Below, piece after piece: positions 1 to 64,000 of a stretch of DNA of 64,000 nucleotides. Position 1 is the stretch's first letter, and every line of letters starts with the position of its first letter. This stretch comes from Mucilaginibacter sp. (GTDB taxonomy: Bacteria > Bacteroidota > Bacteroidia > Sphingobacteriales > Sphingobacteriaceae), in contig NZ_JANYGH010000073.1 of NCBI RefSeq assembly GCF_025362475.1, positions 1 through 64,000 of the forward strand. Reading direction: 5' to 3'. The position numbers and the translations under genes were made by a program. The notes beneath the pieces are model-generated. The model was not told the DNA's origin. It ran no database searches and saw only the letters and a program-made list of their open reading frames with translations.

Positions 1-708
1 GAAACCATGCGTCGTGAAGGTAACGAATTGCAGTTTGGTCAGCCACAGGTTATCGTTAAAGAAATTGACGGAGTTAAATGTGAGCCGGTAGAAACCCTTA
101 TTGTTGATGTACCGGGCGAAGTTGCCGGTAAAGTAATTGAACTGGTTACACAACGTAAAGGCGATTTGTTGATCATGGAGCCTAAAGGCGACTTACAACA
201 CTTAGAGTTTGATATCCCTGCACGTGGTATCATTGGTTTACGTAACAACGTATTAACAGCTACAGGTGGTGAGGCTATCATGGCACACCGCTTTAAAGCA
301 TACGAGCCATGGAAAGGCCAGATTCCTGGCAGGTTAAATGGTGTATTGGTATCAATGGATACTGGTAAAACCACTGCTTTCGCTATTGATAAATTACAGG
401 ATCGTGGCAGGTTCCACATTGATCCGGGAGTTGATGTTTACGAAGGACAAGTATTAGGTGAGCACATCCGCGATAACGATTTGGTTATTAACTTAACCAA
501 AGGCAAGCAGTTAACCAACATGCGTGCATCAGGTAGTGATACAAACGTTAGGATTGCACCAGCTATTAAATTCTCTTTAGAAGAATCAATGGAGTATATC
601 CAGGCAGATGAATACATTGAGGTAACACCACAAAGTATCCGTTTACGTAAAATATTCCTGAACGAAAACGAAAGACGTATTAACGCTAAGAGATTTACAA
701 ACCAATAA
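1..708 (+). CDS. typA: Translational GTPase TypA/BipA, C-terminal part (5' truncated by window edge)
   Basis: Frame open from base 1 (ETMRREGNELQFGQPQVIVKEIDGVKCEPVE..., IPARGIIGLRNNVLTATGGEAIMAHRF); typical TypA C-terminal region. Confidence 0.95.
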   Translation, partial: ETMRREGNELQFGQPQVIVKEIDGVKCEPVETLIVDVPGEVAGKVIELVTQRKGDLLIMEPKGDLQHLEFDIPARGIIGLRNNVLTATGGEAIMAHRFKAYEPWKGQIPGRLNGVLVSMDTGKTTAFAIDKLQDRGRFHIDPGVDVYEGQVLGEHIRDNDLVINLTKGKQLTNMRASGSDTNVRIAPAIKFSLEESMEYIQADEYIEVTPQSIRLRKIFLNENERRINAKRFTNQ

Positions 709-728
709 TAGGTTAGTAAATAAAAATA

Positions 729-764
729 CAAAAGCCCTTCGGTAATCCCGGAGGGCTTTTTTTG
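729..764 (+). terminator. Rho-independent terminator downstream of typA
   Basis: AAAAGCCCTtCGGtaatCCCGGAGGGCTTTTTTT hairpin plus T-run. Confidence 0.85.
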
Positions 765-801
765 TGCAGATATTTTTATTATTCGCACGCTTTTTTTATG
801 C

Positions 802-843
802 ACCATTGATTGCCAAAAAAACATATTTTTGGCAATCAATGGT
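802..843. repeat. Perfect 18-bp inverted repeat with 6-nt loop
   Basis: ACCATTGATTGCCAAAAA (802-819) / TTTTTGGCAATCAATGGT (826-843). Confidence 0.9.
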
Positions 844-889
844 ACTTGACTTGGTAATATAATTAAACCTTACACAAAAAATCAACCGC

Positions 890-1972
890 ATGTGTGGATG
901 TACAAAAGTACCTTCAATATTAAAAGCTGCTGCGTTCTGTATCTCTTTATCATTGATTCCATTTTTTATTTCCTGCAAAAAGAAATCTGCCATCGATAAT
1001 GTCGCGCCCCCTGTTGTTGACACCCTAAAACTCAATACCAACAGTATTGATACTGGATATAACACTATAGGTGCAGCCATAGTTAAAGAGATGTACGCAG
1101 CTGAAACTCAAAACATACAGTTCAGGTATTCTGAACCGCTAACATTGACATCCGTTCACAATGCGATTATAAGCGGAATATCAACATCGCAAATAACGCT
1201 GGTAAGCTGTGAGAATATTACCATTAAACATTGCCAGGTAAGTAATGGAAAAAGGCCTGGCATTAATGTATCCAAGTGTACCAATATTAAAATCGATAGC
1301 TGCTACCTTTCCGAAGTTCCGACGGGGATATCTGCCGAAAATAGCCAAACAATTAGTGTTACCAATTGCCAGGCTAAAAATATGCTGGGGCCTTTTCCAG
1401 AAGGCCAATTTGTACAATTTAAAAATGTAAGCGGAGCAGGCAACCAGGTAAGATTTAATAAAGTTGAAAATGTTTTAGATAAGAGTTACGCGGAAGATGC
1501 TATAAGCATGTTAAAAAGCAATGGGTTGCCTTTAAGCCCTATTTTAATAGAAGGCAACTGGATAAGAGGCGGCGGACCGAGTCATTCAGGTGGTGGCATT
1601 ATGCTGGGAGATGGCGGTGGTTCATATATGGTAGCAAAAAATAATATCCTGGTGAATCCCGGTGAATATGGAATGGCCGTTTCCGGGGGTAGTAATATGT
1701 CTATAGTTAATAACACCATATATGGTAAGGCCCAATCCTTTACTAATGTGGGTTTATATTATCGTAACTATTCGGGGCTGCCGAGTTCAAATATTTTTAT
1801 GGGCAAAAATGCAGTGAATTTCAAAAATTCTGAGAATAAATTAAGCAATATCTATGTTTTTCCTGCCGATGTTATTCCTGCGGGTTGGGGTACCAATATT
1901 TACAACGCTCAATTATTTGAAGGCATTCTTCCTGAAAATATGGTGTATGAGCCGCTGCCTTCTCCTCAATAA
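890..1972 (+). CDS. Putative lipoprotein with right-handed parallel beta-helix repeats
   Basis: N-terminal hydrophobic segment ending FFISC (lipobox-like); repeated N/I-rich short strands (ITLVSCENITIKHCQVSNGKRPGINVSKCTNIKIDSCYLSEV). Confidence 0.75.
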   Translation: MCGCTKVPSILKAAAFCISLSLIPFFISCKKKSAIDNVAPPVVDTLKLNTNSIDTGYNTIGAAIVKEMYAAETQNIQFRYSEPLTLTSVHNAIISGISTSQITLVSCENITIKHCQVSNGKRPGINVSKCTNIKIDSCYLSEVPTGISAENSQTISVTNCQAKNMLGPFPEGQFVQFKNVSGAGNQVRFNKVENVLDKSYAEDAISMLKSNGLPLSPILIEGNWIRGGGPSHSGGGIMLGDGGGSYMVAKNNILVNPGEYGMAVSGGSNMSIVNNTIYGKAQSFTNVGLYYRNYSGLPSSNIFMGKNAVNFKNSENKLSNIYVFPADVIPAGWGTNIYNAQLFEGILPENMVYEPLPSPQ

Positions 1973-1996
1973 TAATTTGCCGGCTTTTTAGTAAAA

Positions 1997-3472
1997 TTAG
2001 CGTTTCAGCTTCAGCACCAGGCTATCAATGATCCCGTTGATGTCCTCGGATAGTTTTAAAAAGTAAACAGCCGGTAAATAAAGCGCGGTAATAAAAGCTG
2101 TGCGTAAAACAGTGTCAACAACATAATTCTGCACATGCGGAATGATCCATAACGACAGGTAATAAACCAGCACGCCTGTAACTAATGCCAGCAAGCATTT
2201 AAAGTCAAACGGCTGCATTTTAAATTTTACCCAGATAAATATGTACCTGAAAAGGTTGAAAATAAAATAAGTTGCTGCCGATGCGATGGCTGATCCGGTA
2301 ATGCCATATTTAGGTATCAGGACTAAATTTAAAATAATAATAACCGGTACAAGCAGTAAGTTAAACAGGGCCTCATATCTGAAATATTTTGAAGTGGCCA
2401 ATATCACCAGGTTAATACCCGTAGCAGAGTCGATAAAATACCCCAGGCCAACAAAAAATACGGCGTACTTACCGGCCTTAAAATCGGGAGGTAAAAAAGC
2501 AAAAACATTGTCAATACTGGCCCATATCAGCACAAACAAAAATAGCGCGCTGATGATCTGGTTTACACAGCTTTTCTCATAAACGGTGTTGATGTTTTTC
2601 AAATCGCTTGTTTTCCATGATTCAGAAACAATGGTGTAGGAGATGCTGTATAATGACCGCGAAGGCAATGAAATAATGAGTCCAAAATTAAAAGCCAGCG
2701 CATATACACCAGTATGGGCCAGGTCCAGTTTTTTTGAAATCAGTAACGTATCAATATTCTGGATAATTAAAGGCGACGAGCCTGTTAAGATGGTAAAAAA
2801 ACAAATACCAACTAATTTATTGATCATGTCTTTATCCAGGAATTCAAAATTGGGCTTAAGCGAAAATTGCTTGTCTTTAATAAGTCTGGCCATGATTTGA
2901 AAGGTGGTGATCACGTTGGCTACAAGCCAAAGTATCATAAACAAATCAAAATCAATCAAGCGAAAGTAAACCAGCAAAATAGGTACCAGTATGAAAATTC
3001 TTTTAGTAAATTCCCTTAGTATCAGACCCGTGGTGATGTTATAAAGCATCCGGGCATACAGATCAAATACATTAAAGAATAAGGTGAAAAAGGTAAGCGG
3101 CAACAAGTACCAGTAGTACTGTTTAAATAGAATGGTTTTGGCATTCCGGCCAACTATTACATCTTTAAATGCATACATGAACAGTAAAAGTAATATGGTA
3201 CCCACCAGGGCTACCAGGCACGCCAAAAATAAATAGCCATGATGTTGCTTTTCCTCGCTGCGGAAGTAAGGGAAATACCTTGCTGTACCATTAAAGCCAA
3301 GTATGAAGAATTGGGCAAATAAAGCGGATAAGGAAGCAAGTAGCGTTATAAGCCCTATTTGTGCCGGTGTTAATGAATAAGGCTGAAGGACAGTTACGGT
3401 GAGGAAACCAACTAAAACACCCAGGTACGAATAAATGGAACCCTTAATTGTTTGTTGCTTTATTATGCCCAT
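1997..3472 (-). CDS. Polysaccharide biosynthesis / oligosaccharide flippase family membrane protein
   Basis: 491 aa, about 12-14 hydrophobic segments, Wzx/MATE-like N-terminus; adjoins glycosyltransferase cluster. Confidence 0.85.
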   Translation of the reverse strand: MGIIKQQTIKGSIYSYLGVLVGFLTVTVLQPYSLTPAQIGLITLLASLSALFAQFFILGFNGTARYFPYFRSEEKQHHGYLFLACLVALVGTILLLLFMYAFKDVIVGRNAKTILFKQYYWYLLPLTFFTLFFNVFDLYARMLYNITTGLILREFTKRIFILVPILLVYFRLIDFDLFMILWLVANVITTFQIMARLIKDKQFSLKPNFEFLDKDMINKLVGICFFTILTGSSPLIIQNIDTLLISKKLDLAHTGVYALAFNFGLIISLPSRSLYSISYTIVSESWKTSDLKNINTVYEKSCVNQIISALFLFVLIWASIDNVFAFLPPDFKAGKYAVFFVGLGYFIDSATGINLVILATSKYFRYEALFNLLLVPVIIILNLVLIPKYGITGSAIASAATYFIFNLFRYIFIWVKFKMQPFDFKCLLALVTGVLVYYLSLWIIPHVQNYVVDTVLRTAFITALYLPAVYFLKLSEDINGIIDSLVLKLKR

Positions 3473-3504
3473 TCAGTTTTTAGCCGTGTATTGTATGAAG
3501 TAAA

Positions 3505-4536
3505 ATGATAATTTTGACGCATTCGATGGCAAATATAAAATATAAAGTGTGTGTGTTAACGGTTACCTATGCAAATAGGTGGCAATTTTTGGAGCAGGTG
3601 CTAAACCGGCTGCTATCGTTGGCGCAGGTAACACAGGTTGTGGTAGTTAATAACGCGTCGGCTTATAGTGTGGATGATAAGGTTGCCGGCTTGAATGATA
3701 GCCGTGTTGTTGTTTTAAATAATGAAGAAAACATAGGCTCGGCCGGGGGATATAAACAGGCTATTGAATATGCTTATCAGCAAACTGATGCCGATATGGT
3801 GTGGCTGCTTGATGATGATAATATGCCGGCCGAAAACGCGCTTGCCGGCCTGCTTGCCAAATGGGATGAAATAGAAGGAGAGAATAACAAAAAAGCGCTT
3901 TATTGCTTGCGCGAAGACAGGCTGCCCCATGTTAAAATAGCCCGTGGCGAAAACCCGTCGAGGTATTACCTGGTGCCCGATAATTTTATGGGCTTTAATA
4001 TTTTTAATGTTCTTAAAAATCAGCGATATAAAAAGAACGACAGGTTTGGAACGGGCGTGCCTTACCAGGATAAGGCGATGATGCCCTATGTACCCTACGG
4101 TGGTTTGTTGATGCACCGCTCGTTGGTTGAGGTGATTGGCTATCCCGATGAAAAGTTCTTTGTTTATGTAGATGATTCGGAGTATACTTATCGCATCACG
4201 CAATCGGGCGCTGTCATCTGGCTGATACCCAACTGCAAGGTTATTGATATTGATCAATCGCAGGGTATAAACTATCAGCCTAAACCTTTCCATTCGCATT
4301 TGTTGAACCTGTGGAGTTTCAGAACCTATTATGCCATACGTAACCGGATGTATTTTTATTCAAAGGTGACTATACATTCCCACCTGGTTTTTAAGTTAAA
4401 TAAAGGCTTGTACCTCGGTTATTTATGGGTAGTAAGCAGGCTGAGTTCAAAACAAAAAGAATACAATAAATTAGTTGCAGCAGTAAATGATGGCCTTACT
4501 GGCAAACTGGGGAAAGCTGCTCCGGAAAAGTTTTAA
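3505..4536 (+). CDS. Glycosyltransferase family 2 (rhamnosyltransferase/GlfT2-like); alternative start at 3526
   Basis: CVLTVTYANRWQFLEQVLNRLL...VVVNNAS...GSAGGYKQAIEYAYQ...MVWLLDDDNMP; GT-A fold motifs. Confidence 0.88.
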   Translation: MIILTHSMANIKYKVCVLTVTYANRWQFLEQVLNRLLSLAQVTQVVVVNNASAYSVDDKVAGLNDSRVVVLNNEENIGSAGGYKQAIEYAYQQTDADMVWLLDDDNMPAENALAGLLAKWDEIEGENNKKALYCLREDRLPHVKIARGENPSRYYLVPDNFMGFNIFNVLKNQRYKKNDRFGTGVPYQDKAMMPYVPYGGLLMHRSLVEVIGYPDEKFFVYVDDSEYTYRITQSGAVIWLIPNCKVIDIDQSQGINYQPKPFHSHLLNLWSFRTYYAIRNRMYFYSKVTIHSHLVFKLNKGLYLGYLWVVSRLSSKQKEYNKLVAAVNDGLTGKLGKAAPEKF

Positions 4537-4567
4537 TAAGCAATAAAAATTTTACCTTCGTATAATA

Positions 4568-5341
4568 ATGCAGGAATCAATTATTGGCGGCGAATTTAAA
4601 ACCGCATACGATCAATTTTATCAAAAACACGATGAAGCCTGGCGCATGCTTGGCGCAAAGTATAAGGCACAACACATCATTGATGTATGCAAAGGCTTAA
4701 CTTTTGCCAATGTGCTGGAAGTTGGCGCAGGCGACGGCAGTATTTTGAAGATCTTATCTGACAATAACTTCGCGCCCGAATACCAGGCGGTAGAAATTTC
4801 GGGTAGTGGGGTGGAGTACATCTTGTCGCGTGGGATAAAAAATCTGAAAGCGGCACAGGTATTTGATGGTTATAAATTGCCTTTTGCCGATGATAGCTTT
4901 GATTTGATCATCCTTTCGCATGTATTAGAGCATGTGGAGCATGAACGTATGTTGCTGCGCGAGATAAAACGGGTTGCTAAACGTTGCGTAATTGAAGTGC
5001 CGCGCGATTATAAAACCGGTGTTGATACCCGTATTAAACACTTTTTGGCTTATGGGCACATTAATGTATACACGCCAACCTCCTTACGTTACCTGTTGAG
5101 TACAGAGGGTTTTGAGGTTGAAAATGATCTTACATCTATGATTGAGCCAGAGGTAACCAGGTTTAATATGTATGTTAATCAAAAGAAACCTAAAAGTCTT
5201 TTGAAAAATCTGCGGATAGCGACTGAGTTTACCGTGAAACAAACATTAAGTAAATTGATGGGAAAAAAGGTTAGCGAACAATTTGCAAACGCTTATACCG
5301 TTTTGTGTAAAAAAGCCAGTCAGCAACCAGAATTATTTTGA
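4568..5341 (+). CDS. Class I SAM-dependent methyltransferase
   Basis: VLEVGAGDGSILKIL ... LPFADDSFDLIILSHVLEHVEHERMLLREIKRV. Confidence 0.9.
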   Translation: MQESIIGGEFKTAYDQFYQKHDEAWRMLGAKYKAQHIIDVCKGLTFANVLEVGAGDGSILKILSDNNFAPEYQAVEISGSGVEYILSRGIKNLKAAQVFDGYKLPFADDSFDLIILSHVLEHVEHERMLLREIKRVAKRCVIEVPRDYKTGVDTRIKHFLAYGHINVYTPTSLRYLLSTEGFEVENDLTSMIEPEVTRFNMYVNQKKPKSLLKNLRIATEFTVKQTLSKLMGKKVSEQFANAYTVLCKKASQQPELF

Positions 5342-5353
5342 TTTTTTTGATCG

Positions 5354-6253
5354 ATGCAAAAACTTGCCCCAATAGCCTTGTTTGTGTACAACCGGCCCGA
5401 TCATACGCGCCGGACGCTTATACATTTACAAAAAAATGTATTGGCCGATGAATCGCGTTTGTACATTTTTTGCGATGCTCCCAAAACAGAGGCCGACCGC
5501 GCCAATGTTGATGAAGTGAGGCAGGTAGCTAAGGAAACAACAGGATTTAAATCGGTAAAAGTTATTTTGCGCGATCATAATTTGGGTTTAGCAGAATCGA
5601 TCATTAGCGGCGTTACTCAATTGGTATACGAGTATGGTAAAGTGATTGTATTTGAAGATGACCTGTTATCATCACCCTATACCTTGCAATATTTTAATGA
5701 AGCGCTAACGCTATATGCTAACCAACCCAAAGTAATGCATATAGGTGCTTACATGTATAATCTGAAGGAAAAAGATTTGCCCGAGTCATTTTTTTACCGG
5801 GCAGCCAGCAGTTGGGGATGGGCAACATGGGCACATGCCTGGGATAGTTTTGAACCCGACATTGATAAGCTGATAGCGCAGTTTGATACTTTAAAGATCC
5901 TCCGGTTTTCTATTGAAGGCAAAATGAATTTCTGGAAACAGATACAGGAGTTTAAGGCCGGCAAAAATAATTCATGGGCCATACGCTGGTATGCTTCCAT
6001 ATTTTTAAAAGGCGGCCTTACGCTAAACCCATCCCGCTCCCTCGTTAATAACATAGGGCATGATGGCACAGGAGTACATAGCAATAAAGAAAACATGTAC
6101 GATGTGCATATCTCCCAACAGCCCGTTAAAAAATTCCCTGATTTAATTGAGGAGAATGAAAAGGCTTATCATGCTATAAAACATTTCCTGGCTCACCGGA
6201 AGGGTAGTTTATTGCAGCGGGCAGTGCGTTTTGTACGGCAAAAGGTTGGTTAA
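5354..6253 (+). CDS. Glycosyltransferase (GT-A, sugar transferase-like)
   Basis: APIALFVYNRPDHTRRTLIHLQKN ... VIVFEDDLLSSPYTLQYFNEAL ... SSWGWATWAHAWD. Confidence 0.82.
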   Translation: MQKLAPIALFVYNRPDHTRRTLIHLQKNVLADESRLYIFCDAPKTEADRANVDEVRQVAKETTGFKSVKVILRDHNLGLAESIISGVTQLVYEYGKVIVFEDDLLSSPYTLQYFNEALTLYANQPKVMHIGAYMYNLKEKDLPESFFYRAASSWGWATWAHAWDSFEPDIDKLIAQFDTLKILRFSIEGKMNFWKQIQEFKAGKNNSWAIRWYASIFLKGGLTLNPSRSLVNNIGHDGTGVHSNKENMYDVHISQQPVKKFPDLIEENEKAYHAIKHFLAHRKGSLLQRAVRFVRQKVG

Positions 6254-6295
6254 CTTAACTCATCGGGCTTTAAATGATTAATGTATTTTTGAGGC

Positions 6296-7573
6296 ATGTT
6301 AAAAGTAGTGCATTTAAATACCTATGATGGTAATGGTGGCGCGGGCCGCGGTTGTATGCGTCTAAATCGTGCATTACTTGGGCAGGGTGTCGATTCAAAG
6401 ATGGTAGTCCATTACAAGTTTGGGAACAACCCCCATATCGGCACTTTTAATTCCAATAAAATTCAAAAATCATATACCGCGTTTAAGATCATATTTGAGC
6501 GGATACTGGCCAAGCGCTTTTTAAAACCGGTGAAAACGCCTTTCTCATTTGCCTGGTTCGGTCGCTCGGTTATTCATCATCCTGATGTTAAAAATGCCGA
6601 TATCATCCATCTGCACTGGATCAATCACGGGTTTCTTGACCCCAGGCATATTGCCGAAATTGCCAGGCTGAATAAGCCGGTTGTATGGACCTTTCATGAT
6701 AGCAATGCTTTTACCGGTGGCTGCCATGTACGTTATACCTGCGATCATTACCTGCGCCAATGTGGCAACTGTCCCTTGCTGATCAATGCGGCTGACGATG
6801 ATATTTCAAACCAAATCTGGAAACAGAAACATAAAGCTTACGAGGTTTTGGATTTTTCCATAGCTGCACCCAGTTCATGGATGCAAAATTCTGTGAAAGC
6901 CAGTAGTTTAATGAAAGGAAAGGCGGTTCACCAGATCCCCAATACGCTGGAGACAGATATTTTTAAACCTATTGATAAGAAACTGGCAAAAGAGCAGGCC
7001 GGATTACCAGCCGATAAATTTATTTTCCTGAGTGGCTTTATGCCATCGCGCAAAGACCTGCACAAGGGTACTCAGTACCTGTTGGAAAGTATGGAACTAT
7101 TGAAACAACGTTTGGGTAGCGATGCGGATAATATAGAGCTGGTTGTTTTTGGCAATCGTGGAACGGAAGGTGTTCCTGACTTTCCTTTTAAGACCAGTTT
7201 TTTAGGAACTATAAGCAATGATGAAAAACTGGCGCAATACTACGCCGCCGCTGATGCTTTCCTGATTCCTTCCTTGGAAGACAATCTTCCTTATACGGTA
7301 ATGGAAAGCCTTGCCTGCGGAACGCCCGTTATTGCCTTTACTACGGGCGGTATCCCCGATATGGTGCAGCATGAATACAACGGTTACCTGGCCACTTATC
7401 GTTCGGCAGAGAGCTTTACTGATGGCATGGAGTGGATTATTCAGCATCCACAAAGGCCACAGCTACAGCAGCAGGCCCGGCAAACCATAATGGATGCCTT
7501 TTCGGAAGAGGTGATAGCAAAAAAACATATCGCGCTTTACAAAAGTTTGCTAAAAGGAGGCGCTGATGTTTAA
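6296..7573 (+). CDS. Glycosyltransferase family 4/1
   Basis: VVHLNTYDGNGGAGRGCMRLNRAL ... FLIPSLEDNLPYTVMESLACGTPVIAFTTGGIPDMV. Confidence 0.92.
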   Translation: MLKVVHLNTYDGNGGAGRGCMRLNRALLGQGVDSKMVVHYKFGNNPHIGTFNSNKIQKSYTAFKIIFERILAKRFLKPVKTPFSFAWFGRSVIHHPDVKNADIIHLHWINHGFLDPRHIAEIARLNKPVVWTFHDSNAFTGGCHVRYTCDHYLRQCGNCPLLINAADDDISNQIWKQKHKAYEVLDFSIAAPSSWMQNSVKASSLMKGKAVHQIPNTLETDIFKPIDKKLAKEQAGLPADKFIFLSGFMPSRKDLHKGTQYLLESMELLKQRLGSDADNIELVVFGNRGTEGVPDFPFKTSFLGTISNDEKLAQYYAAADAFLIPSLEDNLPYTVMESLACGTPVIAFTTGGIPDMVQHEYNGYLATYRSAESFTDGMEWIIQHPQRPQLQQQARQTIMDAFSEEVIAKKHIALYKSLLKGGADV

Positions 7574-8318
7574 CCCCAGGCTAAGCGTTATTACGGTGGT
7601 GTATAACAATGTGCAGGATGTGGAACGTACGATGCTTTCTGTATTGGGGCAAACGTATAACAATATAGAATACATCATTGTAGATGGTTTATCCAATGAT
7701 GGCACTTTAGCAGTGATTAACAAGTATGCAGGTAGCATAAGTAAGTTCATCAGCGAAAAGGATAAAGGCATTTATGATGCCATGAATAAAGGCCTGGCCA
7801 TGGCTACCGGCGATTATGTGATCTTCATGAACTCCGGCGATGAGTTTTATGATGTCGAAACTGTTGCCGCGGTGTTTGCTACTGGCGATGATGCCGATAT
7901 TTATTATGGCGAAACCGAAATGATAGCCGGTGATGGCCAAAGTTTGGGTCAGCGGAGGCACAAAGCTCCAACTCAATTTACCTGGAAAGGCTTTAAATAT
8001 GGCATGAGCATCAGCCACCAGGCTATTTATATCCGGAGGGCGCTAACAGAACCGTATGATAATAAATATCAACTAAGCGCGGATATTGATTGGATAATCC
8101 GGGCGGCTAAAAAAGCCAGTAAAATTGTAAATGTAGATCGTTACGTTGCCAAATACCTGGTAGGAGGGATGTCAAAAAAGAAGCACCGGCAAAGCCTGCA
8201 GGAACGTTTTGATATCATGAAACAGAATTATGGATTGATCCCAACCATTGTGAACCATTTTGTGATCGCTTTTAATTTGGGATGGTATTGGTTGAAAAAT
8301 AAAAGGACGAATGATTGA
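7566..8318 (+). CDS. Glycosyltransferase family 2
   Basis: LSVITVVYNNVQDVERTMLSVLGQTYNNIEYIIVDGLSNDGT; overlaps the upstream CDS by 8 bp. Confidence 0.93.
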   Translation: MFNPRLSVITVVYNNVQDVERTMLSVLGQTYNNIEYIIVDGLSNDGTLAVINKYAGSISKFISEKDKGIYDAMNKGLAMATGDYVIFMNSGDEFYDVETVAAVFATGDDADIYYGETEMIAGDGQSLGQRRHKAPTQFTWKGFKYGMSISHQAIYIRRALTEPYDNKYQLSADIDWIIRAAKKASKIVNVDRYVAKYLVGGMSKKKHRQSLQERFDIMKQNYGLIPTIVNHFVIAFNLGWYWLKNKRTND

Positions 8319-8323
8319 GGCAA

Positions 8324-8683
8324 TCAACTATTAAGAATAATTCTTTCATCGCTTACTTCTAAATAAAAAGTCTCGTTCAACGACAACGTTAAAATACGTG
8401 GGATATATTTTTCAAAGAGTAGAATTAGGTTATTATTTGAAATATTACCTAAGGTTATCCTGATTACTTTTTTAGGCGTTTTATTTACAAAATGCGAGTT
8501 TTTAAAATCCTGATCTTTGGTAATTACTACAAGATTATTTAGGTCGGCATATTTACAAATATCTGCATCTGTAGTATTCCATTTTTGCAGTATTTGATTT
8601 ACATGAATTGCAGAGCAATGTTCTTGACTATTCAGAAATTTTGATAGGCTGATGGGTAAATGGACATCAATAAGAAAATTCAT
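8324..8683 (-). CDS. DUF5615-like PIN-like protein, putative toxin
   Basis: MNFLIDVHLPISLSKFL...VNQILQKWNTTDADICKYADLNNLVVITKDQDFKN: D-x-x-LP and TKDxDF motifs of PIN-like DUF5615 proteins; abuts a DUF433 gene. Confidence 0.8.
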   Translation of the reverse strand: MNFLIDVHLPISLSKFLNSQEHCSAIHVNQILQKWNTTDADICKYADLNNLVVITKDQDFKNSHFVNKTPKKVIRITLGNISNNNLILLFEKYIPRILTLSLNETFYLEVSDERIILNS

Positions 8684-8914
8684 TTAGCTAACTTCTTCTA
8701 ACGATTTACCCGATAGGGTGATTTTGGCATATGATAACGATGCGAGAATATCCTCTTTTTCTAATTCGGGGTGATCGTTAATGATATCATCAAAAGACAT
8801 TCCTGAGGCAATCAGATCAATTATCACTTCAACAGGCCACCTCATGTGGCGTATACATGCCTTGCCGTGGCATATATCTGCATCAACCGTAATCCTTTCT
8901 AACAATGCGCTCAT
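8684..8914 (-). CDS. DUF433-domain protein, putative antitoxin
   Basis: MSALLERITVDADICHGKACIRHMRWPVEVIIDLIASGMSFDDIINDHPELEKEDILASLSYA: typical DUF433 sequence; stop codon abuts the start of the DUF5615-like gene. Confidence 0.88.
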   Translation of the reverse strand: MSALLERITVDADICHGKACIRHMRWPVEVIIDLIASGMSFDDIINDHPELEKEDILASLSYAKITLSGKSLEEVS

Positions 8915-8953
8915 AACGTAAATTTACAAAATATTTGCTATTTATATAAATGC

Positions 8954-8986
8954 AAAAAGCGATGAACTATCCGCCCATCGCTTTTC
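8954..8986 (-). terminator. Terminator hairpin downstream of the YfhO-family gene
   Basis: AAAAGCGATG aactatccgcc CATCGCTTTT; T-run on the minus strand. Confidence 0.7.
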
Positions 8987-9006
8987 TTAGTATCATTTAA
9001 ATTTCA

Positions 9007-11496
9007 CTACACCTTCTTCGTCGCCGGCTTGGCAACTGGTTTCTTTTTGGTTTCGGTATAAACCGCACCACCTAAGGCCAGTACTAAAAGGATCGATCCT
9101 GCTAACGAGATATTTTCGCCTGCGTAGTAAGATGTTGGGTGGAAATCGAAATTTATTTTGTGGTTACCAATAGGTATTACAGCAGCACGTAAAAGATAAT
9201 CCGCACGGAAATAAGGTTCTTCTTTACCATCAATAGTCATCGTCCATCCCTTATCGTAATAAATTTCCGAGAATACAGCTACCTGGGTTACAGGGCTGCT
9301 GCTTTCGTATTTAAGGTGTTCCGGTGTGTAGCTTGTTAATTTTATGGTTGCAGTTGCGTCCGTTCCTGGCGATTTACCATCAATCATGCTTTTATACTGC
9401 TTGTCAACAATAGCTTCTTCTTTTGGTGAAAAGCTGCTGATAGCCTGCATTTCCTCATCCGCGTTCTCTGCAAATTTCACACTTTTAACAAACCATACAT
9501 TTCCACATGCCGTAGGATTAGCTTGCATAGTAGCATTTCCTGTTTTTGGATCGGCGTTAATAATGTACTTGGTATTCAGCATATCCAACACATCGTGATT
9601 TACACTTTTGCTGAATTGGCTTTCTATAAGCTCATCAAATCTTCTTAGTCTGGCAGAGTGAAAACCACCCACTGTTTTATAAAAATAAGATGAGTGTGAA
9701 TCATGAAATGGGTCTCCGGAGGTCATATCAAATACCCTGAAATTCGGATCGGGATCTTTCATGATAAACTGATCAACCTCGCGCGGTGCGCTGTAAAGCT
9801 GTTCCAGGTCGGATTTTGCTACAAAATTGGCATCCTTAAGGTAGCGTTTATCAACACCCCACATATCAAACAAAACAATTGCAGCCAAAACCAATGCGGC
9901 TATGTTTGCTTTAATCTTTTGTTTAATGAGCAACCATACCAGTCCAGCAGTTAATAATACAAATATTAACGACCTGATAGCATCAGCGCGTTCAAGGCTT
10001 ACCCTATCTTCAATTAAACCATTGGCTACGGTATTGGCTAATGCAGTATTGCCTTTAAATATTTGGGTAAGGTTGTTAACGAAACCTAAATGATCGTCAG
10101 ATTTAAAGTTTAAAACTACTTCGGGTACAGCAATCATAATTAACAGTAAACCGCCGGTTATGTAGAAAGCTATCTTGGCCCGTTTAAAAATCAAAGCCTT
10201 ATCCGTATTGGTAATAACTTCGTTAATAGCCAGTAAGGCAAGTATCGGGAAGCAAAATGCTGCTATAACCAAAGTTGATTCAACTGCCCTGAACTTGTTG
10301 TACATGGGTACGTAGTTGAAAAAGAAATCGGAAAGGAAAGGCAGATTTTTACCAAATGATAAAAGCATGCTTAATAAAACAGCGCTTAACAACCACCATT
10401 TTAAACGGTTCTTTACAATCAGTAATCCTAAAACAAACAGAAAACATATAGCGGCACCAAAATACCATGGGCCAAATGTGCCTGGTTTATTACCATAATA
10501 CAGTGATTGTGATATAAAACCCTGCGCCTGACCTGGATCAACGCCATTATCAACAAGCGTTTTTACGGCCTTTGAATCTTCACCAACAACAGTGCTTGAA
10601 CCACCGCCGTAGGCGTTCGGAATTAAAAAGGTAAAGCACTCGCCCACGCTTTGGCTCCAGGTATAAGCATAGTCCCTATCAAGACCATGATTTGGGCCGA
10701 CAGTACCTTTTGAGGTTAAATTAGCTTTACCCCTGATGGTGTATTGGCTATACTCGTAGGTGGTCCATAAGGTGCCTGCATTTACGGCAATGGCCAATAA
10801 TGTACCCGCGGCTAAAGCGCCTATAGCTTTTAAAAAAGGTTTGGTTTGTTTTGCTTTTATGGCATGATAAAGCTCAATGCCTAAATATATGGCAACAGTC
10901 AGCAACAAATAATAAGTCATTTGCACGTGGTTACTCCTTATTTCCATAGCAAGGAAAAAAGCAGTAAGTGATGCCCCTAACAAATATTTGCCGCGCAGGG
11001 TTAAAATAATTCCCGCCAGTATTGGTGCAAAAAAGGCGATGGCATAAGCCTGGTTGGAGTGACCCGCCGTTATATAAATAAAGTTGTACGATGAAAATGC
11101 AAAAGCTATTGCACCAGCTGCGGCTAACCATGGCGAAAGCCTTAACACGCTGAATAGTAAATAGGCTCCTAATAAATAAAGCAATACGGTATCAACAGGG
11201 TTAGGGAAAACAGCTTTCAAAATATCAACCACATGTGATGTAATGTTTGATGGAAATGAAGCCCAGATCTGGTAAGCCGGCATGCCGCCAAACATCTGAT
11301 TTGTCCACAATGGGGCGTGGCCGGTTGCGGCCCTGACATCATTGATCTCTTTTTGCATGGACTGGGCCTGTATCACATCATTTTGTGATAAAACTTTACC
11401 CTGCGTTAAAGGACTGAGGAAATAAGCAAAGGAAATTGCTATTAAAATTGCTACAATAATGAGGTGAACACTATTACGCTTGAACCAGTTATTCAT
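9007..11496 (-). CDS. YfhO-family polytopic membrane protein
   Basis: 829 aa, many TM segments, N-terminal GT-C-like layout (LSQNDVIQAQSMQKEINDVRAATGHAPLWTNQMFGGMPAYQ), soluble C-terminus. Confidence 0.85.
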   Translation of the reverse strand: MNNWFKRNSVHLIIVAILIAISFAYFLSPLTQGKVLSQNDVIQAQSMQKEINDVRAATGHAPLWTNQMFGGMPAYQIWASFPSNITSHVVDILKAVFPNPVDTVLLYLLGAYLLFSVLRLSPWLAAAGAIAFAFSSYNFIYITAGHSNQAYAIAFFAPILAGIILTLRGKYLLGASLTAFFLAMEIRSNHVQMTYYLLLTVAIYLGIELYHAIKAKQTKPFLKAIGALAAGTLLAIAVNAGTLWTTYEYSQYTIRGKANLTSKGTVGPNHGLDRDYAYTWSQSVGECFTFLIPNAYGGGSSTVVGEDSKAVKTLVDNGVDPGQAQGFISQSLYYGNKPGTFGPWYFGAAICFLFVLGLLIVKNRLKWWLLSAVLLSMLLSFGKNLPFLSDFFFNYVPMYNKFRAVESTLVIAAFCFPILALLAINEVITNTDKALIFKRAKIAFYITGGLLLIMIAVPEVVLNFKSDDHLGFVNNLTQIFKGNTALANTVANGLIEDRVSLERADAIRSLIFVLLTAGLVWLLIKQKIKANIAALVLAAIVLFDMWGVDKRYLKDANFVAKSDLEQLYSAPREVDQFIMKDPDPNFRVFDMTSGDPFHDSHSSYFYKTVGGFHSARLRRFDELIESQFSKSVNHDVLDMLNTKYIINADPKTGNATMQANPTACGNVWFVKSVKFAENADEEMQAISSFSPKEEAIVDKQYKSMIDGKSPGTDATATIKLTSYTPEHLKYESSSPVTQVAVFSEIYYDKGWTMTIDGKEEPYFRADYLLRAAVIPIGNHKINFDFHPTSYYAGENISLAGSILLVLALGGAVYTETKKKPVAKPATKKV

Positions 11497-11579
11497 CTAA
11501 GTTTTTTGAAATGGATAATATATTCCTCAAAAATAGAAATTTGAACGGGATTAGGAATTATTAGTTGTAAAGGAATTAC

Positions 11580-11876
11580 TTAACAGTTTTGTGACCTGCC
11601 ACGCATCAGGAAAAAGAAGCCAATAAGGATAACAATACTTAAAACGTAAGCTATAATCTGGGGTTTTTTATAGTCTTCGCGGTATTTACGAACGTTAAAA
11701 AAATTATAAATAATCAGTACGCCTACGGTCACCCAAAAAAAGTTATTGATTTTATTACATGTAGCAAATAATTGAATGGCTAATGAAAAAACAATAAAGT
11801 TTGCAATGATAAGCGTTATCGACTCTGGCGTATTATTATGGTTTGGGCGTCGTTTGTATACTTCGTCTGGCAGCAT
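11580..11876 (-). CDS. Small hypothetical membrane protein
   Basis: 98 aa with several hydrophobic segments, no recognised family; next to the DUF4834-like gene. Confidence 0.6.
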   Translation of the reverse strand: MLPDEVYKRRPNHNNTPESITLIIANFIVFSLAIQLFATCNKINNFFWVTVGVLIIYNFFNVRKYREDYKKPQIIAYVLSIVILIGFFFLMRGRSQNC

Positions 11877-11882
11877 GGCGGT

Positions 11883-12134
11883 TTATTTTACTTCTTCGTA
11901 ATCAACAAACTCTCCTTCAGAGTCGGGTAATTTGCTTTTTTTGCCTTCGGGAATATAATCAACCTTTATAGCGCCTTCATGCTTCCGGGGTTCGCGGTAG
12001 TGCTGTTGTTGTTGTGCCTGTTGCTGGGCTTTGTTTATTACGCTCTGGAATAATGCAGGTATCAGGTACCGCATTAAACTGCGAATAATGTATAAAACAC
12101 AAATTGATATGATCAGGAAACGAATTAATAGCAT
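11883..12134 (-). CDS. DUF4834-like small membrane-anchored protein
   Basis: MLLIRFLIISICVLYIIRSLMRYLIPALFQ... Q-rich middle ...GAIKVDYIPEGKKSKLPDSEGEFVDYEEVK. Confidence 0.75.
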   Translation of the reverse strand: MLLIRFLIISICVLYIIRSLMRYLIPALFQSVINKAQQQAQQQQHYREPRKHEGAIKVDYIPEGKKSKLPDSEGEFVDYEEVK

Positions 12135-12223
12135 CTTGATTTAACTTTAAGCTTACAAATATAAGCATATAACGCTAAAATTGTTTGAATATGATTTTTG
12201 TAGTATTTTGAGAATTAGGTAAA

Positions 12224-12267
12224 TTGAAAATTTGAAGATACGGTGACTGTCATCTTCAAATTTTCAA
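12224..12267 (-). terminator. 16-bp perfect inverted repeat downstream of uvrB, possible terminator
   Basis: TTGAAAATTTGAAGAT (12224-12239) / ATCTTCAAATTTTCAA (12252-12267); 12-nt loop; 18 nt past the uvrB stop. Confidence 0.5.
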
Positions 12268-12284
12268 ATCGGCCAGCTTTCAAA

Positions 12285-14309
12285 TCAAAACTTCTCTTCC
12301 ATCATTTTTTCAAGCGCAAACATTTCGTCGCGTAGTTTGGCGGCCAATAAAAAGTCCATGTTTTTGGCCGCGGCAAGCATTTCTTTTTTAGTGTTGTCGA
12401 TTGATTTTTTCAGGTCGGGTTTAGTCATGTACTGTACAATTGGGTCAGCAGCCAGGGATGCCATATCAGCCTCCACATAGGCTTTTTGCACACCCCCTTT
12501 AAAATCAACAACCGATGTTTGCTCCATGATCTCCTCGCGGCTTTTACCTACGGTAGTTGGTGTAATGCCATGCGCAGTGTTATAGGCTATCTGTATTTCG
12601 CGCCTGCGGTTGGTTTCATCCATGGTTATCTGCATGGAATCGGTTATTTTATCGGCGTACATAATTACGCGGCCACGATCATTACGTGCTGCCCGGCCAA
12701 TAGTTTGGATCAATGAGCGCTCAGATCGGAGGAAACCTTCTTTATCAGCATCAAGGATAGCCACCAATGATACTTCCGGTAAATCAAGCCCCTCACGAAG
12801 TAGGTTGATGCCTATCAGTACATCAAATTCACCAAGGCGTAATCCCCTTAAAATTTCTACACGTTGCAGCGTTTTAACTTCCGAGTGGATATAGCGGCAT
12901 TTAATACCCAGCCTGTCCATATATTTGGCCAACTCTTCGGCCATGCGTTTGGTAAGGGTGGTAACTAATATGCGATCGCCCATTTTTATAACCTTGTCCA
13001 CCTCATCCAACAGGTCATCTACCTGGTTTATTACCGGGCGAATCTCTATGATTGGATCAAGCAACCCAGTTGGGCGTATCACCTGTTGCACCACTACACC
13101 TTCAGATTTTTCGAGCTCAAAATCGCCTGGCGTCGCACTTACGTATACGGTTTGCGGGGCAAGTTGTTCAAACTCCTGGAAATTAAGCGGGCGATTATCC
13201 AGAGCGGCCGGCAAGCGAAAACCGTAATCAACTAATGACATCTTGCGCGACCTGTCGCCACCATACATGGCCCTGATTTGTGGAACAGTAACGTGGCTCT
13301 CATCAATCACCATCAGGTAATCGTTAGGGAAATAATCCAACAGGCAGAAGGGGCGTGCACCCGGCAGTCTGCCATCAAAAAAACGGGAATAATTTTCGAT
13401 GCCGGAGCAGTAGCCCAGCTCGCGAATCATCTCCAGGTCGTAATTAACCCTTTCTTCCAGGCGTTTAGCTTCCAGAAAGCGGCCATCACCGATGAACTGC
13501 TTTTTGCGGGTTTCCAGTTCTTCCTGTATCGCCCAGATGGATTGTACAAAACGCTCGCGCGGGGCAACGTATAAGTTGGCGGGGTAAACCACCATATGTG
13601 TCATTTTTTCGATGGTTTTGCCGGTGCTTACATCAAAAGTGGTCAGCTCTTCAATGTCATCTCCAAAAAAAGAGATGCGGTAGGCGTGATCCATATAAGC
13701 CGGGAAAATATCAACCGTATCACCCTTAACCCTAAAAGTACCACGTTTAAAATCGGCAGTTGTGCGGGCATATAGTATTTCTACCAGGCGGTGCAAAAAA
13801 GCATTCCGGCTGATGCGGGTGCCTACAGCAAATTTAAAAACCGATTGTGCAAAATCCTCCGGATTACCCATACCATAAATGCAGGATATGGACGATACCA
13901 CGATAACATCCCGCCTGCCCGACATGAGGGCAGAGGTAGTACGCAAGCGCAGTTTTTCTATTTCCTCGTTTATCTGTAAATCCTTTTCTATATAGGTATT
14001 GGTGGTTGGGATAAACGCCTCGGGCTGGTAATAATCATAGTACGATACAAAATAGTTCACCGCGTTTTCGGGAAAAAACTGCTTAAACTCGCCGTAAAGC
14101 TGCGCCGCAAGAGTTTTGTTATGACTAAGTATTAAAGTTGGCTTTTGTGTTTGTGCAATAACATTGGCCATGGTAAACGTTTTGCCAGATCCGGTAACAC
14201 CCAAAAGTGTCTGGAATGGATCGCCGTTGTTTACACCTTCAACCAGTTGCCTTATGGCTTCGGGCTGATCGCCGGTGGGAAAGTATTGTGAGGTTAAATT
14301 AAAATCCAT
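12285..14309 (-). CDS. uvrB: Excinuclease ABC subunit UvrB
   Basis: MDFNLTSQYFPTGDQPEAIRQLVEGVNNGDPFQTLLGVTGSGKTFTMANVI...; start trimmed from ORF position 14390 to 14309. Confidence 0.97.
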   Translation of the reverse strand: MDFNLTSQYFPTGDQPEAIRQLVEGVNNGDPFQTLLGVTGSGKTFTMANVIAQTQKPTLILSHNKTLAAQLYGEFKQFFPENAVNYFVSYYDYYQPEAFIPTTNTYIEKDLQINEEIEKLRLRTTSALMSGRRDVIVVSSISCIYGMGNPEDFAQSVFKFAVGTRISRNAFLHRLVEILYARTTADFKRGTFRVKGDTVDIFPAYMDHAYRISFFGDDIEELTTFDVSTGKTIEKMTHMVVYPANLYVAPRERFVQSIWAIQEELETRKKQFIGDGRFLEAKRLEERVNYDLEMIRELGYCSGIENYSRFFDGRLPGARPFCLLDYFPNDYLMVIDESHVTVPQIRAMYGGDRSRKMSLVDYGFRLPAALDNRPLNFQEFEQLAPQTVYVSATPGDFELEKSEGVVVQQVIRPTGLLDPIIEIRPVINQVDDLLDEVDKVIKMGDRILVTTLTKRMAEELAKYMDRLGIKCRYIHSEVKTLQRVEILRGLRLGEFDVLIGINLLREGLDLPEVSLVAILDADKEGFLRSERSLIQTIGRAARNDRGRVIMYADKITDSMQITMDETNRRREIQIAYNTAHGITPTTVGKSREEIMEQTSVVDFKGGVQKAYVEADMASLAADPIVQYMTKPDLKKSIDNTKKEMLAAAKNMDFLLAAKLRDEMFALEKMMEEKF

Positions 14310-14419
14310 GTGTTGTGTAAAAATACAAATAATACTACAATAGGGTTTGCAAATCAAAATAAGTGCATGATAATGACAACCGTATGTCAACAGTGTTTTA
14401 TCGGCGTAATTTTTTATAT

Positions 14420-14446
14420 ATTTATGAGCAATTGTTGCTCATAAAT
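14420..14446. promoter_or_regulatory. Perfect 12-3-12 palindrome upstream of upp, candidate operator or leader hairpin
   Basis: ATTTATGAGCAA ttg TTGCTCATAAAT, 13 nt before the upp ATG, in the uvrB/upp divergent intergenic region. Confidence 0.6.
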
Positions 14447-14459
14447 CAAATCTACAATT

Positions 14460-15104
14460 ATGATTTTCGTCCTCAATAAAACCAATACTATTGCCAACCA
14501 ATTCCTGGTTGAACTGCGTGATGCCGTTACCCAGCTGGATAGAGCACGTTTTAGGCGGAACCAGGAAAAGCTGGGCGAGATTCTGGCTTATGAATTAAGT
14601 AAAACGCTGAAATATGAGTTGAAAGAAGTGCACACGCCTTTAGGTACCACAAATGTAAATGTGCCTGCATGTCAACCAGTTTTGGGTACTATTTTGCGTG
14701 CCGGTCTGCCGTTTCACCAGGGCTTTATGAATTATTTTGATCAATCGGCATCGGCATTTGTTACGGCTTACCGTAAGGTGAAAAGGAACAGTGCTTTCTT
14801 TATCCAGGTTGATCACATCTCCACTCCAAACCTGGACGACCAGGTATTTATTTTGTGCGATACCATGCTGGCCACTGGGCAAAGCGTTGTGGCCGTTTGC
14901 AAAGAGTTGATGGCTCAGTATGAAATAAAAGAGCTGCACATTGCCGCCGTAATTGCCAGTACCGAAGGCGTGGCGCATGTTAGAGCCAATTTACCAAAAG
15001 CAAAACTCTGGCTTTGCGCCATTGATGATGAAATGACCAGCAAGGCTTATATAGTACCAGGCTTAGGCGATGCGGGCGACCTTGCTTTTGGGGAAAAAGT
15101 ATAG
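14460..15104 (+). CDS. upp: Uracil phosphoribosyltransferase
   Basis: VNVPACQPVLGTILRAGLPFHQGFMNYFDQSASAFVTAYRK ... PRPP-binding region VFILCDTMLATGQSVV. Confidence 0.93.
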   Translation: MIFVLNKTNTIANQFLVELRDAVTQLDRARFRRNQEKLGEILAYELSKTLKYELKEVHTPLGTTNVNVPACQPVLGTILRAGLPFHQGFMNYFDQSASAFVTAYRKVKRNSAFFIQVDHISTPNLDDQVFILCDTMLATGQSVVAVCKELMAQYEIKELHIAAVIASTEGVAHVRANLPKAKLWLCAIDDEMTSKAYIVPGLGDAGDLAFGEKV

Positions 15105-15238
15105 GCATTGCGGAATTAGGACGTTCGGTTTGGGATTTTGAGATTTAGATGTTTAATTTTGGATTTTCGGAATTGGATAAGAACACCGAAATCAAAAAGC
15201 GGCGAAACCCTCTTTAAATATCGCCGGAAAACAACTAA

Positions 15239-15940
15239 ATGTTAAAAATGAAATACCGACACATTTTCTTTGATCTTGACCACACCATCTGGGATTTTGA
15301 TAAAAATGCCGAGGAAGCTTTGCATGAGCTTTATCATATTCATCAACTGGAAAGTATCGGCCTTACATCACCTGATCTGTTCATTGAAACCTATACCCGC
15401 AACAATCACCGGCTTTGGGCGCAATACCATGTTGGCGAAATCAGCAAAGACGAGCTGCGCGACGCCCGTTTTAAGGCAACCTTTACCGATCTGGGCCTGC
15501 ACCCCGACCTGATGCCCGCTGATTTTGAAGATGCCTATGTAAAGCTTTGTCCTACAAAAACAAACCTGTTTCCGCATGCGCATGAAGCGTTGCAGTACTT
15601 ACAATCCAAATACACCTTGCACCTGATCTCTAACGGGTTTAAAGATTCCACCCGGATAAAAATTGCAGGTACCAACCTGGCGGGCTATTTTCAAAACGTT
15701 ATTATATCCGAAGATGTAGGCGTTAATAAGCCCGATAAAGCGATATTTCAGCATGCGATAGATCTGGCTGGCGCCGCTATTGATGAAAGTGTAATGATAG
15801 GCGATAGCCTGGAGGCTGATATTTACGGTGCACTCAATTTTGGTATGGATGCCATTTATTTTAACCCTTTTAATGCGCCCAAGCCTGATAAGGTGCCTGT
15901 GCAGATTACTCATTTAAAAGAATTAACTTTAATATTATGA
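15239..15940 (+). CDS. YjjG-family noncanonical pyrimidine nucleotidase (HAD superfamily)
   Basis: YRHIFFDLDHTIWDFDKNAEEAL ... LHLISNGFKD ... VMIGDSLEADIYGALNFGMDAIYFNP. Confidence 0.9.
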   Translation: MLKMKYRHIFFDLDHTIWDFDKNAEEALHELYHIHQLESIGLTSPDLFIETYTRNNHRLWAQYHVGEISKDELRDARFKATFTDLGLHPDLMPADFEDAYVKLCPTKTNLFPHAHEALQYLQSKYTLHLISNGFKDSTRIKIAGTNLAGYFQNVIISEDVGVNKPDKAIFQHAIDLAGAAIDESVMIGDSLEADIYGALNFGMDAIYFNPFNAPKPDKVPVQITHLKELTLIL

Positions 15941-16464
15941 GTATTGCCAAAGAACACCGCGCCATTGACGCGGCGCTTGATAATTATCGTAAGCAGCTTG
16001 ATGCTATTCCTGATGAGCAGTTTACCGAAACACCTGCTGAAGGCCAATGGTCATACGCCGAGGTTTACAGCCATATATTACAGGCAACCTTAGGGTCATC
16101 TATCGCTTTGGAGCGGTGCGCGCATGGCAGTTGCCCGCCAACTAAGGATGGCCTTACCTGGCAGGGACGCCTTTTATTAATGTTGGGCATGTTCCCGCCG
16201 GTAAAGTTTAAAGTGCCCGAGGCTGTAGCCGGTAAAATAGCTGCCACAAAGATCAGTAAAGAGGAGGCCAGGAATATGATCATCAAATGCCGTAAACGGA
16301 TGGAAGATAATACGCCGCTCATTGAAGCATCCTCTGCCGCCAGCCGTTATAAGCACCCACGCATGGGAATGCTTAACGCCCGGCAGTGGTTCAGGTTCAT
16401 CAGAATACACCTGGAACACCATTTAAAGCAACTGGAAAGGATAAAAATAAAATTATCAAAGTGA
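15937..16464 (+). CDS. DinB-family protein
   Basis: EGQWSYAEVYSHILQAT ... RQWFRFIRIHLEHHLKQLERI; 4-bp overlap with the upstream CDS. Confidence 0.8.
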   Translation: MSIAKEHRAIDAALDNYRKQLDAIPDEQFTETPAEGQWSYAEVYSHILQATLGSSIALERCAHGSCPPTKDGLTWQGRLLLMLGMFPPVKFKVPEAVAGKIAATKISKEEARNMIIKCRKRMEDNTPLIEASSAASRYKHPRMGMLNARQWFRFIRIHLEHHLKQLERIKIKLSK

Positions 16465-16472
16465 TGAAACCT

Positions 16473-16496
16473 TTTACATTTAACAGAGTCTTAACA
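16473..16496. promoter_or_regulatory. TTAACA-N5-TTAACA direct repeat (plus nearby TTTACA), candidate regulator site
   Basis: TTTACA 16473-16478, TTAACA 16480-16485, TTAACA 16491-16496; 11-bp start-to-start spacing of the last two. Confidence 0.4.
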
Positions 16497-16537
16497 GTAT
16501 GATAATGTTGATTTTCTGATATTTGTAAAAATCATTT

Positions 16538-16651
16538 ATGATGAATTTTGAGTACACTTATTTAGTTGTTATAGCTCTGTTGCTGTTGGTAGGTATTTTC
16601 TATTTCAGCCCCTATGAATTAAATGTTAATGAAGACGAAGACGACGAGTAA
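16538..16651 (+). CDS. 37-aa single-TM peptide with acidic C-terminal tail
   Basis: MMNFEYTYLVVIALLLLVGIFYFSPYELNVNEDEDDE*; not in the ORF track (below its length cutoff). Confidence 0.6.
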   Translation: MMNFEYTYLVVIALLLLVGIFYFSPYELNVNEDEDDE

Positions 16652-16726
16652 TCGTTGGTTCAGTATTTCTATCCAAATAAATAACCGGCAAAATGTGCCG
16701 GCTGAGAATTTAACCCCCTTATTTTA

Positions 16727-17581
16727 ATGGCAAAACGTGAAGTAGATATCGTAGTAATATCCGACGTGCACCTTGGTACCTATGGCTGCCACGCAAAAGA
16801 ATTGCTTAAATATTTAAAAAGCATTAAGCCCAAAATGTTGATCCTTAACGGCGATATAATTGATATATGGCAGTTTAGTAAATCATATTGGCCCGAAGCG
16901 CATATGAAAGTAGTGCGCCGCATCCTCAAATTTGTTACCGATGGTATTCCGGTATATTATCTAACCGGCAATCATGACGAAATGCTGCGTAAATTTGCCG
17001 ATTTTGATTTGGGTTCTTTTAAACTGCTTAATAAAGTAGTATTAAATATTGATGGTAAAAAAGCCTGGATATTTCATGGCGATATATTTGATGTTACTAT
17101 GCAGCACTCCAAATGGCTTGCCAAATTGGGCGCTGTAGGGTATGATACTTTAATATTGATCAACAGTTTTACTAACTGGCTGCTAACTGCTATCGGCAGG
17201 CAAAAAATGAGCTTTTCGCAAAAAATAAAGGCCCGCTTTAAAGAGGCTGTGAAATTTATAAACCAATTTGAGCAAACCGCTGCAGATTTGGCCGTTGATA
17301 AAAACTACCAATACGTAATATGCGGGCATATTCACCATGCCGAAATCAGGGAGATAGAGGATACCGAACAAACCGGTAAAGTACTTTACCTCAACTCAGG
17401 CGATTGGGTAGAGAGTCTTACCGCGTTGGAGTACCAGGAGGGCAACTGGACGATATTTAAATACAATGCCGACGATTTTAACACCGATGCCGACGAGGAT
17501 GACAAAACCGACGCCGAAGACCTTGATGCCAAAATGGATGTTAAAAACCTGCTCGACAGATTTAGGCAGGAAACGGAATGA
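16727..17581 (+). CDS. Metallophosphoesterase, UDP-2,3-diacylglucosamine diphosphatase (LpxH)-like
   Basis: VVISDVHLGTYGCHAKELLKYL ... LILNGDIIDIW ... YLTGNHDEMLR ... VICGHIHHAE. Confidence 0.88.
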   Translation: MAKREVDIVVISDVHLGTYGCHAKELLKYLKSIKPKMLILNGDIIDIWQFSKSYWPEAHMKVVRRILKFVTDGIPVYYLTGNHDEMLRKFADFDLGSFKLLNKVVLNIDGKKAWIFHGDIFDVTMQHSKWLAKLGAVGYDTLILINSFTNWLLTAIGRQKMSFSQKIKARFKEAVKFINQFEQTAADLAVDKNYQYVICGHIHHAEIREIEDTEQTGKVLYLNSGDWVESLTALEYQEGNWTIFKYNADDFNTDADEDDKTDAEDLDAKMDVKNLLDRFRQETE

Positions 17582-17660
17582 GTGCATTTTCTACCAAACA
17601 ACCTTTAACATCGTCATTACTTCGTGCCTGCCCATGATTCTTTTTGCAAAAAAACTTTTT

Positions 17661-17750
17661 GTCATCCTGAACGCAGTGAAGGATCTATTATTCACCATGC
17701 TTCTTGGCCCTGTAAATCTGGGAATAGATCCTTCGTGCCTCAGGATGACA
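17661..17750 (-). repeat. Dispersed palindromic element, copy 1 (core inverted relative to copies 2 and 3, arms partly decayed)
   Basis: GTCATCCTGAACGCAGTGAAGGATCT ... AGATCCTTCGTGCCTCAGGATGACA; reverse complement of the core, ATTCCCAGATTTACAGGGCCAAGAAGCATGGTGAATAAT, matches the core of copy 3. Confidence 0.88.
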
Positions 17751-17774
17751 AACCTTTTAAAACGTCAATTAGTA

Positions 17775-17802
17775 GGGGATTGCTTCGTACCTCGCAATGA
17801 CG
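17775..17802. repeat. Second repeat type, half element (reverse complement CGTCATTGCGAGGTACGAAGCAATCCCC)
   Basis: GGGGATTGCTTCGTACCTCGCAATGACG just 3' of copy 1; degenerate similar strings at 17611-17640 and 26021-26045. Confidence 0.6.
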
Positions 17803-17925
17803 ATTAGAGAAGATCAATGGTCAAAGTCAAACCTCTTTTTGCATTTCAGCGCAAAAGATAGGTGAACTATTTTTTTCATTCCCCAAAACATTTCCTTTTA
17901 CTAAATTGCCCCTAATTATATCTAC

Positions 17926-18933
17926 ATGAAAATATTGTTTGCGATACAGGGAACCGGCAACGGGCATATAAGCCGGGCCCGCGAAATTGTGCCTTTGTTG
18001 CAGCAATATGGCGAGGTTGATTTACTGGTAAGCGGTACCGAGGCCGAAGTATCGTTGGCTCAGCCCCTCAAGTACAAATTTCATGGCGTTAGCTTTGTGT
18101 TTGGCACCAATGGCGGCGTTGATAACTGGGCAACCTGGAAAATTATGAACCTGCGCCAGTTTACACGCGATCTGTACAGCCTGCCCTTAAAGCAATATGA
18201 CCTTATCATTAATGATTTTGAACCGGTGAGCGCCTGGGCCTGTAAAATTCATCGCGTGCCGTCCGTGTCATTAAGTCATCAATGCTCCTTTGTATCGCCA
18301 AATACGCCGCGACCTCAAAAGAAAGATCCTTTTGCCCAGTGGCTGCTAAAAAATTATTCGCCCACTACCTATCATGTGGGTTTTCATTTTGAGCGATATG
18401 ACAATTTTATAAACACACCCGTTATCCGCAGCGAAATTCGGCAGATGGAAACCAGTAACCTGGGCCATTACAGTGTTTATTTGCCAGCTTATGATGATAA
18501 AACATTGCTGAAATACTTAAGTAAAGTAAGTGATGTTAAATGGCAGATATTTTCAAAACGACAAAAAACGTATTTTCAATCCGGCAACGTTGAGATCTTC
18601 CCGGTAAATAACGAGGCATTTAATAAAAGCCTGGCCAGTTGCGAAGGCCTGCTTACTGGCGGTGGTTTTGAAGGCCCCGCCGAAGCTCTTTTTCTAAAAA
18701 AGAAGGTAATGATGATACCCATGAAGGGGCAGTATGAGCAGCAATGCAATGCCCTCGCCGCTTCAAAAATGGGAGTGCCTGTGGTTGCCGAGATTAATGA
18801 AAACTTTGTTGGCTATTTAAATAAGTGGATTCATGACGACAAGAAGATTGTAGTTGATTTTCCGGATGAAACCGCGCAAATAGTTGATAATTTGGTAAAG
18901 CAATACGCAAGGCCGCAAAGTATTATGGTGTAA
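17926..18933 (+). CDS. Glycosyltransferase family protein (MurG/UGT-like GT-B fold)
   Basis: MKILFAIQGTGNGHISRAREIVPLLQQYGEVDLLVSGTEAEV ... LLTGGGFEGPAEALFLKKKVMMIPMKGQYEQQCNA. Confidence 0.85.
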   Translation: MKILFAIQGTGNGHISRAREIVPLLQQYGEVDLLVSGTEAEVSLAQPLKYKFHGVSFVFGTNGGVDNWATWKIMNLRQFTRDLYSLPLKQYDLIINDFEPVSAWACKIHRVPSVSLSHQCSFVSPNTPRPQKKDPFAQWLLKNYSPTTYHVGFHFERYDNFINTPVIRSEIRQMETSNLGHYSVYLPAYDDKTLLKYLSKVSDVKWQIFSKRQKTYFQSGNVEIFPVNNEAFNKSLASCEGLLTGGGFEGPAEALFLKKKVMMIPMKGQYEQQCNALAASKMGVPVVAEINENFVGYLNKWIHDDKKIVVDFPDETAQIVDNLVKQYARPQSIMV

Positions 18934-19059
18934 GGGATGATGCAGGTGGGAGATCTAAAACGGGCAGCGATTTAATCTCATCACCTCATTTGCACAGAAA
19001 ACTCTTACCACTCTTTTCGCTTTTTGTACTAATTTTACCCCCGCAAATTATCGCCGTAT

Positions 19060-20046
19060 ATGATCCAGGCTTTCCGCTCTTTTAATCCTTTGAATATTTT
19101 GTGGCTGGTTGTGGTGCTATTCCTGTCGCGGGTGGGCTATTTGCTGCATGTGCCCGATAAGGTTGAATTTGTATTTGTTGAGCCGTTTGCACGGCTGTTG
19201 GTGCCTGTAGCGTATGAGTACGCGTTTTCGGCTGGGGTAAATATATTCCTGGCTGCCGCCTTGGTGTTTATACAGGCTTTATTACTCAACTATTTAGTAA
19301 ATCGCTATAATTTATTAGGTAAGCCCTCTTTTTTACCGGCGTTAATGTATGTAACATTATCAGGGTTGTTTTCGCCGTTTTTAATTTTGAGCGCTCCGCT
19401 CATCTGTAATTTTCTGTTGATCTGGATGCTTTTTAAACTAATGAGCTTGTATAAAGGCGACGATGCCAAATCAATATCATATGATGTGGGTATGATAGTA
19501 GCATTGGGATCGCTTCTTTATTTCCCCTTTATCTATTTGTTTTTGGCTATATGGATAGGACTTATTCTTTTTAAACCCTTTAACTGGCGCGAGTGGATAT
19601 CAGGAGTTTTAGGTTATGGTACCATTTTTTTCTTTTTAGCGGTGTTTTACTTTTTAAACGACAGGATCTCCATTTTTTACAGAATCTGGCTTCCACTGGC
19701 AAAAAAGTTTCCGGATCATATCAGCATAAATTCTTTGAATTACCTGCTGCTGATACCGGTTATGCTCATATTAGTGCTCTGTGTTTTTAAATTGCAGCAA
19801 AATTTCTTTAAAAGTTACGTGCAGATCCGTAAATCTTTTCAACTGTTATTTTTTATTTTTTTAATAACAGGCTTTTCATTTTATGTTAATTCATCTTTCC
19901 ACCTTAACCATTTTTTATTGTGTATAGCGCCTGCTGCGGTGTTTTTTGCCTATTATTTTTTATACGCGAAAAAAAAATGGTTTTACGAAAGCCTGTTTTT
20001 ATTGCTGCTAATCAGCATCATCTACTTCCAGTTTAACAAATTTTAA
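19060..20046 (+). CDS. Polytopic membrane protein, DUF6427-like
   Basis: 328 aa, many TM segments; family assignment from memory of similar Bacteroidetes proteins. Confidence 0.6.
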   Translation: MIQAFRSFNPLNILWLVVVLFLSRVGYLLHVPDKVEFVFVEPFARLLVPVAYEYAFSAGVNIFLAAALVFIQALLLNYLVNRYNLLGKPSFLPALMYVTLSGLFSPFLILSAPLICNFLLIWMLFKLMSLYKGDDAKSISYDVGMIVALGSLLYFPFIYLFLAIWIGLILFKPFNWREWISGVLGYGTIFFFLAVFYFLNDRISIFYRIWLPLAKKFPDHISINSLNYLLLIPVMLILVLCVFKLQQNFFKSYVQIRKSFQLLFFIFLITGFSFYVNSSFHLNHFLLCIAPAAVFFAYYFLYAKKKWFYESLFLLLLISIIYFQFNKF

Positions 20047-20079
20047 CTTTTACATTCGTTCAAATTTCAGCGGTTATAT

Positions 20080-20171
20080 TAGTTTTGTAACGCGAAATCA
20101 TCATTAGCTGTAGTTTACATGAACGTAAAAGCAAATGATATTAAAAAATAGATGCCCTGTTGGGTGTCTTT
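20080..20171 (+). promoter_or_regulatory. Candidate purQ leader: TAnnTTTG-type -7 box, mini-ORF, terminator-like hairpin
   Basis: TAGTTTTG at 20080-20087; ATG...TAG encoding MNVKANDIKK at 20119-20151; AGATGCCC tgtt GGGTGTCT + T-run at 20150-20173. Confidence 0.35.
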
Positions 20172-20205
20172 TTAAAGGCAATTATTACACAATAAAACAA
20201 TTCAA

Positions 20206-20898
20206 ATGAAATTTGGCGTAGTTATATTTCCAGGCTCTAACTGTGATGAAGACATCATATACGTATTAGAAAAAATAATGGGCCAGCAGGTTGTAAGGTT
20301 ATGGCATAAAGATCATGACCTGCAGGGTGTTGACTTTGTTGTTTTACCAGGTGGTTTTTCATTTGGCGATTATCTTCGTTCAGGTGCTATATCCCGTTTT
20401 TCGCCAATTATGCAGGAGGTTATACAATTTGCTGCAAAAGGTGGTTATGTAATGGGTATTTGTAACGGCTTCCAGATATTGGCCGAAGCTGGTTTACTGG
20501 ATGGGGCTCTGTTGCACAATACAAACCGTAAGTTTATTTGCCGCAATATTTATTTAAAGCCACAAACAACCAAATCATTACTTACAGCCGGTTTAGAGCA
20601 GGAGCAGGCCTATAAGATCCCTATTGCACATGGCGAGGGTAATTATTTTGCCGATGCCGATGTAATTAAAAGGCTTAATGATAATGAGCAGGTATTATTT
20701 AGGTATTGCGATGAGTTTGGTAACATCATTGAAGATGCAAACCCTAACGGATCAATACAGAATATTGCTGGTGTTTGTAATGCAAGCCGTAATGTTTTTG
20801 GTTTAATGCCTCACCCGGAACGCGCTGCTGATAGTTTATTGGCAAACGAAGATGGGCTGGCAATATTTGAATCTATACTATCAATAGTAAGGGCCTGA
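20206..20898 (+). CDS. purQ: Phosphoribosylformylglycinamidine synthase subunit PurQ
   Basis: MKFGVVIFPGSNCDEDIIYVLEKIMGQQVVRLWHKD ... VLPGGFSFGDYLRSGAISRFSPIM ... GICNGFQIL ... MPHPERAAD. Confidence 0.97.
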   Translation: MKFGVVIFPGSNCDEDIIYVLEKIMGQQVVRLWHKDHDLQGVDFVVLPGGFSFGDYLRSGAISRFSPIMQEVIQFAAKGGYVMGICNGFQILAEAGLLDGALLHNTNRKFICRNIYLKPQTTKSLLTAGLEQEQAYKIPIAHGEGNYFADADVIKRLNDNEQVLFRYCDEFGNIIEDANPNGSIQNIAGVCNASRNVFGLMPHPERAADSLLANEDGLAIFESILSIVRA

Positions 20899-21641
20899 TG
20901 ACCAACCTGGTTATCGATATTGGTAACACATTAACAAAGGTTGCGGTTTTTAAGCTTGATGAGCTGCTTATGGTTGAGCAGTTTGAACATGTTGATGCAG
21001 GCTGGCTTGATGAACTATCAAATAAGTATGAAGCTGACAGGGCAATAATTTCATCGGTTAAAAAGCGCGTTGAACCCTGGCAAGCCGGTTTAGAAAAAAA
21101 ACTATCCCTGGTTTATTTTAATTATTTGATGACCAGTGGTATACATAACCATTATTTAACTCCTGATACACTTGGTACCGATAGATTGGCAGCCGTAATA
21201 GGGGCCAGCTACATGTACCCGGGCAAAAATAGCCTGGTTATTGCGGGTGGTACCTGTATAACATATGACTATGTTGACAGCAACCGCAATTATTTTGGAG
21301 GCAGTATATCACCGGGTTTAAATTTGCGTTATAAGGCTGTTAATAATTATACAGCAGGTTTGCCATTAATAAATACCGATGCTGATTTTACCGCGGAGTA
21401 CGGCAATAATACAGAAACCGCCATACGCTCGGGTGTACAAAACGGTATAAAATATGAGCTAACCGGGTTTATTGAAAGCTATAAAGCCAACAATCCCCAA
21501 CTGAATATTGTACTGAGCGGGGGCGACAGTATTTTTTTTGATACGCTACTAAAAAATAGCATCTTTGCCCCCTATATAAAAATTGAACCTTATTTGGTTT
21601 TAAAAGGATTAAACGCAGCTATACAAAAGCATAATGATTAA
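20898..21641 (+). CDS. coaX: Type III pantothenate kinase
   Basis: NLVIDIGNTLTKVAVF ... LGTDRLAAVIGA ... VIAGGTCITYD ... FGGSISPGLNLRYKAV; starts in a TGATG overlap with purQ. Confidence 0.93.
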   Translation: MTNLVIDIGNTLTKVAVFKLDELLMVEQFEHVDAGWLDELSNKYEADRAIISSVKKRVEPWQAGLEKKLSLVYFNYLMTSGIHNHYLTPDTLGTDRLAAVIGASYMYPGKNSLVIAGGTCITYDYVDSNRNYFGGSISPGLNLRYKAVNNYTAGLPLINTDADFTAEYGNNTETAIRSGVQNGIKYELTGFIESYKANNPQLNIVLSGGDSIFFDTLLKNSIFAPYIKIEPYLVLKGLNAAIQKHND

Positions 21642-22947
21642 ATATACCAGGTTTTTTTTAACACTTTTATTTGCTGTTATTGCATTTGCAGCACATTCTC
21701 AATCTACCACAAGCTCTCCATATTCAAGGTTCGGTTTGGGCGATATCGACCCACAGTTAATGCCTCAAAATATAGGTATTGGCGGTATTGGTGTGGCAAC
21801 AAACAGGATAAGTTTGTTTAATAATATAAACGTTATAAACCCTGCATCATACGGCGCCATTGGTATAACTGTTATTGATGTTGGTATTTACAGTAACTTT
21901 TCAACCTTAAACCAAACAGGGCAGGCCACCCAAAGCAATAAAAACTTCAGGCTTAGCCACATTGCTTTTGGTATACCGGTAACCAAAAAGTCGGCACTTA
22001 GCTTTGGTTTGCTGCCATATAGCGAGCGCGGTTATAACTATAAAAAATCTGTTAAAAATTTAGGCACTTCTTCGCCTGTTGACACCAACGTAACCAATTA
22101 TAACTACAGTGGTGATGGTGGTTTATCTAAAGCGTATTTGGGTTATGGTTTTGGTATAGGCAAGCATTTATTATTGGGTGGTAACGTATCTTATATATTT
22201 GGTAATATTAAGGATGTAAGCACAACCGAAATTCCTGGCCTGGCCGGTACGCTAAATTCAAAAATTGAACAAAGCAATGCTATTGGTGGTTTAAATTACG
22301 ATTACGGTTTGCAATACTCGTTTGATTTTTCTGAAACCAAACACCTTATCCTGGGCTACTCTGCCTCAGCAGGTACAAAGCTTAATTCGCAAACCAGCTA
22401 CATTGTAAGCCAGTATACCAATGATGCAAGTGGCAACCCCAATATTGCGGTTGATAGTGTTGTAAACAGGCAAAATGCTAAAGGAAAGTTAAAGCTTCCG
22501 CAGATAAACCGTTTTGGGATCTCGTTCCAAAATGATGGCAAGTTTTTGGTTGGTGCCGATTATTCAATGGGCCAGTGGTCTGATCTGAGTATATCTAATG
22601 TAAACCAGGGCTTGGTAAACAGCCGCACTTTTAATGTGGGTGCGCAGTATACGCCAAATATTGCCACAATTCGTAATTACCTGGCTACGGTTGATTATCG
22701 TATAGGCGGTATTTACGATGAAACTTATATGACCGTTAATAATACCAGGATAAAAAAATACGCTATTACCGCAGGTTTAGGTTTGCCTTTGCGCCCAAGT
22801 AATGGTAGTTTTTATAAGATCAATATTTCGGCCGAGTTAGGTCAAAGGGGATCATTGGTAAACGGGCTTGTTAAAGAAAACTACATTAATCTGCACCTGG
22901 GCTTCACGCTTAACGACAGGTGGTTCACGAAATATAAATTTGATTAA
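21634..22947 (+). CDS. Conserved Bacteroidetes outer-membrane beta-barrel protein
   Basis: Signal peptide, STTSSPYSRFGLGDI..., repeated amphipathic strands; 8-bp overlap with coaX. Confidence 0.75.
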   Translation: MIKYTRFFLTLLFAVIAFAAHSQSTTSSPYSRFGLGDIDPQLMPQNIGIGGIGVATNRISLFNNINVINPASYGAIGITVIDVGIYSNFSTLNQTGQATQSNKNFRLSHIAFGIPVTKKSALSFGLLPYSERGYNYKKSVKNLGTSSPVDTNVTNYNYSGDGGLSKAYLGYGFGIGKHLLLGGNVSYIFGNIKDVSTTEIPGLAGTLNSKIEQSNAIGGLNYDYGLQYSFDFSETKHLILGYSASAGTKLNSQTSYIVSQYTNDASGNPNIAVDSVVNRQNAKGKLKLPQINRFGISFQNDGKFLVGADYSMGQWSDLSISNVNQGLVNSRTFNVGAQYTPNIATIRNYLATVDYRIGGIYDETYMTVNNTRIKKYAITAGLGLPLRPSNGSFYKINISAELGQRGSLVNGLVKENYINLHLGFTLNDRWFTKYKFD

Positions 22948-22954
22948 TAATCAT

Positions 22955-23536
22955 ATGCTTAGCGGGGTAAAACATATAAAGGGCTTGCGCCTGCTGTTGT
23001 TGCCCCTGCTTGCCATTTTTATATCCTCATGTGTAAATGACCTGAATAAGGTTAAAGAAATAGCATCTACAGAGATGGGGGTGGTGGTATCACCCACAAA
23101 AGGTGTTGATTTGATCATGAGCGATTCTGCCCGGGTTCAACTGCACCTGATAACTCCATTGATGTTGCAGTATCAAACCAAAAAGCCTTATAAATTAATG
23201 CCACATGGCGTAAAGGTTATATTTTACGACAAGGAAACGTTAAAGGAATCGGGTAATATTGTTGCCGATACGGGCATATCCCATGATGATCAAAAACTGA
23301 TTGAGTTTCATAAAAATGTAGTGGCCACCAATGCCAAGGGTGAAACTTATAAATCTGATGAATTGTACTGGGACCAGGCAACTAAGAAGGTGTATTCGCA
23401 TAAGCCGGTGCAGGTAACTATGGCTGGCGGTAATGTAATGAACGGAGATAGTTTTGAGAGCGACGATAAATTTTTACACCCCACACTTAAAAGTAGCACG
23501 GGCATCTTTCACGTAGATGAAAAAGTGACACAATGA
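22955..23536 (+). CDS. lptC: LPS export ABC transporter periplasmic protein LptC-like lipoprotein
   Basis: MLSGVKHIKGLRLLLLPLLAIFISSC..., GVKVIFYDKETLKESGNIVADTGISHDDQKLIEFHKNVVATNAKGETYKSDELYWDQ; start trimmed to 22955. Confidence 0.85.
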   Translation: MLSGVKHIKGLRLLLLPLLAIFISSCVNDLNKVKEIASTEMGVVVSPTKGVDLIMSDSARVQLHLITPLMLQYQTKKPYKLMPHGVKVIFYDKETLKESGNIVADTGISHDDQKLIEFHKNVVATNAKGETYKSDELYWDQATKKVYSHKPVQVTMAGGNVMNGDSFESDDKFLHPTLKSSTGIFHVDEKVTQ

Positions 23537-23628
23537 TGTTAATTTTTTCAGGAAAATTTTGTGTTATAGAATTTTACTAAAAATTGTATCTTGCGCCCTC
23601 TTTAAAAAGAATATAATTAATTACAGAA

Positions 23629-25758
23629 ATGGGTATAATGGGTTTCTTGCGCGAACGAATGGGGACAATTCTCGCATTCTTTATAGGGTTTGCGCTTCTT
23701 GCTTTTATTGTAAGCGAGGTTGTAAGATCAGGCGGTTCCTTTTTTAAGGACGATAATAATGAACTTGCCGTAGTAAACGGCGAAAAAGTTCCGTATGATG
23801 AGTTTAATAAAAAACTGGAGCAAAATACAAACCAGTTTAAACAACAGTCGGGGCAAAATATTTCTTCCCAGATCACCAGCTACATTCAGGAAACAACCTG
23901 GAATCAAGTATTGAGTGACCTGCTCTTCAAAAAAGAAGTTGAAAAATTAGGTTTAACTGTTGGCGATGACGAAAGCACTAACATGGTTAGCGGTAATACT
24001 CCCGACCCACAGATTGCCCGTCAGTTTGCCGATCAGCAAACCGGTGCGTTTGACAGGAATAAGCTGAACCAGTTCTTAGCTTACTTATCATCCTCAAAAG
24101 CAGATCCTGCTCAAAAACAAGCCTGGGCTGATTTCTTAAAGCAGTTAATTGTAGCTAAGCAGCAAATGAAATATGTAAACATTGTTACCAATGGTTTATA
24201 TGTAAACTCATTGGAGGCTAATGATGATTACCTGGCAAAAAACAAACTGGTTAGCTTTAAATACGCAACCCTTGATTACGCATCTATTGCAGATTCAAAG
24301 GTTACTTTAAGTGATGCTGATTACAGTGCATATTATGATGCTCACAAAGCTGAATTTAAAAACCCACAGGAAGTAAGATCATTTGAATATGTAAGCTTTA
24401 ACGCGGCACCTTCAAAAGAAGATAGCGCGGCTATCAAAACCGAGGTTAATAAATTGGTTGATAGCATAAAAGTAAGCAACAATGATTCACTTTTTGTTCA
24501 GATCAATTCTGAAACAAAAAACCCGCTTGCCTTCCAAAAAAAGGGAACACTTGAGCCAAAGCTTGATACTTTAATGTTCAACGCGGCTAAAGGTTTTGTT
24601 TATGGTCCGTATGTATCAAACGGCAGCTATAAAATTGCTAAGCTAAGTGAGGTTAAAACTACTTTCGATTCTGTTAAAACAAGACATATATTAATTAACC
24701 CTGCTACTACAGGCGGTATTGAAAAAGCAATTGCGAAAGCCGATTCAATTAAAAAACTGATTCAGGGTGGTAAATCATTTGCCGAGTTGGCAACTACTTT
24801 TTCAACAGACAGAGGTAGCGCTGTAAAAGGTGGCGATATACCAGCATTTGACGTTAACGGTGCAATGGCTGGTCAGGGACAAATTACTCCCGAGTACACT
24901 AACGCTGCGTTTAAAGCTAATAAAGGCGACCTGATTGTAGTTACATCTCAGTTTGGTGTGCACCTTATCCAGGTAGAGGATCAAAAAGGCTCTATTAAAG
25001 TAGTTAAAGTTGCTATTGTTGATAAACCGATACAGGCAAGCAGCAAAACACAAACTGTAGCTTACAGCAAAGCCCAGGGATTTTTAGGAGCTTTAACAAA
25101 AGACAACTTTGAGGCAGAAGCTAAAAAGGAAGGTTTGAAAATTAACAATGCCGAAGATCTTAACGGTACAGCATCTGGCCTGCCAGGTTTGGATAATGCA
25201 CGTGATGTTGTTAGATGGGCATTTAAAGCAGATAAAGGCGATTTAACTGAGAAAGTATTTACTGTAGGTGATCAATATATCATTTCTCGTTTAACTGAGA
25301 TAAAACCAAAAGGTACACTAACACTTGACGCGGTTAAAAAACAAATTGAACCAGCTGTACGTAACGAAGTAAAAGCTAAACAACTGGATGAGAAATTCCA
25401 GGCTGCTTTAAGCGGATCAACTTCGATAGATCAGGTAGCTCAAAAGGCCGGTACAAAAGCGGTTCCTGTACAAAATATTGTTTTTGCTAACCCGGTTATC
25501 CCAGGTCAAGCTGCAGAGTATAAGGTTATAGGTTCAATTTTTGGATCACAGCCAAATAAGCTTTCAAAACCGGTTAACGGTCAGCAAGGTGTATTTGTAT
25601 ATTTTGTTGATGGATTTACCAATCCTGCGCCGCTTACTAACAATGTAAGGCAGAAACAACAAATTGGCCAGGCGTTGGTACAACGTGCACAAGGCCAGGT
25701 ATTGGATGCCTTGAAAGATAATGCTATTGTAAAAGATAACAGGGCTAAACTGTTATAA
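23629..25758 (+). CDS. Peptidylprolyl isomerase, PpiD/SurA-like with N-terminal membrane anchor
   Basis: MGIMGFLRERMGTILAFFIGFALLAFIVSEVV ... parvulin core VKTRHILINPATTGG...FAELATTFSTDRGSAVKGGDIPAF. Confidence 0.92.
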   Translation: MGIMGFLRERMGTILAFFIGFALLAFIVSEVVRSGGSFFKDDNNELAVVNGEKVPYDEFNKKLEQNTNQFKQQSGQNISSQITSYIQETTWNQVLSDLLFKKEVEKLGLTVGDDESTNMVSGNTPDPQIARQFADQQTGAFDRNKLNQFLAYLSSSKADPAQKQAWADFLKQLIVAKQQMKYVNIVTNGLYVNSLEANDDYLAKNKLVSFKYATLDYASIADSKVTLSDADYSAYYDAHKAEFKNPQEVRSFEYVSFNAAPSKEDSAAIKTEVNKLVDSIKVSNNDSLFVQINSETKNPLAFQKKGTLEPKLDTLMFNAAKGFVYGPYVSNGSYKIAKLSEVKTTFDSVKTRHILINPATTGGIEKAIAKADSIKKLIQGGKSFAELATTFSTDRGSAVKGGDIPAFDVNGAMAGQGQITPEYTNAAFKANKGDLIVVTSQFGVHLIQVEDQKGSIKVVKVAIVDKPIQASSKTQTVAYSKAQGFLGALTKDNFEAEAKKEGLKINNAEDLNGTASGLPGLDNARDVVRWAFKADKGDLTEKVFTVGDQYIISRLTEIKPKGTLTLDAVKKQIEPAVRNEVKAKQLDEKFQAALSGSTSIDQVAQKAGTKAVPVQNIVFANPVIPGQAAEYKVIGSIFGSQPNKLSKPVNGQQGVFVYFVDGFTNPAPLTNNVRQKQQIGQALVQRAQGQVLDALKDNAIVKDNRAKLL

Positions 25759-25780
25759 TATAAATAAGCGTAATTTTGTA

Positions 25781-25820
25781 TCCGGGAACAGCGTTTTATA
25801 ACTGTTCCCGGATTTTTTTT
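25781..25820 (+). terminator. Rho-independent terminator after the PpiD-like gene
   Basis: TCCGGGAACAG cgttttataa CTGTTCCCGGA TTTTTTTT. Confidence 0.9.
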
Positions 25821-25906
25821 GTTTACAGCTGTCTGAGAAGTAAAAGAAACCGTCATTGGAGGTATAAAATCCGGTGTACGATTAAGGGCGAAAAATAAAA
25901 AGGTTT

Positions 25907-25998
25907 GTCATTCTGAACGCAGTGAAGGATCTATTCGCAGACTTTGCAGGGCGAAGGTGCATTGCGAATAACAGATCCTTCACTGCGTTCAGGATGAC
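25907..25998 (+). repeat. Dispersed palindromic element, copy 2
   Basis: Arms GTCATTCTGAACGCAGTGAAGGATCT / AGATCCTTCACTGCGTTCAGGATGAC (one G-U/mismatch); core ATTCGCAGACTTTGCAGGGCGAAGGTGCATTGCGAATAAC. Confidence 0.92.
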
Positions 25999-26103
25999 AA
26001 AAAGTATTATTGTAAATTCGTTATTGCTTCGGGCCTCGTAATCCCAGGGAATGATTTAGACAGCTTTTTGAATTTAGTGTTTAAGCTTTGAATTTTTAAT
26101 ATT

Positions 26104-26619
26104 ATGGATATACAGGAAAATATAGTAAATAAGGTTGCACAAAGTGGTTTGGTTACTTTAGATCCTGCTGCTTTTTATCCGGCCGGCGAACGTGTTATTT
26201 ATGATATTAAAGATAACCTGTTTCACGGGTTAATGCTGCGGGAAAAAGATCTGAGAGATTTTATAAAGGAGCATGACTTTACACAATACGAAGGCAAAAA
26301 CGTAGGCATCACTTGTTCTGCTGATGCCATAGTGCCAACCTGGGCTTATATGCTGCTGGCAAACCGGATGGCCCCCTACGCCCGCGAGATAGTTTTTGGC
26401 GACATGGCTGTGTTGGAAACTGTGCTGTTTGAAAAGGAAATTGCCAAAGCCGATCTGGAGCAGTACAGTGGTCAGCGTGTTGTATTAAAAGGTTGCGGCG
26501 ATACCGCTGTGCCGGTTTCGGCCTATGTTGAATTAACAAAAAGGTTAACCCCGATAGTTAAAAGTATTATGTTTGGGGAGCCCTGTTCAACCGTGCCTAT
26601 CTATAAGCGCAAGGATTAA
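26104..26619 (+). CDS. DUF2480 family protein
   Basis: LDPAAFYPAGERVIYDIKDNLFHGLMLREKDLRDFIKEHDFTQYEGKNVGITCSADAIVPTWAYMLL. Confidence 0.88.
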   Translation: MDIQENIVNKVAQSGLVTLDPAAFYPAGERVIYDIKDNLFHGLMLREKDLRDFIKEHDFTQYEGKNVGITCSADAIVPTWAYMLLANRMAPYAREIVFGDMAVLETVLFEKEIAKADLEQYSGQRVVLKGCGDTAVPVSAYVELTKRLTPIVKSIMFGEPCSTVPIYKRKD

Positions 26620-26777
26620 TGAAGTTATTTTTGATTAATAAGGTGAGCTATAGTTTAGTATTTGCATGCGTGCACAACAAAAATGGATTTAAACCATTTA
26701 TATAAGTAGGTGTCATATCAGCATGCCGACTAAATCTGTTTTACAAAAACAGCTTTATTAAAAAGCAAACTCTATTA

Positions 26778-27554
26778 ATGAAAAAATACTTCTCCTGCTC
26801 GCTGTTATTGATATTATGCCACACTGTTGTGTTTTCTCAGGAGCTTAGCAAAATTAGCGAGCCCGTGTTTAAAATTGGCGAAAAGCTGAGTTATAAAATG
26901 CAATATGGTTTTTTTACCGCTGCTGCCGCCGATATCCGCGTGGAAGCAAGTGATAAAAAACTTCCTGGCCCGGCCTTTCACCTTATAGCCGAAGGTAAAA
27001 CGGCAGGTACTTTTGATATCTTTTATAAAGTGCGCAATAAATATGAATCATATGTAGATCAAACTACCCTGCAGCCATATTTTTACACCGAGAACAGGCA
27101 CGAAGGGAAATGGAAACATAGTGATAACGTAAGCTTTGATCAAAAGGATAGTAAAGTAACTGCCAATAAAGGTGTATTTCCGTTCACGGGCAAAACCTTT
27201 GATTTTGTATCGGCCTATTATTTTGCCCGTACTATTGATGTTTCAAAAGTAAAAATAGGAGAGACATTTGAAATGCAGTACTTTTTGGAAGATGGTTTCC
27301 ATACGCTAAGCGTTACCTATGTGGGTACCGAAACGGTGAAGTGCAGTATGGGTACATTTAACTGCCTGAAATTTAATCCAACAATTATTCCTGGCCGTAT
27401 TTTCAGGAAAGATAGTAAGTTGTACCTTTGGATCACCAATGATGGCAACAGGATCCCTGTAAAGGCGCATGTTGAAGTCATTTTAGGTAGTATCACAATG
27501 GATCTGCAGTCAGCAAGCGGATTGAAGTATCCGTTAAATCCAATAAAGAAGTAA
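26778..27554 (+). CDS. DUF3108 domain-containing secreted protein
   Basis: Signal peptide; FKIGEKLSYKMQYGFFTAAAADIRVE ... FKVRNKYESYVDQTTLQPYFY-type pattern. Confidence 0.8.
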   Translation: MKKYFSCSLLLILCHTVVFSQELSKISEPVFKIGEKLSYKMQYGFFTAAAADIRVEASDKKLPGPAFHLIAEGKTAGTFDIFYKVRNKYESYVDQTTLQPYFYTENRHEGKWKHSDNVSFDQKDSKVTANKGVFPFTGKTFDFVSAYYFARTIDVSKVKIGETFEMQYFLEDGFHTLSVTYVGTETVKCSMGTFNCLKFNPTIIPGRIFRKDSKLYLWITNDGNRIPVKAHVEVILGSITMDLQSASGLKYPLNPIKK

Positions 27555-27562
27555 AATTAAAT

Positions 27563-28126
27563 ATGATTGAGGTAGGTAGTGTTTTAGTACACGAAGATGT
27601 TGTAAAGGAAAATTTTGTTTGCAATTTAAATAAATGCAAAGGAGCCTGTTGCCTGGAAGGCGATTCAGGCGCGCCATTAAATGCAGATGAACTTGATATT
27701 TTAAAAGAGATCTACCCTAAAGTAAAACCTTATCTTACGGCCAAGGGTATCAAAACTATCGAAGCTGTTGGAACCTATGTAACGGATTTTGAAGGTGATT
27801 ATACTACCCCATGTGTTGATGTTAACAAAGAGTGTGCTTATGTTATCTGGGAAAATGGAGTTACTAAATGCGGTATAGAAAAAGCTTATGAGCAAGGTGC
27901 TATTACCTGGCAAAAGCCAATTTCCTGCCATTTATATCCTATCCGCATCACTGCGTACCCCGAGTTTGATGTGTTAAATTATGATCGATGGAGCATTTGC
28001 AGCCCTGCATGTTCTTTTGGCGACGAATTGAAAGTGCGTGTCCACGAGTTTTTGAAAGGCCCGCTTATTCGTAAGTATGGAGCTGAATGGTACCAGGAGC
28101 TTGAGGACGAGGTGGCTGGAAGCTGA
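27563..28126 (+). CDS. DUF3109 family Cys-rich protein
   Basis: FVCNLNKCKGACCLEGDSGAPLN ... CAYVIWENGVTKCGIEKAYEQGAITWQKPISCHLYPIR. Confidence 0.9.
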   Translation: MIEVGSVLVHEDVVKENFVCNLNKCKGACCLEGDSGAPLNADELDILKEIYPKVKPYLTAKGIKTIEAVGTYVTDFEGDYTTPCVDVNKECAYVIWENGVTKCGIEKAYEQGAITWQKPISCHLYPIRITAYPEFDVLNYDRWSICSPACSFGDELKVRVHEFLKGPLIRKYGAEWYQELEDEVAGS

Positions 28127-28301
28127 GGTCGTTCTTAATAATATCCTTTTATTATTTCAAAACAAAGTTCATTTCTGTTCCTTATGTTGAGGAGAATCTT
28201 GTCTGAATAAATTATTAGCCTGCATAAGTGTTTCGCTTTGCCCGATTTTACAATTAATTTGGATAATATTGTAAGTTATAAGTATTTGTGAATTAATATT
28301 A

Positions 28302-29438
28302 ATGAAAATAGCTTTAATAACAGGTATTACAGGACAGGATGGCGCTTATTTAGCCGAGTTTCTGCTAAAAAAAGGCTATGAAGTTCATGGTGTTAAAAGG
28401 CGCTCTTCCTTATTTAATACCGATAGGATTGACCATTTGTATCATGATCCGCATGAACCCAATGTAAAGTTTAAACTTCATTACGGCGATCTTACGGATT
28501 CAACCAATTTAATCAGGATAATACAGGAAGTACAGCCCGATGAGATTTATAACCTGGCAGCACAAAGCCACGTTAAGGTAAGTTTTGATACACCAGAGTA
28601 TACCGCTAATGCCGATGGTATTGGTACCCTGCGTATTTTGGAAGCGGTAAGGTTATTGGGCCTTGTACAAAAAACACGCATATACCAGGCTTCAACATCT
28701 GAGCTATATGGCTTGGTGCAGGCGGTACCACAAAGTGAAACTACGCCATTTTATCCACGGTCGCCGTATGCGGTGGCTAAAATGTATGGATATTGGATTA
28801 TTGTAAACTACAGGGAAGCTTATGGCATGTATGCCTGTAATGGTATTTTATTTAATCACGAAAGCCCTATACGCGGCGAAACGTTTGTTACCCGCAAAAT
28901 TACTCGTGCCACCTCAAAAATAGCTTTAGGCCTGCAGGATTGCCTTTATGTAGGTAATCTATCGGCCCAACGGGATTGGGGGCATGCAAAGGACTATATT
29001 GAAGCGATGTGGCTGATGATGCAACAAGATAAAGCCGAGGATTTTGTTATTGCTACCGGCGTTACCACTACTGTTCGCGATTTTATAAAAATGGCTTTTA
29101 ATGAGCTTGGTATCGAAGTGGAGTTTAGCGGAAAAGATGCCTATGAACGCGGTGTGATCATTGATATTGACCAGGAAAAAGCTTCGGAGCTTGGGCTTAA
29201 CCTGGAAGCCTTAAAATTTGGACAAACGGTTGTAAAGGTAGATGCTAAATACTTTAGGCCTACAGAGGTCGATCTGTTAATTGGTGATGCTTCAAAAGCA
29301 TTTAAAAAATTAGGGTGGAAGCCTAAATATAACTTGCAGGCATTGGTTACTGATATGATGAAATCAGACCTGCATTTAATTAAAAAAGACGAGTACTTAA
29401 AAAAAGGTGGGTTTACAACACTTAATTATTTTGAATAA
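28302..29438 (+). CDS. gmd: GDP-mannose 4,6-dehydratase
   Basis: [46 protein letters not shown] ... [10 protein letters not shown] ... [39 protein letters not shown]. Confidence 0.97.
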
Positions 29439-29469
29439 GCAATAAAGGATTTATAGCAATTCTACATAT

Positions 29470-31059
29470 ATGAAGAAAATTTTTACCAGCATTTTACTAT
29501 TGGTTTTAACAGGTGGAATTGTGAAAGCTCAATCTGTTTATCAACCTTATTCATACCAGTTTTATCAAAAGCTAAACGAAGATGTTTACTCTACTAAAAC
29601 CCGTTTTCATAGTTCTTTAAAGCCTTTTTTGGGTGATGATTCATTATTGAAACATCATTACGATTCGCTGATGAACAGCATTGGCGAATTTAAAGGCAGA
29701 TTTTTTAGTGAACACCAGGTTGATGTAAAGGGAAGTAACTCTACTTTCTACGCGGATCTGTTACCCGATTTTAACTTAAGCAGAGATTTTTCAGGCAAAA
29801 AGAATACCAGCTTCGGCTCATTAGGCTTGCAGGTAGGCGGTACTTTTGGCAACCAGTTTTCCTATAACGTGAGTGCCTATGAAAACAGGGCTCAACTACC
29901 AGAATACCTGGCAACGTATACCAACCAGGTGGGTATAGCGCGCGGGCAGGCTTATGGAAGTCTTTATGGCAGCGAGTACCGTTGGTCGTACATTACGGCG
30001 TTGGTATCTTATACGCCAAGCAAGTATTTTAATATAACTGCGGGCCGTGATAAAACCTTTATCGGCGATGGCTACCGGTCTGAGCTTTTGTCTGATTATG
30101 CCTCTCCGTATCCATTTTTTAAAGTAACTGCTACGCTGGGGAATGTTAAATACATGGCCATGTGGGCATATATGGATGATCCGCTGTCGGCCCGGGTTGA
30201 TAACAACGACAGAAAGAAATTTGCCGTGTTTCATTATTTAGACTGGAATGTAAGCAACCGTTTGTCGTTCGGCTTTTTTGACTCTGTTATATGGGGAGCA
30301 AAGGATGATGCGGGGCATCAGCGTGGATTTGATTTTACCTATGTTAATCCCCTTATATTTTTAAGACCGGTTGAAGCATCAAATGGTTCGCCCGATAATG
30401 CTTTATTAGGATTTACCGGTAAATACAAAATAAGCGATGGTGTTACAGCATATGCTCAATTTTCATTGGATGAATTTGAAAGTTCAAGTTTCTTTTCAAG
30501 TAACGGCAGCTCCAGGAACAAATATGGATGGCAAGTTGGTTTAAGAGGAGCAAACCTGTTTGCTGTAAAAGGACTTAACTACCTGTTAGAAACCAACAAT
30601 GTAAAACCATATACCTATTCTGAACGCAGTTCGGTACAAAACTATACAGACAATGGTGAACCACTTGCTCACCCTTGGGGTGCCAACTTTCGTGAGGTGG
30701 TGGGCTTGTTAAATTACTCCTACAAAAGGTTTGACTTTTCTGGCGAAGCCGACTACGGCCACTATGGTTTAGATATTAATGGGCAGAACTATGGAAAAGA
30801 CCTTTTTCAGCTTTATATTGATCCTTCCAGGCAAACAGGTAATTACACTGGTCAGGGTTTAACCACCAATATGGTTTTCCTGGAAGGTAAAATAGCCTAT
30901 CTCCTCAATCCTAAATATAACCTGCGTATTGAACTTGGAGGTCTTTATCGTTCCGAAAAAAACAGCCAGTTCGATGATAAAACCGGTATGGTGACTTTAG
31001 GTATCCGCAGCTCATTCCGCAGCATATATAATGATTTGGCAAGTTATAAAACTCATTGA
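29470..31059 (+). CDS. Outer-membrane beta-barrel protein, possibly Wzi/RemB-like
   Basis: Signal peptide, alternating beta-strand pattern, ITAGRDKTFIGDGYRSELLSDYASPYPFFKVTATLGNVKY; family assignment tentative. Confidence 0.6.
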   Translation: MKKIFTSILLLVLTGGIVKAQSVYQPYSYQFYQKLNEDVYSTKTRFHSSLKPFLGDDSLLKHHYDSLMNSIGEFKGRFFSEHQVDVKGSNSTFYADLLPDFNLSRDFSGKKNTSFGSLGLQVGGTFGNQFSYNVSAYENRAQLPEYLATYTNQVGIARGQAYGSLYGSEYRWSYITALVSYTPSKYFNITAGRDKTFIGDGYRSELLSDYASPYPFFKVTATLGNVKYMAMWAYMDDPLSARVDNNDRKKFAVFHYLDWNVSNRLSFGFFDSVIWGAKDDAGHQRGFDFTYVNPLIFLRPVEASNGSPDNALLGFTGKYKISDGVTAYAQFSLDEFESSSFFSSNGSSRNKYGWQVGLRGANLFAVKGLNYLLETNNVKPYTYSERSSVQNYTDNGEPLAHPWGANFREVVGLLNYSYKRFDFSGEADYGHYGLDINGQNYGKDLFQLYIDPSRQTGNYTGQGLTTNMVFLEGKIAYLLNPKYNLRIELGGLYRSEKNSQFDDKTGMVTLGIRSSFRSIYNDLASYKTH

Positions 31060-31089
31060 TGAGTTTACAATGAGATATAGAATTTAGCC

Positions 31090-31130
31090 TTGCACCCTTA
31101 TGTAGTATTTAATACTTCATAAGGGTGCAA
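31090..31130. terminator. Bidirectional terminator between convergent genes
   Basis: TTGCACCCTTATG tagtatttaatactt CATAAGGGTGCAA; near-complete 41-bp palindrome. Confidence 0.75.
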
Positions 31131-31195
31131 AAGTTTTGTAGGTTTCCCTATCAGTTTTTCAATATGTATAAAAAACCTCGTTGGAATACAATTAT

Positions 31196-32773
31196 CTACA
31201 AATGCCTGGATTGATAATTCCTTACCGCAAAGCTGATCAATCCCAAAACGGCATTCGAGCCTAATACAACAGCCATATAAACAACCTGGCTATCGTGAGT
31301 TACCGCGCCCAGGTAATCTGCAAAGGGAATCTTTTGTGTAAGCGTATAAGTAAGTAAAAAGAACAATATCTCGAACAGCTTTTTTCCACGGCTTACTATC
31401 CCAAGACAAACGGCTAACAGAACAATAAATATAGCTCCGTTGATAATGTTGATGATGGAATAACCATCAAGGGCCAGCGCGTAACGCAGTATTAAAGGCA
31501 ATGCCAGTACTATGGCCAATATTACACCCGCCAGTATTTGGGCGGGCAGCATGCGCTGCAAGGGTTTGTATGAAGCATAAGTAAAATAATGCAGCCTGTT
31601 GGTTTCTTCTTTAGTGGCCAGCTCCGACCAGCGGGTTACTTGCAAAAACCACAAAACGGGCAGTAAATAGGAGTGGGCCACACCTATTGGTGCAAAAAGC
31701 ATGCTTAGTGATAAGCCGCCAATTACAAGCCAAAACCATTTGGAGCCTTTTCGTATCAGTAACAGCAATTCTGTTTTTATAAACGGAAGTATGCCATAAT
31801 CTGTAACTAAAGGCGGCATAAGCGCGCGGCTAATACCTGTTGATGCAAATTCCGGAGTAATGTTTTGATGTTCACCAGTTGAAGTCTTTTTCTTTTTACC
31901 AGCCGATTGGTTAAAATCAAAGCGATGGAAGAAAGGCGACGACAGGTAAACCACTCCGAACGCAAAAAATATCCATAGCAAGCGGCTAAACAAGAACAGG
32001 CTGGTTATGGTTATCCCATTCCATTCAAAAATTTGAAATGCTCGTTTTCGGGCAAAGGTAAAGCCCAGGTTAACCGCAGTGATATGTTCATGAAACTGGG
32101 TGTTTACCTGGTTTTTGATGCTGTTTGTCATGGTACGTACCCCAAAAGGATCTATTAAAACAGCCAGCGTTTCGTTTTTCTGTCCGTTAACATTAGCCAT
32201 CAATATCCCGAAAAAGAAAAAGAACACAATGTATTGTAATATACTCCGTTTGCCCAAAAATACTTCGGCAATAACAGCAAGGGCCGATATTGCAAACATA
32301 GCGGGCACCACAAATAGCAGGTACGGGATTAAAAAGTTGCCGATGATAAATGGCGAGCCACTCGTGCGTACAAAAAACATGATGATACTTACCACAAAAG
32401 TGCAACCAGCAATGGTTAGTAACACCAGTAAATTGCTGAACATCTTGCTTATCAGATAACCGAAATTGGTTATAGGTGTGGTAGCTATTATTAGCCCTAC
32501 TTCGGTTTCAATATCTTTTTTAATGCCGCCATTCACTAAAAAAAAACCATATAAGGAAAGCATAATGGCAGTCATCATTCCGGAAACATAACCCACCCAG
32601 GCCGAGTTGTAAACTCCCTTATAGCCTACTATGTTTAGTGTGGTGTAAGATGCCGTAGGTGGAGGTACAAAAGAATAGGCCGCGTAAAAAGTAATAGCCA
32701 GTGTGATTAAAAAAGCATAGCTGCGTGTGCGCTGCAGGTAATCGGCTTTTATAATGCTGTATATGTATCTCAC
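31196..32773 (-). CDS. ABC transporter permease
   Basis: Polytopic; LNIVGYKGVYNSAWVGYVSGMMTAIMLSLYGFFLVNGGIKKDIETEVGLIIATTPITNFGYLISKM; directly downstream of an ATPase gene. Confidence 0.82.
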   Translation of the reverse strand: MRYIYSIIKADYLQRTRSYAFLITLAITFYAAYSFVPPPTASYTTLNIVGYKGVYNSAWVGYVSGMMTAIMLSLYGFFLVNGGIKKDIETEVGLIIATTPITNFGYLISKMFSNLLVLLTIAGCTFVVSIIMFFVRTSGSPFIIGNFLIPYLLFVVPAMFAISALAVIAEVFLGKRSILQYIVFFFFFGILMANVNGQKNETLAVLIDPFGVRTMTNSIKNQVNTQFHEHITAVNLGFTFARKRAFQIFEWNGITITSLFLFSRLLWIFFAFGVVYLSSPFFHRFDFNQSAGKKKKTSTGEHQNITPEFASTGISRALMPPLVTDYGILPFIKTELLLLIRKGSKWFWLVIGGLSLSMLFAPIGVAHSYLLPVLWFLQVTRWSELATKEETNRLHYFTYASYKPLQRMLPAQILAGVILAIVLALPLILRYALALDGYSIINIINGAIFIVLLAVCLGIVSRGKKLFEILFFLLTYTLTQKIPFADYLGAVTHDSQVVYMAVVLGSNAVLGLISFAVRNYQSRHL

Positions 32774-32777
32774 TATT

Positions 32778-33650
32778 TTAGATGTTATTTTGTGTTAAAA
32801 ATAAATAAGCATCCTCTAGAGTGGCGTTTGCTAAAGTGGCGGCAGGTTCCGGTTCATTTGTTTTAGAAATAAAACGAACTTTTGTTTGCTCTTTTTGCCT
32901 GCTGGTATCGATAACCTGGTGCTTGCTTTTTATAGCTGCCAGGGCATTATTATCCACCACTACTTCAAAAACCTTTCCTTCAACCAGTTTAATGATATCT
33001 GGCTGGGCGGCTTTATTAAGTAATGTGCCGTTTTTCATAATAGCAACTTTATCGGCGATGGTTTCAATGTCTGATACGATGTGGGACGAAAGGATAATGA
33101 TGCAGTCATCAGCCAGGTCAGATATCAACTGGCGAAACCTTACCCGTTCCTCGGGATCAAGGCCAACAGTAGGCTCATCAAAAATCAAAACTTTTGGATC
33201 ATTCAGCAGGGCCTGGGCAATGCCTATGCGTTGTTTCATCCCGCCCGAGTAAGTGCCTATCGGTCGTTTGGCATCTGCCGTTAAATTAACGCCCTCCAGT
33301 AGCATATCTATCCGCTTGCGTAAATCTTTGCCTCCCACACCTTTCATGGCGGCTATATATGCTAAAAACTCGTAGGCGTTAAGGTTTGGGTAAACACCAA
33401 AATCCTGTGGCAGGTAGCCTAATATCTTGCGGATACTATCCGGATGGGCAACAATATCTTCACCATTTAAAAATAAGGTACCGGTGGTGGGCTTACTAAT
33501 GGTTGCAATAATTTTCATCAGGGTTGATTTTCCTGCCCCGTTTGGGCCAAGTAAGCCCAATACCCCTTTTTCAATGGTAATGGAATAATCGCTAAGCCCG
33601 GTTTTATGTTTATTATACTGTTTGGTGAGGTTTTCTATGACTAAGGACAT
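32778..33650 (-). CDS. ABC transporter ATP-binding protein
   Basis: LLGPNGAGKSTLMKI (Walker A), TYSGGMKQRIGIAQAL (signature), VLIFDEPTVGLDPEER (Walker B). Confidence 0.96.
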   Translation of the reverse strand: MSLVIENLTKQYNKHKTGLSDYSITIEKGVLGLLGPNGAGKSTLMKIIATISKPTTGTLFLNGEDIVAHPDSIRKILGYLPQDFGVYPNLNAYEFLAYIAAMKGVGGKDLRKRIDMLLEGVNLTADAKRPIGTYSGGMKQRIGIAQALLNDPKVLIFDEPTVGLDPEERVRFRQLISDLADDCIIILSSHIVSDIETIADKVAIMKNGTLLNKAAQPDIIKLVEGKVFEVVVDNNALAAIKSKHQVIDTSRQKEQTKVRFISKTNEPEPAATLANATLEDAYLFLTQNNI

Positions 33651-33786
33651 GGGGTGTTTTTATACCCTGTAAGATGCTTATTAAAGATTTAAGTTACAGG
33701 CAAAGCGGCAAATTTAATCAAGCTATTAGAGGTTTGTGTGTGGGCATAGGTATTTAGAAGATATTAAAAGGCAGGGGCAATGTGCG

Positions 33787-33962
33787 ATTCCTTCCTCGGG
33801 GAAGGGAAGGTAGGGGTTAAATCAGGCGTTCAAGTATCCTTGCAGGTGGCATGTCGGCGAAACCCCTCCCTGCCATTGCGCGCATTTCAGCCTCACCCCT
33901 CCCGTTGGGGAGGGAATAAAAAAAACGGCAACAGATTTTCCAAAAATCTGTTAATATCCTCA
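33787..33962. repeat. GC-rich intergenic hairpin array, possible dispersed repeat
   Basis: CCTTCCTCGGGGAAGGGAAGG, TAGGGGTT...AACCCCT, CCCTCCCgttgGGGAGGG and ACAGATTTTccaAAAATCTGT; no credible ORF. Confidence 0.45.
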
Positions 33963-34117
33963 AGTAATGTAGTAGTAAGAGCTTACCCAAATGTAAACTG
34001 TGGAAATAAAGGTGCTTGGCAAAATCCGAGGACGATAACCCTTTTTGAACACCATTTGCCATTCAAATGCCCCACGAGCTTTATGTCACTAATTAAAGTT
34101 TATAACCCCTCAGATTT

Positions 34118-36055
34118 TTAAGACGCTATCGTATGCTCGCTCCTTTGAATGCCTAAATTTTTAACCTGTTGAACTATGCTGGCAGCATCAAAACCACATT
34201 CGGCCCAAAGCTCGGGTTGTTCACCGTGTTCTACAATCCTGTCTGGTATGCCTAAGCGTTTTACCTGGGTTTGCTGGTAGCCATTATCAGCCATAAATTC
34301 TAATACAGCCGTTCCCATTCCGCCTTCAAGGCAGCCATCTTCAACTGTGATCACTTTATCAAACTTCTTGAATACTTCGTGCAGTAATGCCTCATCAAGG
34401 GGTTTTACAAAGCGAAGGTCATAATGAGCAGGGAAATATCCCTCAGCGTTAAGTGCGGCAGTGGCTTTTACTACTTCGTTACCTATAGCCCCTATTGATA
34501 GTATAGCCAGGTCTTCCCCATCACATATCTTACGGCCTTTACCAATGGGTATGGTTTTAAAAGGGCGTTGCCAATCAACCATCACACCATTGCCACGCGG
34601 GTACCTGATTACAAATGGCCCCATGTTATCCTGCTGGGCAGTAAACATCAGGTTGCGCAGTTCTTCTTCGTTCATAGGCGACGATACCGTCATGTTGGGT
34701 ATGCAGCGCATAAAAGCGATGTCATAAGCCCCATGATGGGTTGGTCCGTCGGCGCCTACCAAACCTGCCCGGTCCAAACAAAATATTACATTAAGCTTTT
34801 GTATGGCCACGTCATGAATCACCTGGTCATACGCTCTTTGCATAAAGCTGGAGTATATGTTGCAAAATGGTATTAAACCCTGGGTAGCCAGTCCTGCAGA
34901 AAACGTTACGGCATGCTGCTCGGCAATACCTACGTCAAACGCGCGGTTAGGCATGGCCTTCATCATCAGGTTTAAGGAACATCCCGATGGCATTGCAGGG
35001 GTGATACCCATAATTTTAGGGTTTTGCTCTGCCAGTTCAATGATAGAAATGCCAAACACATCCTGGTATTTGGGAGGCTGCGGTTTTTCGGATTTTGTTT
35101 TTTTGATTTCGCCGGTTATCTTATCAAACAAGCCTGGCGCATGCCATTTGGTCTGATCCTTTTCGGCAAGGGCATAGCCTTTACCTTTGGTAGTAACGCA
35201 ATGCAATATTTTAGGGCCGGGAATATCGCGCAGATCCTTTAAAACTTTTACCAGGTGGTTTACATCATGCCCATCTATCGGGCCAAAATACCTGAATTTT
35301 AAAGCTTCAAAAAAGTTACTGCGTTTAAGCAGCGTACCTTTAATGCTTTTTTCTAATTTTTGGGCTATTTTGAAAGCATCCGGGCCTATGGCTGATAGTT
35401 TAGCCAGCACATGAGCAATATCATCCCTGAAACGATTGTACGGTTTTGAAGTAGCAATATCGGTAAGATATTCTTTCAAAGCACCCACATTAGGATCAAT
35501 AGACATGTTATTGTCATTCAATATCACCAGCAGGTTTGAGTTTTCGATACCTGCATGGTTAAGTGCTTCAAAGGCCATTCCGGCGGTCATGGCGCCATCG
35601 CCAATTACGGCGACGTGCTGCCTGTCGGTTTCTCCTTTGTAGTGCGATGCCACTGCCATCCCCAAAGCAACAGATATAGAAGTAGAAGAGTGCCCAACGC
35701 CAAAAGTATCATATTCACTTTCAGATCGTTTGGGGAAACCGCTGATGCCTTTATAAATCCTGTTGGTATGGAAAGCTTCGCGCCGGCCGGTTAATATTTT
35801 ATGGCCGTAGGCCTGGTGGCCTACATCCCAAACCAACTGATCATACGGGGTGTTTAAAACATATTGAAGAGCCACTGTAAGCTCAACAACACCCAGACTG
35901 GCAGCAAAGTGACCACCGTTTACAGACACGACGTCAATAATATATTGGCGCAGCTCCTGGCAAACTTTTTCAAGTTGGTCTTCGTTAAGTTGCTTTAAAT
36001 CAGATGGGTAATTTATATTCGATAATAAATCTCCGGCCGGTACCTGCATTGACAT
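34118..36055 (-). CDS. dxs: 1-deoxy-D-xylulose-5-phosphate synthase
   Basis: [77 protein letters not shown]. Confidence 0.97.
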
Positions 36056-36275
36056 TTGTAAAGGTATTTTAACCTACAAAGTAAGTTAATTATTTATAAA
36101 TAAAGGACATCAAAATGTATTAATTGTTTTTGAAGATAGTCAAAATAACGGAAACGAAGGCCAATAACCTGGAATCGAGCCAGAAGTTTAACGGGTACTG
36201 GCTAACAAATTATTCAAAAATCTTGACTCTTAATTCTTGATTCTTGACTCTCATCCCTATTTTTACAGCACAGAT

Positions 36276-37022
36276 ATGACCGACGACAGCTTTGCCATAC
36301 GATTACCCCAGTTTGAAGGTCCGTTTGATCTGCTGCTGTTTTTTATCGAGCGTGATGAGCTTGATATTCACGATATTCCTATCGCCAAAATAGCCGATGA
36401 TTTTCTGAACTACATTCACCAGATGACCAGCCTTAATATGGAACTGGCCAGTGAATTTATATTTGTTGCGGCAACGCTGATGCGCATTAAGGCTAAAATG
36501 CTATTGCCCCGGTATGAAGCCGAAGCAGCCGGCGACGACACGGATACCAAGGAGAACCTGATCAGGAAGCTGATAGAATATAAAAAGTTTAAGGAGCTGT
36601 GCGAAGAGCTGCGCCCCTATGAAGACGAGCGTTTTAAGCAGGAAAAACGCGGCAATATCAAACACGATCTGGAGCAGGTTGAAAAAGTAGTTTTACCGGG
36701 CGAGGAACTATCAGAAATAACTTTGTATAAGTTGATGCTGGTGCATGATAGGCTGATGCGTAATTATCTTAACCGCAGCGAAGAAGTAAAGCACACGGTA
36801 GAACAATATCCCTACACTATTGAAAAGCAAAAGAAAGCGGTTGCCGATTTGCTTAAGATCAATAAAATGCTCGATTTTAAAGCCCTGGCAAAAGAATCAG
36901 ACAACAAGGTGCACTTTGTATACAATTTTTTAGCAGTGTTAGAAATGCTGCAACAGGAACTCATTGATATACAAATAGGATTAGGATATAATAATTTCTG
37001 GATATCAAGTAAGGAAAGCTAA
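36276..37022 (+). CDS. scpA: Segregation and condensation protein A
   Basis: MTDDSFAIRLPQFEGPFDLLLFFIERDELDIHDIPIAKIADDFLNYIHQM; start trimmed to 36276. Confidence 0.93.
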   Translation: MTDDSFAIRLPQFEGPFDLLLFFIERDELDIHDIPIAKIADDFLNYIHQMTSLNMELASEFIFVAATLMRIKAKMLLPRYEAEAAGDDTDTKENLIRKLIEYKKFKELCEELRPYEDERFKQEKRGNIKHDLEQVEKVVLPGEELSEITLYKLMLVHDRLMRNYLNRSEEVKHTVEQYPYTIEKQKKAVADLLKINKMLDFKALAKESDNKVHFVYNFLAVLEMLQQELIDIQIGLGYNNFWISSKES

Positions 37023-37153
37023 AGACAAAAAGCTTTTAGATTAAAAAAAGCCTATATGGCAGATGGAAATTAAAGAGTTTATTTAAAAAGCTTTATGCTT
37101 TTGGCCTTTAGCTTTTGGCTTTTTATTAACTTAGCGCCGTTTAATTAAACACA

Positions 37154-38440
37154 ATGAAAAGAGACAAAATAATATTTAAGCTTTTGGATGAAGAGCAGCA
37201 ACGCCAGGAAGAGGGCATTGAACTTATAGCATCTGAAAATTTTGTAAGCAGGCAGGTAATGGAAGCAGCGGGCTCTGTTGCTACCAATAAATACGCTGAA
37301 GGTTTACCGGGCAAACGTTACTATGGCGGTTGCGAGGTAGTAGATGAAATTGAAACCATTGCTATTGAGCGTGCTAAACAGTTGTTTAATGCCGAGTGGG
37401 CAAACGTGCAGCCGCACTCTGGCGCACAAGCCAATGCGGCAGTAATGCTGGCTTGTTTGCAACCAGGCGATAAAATATTAGGATTTGATCTTTCACATGG
37501 TGGTCACTTAACACATGGTTCGCCGGTAAATTTTTCTGGTAAATTATATGAGCCGCATTTTTACGGTGTAGTAAAAGAAACCGGTTTAATTGACTATGAG
37601 CAACTTAAAAGAGTAGCATTAGAGCAAAAACCAAAATTGATCATTTGTGGTGCTTCTGCTTACTCGCGCGATTGGGATTATGAGTTTATACGTAAAGTAG
37701 CCGATGAAGTTGGTGCTTTGGTATTGGCTGATATCTCGCATCCATCTGGCCTTATTGCCCGTGGTTTGTTGAAAGATCCACTGCCGCATTGCCACATTGT
37801 TACTACAACTACCCATAAAACATTGCGTGGCCCACGTGGTGGTTTAATATTGTTAGGAAAAGATTTTGAAAATCCTTATGGTGTAAAAACACCAAAAGGC
37901 GAAATTAGGATGATGTCGTCATTGTTAGATATGGCTGTATTCCCTGGTACACAGGGAGGCCCGCTTGAGCATATCATTGCTGCTAAAGCAATTGCTTTTG
38001 GCGAAGCTTTGAGCGATAGCTACATGAAATACATTGTGCAGGTTAAAAAGAATGCCGAAGCTATGGCCGAAGCCTTTGTTGCGCGTGGATATCAGATCAT
38101 ATCGGGCGGTACAGATAATCACCTGATGTTGATTGATCTTCGTAATAAAAATATTACGGGTAAAGCTGCCGAAAATGCGTTGGTTACTGCCGATATTACG
38201 GTTAATAAAAACATGGTTCCTTATGATGATAAATCGCCGTTTGTAACTTCAGGTATTCGTGTGGGTACTGCCGCCATCACTACCCGGGGTATGAAAGAAA
38301 AACAAATGGAAGTAATTGTGGAACTGATAGATGCAGTAATTTCAGATCCTGAAAATGAACATTCTATCAAGAAAATTCGTAAAAAGGTGCATAAGCTAAT
38401 GTACGACTATCCGTTGTACCGCGAGAACGGCTCAGAATAA
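37154..38440 (+). CDS. glyA: Serine hydroxymethyltransferase
   Basis: [46 protein letters not shown] ... [19 protein letters not shown]. Confidence 0.98.
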
Positions 38441-38443
38441 AGA

Positions 38444-41400
38444 ATGATAAACAAGCAACATGGACTTATAAACGATGAAGAAAGGCGCTTAGCGGCGCTG
38501 AAATCATACCATGTGCTTGATACGTTGCCCGAGAGGGAGTATGATGCCATAACCCGTTTGGCATCATATATATGTAATGTACCCATTGCCCTGATCACCT
38601 TAATTGATGCTGACAGGCAATGGTTCAAATCAAAATTTGGCACCGGCAAGGGAGAAACACCCCGCGCCGGTGCTTTTTGCAATAAAGCCATTTTAGATGA
38701 TGGTATCCTTGAAGTAAACGATGCACTGGCGGATGATGATTTTAGGGATAATATATTTGTAACCAGTCAAAATGTTCGGTTCTACGCCGGCGCTCCCCTA
38801 ATTGACCCCGATGGTTACCATTTAGGCTCCGTTTGTGTTATTGATATGGTGCCACGTAAGCTCAGCGATGAGCAACTGGATGCTCTGCGTACACTGGCCG
38901 ATGAGGTAATGTCGCACCTTACGCAGCGTAGGCAAAAGTTTGAGCTGGAGCAAAGCCTGGTACGTTATAAGGAGTTTTACGATTTGTTTGACAGCTCGCC
39001 TGATATTCATTGTATTATGGACAGGCATTTTAATATTGAACAGGTAAACCGCTCTGCAAAATCAATTTTAGGTTTTAGTCCGGAGGAAATAATAGGGCAG
39101 CCCATCTGGAACTATTTCCCGGAAGAGGAGAAGATCAGATCATTAAAAATACTTAAAGAGGGTTTAAACAAACAGCAACGTAAATTTGATATTGAAGCTG
39201 TTTTATTGACCCCTGCTGAAGATATAAAATGGATAAGCTGGTCGGTTACTTTTAGTGGGAATAAATGGTTTGCAAGCGGCCGCGATATAAGTTACCAGAA
39301 ACGCATATCGCAGGAAGTTGAACAACTGGCATTAGTGGCCAGCAAAGTAAGCAATGGTGTAGTAATAAGTAATGCTGCCGATGAAGTTGTTTGGGTAAAT
39401 AATGCCTTTGAGCATATTACAGGTTTTAACTTTGCCGATGTTGAAAATAAATACCTTGGTACTACACTTAAGGGTAAGTTGGTTGATCCTGCCGCCGAAG
39501 CAAAATTACAGGCTTCGATAAATAATAAGCAATCATACGAGGCAGAGCTTCTGATAACTACCAAAAATGGTGAACTTTTATGGATAACCGTGGTAAATTC
39601 GGTTATACGCAACAGTGAGGGAGAGGTTGATAAATTTATCAGGGTCATCATTGATATATCGGCCCGGAAAAAAATTGAACAGGATCTTGAAATCTTATCT
39701 TTCGCGGCCAGGAAATCGCCAAGCGGGATCTTTATCCGTGATATTGAGGGCCGTTTTTTATGGGCAAATGAAGCGCTGGAAGATGTTATTGGCTACTCCT
39801 TTGCCGAACTGGAGGGGAAAGCATTAGGCACTTCGCTGTTAGGCGAAGACTCTGACCTTACCGTGTTTGAGAGTGCGGTACAAGCCGTAAAGGAGAATAA
39901 GCCCTACGAGGTTGAAATTAAAGTTTATAAAAAAGACGGCACCCCAATATGGATCTTCTTATCCAATAGCCCGATATTTAACGAAGCCGGCAAGGTTGAC
40001 AGGCAAATAGGGGTAATGGTTGATATAACCGAACGGAAAAAAAATGAAGCAGAGGTTACCCTGCTGTCTTTAGTAGCAAGCAAGGCCACAAGCGGCATTG
40101 TAATAAATAATAGCGACGGTAAGGTTGAATGGGTAAATAAAGCCTTTGAGGGAATTACCGGCTACACTATCAATGACGTAAATGGCAATCACCTGGGCGA
40201 TGTGCTAAAAGGGGCACTTACCGATGTGGCCATCATTCAACGTGCACGCGAGCTTTCAAAAAATAAGCAATCGTTTGAGGTAGACCTTCTTATCTATCGA
40301 AAAGACGGACAGCCTTTATGGGTTTCGGTCATCAATTCGGTGATATTGGACAGGCATGGCAAGGTTGATAAATATGTTGAGGTAATTATTGATATTACCG
40401 CCAAAAAGAAAGCCGAAATAGAACTTATTGCCGCCAAGGAGGAGGCATTGCAGCTGAGCAGGGCCAAAGATATGTTTATATCGGTGATGAGCCACGAAAT
40501 CCGTACACCGTTAAACGCCGTAATTGGAATGTCGCACCTGTTAAGGGACGATGATCCGCGGGAATCGCAAAAGGAAAACCTGGAAATATTGAGGTTCTCT
40601 GCAGAAAATTTATTGACACTCATAAATGATGTGCTGGACTTTGCAAAAATGGAGACGGGTAATGTGGAGCTTGAAAAAGTTAGGGTTGACATCCGCGAGC
40701 TGATACAAAGCGTTAGCAGCAGCCTGCAATATAAAGCTGCCGAAAAAAATATATACCTTAGCAAAACTGTAGAGGATGCTATACCGCAATTTATAATAGG
40801 TGATCGTACCCGTTTAAGTCAGATATTATTAAACCTTGTAAGTAATGCTGTTAAGTTTACAGATGAAGGCGGGGTAAATATAGATCTGAAGATTATCCAG
40901 GAAAGCGATAAAGATGTAAGGATTAGGTTTTCAATAACAGATACCGGGATTGGTATTGCGGCTGACAAGATAAATTTAATATTTGAACAGTTTAAGCAGG
41001 CAGATGTTGACACCACGCGTAAATATGGGGGAACAGGTTTAGGATTGGCCATAAGCAAACGCCTTATCGAGCTGCACGATTCACGGATAAATGTGGATAG
41101 TGTACCCGGGCAAGGTTCAGTTTTTTGGTTTACGATAACCTTTAATAGAGCAGATAATCAATTGAAAAGCAATTATAATAACGTGGAAGAAGGACTGAAA
41201 ATTAACGTACTGGTAGTTGATGATAATCAGATAAATCGTTTGTTGATCAATAAGATACTAAAAAAGTGGGGCGCAGACGCAGATTTTGCCGAGAATGGCG
41301 TTGAAGCGATAAATAAAATAGAAGCTAATCAAAACTACAATGTGGTGCTGATGGATATTCACATGCCCGAAATGGGAGGATTGGAAGCTACCCAGGTGAT

Positions 41401-41572
41401 TCGTTCAAATCCCGGGTCGTATTTTCAGCAATTGCCTATAATAGCCCTAACAGCATCAATGCTTAGCAACCAAATGGGCGAAATAGACAATGCCGGTATG
41501 AACGATTATATCCTGAAACCATTTGACCCAAAAGTACTTTACGAAAAATTAAGCCGATATCAGCATCAGTAA
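38444..41572 (+). CDS. Hybrid sensor histidine kinase/response regulator (GAF, four PAS, HisKA, HATPase, receiver)
   Basis: GAF-like N-terminus; PAS repeats; VMSHEIRTPLNAVIGMSHLL (H-box); GTGLGLAISKRLIE; receiver VLVVDDNQINRLLINKIL...VVLMDIHMPEMGG. Confidence 0.95.
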   Translation: MINKQHGLINDEERRLAALKSYHVLDTLPEREYDAITRLASYICNVPIALITLIDADRQWFKSKFGTGKGETPRAGAFCNKAILDDGILEVNDALADDDFRDNIFVTSQNVRFYAGAPLIDPDGYHLGSVCVIDMVPRKLSDEQLDALRTLADEVMSHLTQRRQKFELEQSLVRYKEFYDLFDSSPDIHCIMDRHFNIEQVNRSAKSILGFSPEEIIGQPIWNYFPEEEKIRSLKILKEGLNKQQRKFDIEAVLLTPAEDIKWISWSVTFSGNKWFASGRDISYQKRISQEVEQLALVASKVSNGVVISNAADEVVWVNNAFEHITGFNFADVENKYLGTTLKGKLVDPAAEAKLQASINNKQSYEAELLITTKNGELLWITVVNSVIRNSEGEVDKFIRVIIDISARKKIEQDLEILSFAARKSPSGIFIRDIEGRFLWANEALEDVIGYSFAELEGKALGTSLLGEDSDLTVFESAVQAVKENKPYEVEIKVYKKDGTPIWIFLSNSPIFNEAGKVDRQIGVMVDITERKKNEAEVTLLSLVASKATSGIVINNSDGKVEWVNKAFEGITGYTINDVNGNHLGDVLKGALTDVAIIQRARELSKNKQSFEVDLLIYRKDGQPLWVSVINSVILDRHGKVDKYVEVIIDITAKKKAEIELIAAKEEALQLSRAKDMFISVMSHEIRTPLNAVIGMSHLLRDDDPRESQKENLEILRFSAENLLTLINDVLDFAKMETGNVELEKVRVDIRELIQSVSSSLQYKAAEKNIYLSKTVEDAIPQFIIGDRTRLSQILLNLVSNAVKFTDEGGVNIDLKIIQESDKDVRIRFSITDTGIGIAADKINLIFEQFKQADVDTTRKYGGTGLGLAISKRLIELHDSRINVDSVPGQGSVFWFTITFNRADNQLKSNYNNVEEGLKINVLVVDDNQINRLLINKILKKWGADADFAENGVEAINKIEANQNYNVVLMDIHMPEMGGLEATQVIRSNPGSYFQQLPIIALTASMLSNQMGEIDNAGMNDYILKPFDPKVLYEKLSRYQHQ

Positions 41573-41691
41573 TTTGATGTGCAGATTTCAGATGTGCAAA
41601 TTAAGTTGCATAACGGGGAGTTGCTGAAACCATGTCTTAGAATGGTAAAATCCTGAGAACACTGAAAGGGGAATGACGTTTTGAAAAGTTT

Positions 41692-41783
41692 GTCATCCTG
41701 AACGCAGTGAAGGATCTAATCACAGACTTTACAGGGCGAAGAAGCATGGCGAATAGCAGATCCTTCACTGCGTTCAGGATGAC
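41692..41783 (+). repeat. Dispersed palindromic element, copy 3
   Basis: Perfect 26-bp arms GTCATCCTGAACGCAGTGAAGGATCT / AGATCCTTCACTGCGTTCAGGATGAC; core AATCACAGACTTTACAGGGCGAAGAAGCATGGCGAATAGC. Confidence 0.94.
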
Positions 41784-41799
41784 AATATTTAAAAAAAAG

Positions 41800-42498
41800 C
41801 TACACCGCATACGCAATGGTAGCGATGCTCAATTTCAACCCCGGTACTTTTAGCAATTCAATTCCACAGGCTTCAAGCGTTGATCCGGTAGTTACAATAT
41901 CATCAACCAGTAAAATATGTTTGCCTTCCAGTCTATGTGGTTTGCTAACGGCAAAAACCTCCTGCATATTCTCAAACCTTGCAAAGCGCGATTTATGGGT
42001 TTGTGTGTCTGTTGCAATTACACGTACCAGGTTATCAATCTCAACGGTGGCATTTAGTTTTTGAGCCAGCCCATCAGCAAAGCAGGCACTTTGATTGTAG
42101 CCGCGCATTTTGAGCCGTTTTTTATGTAGGGGTACCGGGATAATATAGTCTGCCGTATTAAATACAGGATTTTCTGCTAACTGGTTACCCGCTATATTTC
42201 CTAAAATATTACCTATTTGCTTCATCCCGCTGTATTTAAAATGATGCATCAGGTTTTGTACGTTGCCACCTTTGTTAAAAAAGTAAAGGGCATAAGCTGC
42301 CCCGATGTTTATTTTACCATAAAACTGCTGTGCAACAATATTATCCGGCTGGGTATGAAAATTGGTATAGGGTAAATTGTACCGGCAATCGGAGCAAATG
42401 ACATGCTCGTTGGCCACCAGGCTGGCGTTACAGGCAGCACAAAGTTCAGGAAAAAGCAAGGCAACAAAATCGGCAAGGTAACCGCCAGGTAATTTCAT
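41800..42498 (-). CDS. ComF family phosphoribosyltransferase-like protein
   Basis: LFPELCAACNASLVANEHVICSDCRYNLPYT; VPLHKKRLKMRGYNQSACFADGLA; HILLVDDIVTTGSTLEACG. Confidence 0.92.
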   Translation of the reverse strand: MKLPGGYLADFVALLFPELCAACNASLVANEHVICSDCRYNLPYTNFHTQPDNIVAQQFYGKINIGAAYALYFFNKGGNVQNLMHHFKYSGMKQIGNILGNIAGNQLAENPVFNTADYIIPVPLHKKRLKMRGYNQSACFADGLAQKLNATVEIDNLVRVIATDTQTHKSRFARFENMQEVFAVSKPHRLEGKHILLVDDIVTTGSTLEACGIELLKVPGLKLSIATIAYAV

Positions 42499-42521
42499 GC
42501 CATTAATTTAACGCAGATTTT

Positions 42522-43589
42522 TTAAACTTCGGCAACTTTTGCTTTTTCTTTGATAGCCAGCTGACCGCATGCCGCATCAATATCCTTACCCCGGCTGCGG
42601 CGTAAGTGCGTATTGATACCTTGTTTTATGAGGTAATTAGCAAAAGCTTCTACTTTATCTTCGTCGGCATTAATAAAACTGGCAAATGAAATTGGGTTGT
42701 ATTCAATAATATTTACCTTACAAGGCAGGTGTTTGCAAAATTTAGCAAGCTCCATGGCATCCTGTATATTATCATTAACCCCATCAAAAATGATGTACTC
42801 GTAGGTTACCGGGTTTTTGGTTTTGGCGTAATAATATTTCAGCGCTTCGGCCAGTGCCTTTAATGAGTTTTGCTCATTTATAGGCATTATGGTATTACGC
42901 TTTTCGTCGTTAGCGGCATGTAAGGACAGGGCCAGGTTGAATTTTACTTCATCATCACCCAGCTTTTTAATCATTTTGGCAATACCTGCAGTTGATACCG
43001 TTATCCTCTTTGGCGACATATTAAGGCCATCCTCGGCCGTAATACGCTCTATGGAGTCCATTACATTTTTGTAATTAAGCAGGGGTTCGCCCATGCCCAT
43101 GTATACAATGTTTGATAATGGGATGCCATAGTTTTCGCGGGCCTGCCGGTCTATAAGTACTACCTGATCGTAAATTTCATCGGGATTCAGATTCCTTTTA
43201 CGTTCCATATATCCTGTTGCACAAAACTTGCAAGTGAGGCTACAGCCCACCTGGGACGACACGCAAGCCGTCATTCTGCCCGGAGTTGGAATTAAAACAC
43301 CCTCAATTAGATGAGTATCATGTAAAATAAAAGAATTTTTTATAGTTTTATCAGCACTAATCTGTGATGTATTAATTTTAACGTTGTTGATAACAAAGTT
43401 ATCATCCAGTTTAGTGCGCAGTTCTTTTGAAATATTGCTCATCTCGTTAAAAGAAAAGCACGATTTTTTCCAAAGCCATTCATATACTTGCTTAGCCCTG
43501 AAGCTTTTTTCCTCCATACGGATAAAATGCTCCTGTAAGGCTTTCAAACTCAGGCTTCGGATATCAATTTTACCTTTTGTATTGTTCAC
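42522..43589 (-). CDS. rlmN: 23S rRNA (adenine(2503)-C(2))-methyltransferase
   Basis: CVSSQVGCSLTCKFCATGYMERKRNLNPDEIYDQV (radical SAM CxxxCxxC), YMGMGEPLLNYKNV. Confidence 0.96.
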   Translation of the reverse strand: MNNTKGKIDIRSLSLKALQEHFIRMEEKSFRAKQVYEWLWKKSCFSFNEMSNISKELRTKLDDNFVINNVKINTSQISADKTIKNSFILHDTHLIEGVLIPTPGRMTACVSSQVGCSLTCKFCATGYMERKRNLNPDEIYDQVVLIDRQARENYGIPLSNIVYMGMGEPLLNYKNVMDSIERITAEDGLNMSPKRITVSTAGIAKMIKKLGDDEVKFNLALSLHAANDEKRNTIMPINEQNSLKALAEALKYYYAKTKNPVTYEYIIFDGVNDNIQDAMELAKFCKHLPCKVNIIEYNPISFASFINADEDKVEAFANYLIKQGINTHLRRSRGKDIDAACGQLAIKEKAKVAEV

Positions 43590-43744
43590 ACTGCAAAAGT
43601 ACTTAAATTTAAAAAAATCTGTCTTTTTTTAAAGTCATTCTTTTTTGTAGAATAAAAAACAATAATTAAAAGTTAATTGTAGATATTCTATACAGGGATT
43701 GGTTTAATGAAACGATATGAGTGAGTTACCAAGTTTAAATTTGA

Positions 43745-44911
43745 ATGAAAAGTTTTAGAGCCGATTACGTTTTTCCCGTTTATGCCGATCCTGTTAAGAA
43801 TGGAATTGTCACTGTTGATGATCTGGGTAAGATCATTTCAGTTACAGATTATCACAACCCTCCAGATGGCCCCATTGAACAACTGAGTGGTATTATTTGC
43901 CCCGGATTTGTTAACACCCACTGTCATACAGAATTATCGCATTTAAAAGAGAAAATAAAACCCGGCAACGGATTGGTTTCTTTTATTAAAGATATTCAAT
44001 CCTTCAGAAATTCTGACCAAAAACTGGTTGAGGATGCCATAGAATTGGCTGATAAGGAAATGTATGATAATGGTATTGTTGCCGTTGGTGATATATCCAA
44101 TGCCAACTTCAGCATTCCAATGAAGGCTAAAAGTAAGTTGTACTATCATACTTTTGTAGAAGCCTTTGGCTTTTTACCTCAAAATGCCGAGGATGTGTTT
44201 AATAAGGCGCTGGCTTTACTTAATGAGTTTAAGCCAATGCCGAGTTCAATCACGCCGCATGCGCCTTATTCGGTATCAAAAGATCTGTTTAAGCTAATTA
44301 AGAAATATTGCGAAGACGGCCAGAACCTCATTAGCATCCATAACCAGGAAACAGAGGACGAAAACAAGTTTTACCGCTATAAACTTGGGGGCTTCCTTGA
44401 TCTTTATGAGCATTTTGGTATTGATATCAGTTACTTTAAGCCGCAGGCACGTAACTCTATGCAATCCATCATTCCGCTGTTAACCAATAAGCAAAATATA
44501 CTGCTGGTTCATAACACGTGTACCAATTTAAAGGATATTTACTTCATTAAACGTTTCGATCGTAAAATAAACTGGTGCTTTTGCCCCAATGCCAATTTAT
44601 ATATAGAGGGAAAATTGCCCAAAATTGAACTTTTTGTTGACCAGGGCTTTAACATTACATTAGGTACCGATAGTCTGGCATCAAACAAGAGCCTTTGTAT
44701 CCTTAGCGAAATGCGTACTATTCAAAAGAAATTTCCGGCAATAAGTACCCAGCGGTTAATTGAATGGGGCACACTTAACGGCGCGGAGTTTTTGGGTATT
44801 GATGAGGATAAAGGCTCATTACAACCCGGCAAAACACCAGGCCTTAATTTAATAACAGGTTTAGATGGGTTGAAATTAACGCCGGAATCAAAAGTTAAAA
44901 AATTAATTTAG
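43745..44911 (+). CDS. Amidohydrolase family protein (cytosine deaminase/chlorohydrolase-like)
   Basis: GIICPGFVNTHCHTELSHLK ... ITPHAPYSVSKDLF ... LVHNTCT ... LGTDSLASNKSLCILSEMR. Confidence 0.88.
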   Translation: MKSFRADYVFPVYADPVKNGIVTVDDLGKIISVTDYHNPPDGPIEQLSGIICPGFVNTHCHTELSHLKEKIKPGNGLVSFIKDIQSFRNSDQKLVEDAIELADKEMYDNGIVAVGDISNANFSIPMKAKSKLYYHTFVEAFGFLPQNAEDVFNKALALLNEFKPMPSSITPHAPYSVSKDLFKLIKKYCEDGQNLISIHNQETEDENKFYRYKLGGFLDLYEHFGIDISYFKPQARNSMQSIIPLLTNKQNILLVHNTCTNLKDIYFIKRFDRKINWCFCPNANLYIEGKLPKIELFVDQGFNITLGTDSLASNKSLCILSEMRTIQKKFPAISTQRLIEWGTLNGAEFLGIDEDKGSLQPGKTPGLNLITGLDGLKLTPESKVKKLI

Positions 44912-45054
44912 GGGAGTGATGAATGGTTGATGGAGTTAAATTATGTAGATTAATTTAGATTAAGTTAATTTGCGTTTGATAGAAACATTAGATAGCTGAT
45001 TGGGTGATTTTAAAAAAACTACTCACCTAATCAACTACTCACCACTCACTAAAT

Positions 45055-45333
45055 ATGAAACATCTTAATATCACAGTTAAAGGCACAGTTCAAGGCGTTA
45101 TGTACCGCAAAGCAACCAAGGCGGTGGCCGATCAACTGGGGGTGAGGGGCTTTGTGAAAAATGAACCCAACGGAGATGTTTACATTGAAGCCGAAGCGGA
45201 TAATACCATTATGGAAATGTTTATAGATTGGTGTAACGAAGGCCCGGAAGATGCCGAGGTTACATCTATTGAAACCCATGAGGGCGAATTAAAAAACTAT
45301 CGTAATTTTGAGGTTGTAAAAAAGCGCTTATAA
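45055..45333 (+). CDS. Acylphosphatase
   Basis: NITVKGTVQGVMYRKATKAVADQLGVRGFVKNEPNGDVYIEAEAD. Confidence 0.92.
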   Translation: MKHLNITVKGTVQGVMYRKATKAVADQLGVRGFVKNEPNGDVYIEAEADNTIMEMFIDWCNEGPEDAEVTSIETHEGELKNYRNFEVVKKRL

Positions 45334-45373
45334 ATAGGATCAGGTCCTGAATTAATTACAACTAACATCACCA

Positions 45374-46876
45374 TTGTCAACAGCTAAAAAATTTGCCGGG
45401 CAAACAGCCGTATACGGATTAAGTACTATTGCCGGCCGTGTGCTTGGCTTTTTTCTTACCCCTATTTATACCCGGGCTTATTCAACCGGAGTTTATGGAA
45501 TATTAACCACCATGTTTGGCTGGGTTTCTATCCTGAATGCTGTGATGTCTTTCGGTATGGAGACAACCTATTTCAGGTATTTGAATAAATATCCCGACAA
45601 TAAAAAGCGGGTTTATAATAATTCATTCATAGCTGTTTTTGTAATAACGCTATTCTTTTTATTGGTTACCCTCCCTTTCCTTAATTTTATTACAGGCTTT
45701 ATACAAGTAGGTAATTCAACAAGCCATAACGATTTCCTGCTGTTCATTAAAACGTTTATAGCTATACTGGTGATAGATGCCTGGTGTGTGGTACCCTTTG
45801 CCAAGATCCGTGCAGACGGGCGGCCGGGGAAATACGGTACTATCAAATTTCTTAATGTTATAATTTTCATTACGCTTAACTTAACTTTTATTTGGGTTAT
45901 TCCTTATTGGCTAAATCATCATTTTATTGGCGCCGATTGGATAAGTCATTGGTATATAAAGGGATGGGTAGGCTATGTTTTTGTATCAAACCTGGTATCA
46001 AGTATTGCCACGCTTTTTATGTTGCTGCCCGAGTTTTTAAAACTCGGACTCGACTTTGATAAAAAGATGTTCGGCGAAATGTTTAAATACAGTTGGCCCA
46101 TTCTTATTGCAAACTTGTCGTTCCTGGTTAATGAAAATCTTGATAAAATACTCTTAGGTAAATTGCTTCCGCAGAATATAAGTGTAAGCGAAGTAGGCAT
46201 TTATGCGGCATGTGCTAAAATATCCTTGTTCCTGAGCATTTTTGTGCAAGCATTCCGGCTGGGTGCCGAGCCATTCTTTTTTAGTCACGCCAAAAGCAAA
46301 AATGCAGGGCAAACCTATGCCCGCATTATGGATTATTTTGTGATAGCCGTATGTGTGATATTTGTAGCGCTTATAGCCAATATTGAAATATTAAAGTATT
46401 TTGTTAGAGGCAAAGACCATGCTCAAACAGCATTATACTGGACGGGGCTTAAGGTTGTACCACCGCTGGTTTTTGGCTACGTGAGTTTAGGCATCTATAT
46501 GAACCTTTCGGTATGGTATAAGCTATCTGATCAAACTAAGTATGGTTTATATATATCTGGCGTTGGCGCTATACTTACCATTGTTTTGAATGTGGTGTTT
46601 ATACCTAAATACAGTTATGTAGCATCCGCATGGATCTCTTTTGCAGCCTACACAAGCATGATGATTCTCTCCTATATCTGGGGGCAAAAAAATTACCCTA
46701 TACCATACAATATTAAAAAGAACCTGGCTTATATTGTCGCATCAGTTATACTCGTTTATATATCGTTCACTATATTTAAACGCAATATATTTGTGGGTAA
46801 CGCTTTGCTGATAGTATTTGCAGGCACAGCATTTTACTTAGAGCGCAAATCACTTTTAGCAATTTTTAAAAAATAA
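45374..46876 (+). CDS. Lipopolysaccharide/oligosaccharide flippase family protein (apparent TTG start)
   Basis: [53 protein letters not shown]; polytopic; start codon reads TTG. Confidence 0.88.
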
Positions 46877-47310
46877 TGACCATACGCATAATTAACAGAT
46901 CAAAAAATAGTTTACCAGCTTATGAAACTGCTCATGCAGCAGGTATGGATCTGCGGGCCAGTGTTGAGGAAACTATTCAGCTTAAACCAATGGAGCGTAA
47001 ACTGGTGCCAACCGGTTTGCATATTGAACTTCCTGTTGGTTTTGAAGCGCAGATACGGCCAAGAAGCGGCCTGGCTTTTAAGCATGGTATTGGTATAGTA
47101 AATTCGCCGGGAACTATTGATGCCGATTACAGGGGCGAGATAAAGGTGCTGCTGATTAACCTGGGTGCCGATGTGTTTGAGATTAACAACGGCGATAGGA
47201 TAGCCCAGATGGTGGTAGCTAAACACGAAACTGTAAGCTGGACCGAGGTAGAAGTACTGAACGATACTACCCGCGGCGAAGGCGGATTTGGACACACTGC
47301 AGTAAAATAG
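46876..47310 (+). CDS. dut: dUTP diphosphatase
   Basis: AGMDLRAS ... [38 protein letters not shown] ... RGEGGFGHT. Confidence 0.97.
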
Positions 47311-47359
47311 AATCGATAGATTATAGCCTTTAAATCAAAAGATTTAGGTAAATTTAAGT

Positions 47360-49123
47360 ATGAAGGATCAGGGATTAAGATATAGCAATATAAGGAACAG
47401 GAAGCTTAGCCAGCTAATTGCGGTTTTCTTGTGTCTTGTTTCCTGCCTTTTGTCGCTTAAAGCAAATGCTCAAAAGCAAACTGTTTCCAAAACTATGAGC
47501 TCGCTTGATAGTATGGATGTTAAACAATTGTTCTTCTCGGCCCTGCGCGAAAAAACGGTTGAAAACCTGAAGCATGCATCAGAATTGTTTGAGCGGGTAA
47601 TTCAAGCCGATCCTTTAAATGACGCGTCGCTTTATGAATTGGCAAATCTTAAAAAAATACAAAATGATTATGCCGGCGCGCAGCCACTGCTTGAGCGGGC
47701 CGTTGCAGTTAAACCCAATAATGAGTGGTACTGGGCAGCACTTGCGGATAGTTACGAAAAGAGTAACAATATTAACAAGCTGGAAAATGTATTTAACCAG
47801 CTTATCCGTATTAACCCCAACAAAACAGAGTATTATTATGATAAGGCAAATGCCTATCTAATACTAAAAAGATACGATGACGCACTGAAGGTTTATGATG
47901 AGGTGGAGCAAATTTCCGGCCCTACTGATGATCTGTTGACCAACCGTCAAAAAATTTATCTTAAACAAGGTAAAGTTGATAGGGCTGCCGCCGATATTGA
48001 AAAGGCCATAGCTGCAAATCCGGGTCAGATACGTTATTACCTGCTGCTATCAGAAATATATAATTCAAACGGCTTAAGTGATAAAGCGTTAGCCGTTTTA
48101 CTGAAGGCCGAAAAGCTGGATGCCAGTAATGGCATGGTTCACCTTGCTCTTGCCGATATCTATCGGGATAAAAAAAATAACGACGCAAGTTTTAATGAGC
48201 TTACATTGGCCTTTGCAATACCTGATATTAACATCGATCAAAAAATAAGGATCATTGCCGGTTATTACCCCAAATTTCCGGAGCCCAATGCCAAAGCCAG
48301 CGCACTTGAATTAAGCAGAATATTAACAATTGCCCACAAAAATGATAGTAAGGCTTTTGCCATGTACGGCGATATGCTGTTGCAAAACGAAAAGTTGAAA
48401 GATGGAAAAGCAGCGTACAAAAAATCAATTGAACTTGATGGGCAGGCATATGCTGTACATGAGCAGTTGGTGCGCATTGAACTAAGTCAAAACGATTTGG
48501 ACGGCGCCATTAAGGACGGCGAAAATGCTTTGTCGTTGTTCCCTAACCAGGCATGGATGAACTACCTGGTGGGAGTGGCCTGGGCGCAAAAGAAAAATTT
48601 TAACAAGGCGCTGGGTTACGTTAAAAATGCAACTTCATTAGAAATTCAGGATAAGGAATTACTTTCGCTTAGTTTTTCTTTATTAGGAGACTGTTATCAC
48701 GACTTGAAAAACAATAAAAGTTCTGATGATGCTTATGATAAAGCTTTGGCTGTTAATCCCGATAATGCGTATACCTTAAACAATTATGCCTATTATTTAT
48801 CGTTAAGAAATGAGGGCTTAGATAAAGCGGCGCAAATGTCGGCACGATCAAACCAGTTGCAGCCTAATACAGCATCGTTTGAAGATACCTATGCATGGAT
48901 ACTATTTATGCAAAAGAAATATTCTGATGCTAAATTGTGGATTGAGAAAGCATTAGCACACGATAAAGATAATAGTGCAGTTAAATATGAACATTACGGC
49001 GATATTTTGTTTTACATTGGTAACACGGATGGGGCCGTACAAAACTGGAAAAAAGCCAGGGGCTATGGAGAGCAATCCCCGGTTTTAGAGCGTAAAATAA
49101 ATGAAAAGAAATATATTGAATAA
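47360..49123 (+). CDS. Tetratricopeptide repeat protein
   Basis: Multiple TPR units (DASLYELANLKKIQNDYAGAQPLLERAVAVKPNNEWYW...), signal peptide. Confidence 0.92.
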   Translation: MKDQGLRYSNIRNRKLSQLIAVFLCLVSCLLSLKANAQKQTVSKTMSSLDSMDVKQLFFSALREKTVENLKHASELFERVIQADPLNDASLYELANLKKIQNDYAGAQPLLERAVAVKPNNEWYWAALADSYEKSNNINKLENVFNQLIRINPNKTEYYYDKANAYLILKRYDDALKVYDEVEQISGPTDDLLTNRQKIYLKQGKVDRAAADIEKAIAANPGQIRYYLLLSEIYNSNGLSDKALAVLLKAEKLDASNGMVHLALADIYRDKKNNDASFNELTLAFAIPDINIDQKIRIIAGYYPKFPEPNAKASALELSRILTIAHKNDSKAFAMYGDMLLQNEKLKDGKAAYKKSIELDGQAYAVHEQLVRIELSQNDLDGAIKDGENALSLFPNQAWMNYLVGVAWAQKKNFNKALGYVKNATSLEIQDKELLSLSFSLLGDCYHDLKNNKSSDDAYDKALAVNPDNAYTLNNYAYYLSLRNEGLDKAAQMSARSNQLQPNTASFEDTYAWILFMQKKYSDAKLWIEKALAHDKDNSAVKYEHYGDILFYIGNTDGAVQNWKKARGYGEQSPVLERKINEKKYIE

Positions 49124-49889
49124 ATTACTGGTTGTTTGCTGCTTACTTGCAATGGTAAGTTGTAAAGCCCGTAAACAGGTTTTAGTTGCCCGTAAAGTCG
49201 ATTCGGTTGTGAAACCGGTAGATGATAAGGCTACCAAACTTGCAGCCATAAGGGCTCAGCAGTTAAATTTTAACACTTTTGCAGCAAAGGCCAAAACCAA
49301 TCTTGATATTAATGGCAACAGCAATGATGTAACACTGAACATCCGCATCAGTAAGGATAAAAAGATATGGGTATCTATTACAGCTATATTGGGTGTGGAA
49401 GTTGCCCGCGTAATTATTACTCCAGATAGTATATTGCTTATTAACCGCTTAGAAGGTGTATACCTTAAAAAGCCTTTTAGCTATGTATATGCCTACGCAA
49501 GTAAGCAGGTTAATTACAAAACACTTGAATCATTATTGGTAGGGAATGCCATTCCTGAATTGCTTAACGAGAAAACAGATATTACATCCATTATAGGAAG
49601 TACCACATTGAGCGGCGATCTGGAGGACCTGGTTTATAAACTGATTATTGGCGCCGATAATAAGGTTACACAAACAAACCTTGATAACCAAAGCCAGGGG
49701 CAATCATTACAAGTGGCCAACAATACCTTTATACAAGCCAATAACCGTATCCTGCCATCGCAAATAAATATTGCATCAGTAGTAAAAGATAAAAAAATAC
49801 ACGTGAACCTGCATTATACAAAGGTTGATTTTGATCAGCAACTGGAATATCCATTTAGTATTCCAGACAGGTATGAGCCGGCCAAATAA
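49101..49889 (+). CDS. DUF4292 family lipoprotein
   Basis: Lipobox LLAMVSC; FAAKAKTNLDINGNSNDVTLNIRISKDKKIWVSITAILGVEVARVIITPDSILLINRLEGVYLKKPFSYV; 23-bp overlap with TPR gene. Confidence 0.85.
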   Translation: MKRNILNKLLVVCCLLAMVSCKARKQVLVARKVDSVVKPVDDKATKLAAIRAQQLNFNTFAAKAKTNLDINGNSNDVTLNIRISKDKKIWVSITAILGVEVARVIITPDSILLINRLEGVYLKKPFSYVYAYASKQVNYKTLESLLVGNAIPELLNEKTDITSIIGSTTLSGDLEDLVYKLIIGADNKVTQTNLDNQSQGQSLQVANNTFIQANNRILPSQINIASVVKDKKIHVNLHYTKVDFDQQLEYPFSIPDRYEPAK

Positions 49890-49905
49890 TTCCTATTTTT
49901 GTTTG

Positions 49906-51189
49906 ATGAAATTTTTAAAAGCAGTTCTCTTTATTGTAGCAGTATTTATAGCGGTTAACGCCCATGCTCAAAGCAGTCAGGAATTAAAGCGCAGGCGTGA
50001 TAAATTATCTGAAGAGCTTGAGCAGCTAAATAAGGATTACCAGGAAACTTCAAGTAATAAAAGGGCTACTTTAAAACAATTAAGTCTTTTAAAAGCGCAG
50101 ATCAATCTTCGCGAAGAAAAGATCAATATCATTAATTCCGAAGTAAGAAATTTAGATAATCAAATCTCTGAGAGCAATAATACCGTACATAGCTTACAAA
50201 GCCAGCTCGATCAGTTAAAAAAGGAGTACGCGGCGATGGTGCTTTTTGCTTATCGCAACCAAAGCGCCTATAATAAGCTGATGTTTATTTTTGCTTCTAA
50301 AGATTTTAACCAGGCCTATAAACGTTTAAAGTATTTACAACAGTTTGGTACCTACCGTGAGCGGCAGGCCGGTTACATACAGGGTACGCAAAAAGAGCTG
50401 CATGTAAAAATAAATGAGCTTGACAGAACCAAGCAGGAGAAAAGTACTTTGCTGGTAGATCAGCAAAAAGAAAAAGAAACCCTGGGTAAAGAAAAGAATA
50501 GCCAGGTGAAAGTGGTAAAAGATCTTTCGCAGCATGAAGGGCAGCTAAAACAACAGCAGCGCGATGTGCAGAATAAAATTGCTAAAACCAACCGGGAGAT
50601 TGGTGCAGCTATACGCCGGGAAATTGAAGAAGCCCAGCGGAAGGCCGAAGCAGAGGCTAAAGAAGCGGCAAGGATAGCCGCAGCCAAGGCAAAAGCCGAG
50701 AACAGACCTGCGCCGGTAGTTGCTAAACCGGTAGTGCGCACCAGTTCAAGCTATTTGAATGCCACGCCAGAGGCGGCTAAGCTTTCAAATGACTTTTTGG
50801 GTAACAAAGGCAGGTTGCCATGGCCGGTTGCTAATGGAATTATAACCCAGGGATTTGGGGTATATACCTCTGAAGGTATCAGGAGTGAAAATACGGGTGT
50901 TGATATCCGTACCAATGCAGGAGGCACAGTGAGGGCCGTTTTTGATGGCGAGGTGATTAGGGTAGTTGACGTGAGTGGTACATATTTGGTGATGATAAAA
51001 CATGGGGAGTACTTTACGGTGTACGGTAACCTTCGGTCGGTAAGTGTGGCACGGGGGCAAAAGGTGAATACCAAACAAGCTATAGGCGTTGTTGCTACCG
51101 ATCCTTCAACCGGCGAAACAGAGGTTAACTTTGATGTTTATAAGGTAAAGGAACCGATGAATCCTAAATTATGGCTGGCGCCTAATTAG
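49906..51189 (+). CDS. Murein hydrolase activator EnvC-like, M23 peptidase domain
   Basis: Signal peptide, coiled coil, C-terminal GVDIRTNAGGTVRAVFDGEVIRVVDVSGTYLVMIKHGEYFTVYGNL; start trimmed to 49906. Confidence 0.92.
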   Translation: MKFLKAVLFIVAVFIAVNAHAQSSQELKRRRDKLSEELEQLNKDYQETSSNKRATLKQLSLLKAQINLREEKINIINSEVRNLDNQISESNNTVHSLQSQLDQLKKEYAAMVLFAYRNQSAYNKLMFIFASKDFNQAYKRLKYLQQFGTYRERQAGYIQGTQKELHVKINELDRTKQEKSTLLVDQQKEKETLGKEKNSQVKVVKDLSQHEGQLKQQQRDVQNKIAKTNREIGAAIRREIEEAQRKAEAEAKEAARIAAAKAKAENRPAPVVAKPVVRTSSSYLNATPEAAKLSNDFLGNKGRLPWPVANGIITQGFGVYTSEGIRSENTGVDIRTNAGGTVRAVFDGEVIRVVDVSGTYLVMIKHGEYFTVYGNLRSVSVARGQKVNTKQAIGVVATDPSTGETEVNFDVYKVKEPMNPKLWLAPN

Positions 51190-51243
51190 TTGTGATATAT
51201 AAGAAATTTAAATTGTTTATATTTGTAACCTAAAAAAAATGCT

Positions 51244-51666
51244 ATGTTAAGTACAATTTTTTTATTTTTAAATATTGGTACTGGCGAAATGGTACTGATA
51301 CTTTTTGCAGCATTAATGCTTTTTGGAGGCGAAAAACTTCCTGGTATGGCGCGTACACTTGGTAAAGGGATTCGTGATTTTAAAGACGCTTCAGAGGATG
51401 TTAAAAGAGAAATTAACAACCAGATAAATAGTTTTAGCGAAAAAAGCGAAACAACCACTACAACACCTGTAGTTGAAGAGCATCCAAAACCGCTTATTGA
51501 AGAATATTCAACTGATGAAACGCCGGTTGCCGAAAGTATAGATCATCATCCCAACCCGGTTATTGCCGAAAATAAAGTACCGCATGCAATCCCCGTTTCG
51601 GATATTCACGTAAGTACGGAGGAAGAACCGGTTGTTGAATCAAGGATCGACCTTAACAAACATTAA
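51244..51666 (+). CDS. TatA/TatB-like twin-arginine translocase protein with long C-terminal tail
   Basis: NIGTGEMVLILFAALMLFGGEKLPGMARTLGKGIRDFKDASEDVKREI. Confidence 0.9.
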   Translation: MLSTIFLFLNIGTGEMVLILFAALMLFGGEKLPGMARTLGKGIRDFKDASEDVKREINNQINSFSEKSETTTTTPVVEEHPKPLIEEYSTDETPVAESIDHHPNPVIAENKVPHAIPVSDIHVSTEEEPVVESRIDLNKH

Positions 51667-51738
51667 TAATAAAGCTGCTACAGCACAAAAGGAATTCTAT
51701 CATAACAATAATATTAATTTATATAAAACTTAAAAATT

Positions 51739-51903
51739 ATGGGTTTAGGGGCACCAGAAATTATTCTGATCATCATGGCAATACTCTTACTGTTTGGAGG
51801 TAAAAAAATACCCGAACTAATGAGAGGTTTAGGAAAAGGCGTTAAAGAATTTAAAGACGCTCAAAACCAAGACGGCAGCACAGAAGAAAAACCTAAAGTT
51901 TAA
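51739..51903 (+). CDS. tatA: Small TatA-like twin-arginine translocase protein (54 aa)
   Basis: [54 protein letters not shown]; not in the ORF track. Confidence 0.92.
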
Positions 51904-52001
51904 TACTTTAAGGTTTAGCTGTTTACCGCTTTATTTACAATATAAACTTATCTGTGAAATAATTTCTTATTTCATCGGATAAGTTTTTTTATTTTAGCCC
52001 C

Positions 52002-53426
52002 ATGGCTAAATTTTATTCCTCTTTAACCGAAATAAAGAGCGGGTTGCAATCTGGGGAAATTACGGTTCTTGATCTTGTTAAAAATTATTTGAATGAGATC
52101 AAAAAGAACGCCCATTTAAATGCTTTTAATGAAGTGTTTGAAAATGAAGCATTAAGCAATGCTAAAAATGTTGACGAACGCTTAAAAAATGGTACTGCCG
52201 GTAAGCTCGCCGGTATGGTTATCGCTATTAAAGATAACATTTGCTATAAAGGGCACCAGGTAACTGCGTCATCTAAAATTCTTAAAGGGTTTACTTCCAT
52301 ATATTCTTCAACCATAGTTGAGCGCCTGCTTGCGCAGGATGCCATAATAATAGGCCGCTGTAATTGCGATGAGTTTGCCATGGGCGGCTCCAACGAAAAC
52401 TCCCACTACGGGCCGGTAAAAAATTATGCTGATCAAAAAAGGGTGTCGGGTGGTTCTTCCGGTGGTTCGGCAGTTGCAGTGCAGGCCAATATGTGCCATG
52501 CGGCAATTGGTACCGATACGGGAGGCTCCGTAAGGCAACCAGCATCATTTTGTGGTGTAATTGGGTTTAAGCCTACTTATGGTCGTATTTCCAGGCATGG
52601 CATTATTGCCTATGCTTCATCATTTGACCAGGTTGGTCCTTTTACCCGCTCTGTTGAGGATGCTGCTTTGTTGTATGAGGTTATGGCTGGTCCGGATGCA
52701 TATGACAATACTTTAATACAGCAACCTGTATCATCCTTCGCTATCAGCACCCAAAAACCAACAAAGAAAAAGATAGCCTATTTGCAGGAAGCTTTATCAA
52801 GCCCCGGCGTTGATGGCGAAGTAAAGGATGTGCTGGTAAAATATATTGATAAGTTACGTGCAGAAGGGCATACCGTGAAACCTATTGCTTTTGAACAATT
52901 GGATTACCTGGTACCAACCTATTATATACTGGCAACTGCCGAAGCTTCATCAAACCTTGCCCGGTATGATGGTGTGCACTATGGTTACCGCAGCCCTGCT
53001 GCTGATGACTTGCAATCAACCTATAAAAGGTCGCGGTCTGAAGGGTTTGGTAAAGAGGTTAAGCGCCGCATTATGCTGGGTACATTTGTTTTAAGTGCCG
53101 GCTATTATGACGCGTACTATGCCAAAGCTCAAAAAGTACGCCGCCTGATTAGGGAAAAAACAAACCAGATCTTGGATGAATATGATTTTATACTGATACC
53201 AACGGCTCCGGAACCTGCTTATCTAATAGGTAAAGAAGAAAAAGATCCGGTTGTAACGTATCTTTCTGATATTTTTACCGTACAAGCTTCATTAAGCGGA
53301 GTACCCGCTATATCCTTACCGGCCGGCAATAATAGCCAGGGTTTGCCGTTAGGATTACAATTGCTGGCTAAAAATTTTAACGAACAAGAACTGTTAGATT
53401 TTTCTGAATATTTCCTAAAACTATAA
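52002..53426 (+). CDS. gatA: Asp-tRNA(Asn)/Glu-tRNA(Gln) amidotransferase subunit GatA
   Basis: AIKDNICYKGHQVTASSKIL ... KRVSGGSSGGSAVAVQANMCHAAIGTDTGGSVRQPASFCGVIGFKPTYGRISR. Confidence 0.97.
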   Translation: MAKFYSSLTEIKSGLQSGEITVLDLVKNYLNEIKKNAHLNAFNEVFENEALSNAKNVDERLKNGTAGKLAGMVIAIKDNICYKGHQVTASSKILKGFTSIYSSTIVERLLAQDAIIIGRCNCDEFAMGGSNENSHYGPVKNYADQKRVSGGSSGGSAVAVQANMCHAAIGTDTGGSVRQPASFCGVIGFKPTYGRISRHGIIAYASSFDQVGPFTRSVEDAALLYEVMAGPDAYDNTLIQQPVSSFAISTQKPTKKKIAYLQEALSSPGVDGEVKDVLVKYIDKLRAEGHTVKPIAFEQLDYLVPTYYILATAEASSNLARYDGVHYGYRSPAADDLQSTYKRSRSEGFGKEVKRRIMLGTFVLSAGYYDAYYAKAQKVRRLIREKTNQILDEYDFILIPTAPEPAYLIGKEEKDPVVTYLSDIFTVQASLSGVPAISLPAGNNSQGLPLGLQLLAKNFNEQELLDFSEYFLKL

Positions 53427-53490
53427 AAATTTAATATTTTAGGAGAATTATCTGGTGCGGGAAGCATCATCACTTAATCAAATCCAACGA

Positions 53491-54753
53491 ATGAAGAGAT
53501 TATTTACGCTTACCATCTGTTTTTCACTAATTCATATTATCCATAGTAACGCGCTCCCGTCTGTACGTCAAACAAGTCGTTTCAATGTATTGCACAGCGA
53601 AATTAATGTTGATACTACTATAGTGCCGGTTATTAACCATCCCTTACCTATTGGTGCGCAGGGTGGCATTTATAAGCGTCGTTTGGATTCTGTCCGCAAG
53701 GATATTCAGCTTGATTATAATGAATATGTTCAGAGTTATATAGACCTGTACATGCATAACCGCGATGAGATGGGGCAGGTAGCGGGCTTAGCCAAATATT
53801 ACTTCCCTATTTATGAAAAAGCTTTTCGCGATGCCGGTATTCCCGAAGAAATAAAATTCCTGTCCATAGTGGAGTCAAAACTTGATCCTAACGCGGTATC
53901 AAGAGTGGGGGCTACCGGACCATGGCAGTTCATGTCAACCACCGGGAAAACCTACGGCTTAAATATGGATAGCTACGTTGATGAACGCCGCGACCCCATA
54001 CAGGCAAGTTACGCTGCCGCTGCATATTTAAAAGATGCCTACCAGGAGTTTGGCGATTGGCTGCTTGCCATTGCATCATATAACTGCGGCAAAAGCAATG
54101 TAGAACATGCGGTTGAAAAAGCAGGACCCGGCAGCGATTTTTGGGCTATCCGCCAGTATTTGCCTGCAGAAACCCGTGGGTATGTACCGGCTTTTATAGC
54201 TATGAATTATGTAATGAACTACTATAAGAAACACAATATAGTAGCGCAGGCCTGTAATTTTTCATTAAAAACGGATACCGTAATGGTGAAAAAGTTTGTA
54301 TCGCTTAGCAATGTCGCCCTCGCCTTAAATGTGGGCATAAACGAATTGGCCATACTTAACCCGGCTTATAAGAGGTTAATAATCAATGGTACGCCGGCAG
54401 CGCCCCGCAGGCTTATTTTACCACAAACATCCAAAGAGAATTTTGCTGCTTTATATAATGTATTAAACGGTACAACTGATGCTGTTGCACCTATGGCTAT
54501 TACCAGGCCTGTTTACGCCGCGACAAACATAAATGCCGAGAGCAAACCCGAACGCCGGATGCCGACACACCACAAGGTTAAAAGAGGGGAAACTTTAGCA
54601 AGTATTGCCGATAAATATGGAGTTGAAATTCATGATCTTAAACTCTGGAATAACCTGGAGAGCAACCGTGCCCCGGTTGGCCAAACTATTAAAGTTGCTG
54701 CTGGTGGTGATATCTCGGCAAGTGTTCCTGCTCATTCAAATGCAGGTTTGTAA
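53491..54753 (+). CDS. Lytic transglycosylase (MltD-like SLT domain) with C-terminal LysM
   Basis: FLSIVESKLDPNAVSRVGATGPWQFMSTTGKTYGL ... HHKVKRGETLASIADKYGVEIHDLKLWNNL; start trimmed to ATG 53491. Confidence 0.93.
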   Translation: MKRLFTLTICFSLIHIIHSNALPSVRQTSRFNVLHSEINVDTTIVPVINHPLPIGAQGGIYKRRLDSVRKDIQLDYNEYVQSYIDLYMHNRDEMGQVAGLAKYYFPIYEKAFRDAGIPEEIKFLSIVESKLDPNAVSRVGATGPWQFMSTTGKTYGLNMDSYVDERRDPIQASYAAAAYLKDAYQEFGDWLLAIASYNCGKSNVEHAVEKAGPGSDFWAIRQYLPAETRGYVPAFIAMNYVMNYYKKHNIVAQACNFSLKTDTVMVKKFVSLSNVALALNVGINELAILNPAYKRLIINGTPAAPRRLILPQTSKENFAALYNVLNGTTDAVAPMAITRPVYAATNINAESKPERRMPTHHKVKRGETLASIADKYGVEIHDLKLWNNLESNRAPVGQTIKVAAGGDISASVPAHSNAGL

Positions 54754-54775
54754 GTAAAAGATAATATCCGGTAAA

Positions 54776-54820
54776 GGAATAGCCCGATTTTGACATCATT
54801 CAAAGTCGGGCTATTTTATT
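54776..54820 (+). terminator. Terminator after the lytic transglycosylase gene
   Basis: AATAGCCCGAtTTT gacatcattc AAAGTCGGGCTATT TTATTT. Confidence 0.8.
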
Positions 54821-54851
54821 TCAGGTTACCATAAAAAGAATTGTAATTTTG
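54819..54851 (+). promoter_or_regulatory. Candidate Bacteroidetes-type promoter for maeB
   Basis: TTTC, 21-nt spacer, TAATTTTG; matches TTTG-N19-21-TAnnTTTG with one mismatch. Confidence 0.4.
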
Positions 54852-54872
54852 GGCGCTTGAATTTTGATAAAG

Positions 54873-57185
54873 ATGAACAAGAACAACCGTAAACAGGACG
54901 CACTGAACTACCACTCCATGGGGCGCCCCGGAAAGATAGAAGTAGTGCCCACAAAGCCTACCAATTCGCAACGAGATTTAACCATGGCCTATTCGCCCGG
55001 TGTTGCAGAGCCTTGTCTGCGCATTGCCGAAAACGTGGAAGATGTATATAAATACACAGCCAAAGGTAACCTCGTTGCTGTTATCAGTAACGGAACAGCC
55101 GTATTGGGTTTAGGGAATATCGGTCCTGAGGCCAGTAAACCTGTAATGGAAGGCAAAGGCTTGTTATTTAAAATTTATGCGGATATTGATGTTTTCGACC
55201 TGGAAGTTAACGCCAAAACGGTTGATGAATTTGTAACCATAGTAAAGGCACTGGAGCCAACCTTCGGTGGTATCAATCTCGAAGATATATCTGCCCCAAC
55301 CTGTTTTGAAATAGAACGCAGGTTAAAGGCCGAAATGAAAATACCCGTAATGCATGACGACCAGCATGGTACGGCCATTATATCGGGAGCGGCATTAATG
55401 AACGCCTGCGAAATCCAGGGTAAAAAGCTTGATAAAATAAAAATGGTAGTTAATGGTGCAGGCGCCGCCGCGGTGTCATGCTCAAAAATGTACCTGTCAT
55501 TAGGGGTTAAAAAAGAGAACCTGGTGATGTTTGATATCAACGGCTTGCTAAGCCAGGATCGTACCGATCTGGATGATACCCGCATGCAGTTTGCAACCGA
55601 CCGTACCGACATCAAAACCCTTTTTGATGCCATGAAAAACGCCGATGTGTTTGTTGGTCTTTCTGCCGGTAACGTGGTTACGCCTGATATGCTGAAGCAG
55701 ATGGCCAAAAAGCCGGTTGTTTTTGCAATGGCCAACCCGGTACCCGAGATTGATTATGACCTGGCCATCAAAGCCCGCGAAGATATAATCATGGCCACAG
55801 GCCGGTCTGATTATCCTAACCAGGTAAACAATGTATTGGGTTTCCCTTATATTTTTAGGGGGGCGCTTGATGTAAGGGCTACAGCCATTAACGAGGAAAT
55901 GAAGATAGCTGCCACGCATGCTATTGCCGAGATGGCTAAAAAGCCGGTTCCTGAAGCGGTTAACCTTGCTTACAATATTACCAACTTAAAATTTGGCAAG
56001 GATTATATTATCCCTAAACCAATGGATCAGCGATTGATCACCGAAGTATCAATGGCAGTTGCCAAAGCGGCTATTGATTCTGGAGTTGCACGCAAGATAA
56101 TTACCGATTGGGATGCCTATGCAGAGGAGCTTAGAACACGCCTGGGTACAAATGATAAACTGCTGCGTAACCTTACCGCTAAGGCCAAACAGAGCCCTAA
56201 ACGCGTTGTTTTTGCCGAAGCAGATAATTATAAGATATTAAGATCGGCCCAGATAGTGAAGGATGAGGGTATTGCTACCCCGATACTACTGGGTAATATA
56301 GATAAGATAAAACAGATCATGCGGGATAATGACCTGGATCTGGGTGATGTGCAGATAATTGACCCGCGCGAAGGCTGCGAAAATATGGAAGACTACGCCG
56401 CGTATTTGTACAAGAAACGCCAGCGAAGAGGTATCACCTTGTATGAAGCCCGTAAATTGATGAGTGATCGTAACTATTACGGTGCTTGTATGGTTCAGTT
56501 CGGCAGGGCAGATGCACTGATTTCTGGTTTAACTAAAGATTATGTTACCACCATTAAACCGGCGTTACAGATCATTGGTACCGAACAGGGTGTAAACCGG
56601 GTTGCCGGTATGTATATGATGATTACGCCAAAAGGCCCCGTGTTTTTTGGCGATACCACCGTAAATGTAAACCCAACCGTTCAGGAATTGGTGGATATAA
56701 CGGTATTGATAGATCGCTCTGTTAAACAATTTAACATCAAGCCAAGGGTTGCTTTACTATCGTACTCCAACTTTGGCTCAAACGAAGGAGAGATACCAGA
56801 AAAAACAAGGGAAACTGCAAGAGTTCTGCATGAAAAATACCCCGATATGGTGGTAGACGGAGATATGCAGGCTAACTTTGCCCTTAACTCAGATCTATTG
56901 GCTGATAATTTCCCTTTTTCTACCCTGAACGGAACCCCTGCCAATACATTGATCTTCCCTAACCTGGAGTCGGGTAATATTGCCTATAAATTGTTACAGG
57001 AAATAGGCGGGGCCGAGGCAGTTGGTCCAATTCTATTGGGCCTTAAAAAACCGGTGCACGTATTACAATTGGGTAGCTCGGTTCGCGAGATTGTAAACAT
57101 GGTTACCATTGCCGTAGTTGACGCCCAGGCTAAAGCCGGCCGGGAAAAGCCAACAAGTATTTTTGAGAAACTTAAAGGGAAATAA
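54873..57185 (+). CDS. maeB: NADP-dependent malic enzyme with C-terminal phosphate acetyltransferase domain
   Basis: [13 protein letters not shown]-type malic enzyme N-half ([49 protein letters not shown]) and Pta-like C-half ([20 protein letters not shown]). Confidence 0.96.
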
Positions 57186-57195
57186 TAATAATATT

Positions 57196-57780
57196 ATGTA
57201 CGATTATATTGGTGGTAAACTTGTTTTTAAAAGTCCGTCGCATGTTGTTATTGATGCCGGAGGCATAGGTTATCATATTAATATTTCGTTAAATACATAT
57301 TCGCGCCTTGGGGCCGATGAAAACTGCCGGCTTTACATATGGCAGCATGTAAAAGAAGATGCGCTCACCCTATATGGCTTTGCCGATGATGGTGAGCGCC
57401 GCTTATTTATGCACCTGATATCTATATCGGGCATTGGGCCTAATACCGGCCGAATGATGTTATCATCAATTACCCCTGCCGAAATACAGGCGGCAATAGT
57501 AAGTGGTAATGTTTCGCTTATACAACGCATCAAGGGTATTGGCCCAAAATCGGCACAAAGAATAATTCTGGAGCTGCAGGATAAGTTACGCAAGGAGGGC
57601 CCTGATACCCTAACCGTTGTGCCAATAAATAAAACAGCTAAAGATGAGGCACTTACCGCCCTGGTAATGTTGGGCTTTGCAAAAAATGCTGCCGAAAAGG
57701 TATTGGAGCAACACCTGAATAATAATAGTGGAGATTTAACCGTTGAACAGCTGATTAAGTTTGCATTAAAAACCCTATAA
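57196..57780 (+). CDS. ruvA: Holliday junction branch migration protein RuvA
   Basis: MYDYIGGKLVFKSPSHVVIDAGGIGYHINISLNTYSRL ... ISGIGPNTGRMMLSSI ... IKGIGPKSAQRIILELQDKL; start trimmed to 57196. Confidence 0.96.
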   Translation: MYDYIGGKLVFKSPSHVVIDAGGIGYHINISLNTYSRLGADENCRLYIWQHVKEDALTLYGFADDGERRLFMHLISISGIGPNTGRMMLSSITPAEIQAAIVSGNVSLIQRIKGIGPKSAQRIILELQDKLRKEGPDTLTVVPINKTAKDEALTALVMLGFAKNAAEKVLEQHLNNNSGDLTVEQLIKFALKTL

Positions 57781-57804
57781 TTACGTATAATTTCGACTTG
57801 ACAT

Positions 57805-60800
57805 TTGATTAGAATATTTACTTATAATATTATTATAAGTGTGTTGTTAATTTTCGCCTTCGGCGGGCTGGGGAGTGCTTTTGCTCAGCAGCCGGTTCCG
57901 AATGCTAAGCCCGATACAACACAAAAAAATGCGCCCCTCAACTTAGCTCAACCCAAAAATGTTAGGCTCAGGGAAGGTATTTTCAGTTCTGACCCTCCAG
58001 GCCTGGTGCGTACCATTGAATATGATGCCACATCAAACCGGTATATTTTGTATGAACGGGTAGGTAATTTACTATATCGACCGCCGCAGTACCTCACTTT
58101 TGCCCAGTATTTAAAGCTAAAAGAAAAATCAAACCAGCGCAGCTATTACCGGCAGCTGGCAGATAATTATGCTTACGACTCACAGCAACCGGGCTTTATT
58201 CCGGTTATAAAAGTGCGGAGCCGGACTTTTGAGCAGATTTTTGGAAGCCAGAATATTGACATCCGCCCACAGGGTTCGGCGGAGATGATAATGGCAGGGC
58301 AGGTTAACAAAAATCAAAATCCTTTATTTAATACCCGGCAGCGTAGCCAGTTCAATTTTAATTTCGATCAAAAGATCCAGCTAAACGTAACCGGTAATAT
58401 TGGCGATAAGTTAAAGATCACTACCAATTATAATACCGATGCCCAGTTCCAGTTTGAAAACCAGGTAAAACTGGATTACACCGGATCGCCGGATGAGATC
58501 ATTCAGAAGGTAGAGGCCGGAACGGTGAGTATGCCTTTAAACACCACACTTATTACCGGCAGCCAGGCACTTTTTGGTATTAAAACAAAACTTAAATTTG
58601 GCCGGCTGGATGTTACCAGTATTTTGTCGCAACAGCGGTCGCAATCAAAAACCATTACCATCACCAATGGGTCGCAGCAGGGAGAATTTAAACTTACCCC
58701 GGCTGATTACGAGGCTAATAAGCATTTCTTTTTATCGCAATACTTTCGTAATAATTATAATAAGGCGCTGGCCAATATTCCCATCATCAGTTCTAATATC
58801 AATATTACCAAAATTGAAGTATGGACAACCAACCGCACCAATGTAACTACTGATTCAAGGGATATATTAGCTTTTCTTGACCTGGGCGAAAATAAGCCTT
58901 ATAACACATCCCGGATACAGGGCGGCGCTGGTTTTAGCGGCTTGCCTGCTGGTTTTAAAGGGCCTGGGTTTGCGCAGCAATCAAACTCATTGCTAACCAA
59001 TTTGCCGGCTGATGCGCGGCAAACAAACTCAAACGCTGTTGCCAGCTACTTTCAATCAACAGGGAGTACAGATAATTACGCCAAGCTTACCTATGCGCGT
59101 AAACTTACCGATAAGGAATATACCCTGCATCCGCAGTTGGGCTACATCTCTCTTAATTATCCTTTAAATAATGATGAGGTGCTGGCTGTAGCCTATCAAT
59201 ATACCGTTAATGGTGTACAATACCAGGTGGGCGAGTTCAGCAGCGATGTGGCGGTTAGCCCCAGTACCCCCAAAGTGCTGTTTGTAAAGTTGCTGAAGAA
59301 TGAGTTGCTGAAAACCAATTTGCCATCCTGGGATCTGATGATGAAAAACATCTATTCGCTGGGTGCTTACCAAATAGCGCCAACCAATTTTAAACTTACT
59401 GTTACCCGGCTTGATGATAAATCCGGTATCGAAAAAACGGTGATGGAGGAAGGGGTAAATACCAAGGGTAAATTATGGCTGCAGGTTACCGGGCTTGATA
59501 ATCTTAATCAACAAAGCGATAAACAGCCCGACGGTTATTTCGATTTTTTAGAAGGCGTAACCATCGATTCGCAAAACGGGCGGATAGTTTTCCCAACAAT
59601 TGAACCTTTTGGGTCTGACCTGGCCTCCAAGTTCACAGCCGGAGAAACCGACCTGGCGAAGCGATATGTTTACCAGCCTTTATACGATTCAACCAAAACC
59701 ATAGCGCAACAGTATTTTCCCGCCCTTAACAGGTATGTGATAAAGGGGACTTATACCTCAACCGGCGGATCGGAATACCAGTTAAATGCGGTGAATATTC
59801 CCCAGGGATCAGTAACCGTAACCGCCGGTCAGCTTAAATTAACCGAAGCTACCGATTACACCATTGATTATAATGCCGGGCGGATAAGGATCCTTAACCA
59901 GGCTTTGTTATCGTCGGGGCAACCTATTAGCGTAAAGCTGGAAAACAATGAACTGTTTGGCGTGCAGCAAAAATCATTATATGGGTCAAGGTTGGATTAT
60001 CATGTAAATGATAAACTGGCATTAGGCGGAACCATTATGCACCTTACGGAGCAACCCATCACCCAAAATGAAATTGCCGGCGAGGAATCTATTTCAAATA
60101 CGATATGGGGTTTTGATGCCAACTATAGTTCAGATTCGAGGATGTTAACCCGTTTGGTTGATAAAATTCCATTTATTCATACCAAAGCACCTTCATCGGT
60201 TACCTTCTCGGGCGAGTTTGCCCAACTATTGCCGGGTAGCCCCGGTGCATTGAACTTTGCAGGCTCCAAAAACGGAACATCATACCTTGATGATTTTGAA
60301 AACAGTCAATCCATTATTGATATAAAGAGTGCCAATGCCTGGCAAATATCGGGCACGCCGCAGTTATTTTCAGAAGCATCCATGTTTAATGATCTTACCT
60401 ATGGCTACAACCGCGCCCGGCTTGCATTTTACAACATCGACCCTATATTTTACACCAATTCGGGAAATATTCCCATGTCCCGCGCAGAACTGTCAAATCA
60501 TTATGCGAGGCAGGTTTTGGAGCAGGAGGTGTTTCCATACAAACAATCAGCTACAGGGCAGCCTTTAACTTTGGCTACGCTCAATATGGCCTTTTACCCC
60601 AACATACGCGGGCCTTATAACTATGCAACCAGTGGTTTCAATACTGATGGTACATTACAGAACCCTAAAACGCGCTGGGGTGGTATGTTCAGGAAACTGG
60701 AGACCAATGATTTTGAATCGTTAAACGTATCATACATTGAGTTTTGGGTACTTGATCCTTTTATTTACAAACCAAATTCGGCCGGTGGCGATCTGTATTT

Positions 60801-63800
60801 TAACCTTGGGAGCATATCTGAAGATATATTAAAAGATGGCCGTAAAAGTTTAGAGAACAGTTTGCCTGTAAATGGCGACCAGACCCAGGTTGATGAAACC
60901 AACTGGGGCAGGGTATCCAGACTGCAACCGGTTATCAACGCCTTTGATAATAATCCAAGCGCCCGTAAGTTACAGGATGTTGGTTTGGATGGGCTGAATG
61001 ATGTTGATGAGCAAACCAAATTTGCTCCTATAGTAACTCAAATTAAAGGGCAATTGAGCGGACAGGCCGCTACTAATTTTGCTAATGACCCTTCATCGGA
61101 TGATTATCAATATTACCAGGGTGCCGCGCTTGACCAGGCAAGGCTGGGTATTCTTGACCGGTATAGCAAATACAACGGTACAGATGGTAACTCAAAAACA
61201 TCTGAGCAATCTCAGGCCGATCTGGGCATCCAAAATTCAGCATCAACTTCGTTGCCGGATGGGGAAGATATTAACCGGGATAATAACATGAGTCAGGAGG
61301 ATTCATACTTTCAGTATAAAGTATCTATCCGCCCGGGGGATATGATAGTTGGGCAAAATAATATCAGCGATAAGGTTACTGCCACCATAAAGCTGCCTAA
61401 TGGTACTACACAATCTGTAAACTGGTACCAGTTCAGGATCCCGATTACTGATTATCAGAGCAAGGTGGGTAATATTGATGATTTTAAAGCCATCCGTTTT
61501 ATGCGTATGTTCATGACCAATTTTGCCGATACAGCGATATTGCGTTTTGCAACCTTACAGCTGGTACGCGGCGAATGGCGTGCTTTTAATATCGAAAAAA
61601 ATCCCCTTAACGTAATTGCAGATCCTGCTATAAGCAACCCGCCGATAGATAATTCAACCCTGGATGTTCAGGCCGTAAATATTGAAGAAAATGGTAACCG
61701 TACACCTATCCCATATGTGGTGCCACCGGGCATACAGCGTCAACGTAATTATAATAACCTGCAAACCAATACCAAACTTAACGAGCAATCATTATCATTA
61801 AATGTAAAAAGCCTGCGCGATGGTTATTCAAGAGCAGCTTTTCGTACTTTTTATAACGACCTGCGTAAATACAAACGCATACAAATGTTTGTGCATGCCG
61901 AAGGGGATATGTTAAAAGATAACGACCTTAACGCGTTTTTACGCCTTGGGGTTGATTACCAGGATAACTATTATGAATACGAGGTTCCGCTTAAAATTAC
62001 GCAGCCAGGTACCCATGATCCTGATGCGATATGGCCGGATGTAAATGCCATTGATTTGGAACTGGGCCTGCTTACCAGGGCAAAGCTTAAACGTAACCAC
62101 TCCAATGTTGCCTTTAACCAGGTTTTTAAATATACCGAAGGCAACCAGGTAGTTTATATAAAAGGGCAGCCCGATCTGAGCCGCTTGCGTACCATTATGG
62201 TTGGTGTGCGTAACCCCTTAAAGGGCGATCAGCCTTCGGCTGTAGATGATGGCCTGGACAAAACCGGTACCGTGTGGTTTGATGAATTGCGCTTAACTGA
62301 TTTTGATCAGCGTGGCGGCTGGGCGGCAACTGCCAGGCTTGATACCAAACTTGCCGATTTTGCCGACGTTACGGTATCGGGCAGTAAAACTACAGTCGGG
62401 TTTGGATCGCTGGATTCCAGGCTGAACGATAGGAGCCAGAGCGATGACCAGATATATGATATATCGGCCACTGCCGAACTGGGTAAGTTTTTCCCGGATA
62501 AAAGCGGTATTCATATTCCTGCGTATATCAATGTATCATCGCAAAAAAGTATGCCCCAATATGATCCCGGCTCGCCCGACATCGAGTTAAAACAAACTCT
62601 TGCTGCGGCTACAAGCGCCCGGGAGCGCGACTCGATCAGGAACGCAGCTGTTGATTATACCATGCGCAAGAGCATCAACTTTACCAATGTGCACAAGTCC
62701 AAAACCAATCCAAATTCGCCAAGCCGTATCTGGGATGTGGAAAACCTGAATGCCAGTTATGCTTACACCCAATTTATGCACCATGATTTTACTACCCAAA
62801 CCGATCTGGAAAAATCATACCGTTTTACACTGGCTTATAATTATACAAACTCACCTAAATACTATAGTCCATTTGCAAAAATTATCAAGAGTAACTTACT
62901 GGCACTGGCACGTGATATCAACTTTAGCATACTACCAACAAGGCTAAACTTTAGTATCAATTTTGATCGGTTTTATTCAGAAAATACCCTGCGGGACAAT
63001 GACCCCAATAACTTTATCCCGATACCAACCACAACCTTTAATAAGTACTTTAATATTACGAGAGTATACGGCATCGGCTGGAATTTGTCAAAATCATTAC
63101 AGCTGGATATTGATGCTACAAACTTATCGGTGGTTGATGAGCCTGCGGGGCGCATTAATGGCTTAAAACGCGATACGCTTTGGGATAACCTTAAAAAATT
63201 GGGGCGTACCACCAATTACAACCATACCATTAACCTGAATTATACCCTGCCTATCAATAAAATTCCGGGGCTCGACTGGACATCGGTGGTAACCCGTTAT
63301 AGCGCGCATTTTAACTGGCAAACACAGCCGTTGTTTGCCTTGAATGATCCATCGTACGATGTAGGTAATAGTATAAGTAATTTGCGCGAGATACAGGTGA
63401 ACCCTACTTTTAACATGGTTTCACTGTACAATAAATTCCCTTTCATCCGTAAGGCCGGCAATCCAAATGCCCCAGGCGGACTAAGTAAAGTTTTAATCGG
63501 ACTTTTAACAAGTGTTAAAAACCTTAGCGGAACCTACTCGCGAAAACAAGGTACATATATACCGGGCTACCTGCCACAATCGGGTATTTTTGGTCAGAAT
63601 AGCGATTATAATGCACCCGGTATAGGGTTTTTGCTGGGAAGCCAGACAGATATTCGCGCCAAAGCGGTAGCCAATGGCTGGATCACCACAGATACCCTGC
63701 AAAATCAATTATATACAACATCGCTTAATGAGGATATGCACTTTAGGGGAGTGATAGAGCCATTTAAAGATCTGCGTATTGAATTGATTGCATTTAAAAC

Positions 63801-64000
63801 GCAAGACCATAATTACCAGTCAAATTTTAAATACCTGGCAGCTACCAATAGTATCCAGTCATTAAGTCCGGTAACAACAGGTAACTACAGCATCTCTTTC
63901 TTAACTATCGGGACGGCATTTAAAAAAACTACAGGCATTGATAATACTTCGCCACTGTTTCAGGAATTGCTGGCAAACCGTACCATTATATCGGGAAGGC
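57805..64000 (+). CDS. sprA: Cell-surface protein SprA (type IX secretion / gliding), 3' truncated by the window; apparent TTG start
   Basis: Hand translation from TTG 57805: MIRIFTYNIIISVLLIFAFGGLGSAFAQQPVPNAKPDTTQKNAPLNLAQPKNVRLREGIFSSDPPGLVRTIEYDATSNRYILYERVGNLLYRPPQYLTFAQYLKLKEKSNQRSYYRQLADNY...; frame spot-checked as open near 60001, 62941 and 63961-64000. Missing from the ORF track because no stop lies in the window. Confidence 0.9.
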   Translation, partial: MIRIFTYNIIISVLLIFAFGGLGSAFAQQPVPNAKPDTTQKNAPLNLAQPKNVRLREGIFSSDPPGLVRTIEYDATSNRYILYERVGNLLYRPPQYLTFAQYLKLKEKSNQRSYYRQLADNYAYDSQQPGFIPVIKVRSRTFEQIFGSQNIDIRPQGSAEMIMAGQVNKNQNPLFNTRQRSQFNFNFDQKIQLNVTGNIGDKLKITTNYNTDAQFQFENQVKLDYTGSPDEIIQKVEAGTVSMPLNTTLITGSQALFGIKTKLKFGRLDVTSILSQQRSQSKTITITNGSQQGEFKLTPADYEANKHFFLSQYFRNNYNKALANIPIISSNINITKIEVWTTNRTNVTTDSRDILAFLDLGENKPYNTSRIQGGAGFSGLPAGFKGPGFAQQSNSLLTNLPADARQTNSNAVASYFQSTGSTDNYAKLTYARKLTDKEYTLHPQLGYISLNYPLNNDEVLAVAYQYTVNGVQYQVGEFSSDVAVSPSTPKVLFVKLLKNELLKTNLPSWDLMMKNIYSLGAYQIAPTNFKLTVTRLDDKSGIEKTVMEEGVNTKGKLWLQVTGLDNLNQQSDKQPDGYFDFLEGVTIDSQNGRIVFPTIEPFGSDLASKFTAGETDLAKRYVYQPLYDSTKTIAQQYFPALNRYVIKGTYTSTGGSEYQLNAVNIPQGSVTVTAGQLKLTEATDYTIDYNAGRIRILNQALLSSGQPISVKLENNELFGVQQKSLYGSRLDYHVNDKLALGGTIMHLTEQPITQNEIAGEESISNTIWGFDANYSSDSRMLTRLVDKIPFIHTKAPSSVTFSGEFAQLLPGSPGALNFAGSKNGTSYLDDFENSQSIIDIKSANAWQISGTPQLFSEASMFNDLTYGYNRARLAFYNIDPIFYTNSGNIPMSRAELSNHYARQVLEQEVFPYKQSATGQPLTLATLNMAFYPNIRGPYNYATSGFNTDGTLQNPKTRWGGMFRKLETNDFESLNVSYIEFWVLDPFIYKPNSAGGDLYFNLGSISEDILKDGRKSLENSLPVNGDQTQVDETNWGRVSRLQPVINAFDNNPSARKLQDVGLDGLNDVDEQTKFAPIVTQIKGQLSGQAATNFANDPSSDDYQYYQGAALDQARLGILDRYSKYNGTDGNSKTSEQSQADLGIQNSASTSLPDGEDINRDNNMSQEDSYFQYKVSIRPGDMIVGQNNISDKVTATIKLPNGTTQSVNWYQFRIPITDYQSKVGNIDDFKAIRFMRMFMTNFADTAILRFATLQLVRGEWRAFNIEKNPLNVIADPAISNPPIDNSTLDVQAVNIEENGNRTPIPYVVPPGIQRQRNYNNLQTNTKLNEQSLSLNVKSLRDGYSRAAFRTFYNDLRKYKRIQMFVHAEGDMLKDNDLNAFLRLGVDYQDNYYEYEVPLKITQPGTHDPDAIWPDVNAIDLELGLLTRAKLKRNHSNVAFNQVFKYTEGNQVVYIKGQPDLSRLRTIMVGVRNPLKGDQPSAVDDGLDKTGTVWFDELRLTDFDQRGGWAATARLDTKLADFADVTVSGSKTTVGFGSLDSRLNDRSQSDDQIYDISATAELGKFFPDKSGIHIPAYINVSSQKSMPQYDPGSPDIELKQTLAAATSARERDSIRNAAVDYTMRKSINFTNVHKSKTNPNSPSRIWDVENLNASYAYTQFMHHDFTTQTDLEKSYRFTLAYNYTNSPKYYSPFAKIIKSNLLALARDINFSILPTRLNFSINFDRFYSENTLRDNDPNNFIPIPTTTFNKYFNITRVYGIGWNLSKSLQLDIDATNLSVVDEPAGRINGLKRDTLWDNLKKLGRTTNYNHTINLNYTLPINKIPGLDWTSVVTRYSAHFNWQTQPLFALNDPSYDVGNSISNLREIQVNPTFNMVSLYNKFPFIRKAGNPNAPGGLSKVLIGLLTSVKNLSGTYSRKQGTYIPGYLPQSGIFGQNSDYNAPGIGFLLGSQTDIRAKAVANGWITTDTLQNQLYTTSLNEDMHFRGVIEPFKDLRIELIAFKTQDHNYQSNFKYLAATNSIQSLSPVTTGNYSISFLTIGTAFKKTTGIDNTSPLFQELLANRTIISGR

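Follow-up and report, generated by a model that had tools for sequence, protein, structure and literature searches.

The intergenic palindrome at 41692-41783 of the window, that is, the whole 64,000-nt stretch of Mucilaginibacter sp. DNA analysed here, raises the question of what kind of element it is and what moves it; a preliminary description had offered a non-autonomous mobile repeat (REP/MITE-like), a transcript-end or processing signal, or a structured RNA. Three copies lie exactly where that description placed them, at 17661-17750, 25907-25998 and 41692-41783. As described, the two arms of copy 3 are identical over 26 nt and inverted relative to each other (28 nt counting the flanking TT/AA), and copy 2 carries a single arm mismatch, GTCATT versus GTCATC. 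The copies and their parts are as follows.

41692..41783, + strand: copy 3, complete A/A dimer, 92 bp
41692..41717, + strand: copy 3 left arm A, a predicted hairpin unit of GTC + ATCCT-GA-AC(GCA)GT-GA-AGGAT + CT
41718..41757, + strand: copy 3 asymmetric conserved 40-nt spacer, in the CAGACT...GAATA orientation
41758..41783, - strand: copy 3 right arm A, inverted
41636..41678, + strand: degenerate outer module (...TAAAATCC...CTGAAAGGGGAATGACG) adjoining copy 3; the module is conserved across copies and dispersed
25907..25998, + strand: copy 2, complete A/A dimer, 92 bp, with the GTCATT left arm and the GTCATC right arm
25933..25972, + strand: copy 2 spacer
25849..25906, + strand: degenerate outer module on the left of copy 2 (CCGTCATTGGAGGTATAAAATCCGG...)
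17661..17750, - strand: copy 1, B/A dimer, 90 bp, with the spacer orientation opposite to that of copies 2 and 3
17661..17686, + strand: copy 1 arm A
17687..17726, - strand: copy 1 spacer, the - strand reading ...CCCAGATTTACAGGGCCAAGAAGCATGGTGAATAA
17727..17750, - strand: copy 1 arm B (GTCATCCTGAG(GCA)CGAAGGATCT), on the CAGACT side of the spacer

Hairpin dimers in the window and in the whole genome

A 26-nt degenerate arm pattern matches the window five times, against 0.02 matches expected, and the fold of a complete 98-nt copy is much stronger than those of its shuffles (z about -10.9). On the right, copy 1 has a variant arm of its own kind, 24 nt long (GTCATCCTGAGGCACGAAGGATCT), which is met again throughout the genome; we had considered it a decayed arm A and abandoned that reading when arm B turned out to recur. 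The sequence of arm A is GTCATCCTGAACGCAGTGAAGGATCT, with a varying loop, and that of arm B is GTCATCCTGAGGAACGAAGGATCT.

The genome-wide search proposed in the preliminary description was run on the 6.45-Mb assembly (79 contigs), and its copy counts are lower bounds, the loci having been sampled. A 99-nt query gave 40 full-length best matches at 89-100% identity, and the arm pattern (up to three mismatches) was found at 141 places, against none for the reversed control. Reading of the sampled loci yielded 70 dimers, in which the element consists of short hairpin units paired head-to-head around the conserved 40-nt spacer. At least 68 dimers in these loci carry this same spacer (31 A/A, 28 B/A, 7 B/B and 2 A/B), so that the ~40-bp core is indeed conserved, as had been claimed, and the count of three copies was far too low. 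A genome with these three copies alone, or with further copies lacking the core, had been named as evidence against a mobile or functional family; the search instead returned many further copies in which both arms and core are kept. Among exact 92-mers, pairwise identity is 95% for the arms and 85% for the spacers. In 28 of the 30 mixed dimers arm B stands on the CAGACT side of the spacer, which indicates that whole dimers, and not separate arms joined afterwards, are what multiplies.

Many dimers are flanked by two further modules in this genome: on one side CGTCATTGCGAG..TAAAATCC..CTGAAGGAGAAATGACG followed by an AT-rich joint, and on the other an AT-rich joint and then CGTCATNGGTAGGNACGAAGCAATC. 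The first of these was scored at 42 places, some of them beside other GTCAT repeats. By the thresholds used, 30 of the 70 dimers have neither module beside them, and the 92-bp dimer is thus separable from both.

Other repeats share this genome. A dispersed module, CGTCATTGCGAGTTTTAAAATCCGGGGGACACTGAAGGAGAAATGACG, often adjoins the 92-bp dimer and also other GTCAT repeats (for example at L209-L235; degenerate in the window at 41636-41678 and 25849-25906). A second dimer family (II) is 72 bp long with arms GTCATCCTGAGCCTGTCGAAGGAT (for example L026 from 437, L042, L058 and L069), and the loops of its GCCTGTC arms are not of the GNA/GNNA type. A third (III), with arms CGTCATTGCGAGGNACGAAGCAATC, a CGTC foot and a CCC-type tail, occurs for example at L219 and L224 and in a relative at L158, and is closer to the published CGTC families. 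In a related species, dimers stand in tandem arrays with a spacing of ~120 bp (G072:C24:55187-56578).

Pairing within and between arms

Each 24-26-nt arm has a GTC foot, a 5-bp stem ATNCT/AGNAT and usually a GNA or GNNA loop; above the five Watson-Crick pairs come a GA/GA step, one or two further pairs and mostly a 3-nt loop. Stem positions 6 and 22, which the search pattern left free for the covariation test, form Watson-Crick pairs (C-G, G-C or T-A) in 65 of 68 arms from other species of the genus, against 25.3 expected if the two positions were independent. The 26 dimers whose arms differ at position 6 separate the two ways in which the element could pair: the within-arm pairs are kept in 49 of 52 cases, whereas pairing between the arms at the equivalent inner position is retained in 1 of 26. 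What is conserved is therefore the small hairpins and not the long palindrome. By these comparisons the long palindrome of copy 3 is a by-product of two equal arms, and the internal hairpin predicted for its left arm is derived from the covariation and the loop statistics.

The loops were examined at any length from 3 to 10 nt. In 331 of 385 arms overall (147/176 in this genome, 88/110 in the genus and 96/99 in other taxa, the last set being biased by its search pattern) the loop is GNA or GNNA with one or more Watson-Crick pairs closing it, and shuffles of the same loop letters gave at most 12 such loops in each set; about 14% of arms lack such a loop. GNA/GNNA loops with G-C pairs form extraordinarily stable DNA minihairpins (PMC4686876). 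Under standard DNA folding parameters a lone arm reaches -1.6 kcal/mol, no better than shuffles, in a predicted structure with the GA/GA step and the loop unpaired; the argument for the stability of a lone arm therefore comes from the published minihairpin data and the covariation, not from folding energy. The loops GATA and GACA, which occur among the arms, are GNNA but not GNRA and would suit DNA better than RNA.

Distribution and genomic setting

The arm pattern was found in 96 of 150 genomes of the genus, at 0-120 places each and with all reversed controls at zero, although arms within the genus are related by descent and these counts are not independent events. Exact A/A dimers were found in 43 stretches of other genomes, from Hymenobacter, a Saprospiraceae MAG, Bacteroidales, Mucilaginibacter, Legionella and one betaproteobacterial MAG, each lineage with a spacer of its own. 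The arm thus recurs almost letter for letter between Bacteroidota and Legionella while the spacers differ. The L. quinlivanii isolate genome holds 69 arm matches, which makes contamination an unlikely cause there; occurrences in single MAGs are to be read with more caution. The earlier remark that GTCATnCTGA-type repeats are common in Bacteroidetes therefore holds (Hymenobacter, Saprospiraceae, Bacteroidales) and extends beyond the phylum, to Legionella. The exact dimer was found in none of the viral contigs of IMG/VR, plasmids held nothing like the consensus of this repeat family, an Rfam search of the window matched no family, and a literature text search with the arm sequence retrieved no description of the repeat.

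Copy 3 sits in the convergent gap between a response-regulator gene and comF. This gap is syntenic in 17 relatives, 15 of which have no arm there and two of which have different dimers with other spacers. G083 and G087 are syntenic, with ~88% identity in aligned blocks; at orthologous sites they have several elements in common but differ in others. The comparison of related genomes for empty sites thus bore out variable presence per locus but yielded no exact empty site with a clean junction: between G083 and G087, elements are shared or lost inside diverged intergenic DNA, the closest relatives being too diverged between genes for such a junction to be seen.

Sixty-six copies in this genome could be classified by their gaps, of which 27 are convergent, 35 codirectional and 4 divergent. 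Divergent gaps are depleted relative to 30 neighboring gaps (p about 1e-4, with crude ORF calls and a small background), and the median distance from a stop codon is 94 bp. In codirectional gaps the spacer runs with the flanking genes by 25:10 (n = 35, p = 0.017), a bias that pure insertion does not predict and that counts against an insertion-only model; replication strand is possibly its cause. The dimer with its spacer is the multiplying unit, its copies lie mostly 3' of genes, and its presence at a given locus differs by species.

The ends of the element are complementary for 2 nt beyond GTC and are not duplicated, and this dinucleotide varies by lineage; the flanks examined show no consistent target duplication. 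We also considered insertion into longer palindromic targets and dropped the idea, since just two flanking bases are complementary above expectation, a few single cases aside. At L177 and L192 the flanks of the dimer extend the palindrome by 10 and 15 bases, as if it had been inserted or extended within an existing palindrome.

Candidate mobilizing enzymes, rival explanations and known repeat systems

The preliminary description suggested a RAYT (REP-associated tyrosine transposase) as the mobilizer, as for classical REP/REPIN elements, with which the present dimers share two inverted hairpin units at a conserved spacing that multiply as a unit. The genome does encode four Y1_Tnp proteins, one of which is related to RAYTs but scores below the NCBIfam cut-off. 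However, no arm lies near any of the four genes. The surroundings of 34 Y1 genes, 112 kb in total, contain no arm of any type, whereas 106 kb of sequence surrounding comF genes contains several. Across 150 genomes the number of arms does not correlate with the number of Y1 matches (rho 0.09, p 0.30), and four genomes with 6-14 arms have no Y1 match. The RAYT relative itself (L034, G000:C13, 1375-1914) is flanked on both sides by a different, identical 29-bp palindrome, ACTTACGAAGTTTTAAAAACTTCGTAAGT, at 1317-1345 and 1943-1971, which also occurs at six other sampled intergenic sites. In Bacteroidetes, TnpA-REP subclass 2.6 has atypical palindromes without GTAG that flank their own transposase gene (PMC6006769). 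The RAYT relative with ACTTACGAAGTTTTAAAAACTTCGTAAGT looks like a REPtron of this Bacteroidetes type serving another repeat; the present arms resemble subclass 2.6 in having atypical palindromes without GTAG in the same phylum, but it is ACTTACGAAGTTTTAAAAACTTCGTAAGT and not these arms that flanks the RAYT relative. The foot, moreover, is GTC here, not the GTAG or GTGG of the classical RAYT-linked REPs. RAYTs are able to act in trans, so distance is not decisive, yet on the combined evidence we regard mobilization by a host RAYT as unlikely.

IS110 was likewise considered as a correlate and rejected, being absent from the arm-rich genomes G083 (89 arms) and G072 (38 arms); arms lie near just 1 of 30 IS110 loci, and among the Y1 and IS110 loci examined there is no transposase association. 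In Neisseria, the dRS3 repeat is an integration or recombination site for phage or an IS110-type recombinase. That the present element serves as such a site would be consistent with the clustering of arms with other GTCAT repeats and with the identity of dRS3 and the Neisseria CGTC-1 repeats (PMC3733652), which likewise are CGTC-tagged hairpin units in intergenic mosaic arrays with other repeats, though CGTC-1 has its own stem and loop (a comparison made from the text of that paper alone). Given the IS110 counts, and with the exact dimer missing from IMG/VR and the plasmids holding nothing like the family consensus, we consider this explanation very improbable.

If the element were a MITE, derived by deletion from a DDE insertion sequence and with the arms as its terminal inverted repeats, this would account for long inverted ends, a fixed length and dispersed copies; however, end-to-end complementarity is broken in mixed dimers while the internal hairpin of each arm is kept, the same arm accompanies unrelated spacers in different lineages, no ORF-sized insert separates arm pairs among the own-genome matches listed, and the flanks lack a consistent target duplication. 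We therefore give this origin little credence, and of the original REP/MITE-like proposal the REP-like part stands (paired hairpin units, intergenic, 3' of genes, with species-specific presence), while the MITE part is made less likely by conservation inside each arm. An RNA element under selection at transcript 3' ends, as a terminator, stabilizer or processing site, would agree with the position 3' of genes at a median of 94 bp from the stop codon, the avoidance of divergent gaps, the 25:10 orientation with transcription and the strong fold of the whole element. Against it, a T-run (at least 5 in 8 nt) adjoins the hairpin at just 7 of 140 ends, fewer than intrinsic terminators would call for, the GATA and GACA loops suit DNA GNNA and not RNA GNRA, there is no Rfam match, and the patchy presence at orthologous loci with species-specific spacers speaks against a conserved RNA role. 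A role of this kind thus appears doubtful: the proposed transcript-end signal retains its location 3' of genes but lacks the T-runs and the Rfam match, and any effect of the element on transcripts is probably secondary.

The closest published relatives are the CGTC/TGTC-tagged hairpin repeats that Di Nocera et al. (2013) described in five phyla, including Bacteroidetes and Proteobacteria (PMC3733652). These are mostly head-to-head dimers with conserved spacers, often heterodimers, intergenic and 3' of genes, without a transposase link; their stems are 8-9 bp, their loops 4-5 nt and their tails CCA-like, and Legionella is absent from the main text (PMC3733652). The present arms share the foot (TGTC in this genus and most Bacteroidota, CGTC in Legionella), a stem starting with complementary AT (ATNCT/AGNAT, with Watson-Crick covariation), head-to-head dimers and heterodimers (68 head-to-head dimers, 30 of them pairing A with B), and an intergenic position 3' of genes without a link to Y1 or IS110 transposase loci. 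They differ in having a 5-bp stem, a non-Watson-Crick GA/GA step, a short upper stem and a GNA/GNNA loop in place of the longer stem and 4-5-nt loop, and in ending in CT (arms A and B) where the published tail is mostly CCA. We therefore file the family as a variant beside the four published CGTC families, not as a proven member, that works like a REP dimer.

Taken together, we think it likely that the element is a non-autonomous repeat of the REP type, in or beside the CGTC/TGTC-tagged REP superfamily, in which two tagged DNA hairpins form a head-to-head dimer and a lineage-specific spacer keeps the distance between them constant. In the mechanism we propose, a putative trans-acting enzyme, which none of the candidates examined here matches, would recognize the arm in a folded, single-stranded DNA form, such as might arise on the lagging strand or by cruciform extrusion, and would copy the dimer into new intergenic sites. 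More speculatively, these repeats might be cross-phylum mobile DNA hairpins, in which a GTC-footed, DNA-specific GNA/GNNA minihairpin is the recognized unit and its head-to-head pairs are multiplied by an enzyme that acts on single strands and is distinct from RAYTs and from every transposase linked to REPs to date; we put this forward as a tentative idea.

What this analysis adds is the finding that mixed dimers covary within their arms, the GNA/GNNA rule for loops, the recurrence of a single arm in different phyla while the spacers change, and a clearly negative result for RAYTs in the genus. The frequency of mixed dimers among CGTC-type REPs has been called unexplained (PMC3733652); the conservation of each arm as a hairpin in its own right suggests an answer, since the members of a pair then have no need to match. 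CGTC-type REPs are widespread, yet without a known mobilizing enzyme, and the arm defines a property by which a candidate might be recognized, namely binding to a GNA/GNNA DNA hairpin with a GTC foot. That Bacteroidota and Legionella have nearly identical arms but different spacers strongly constrains any model of these repeats.
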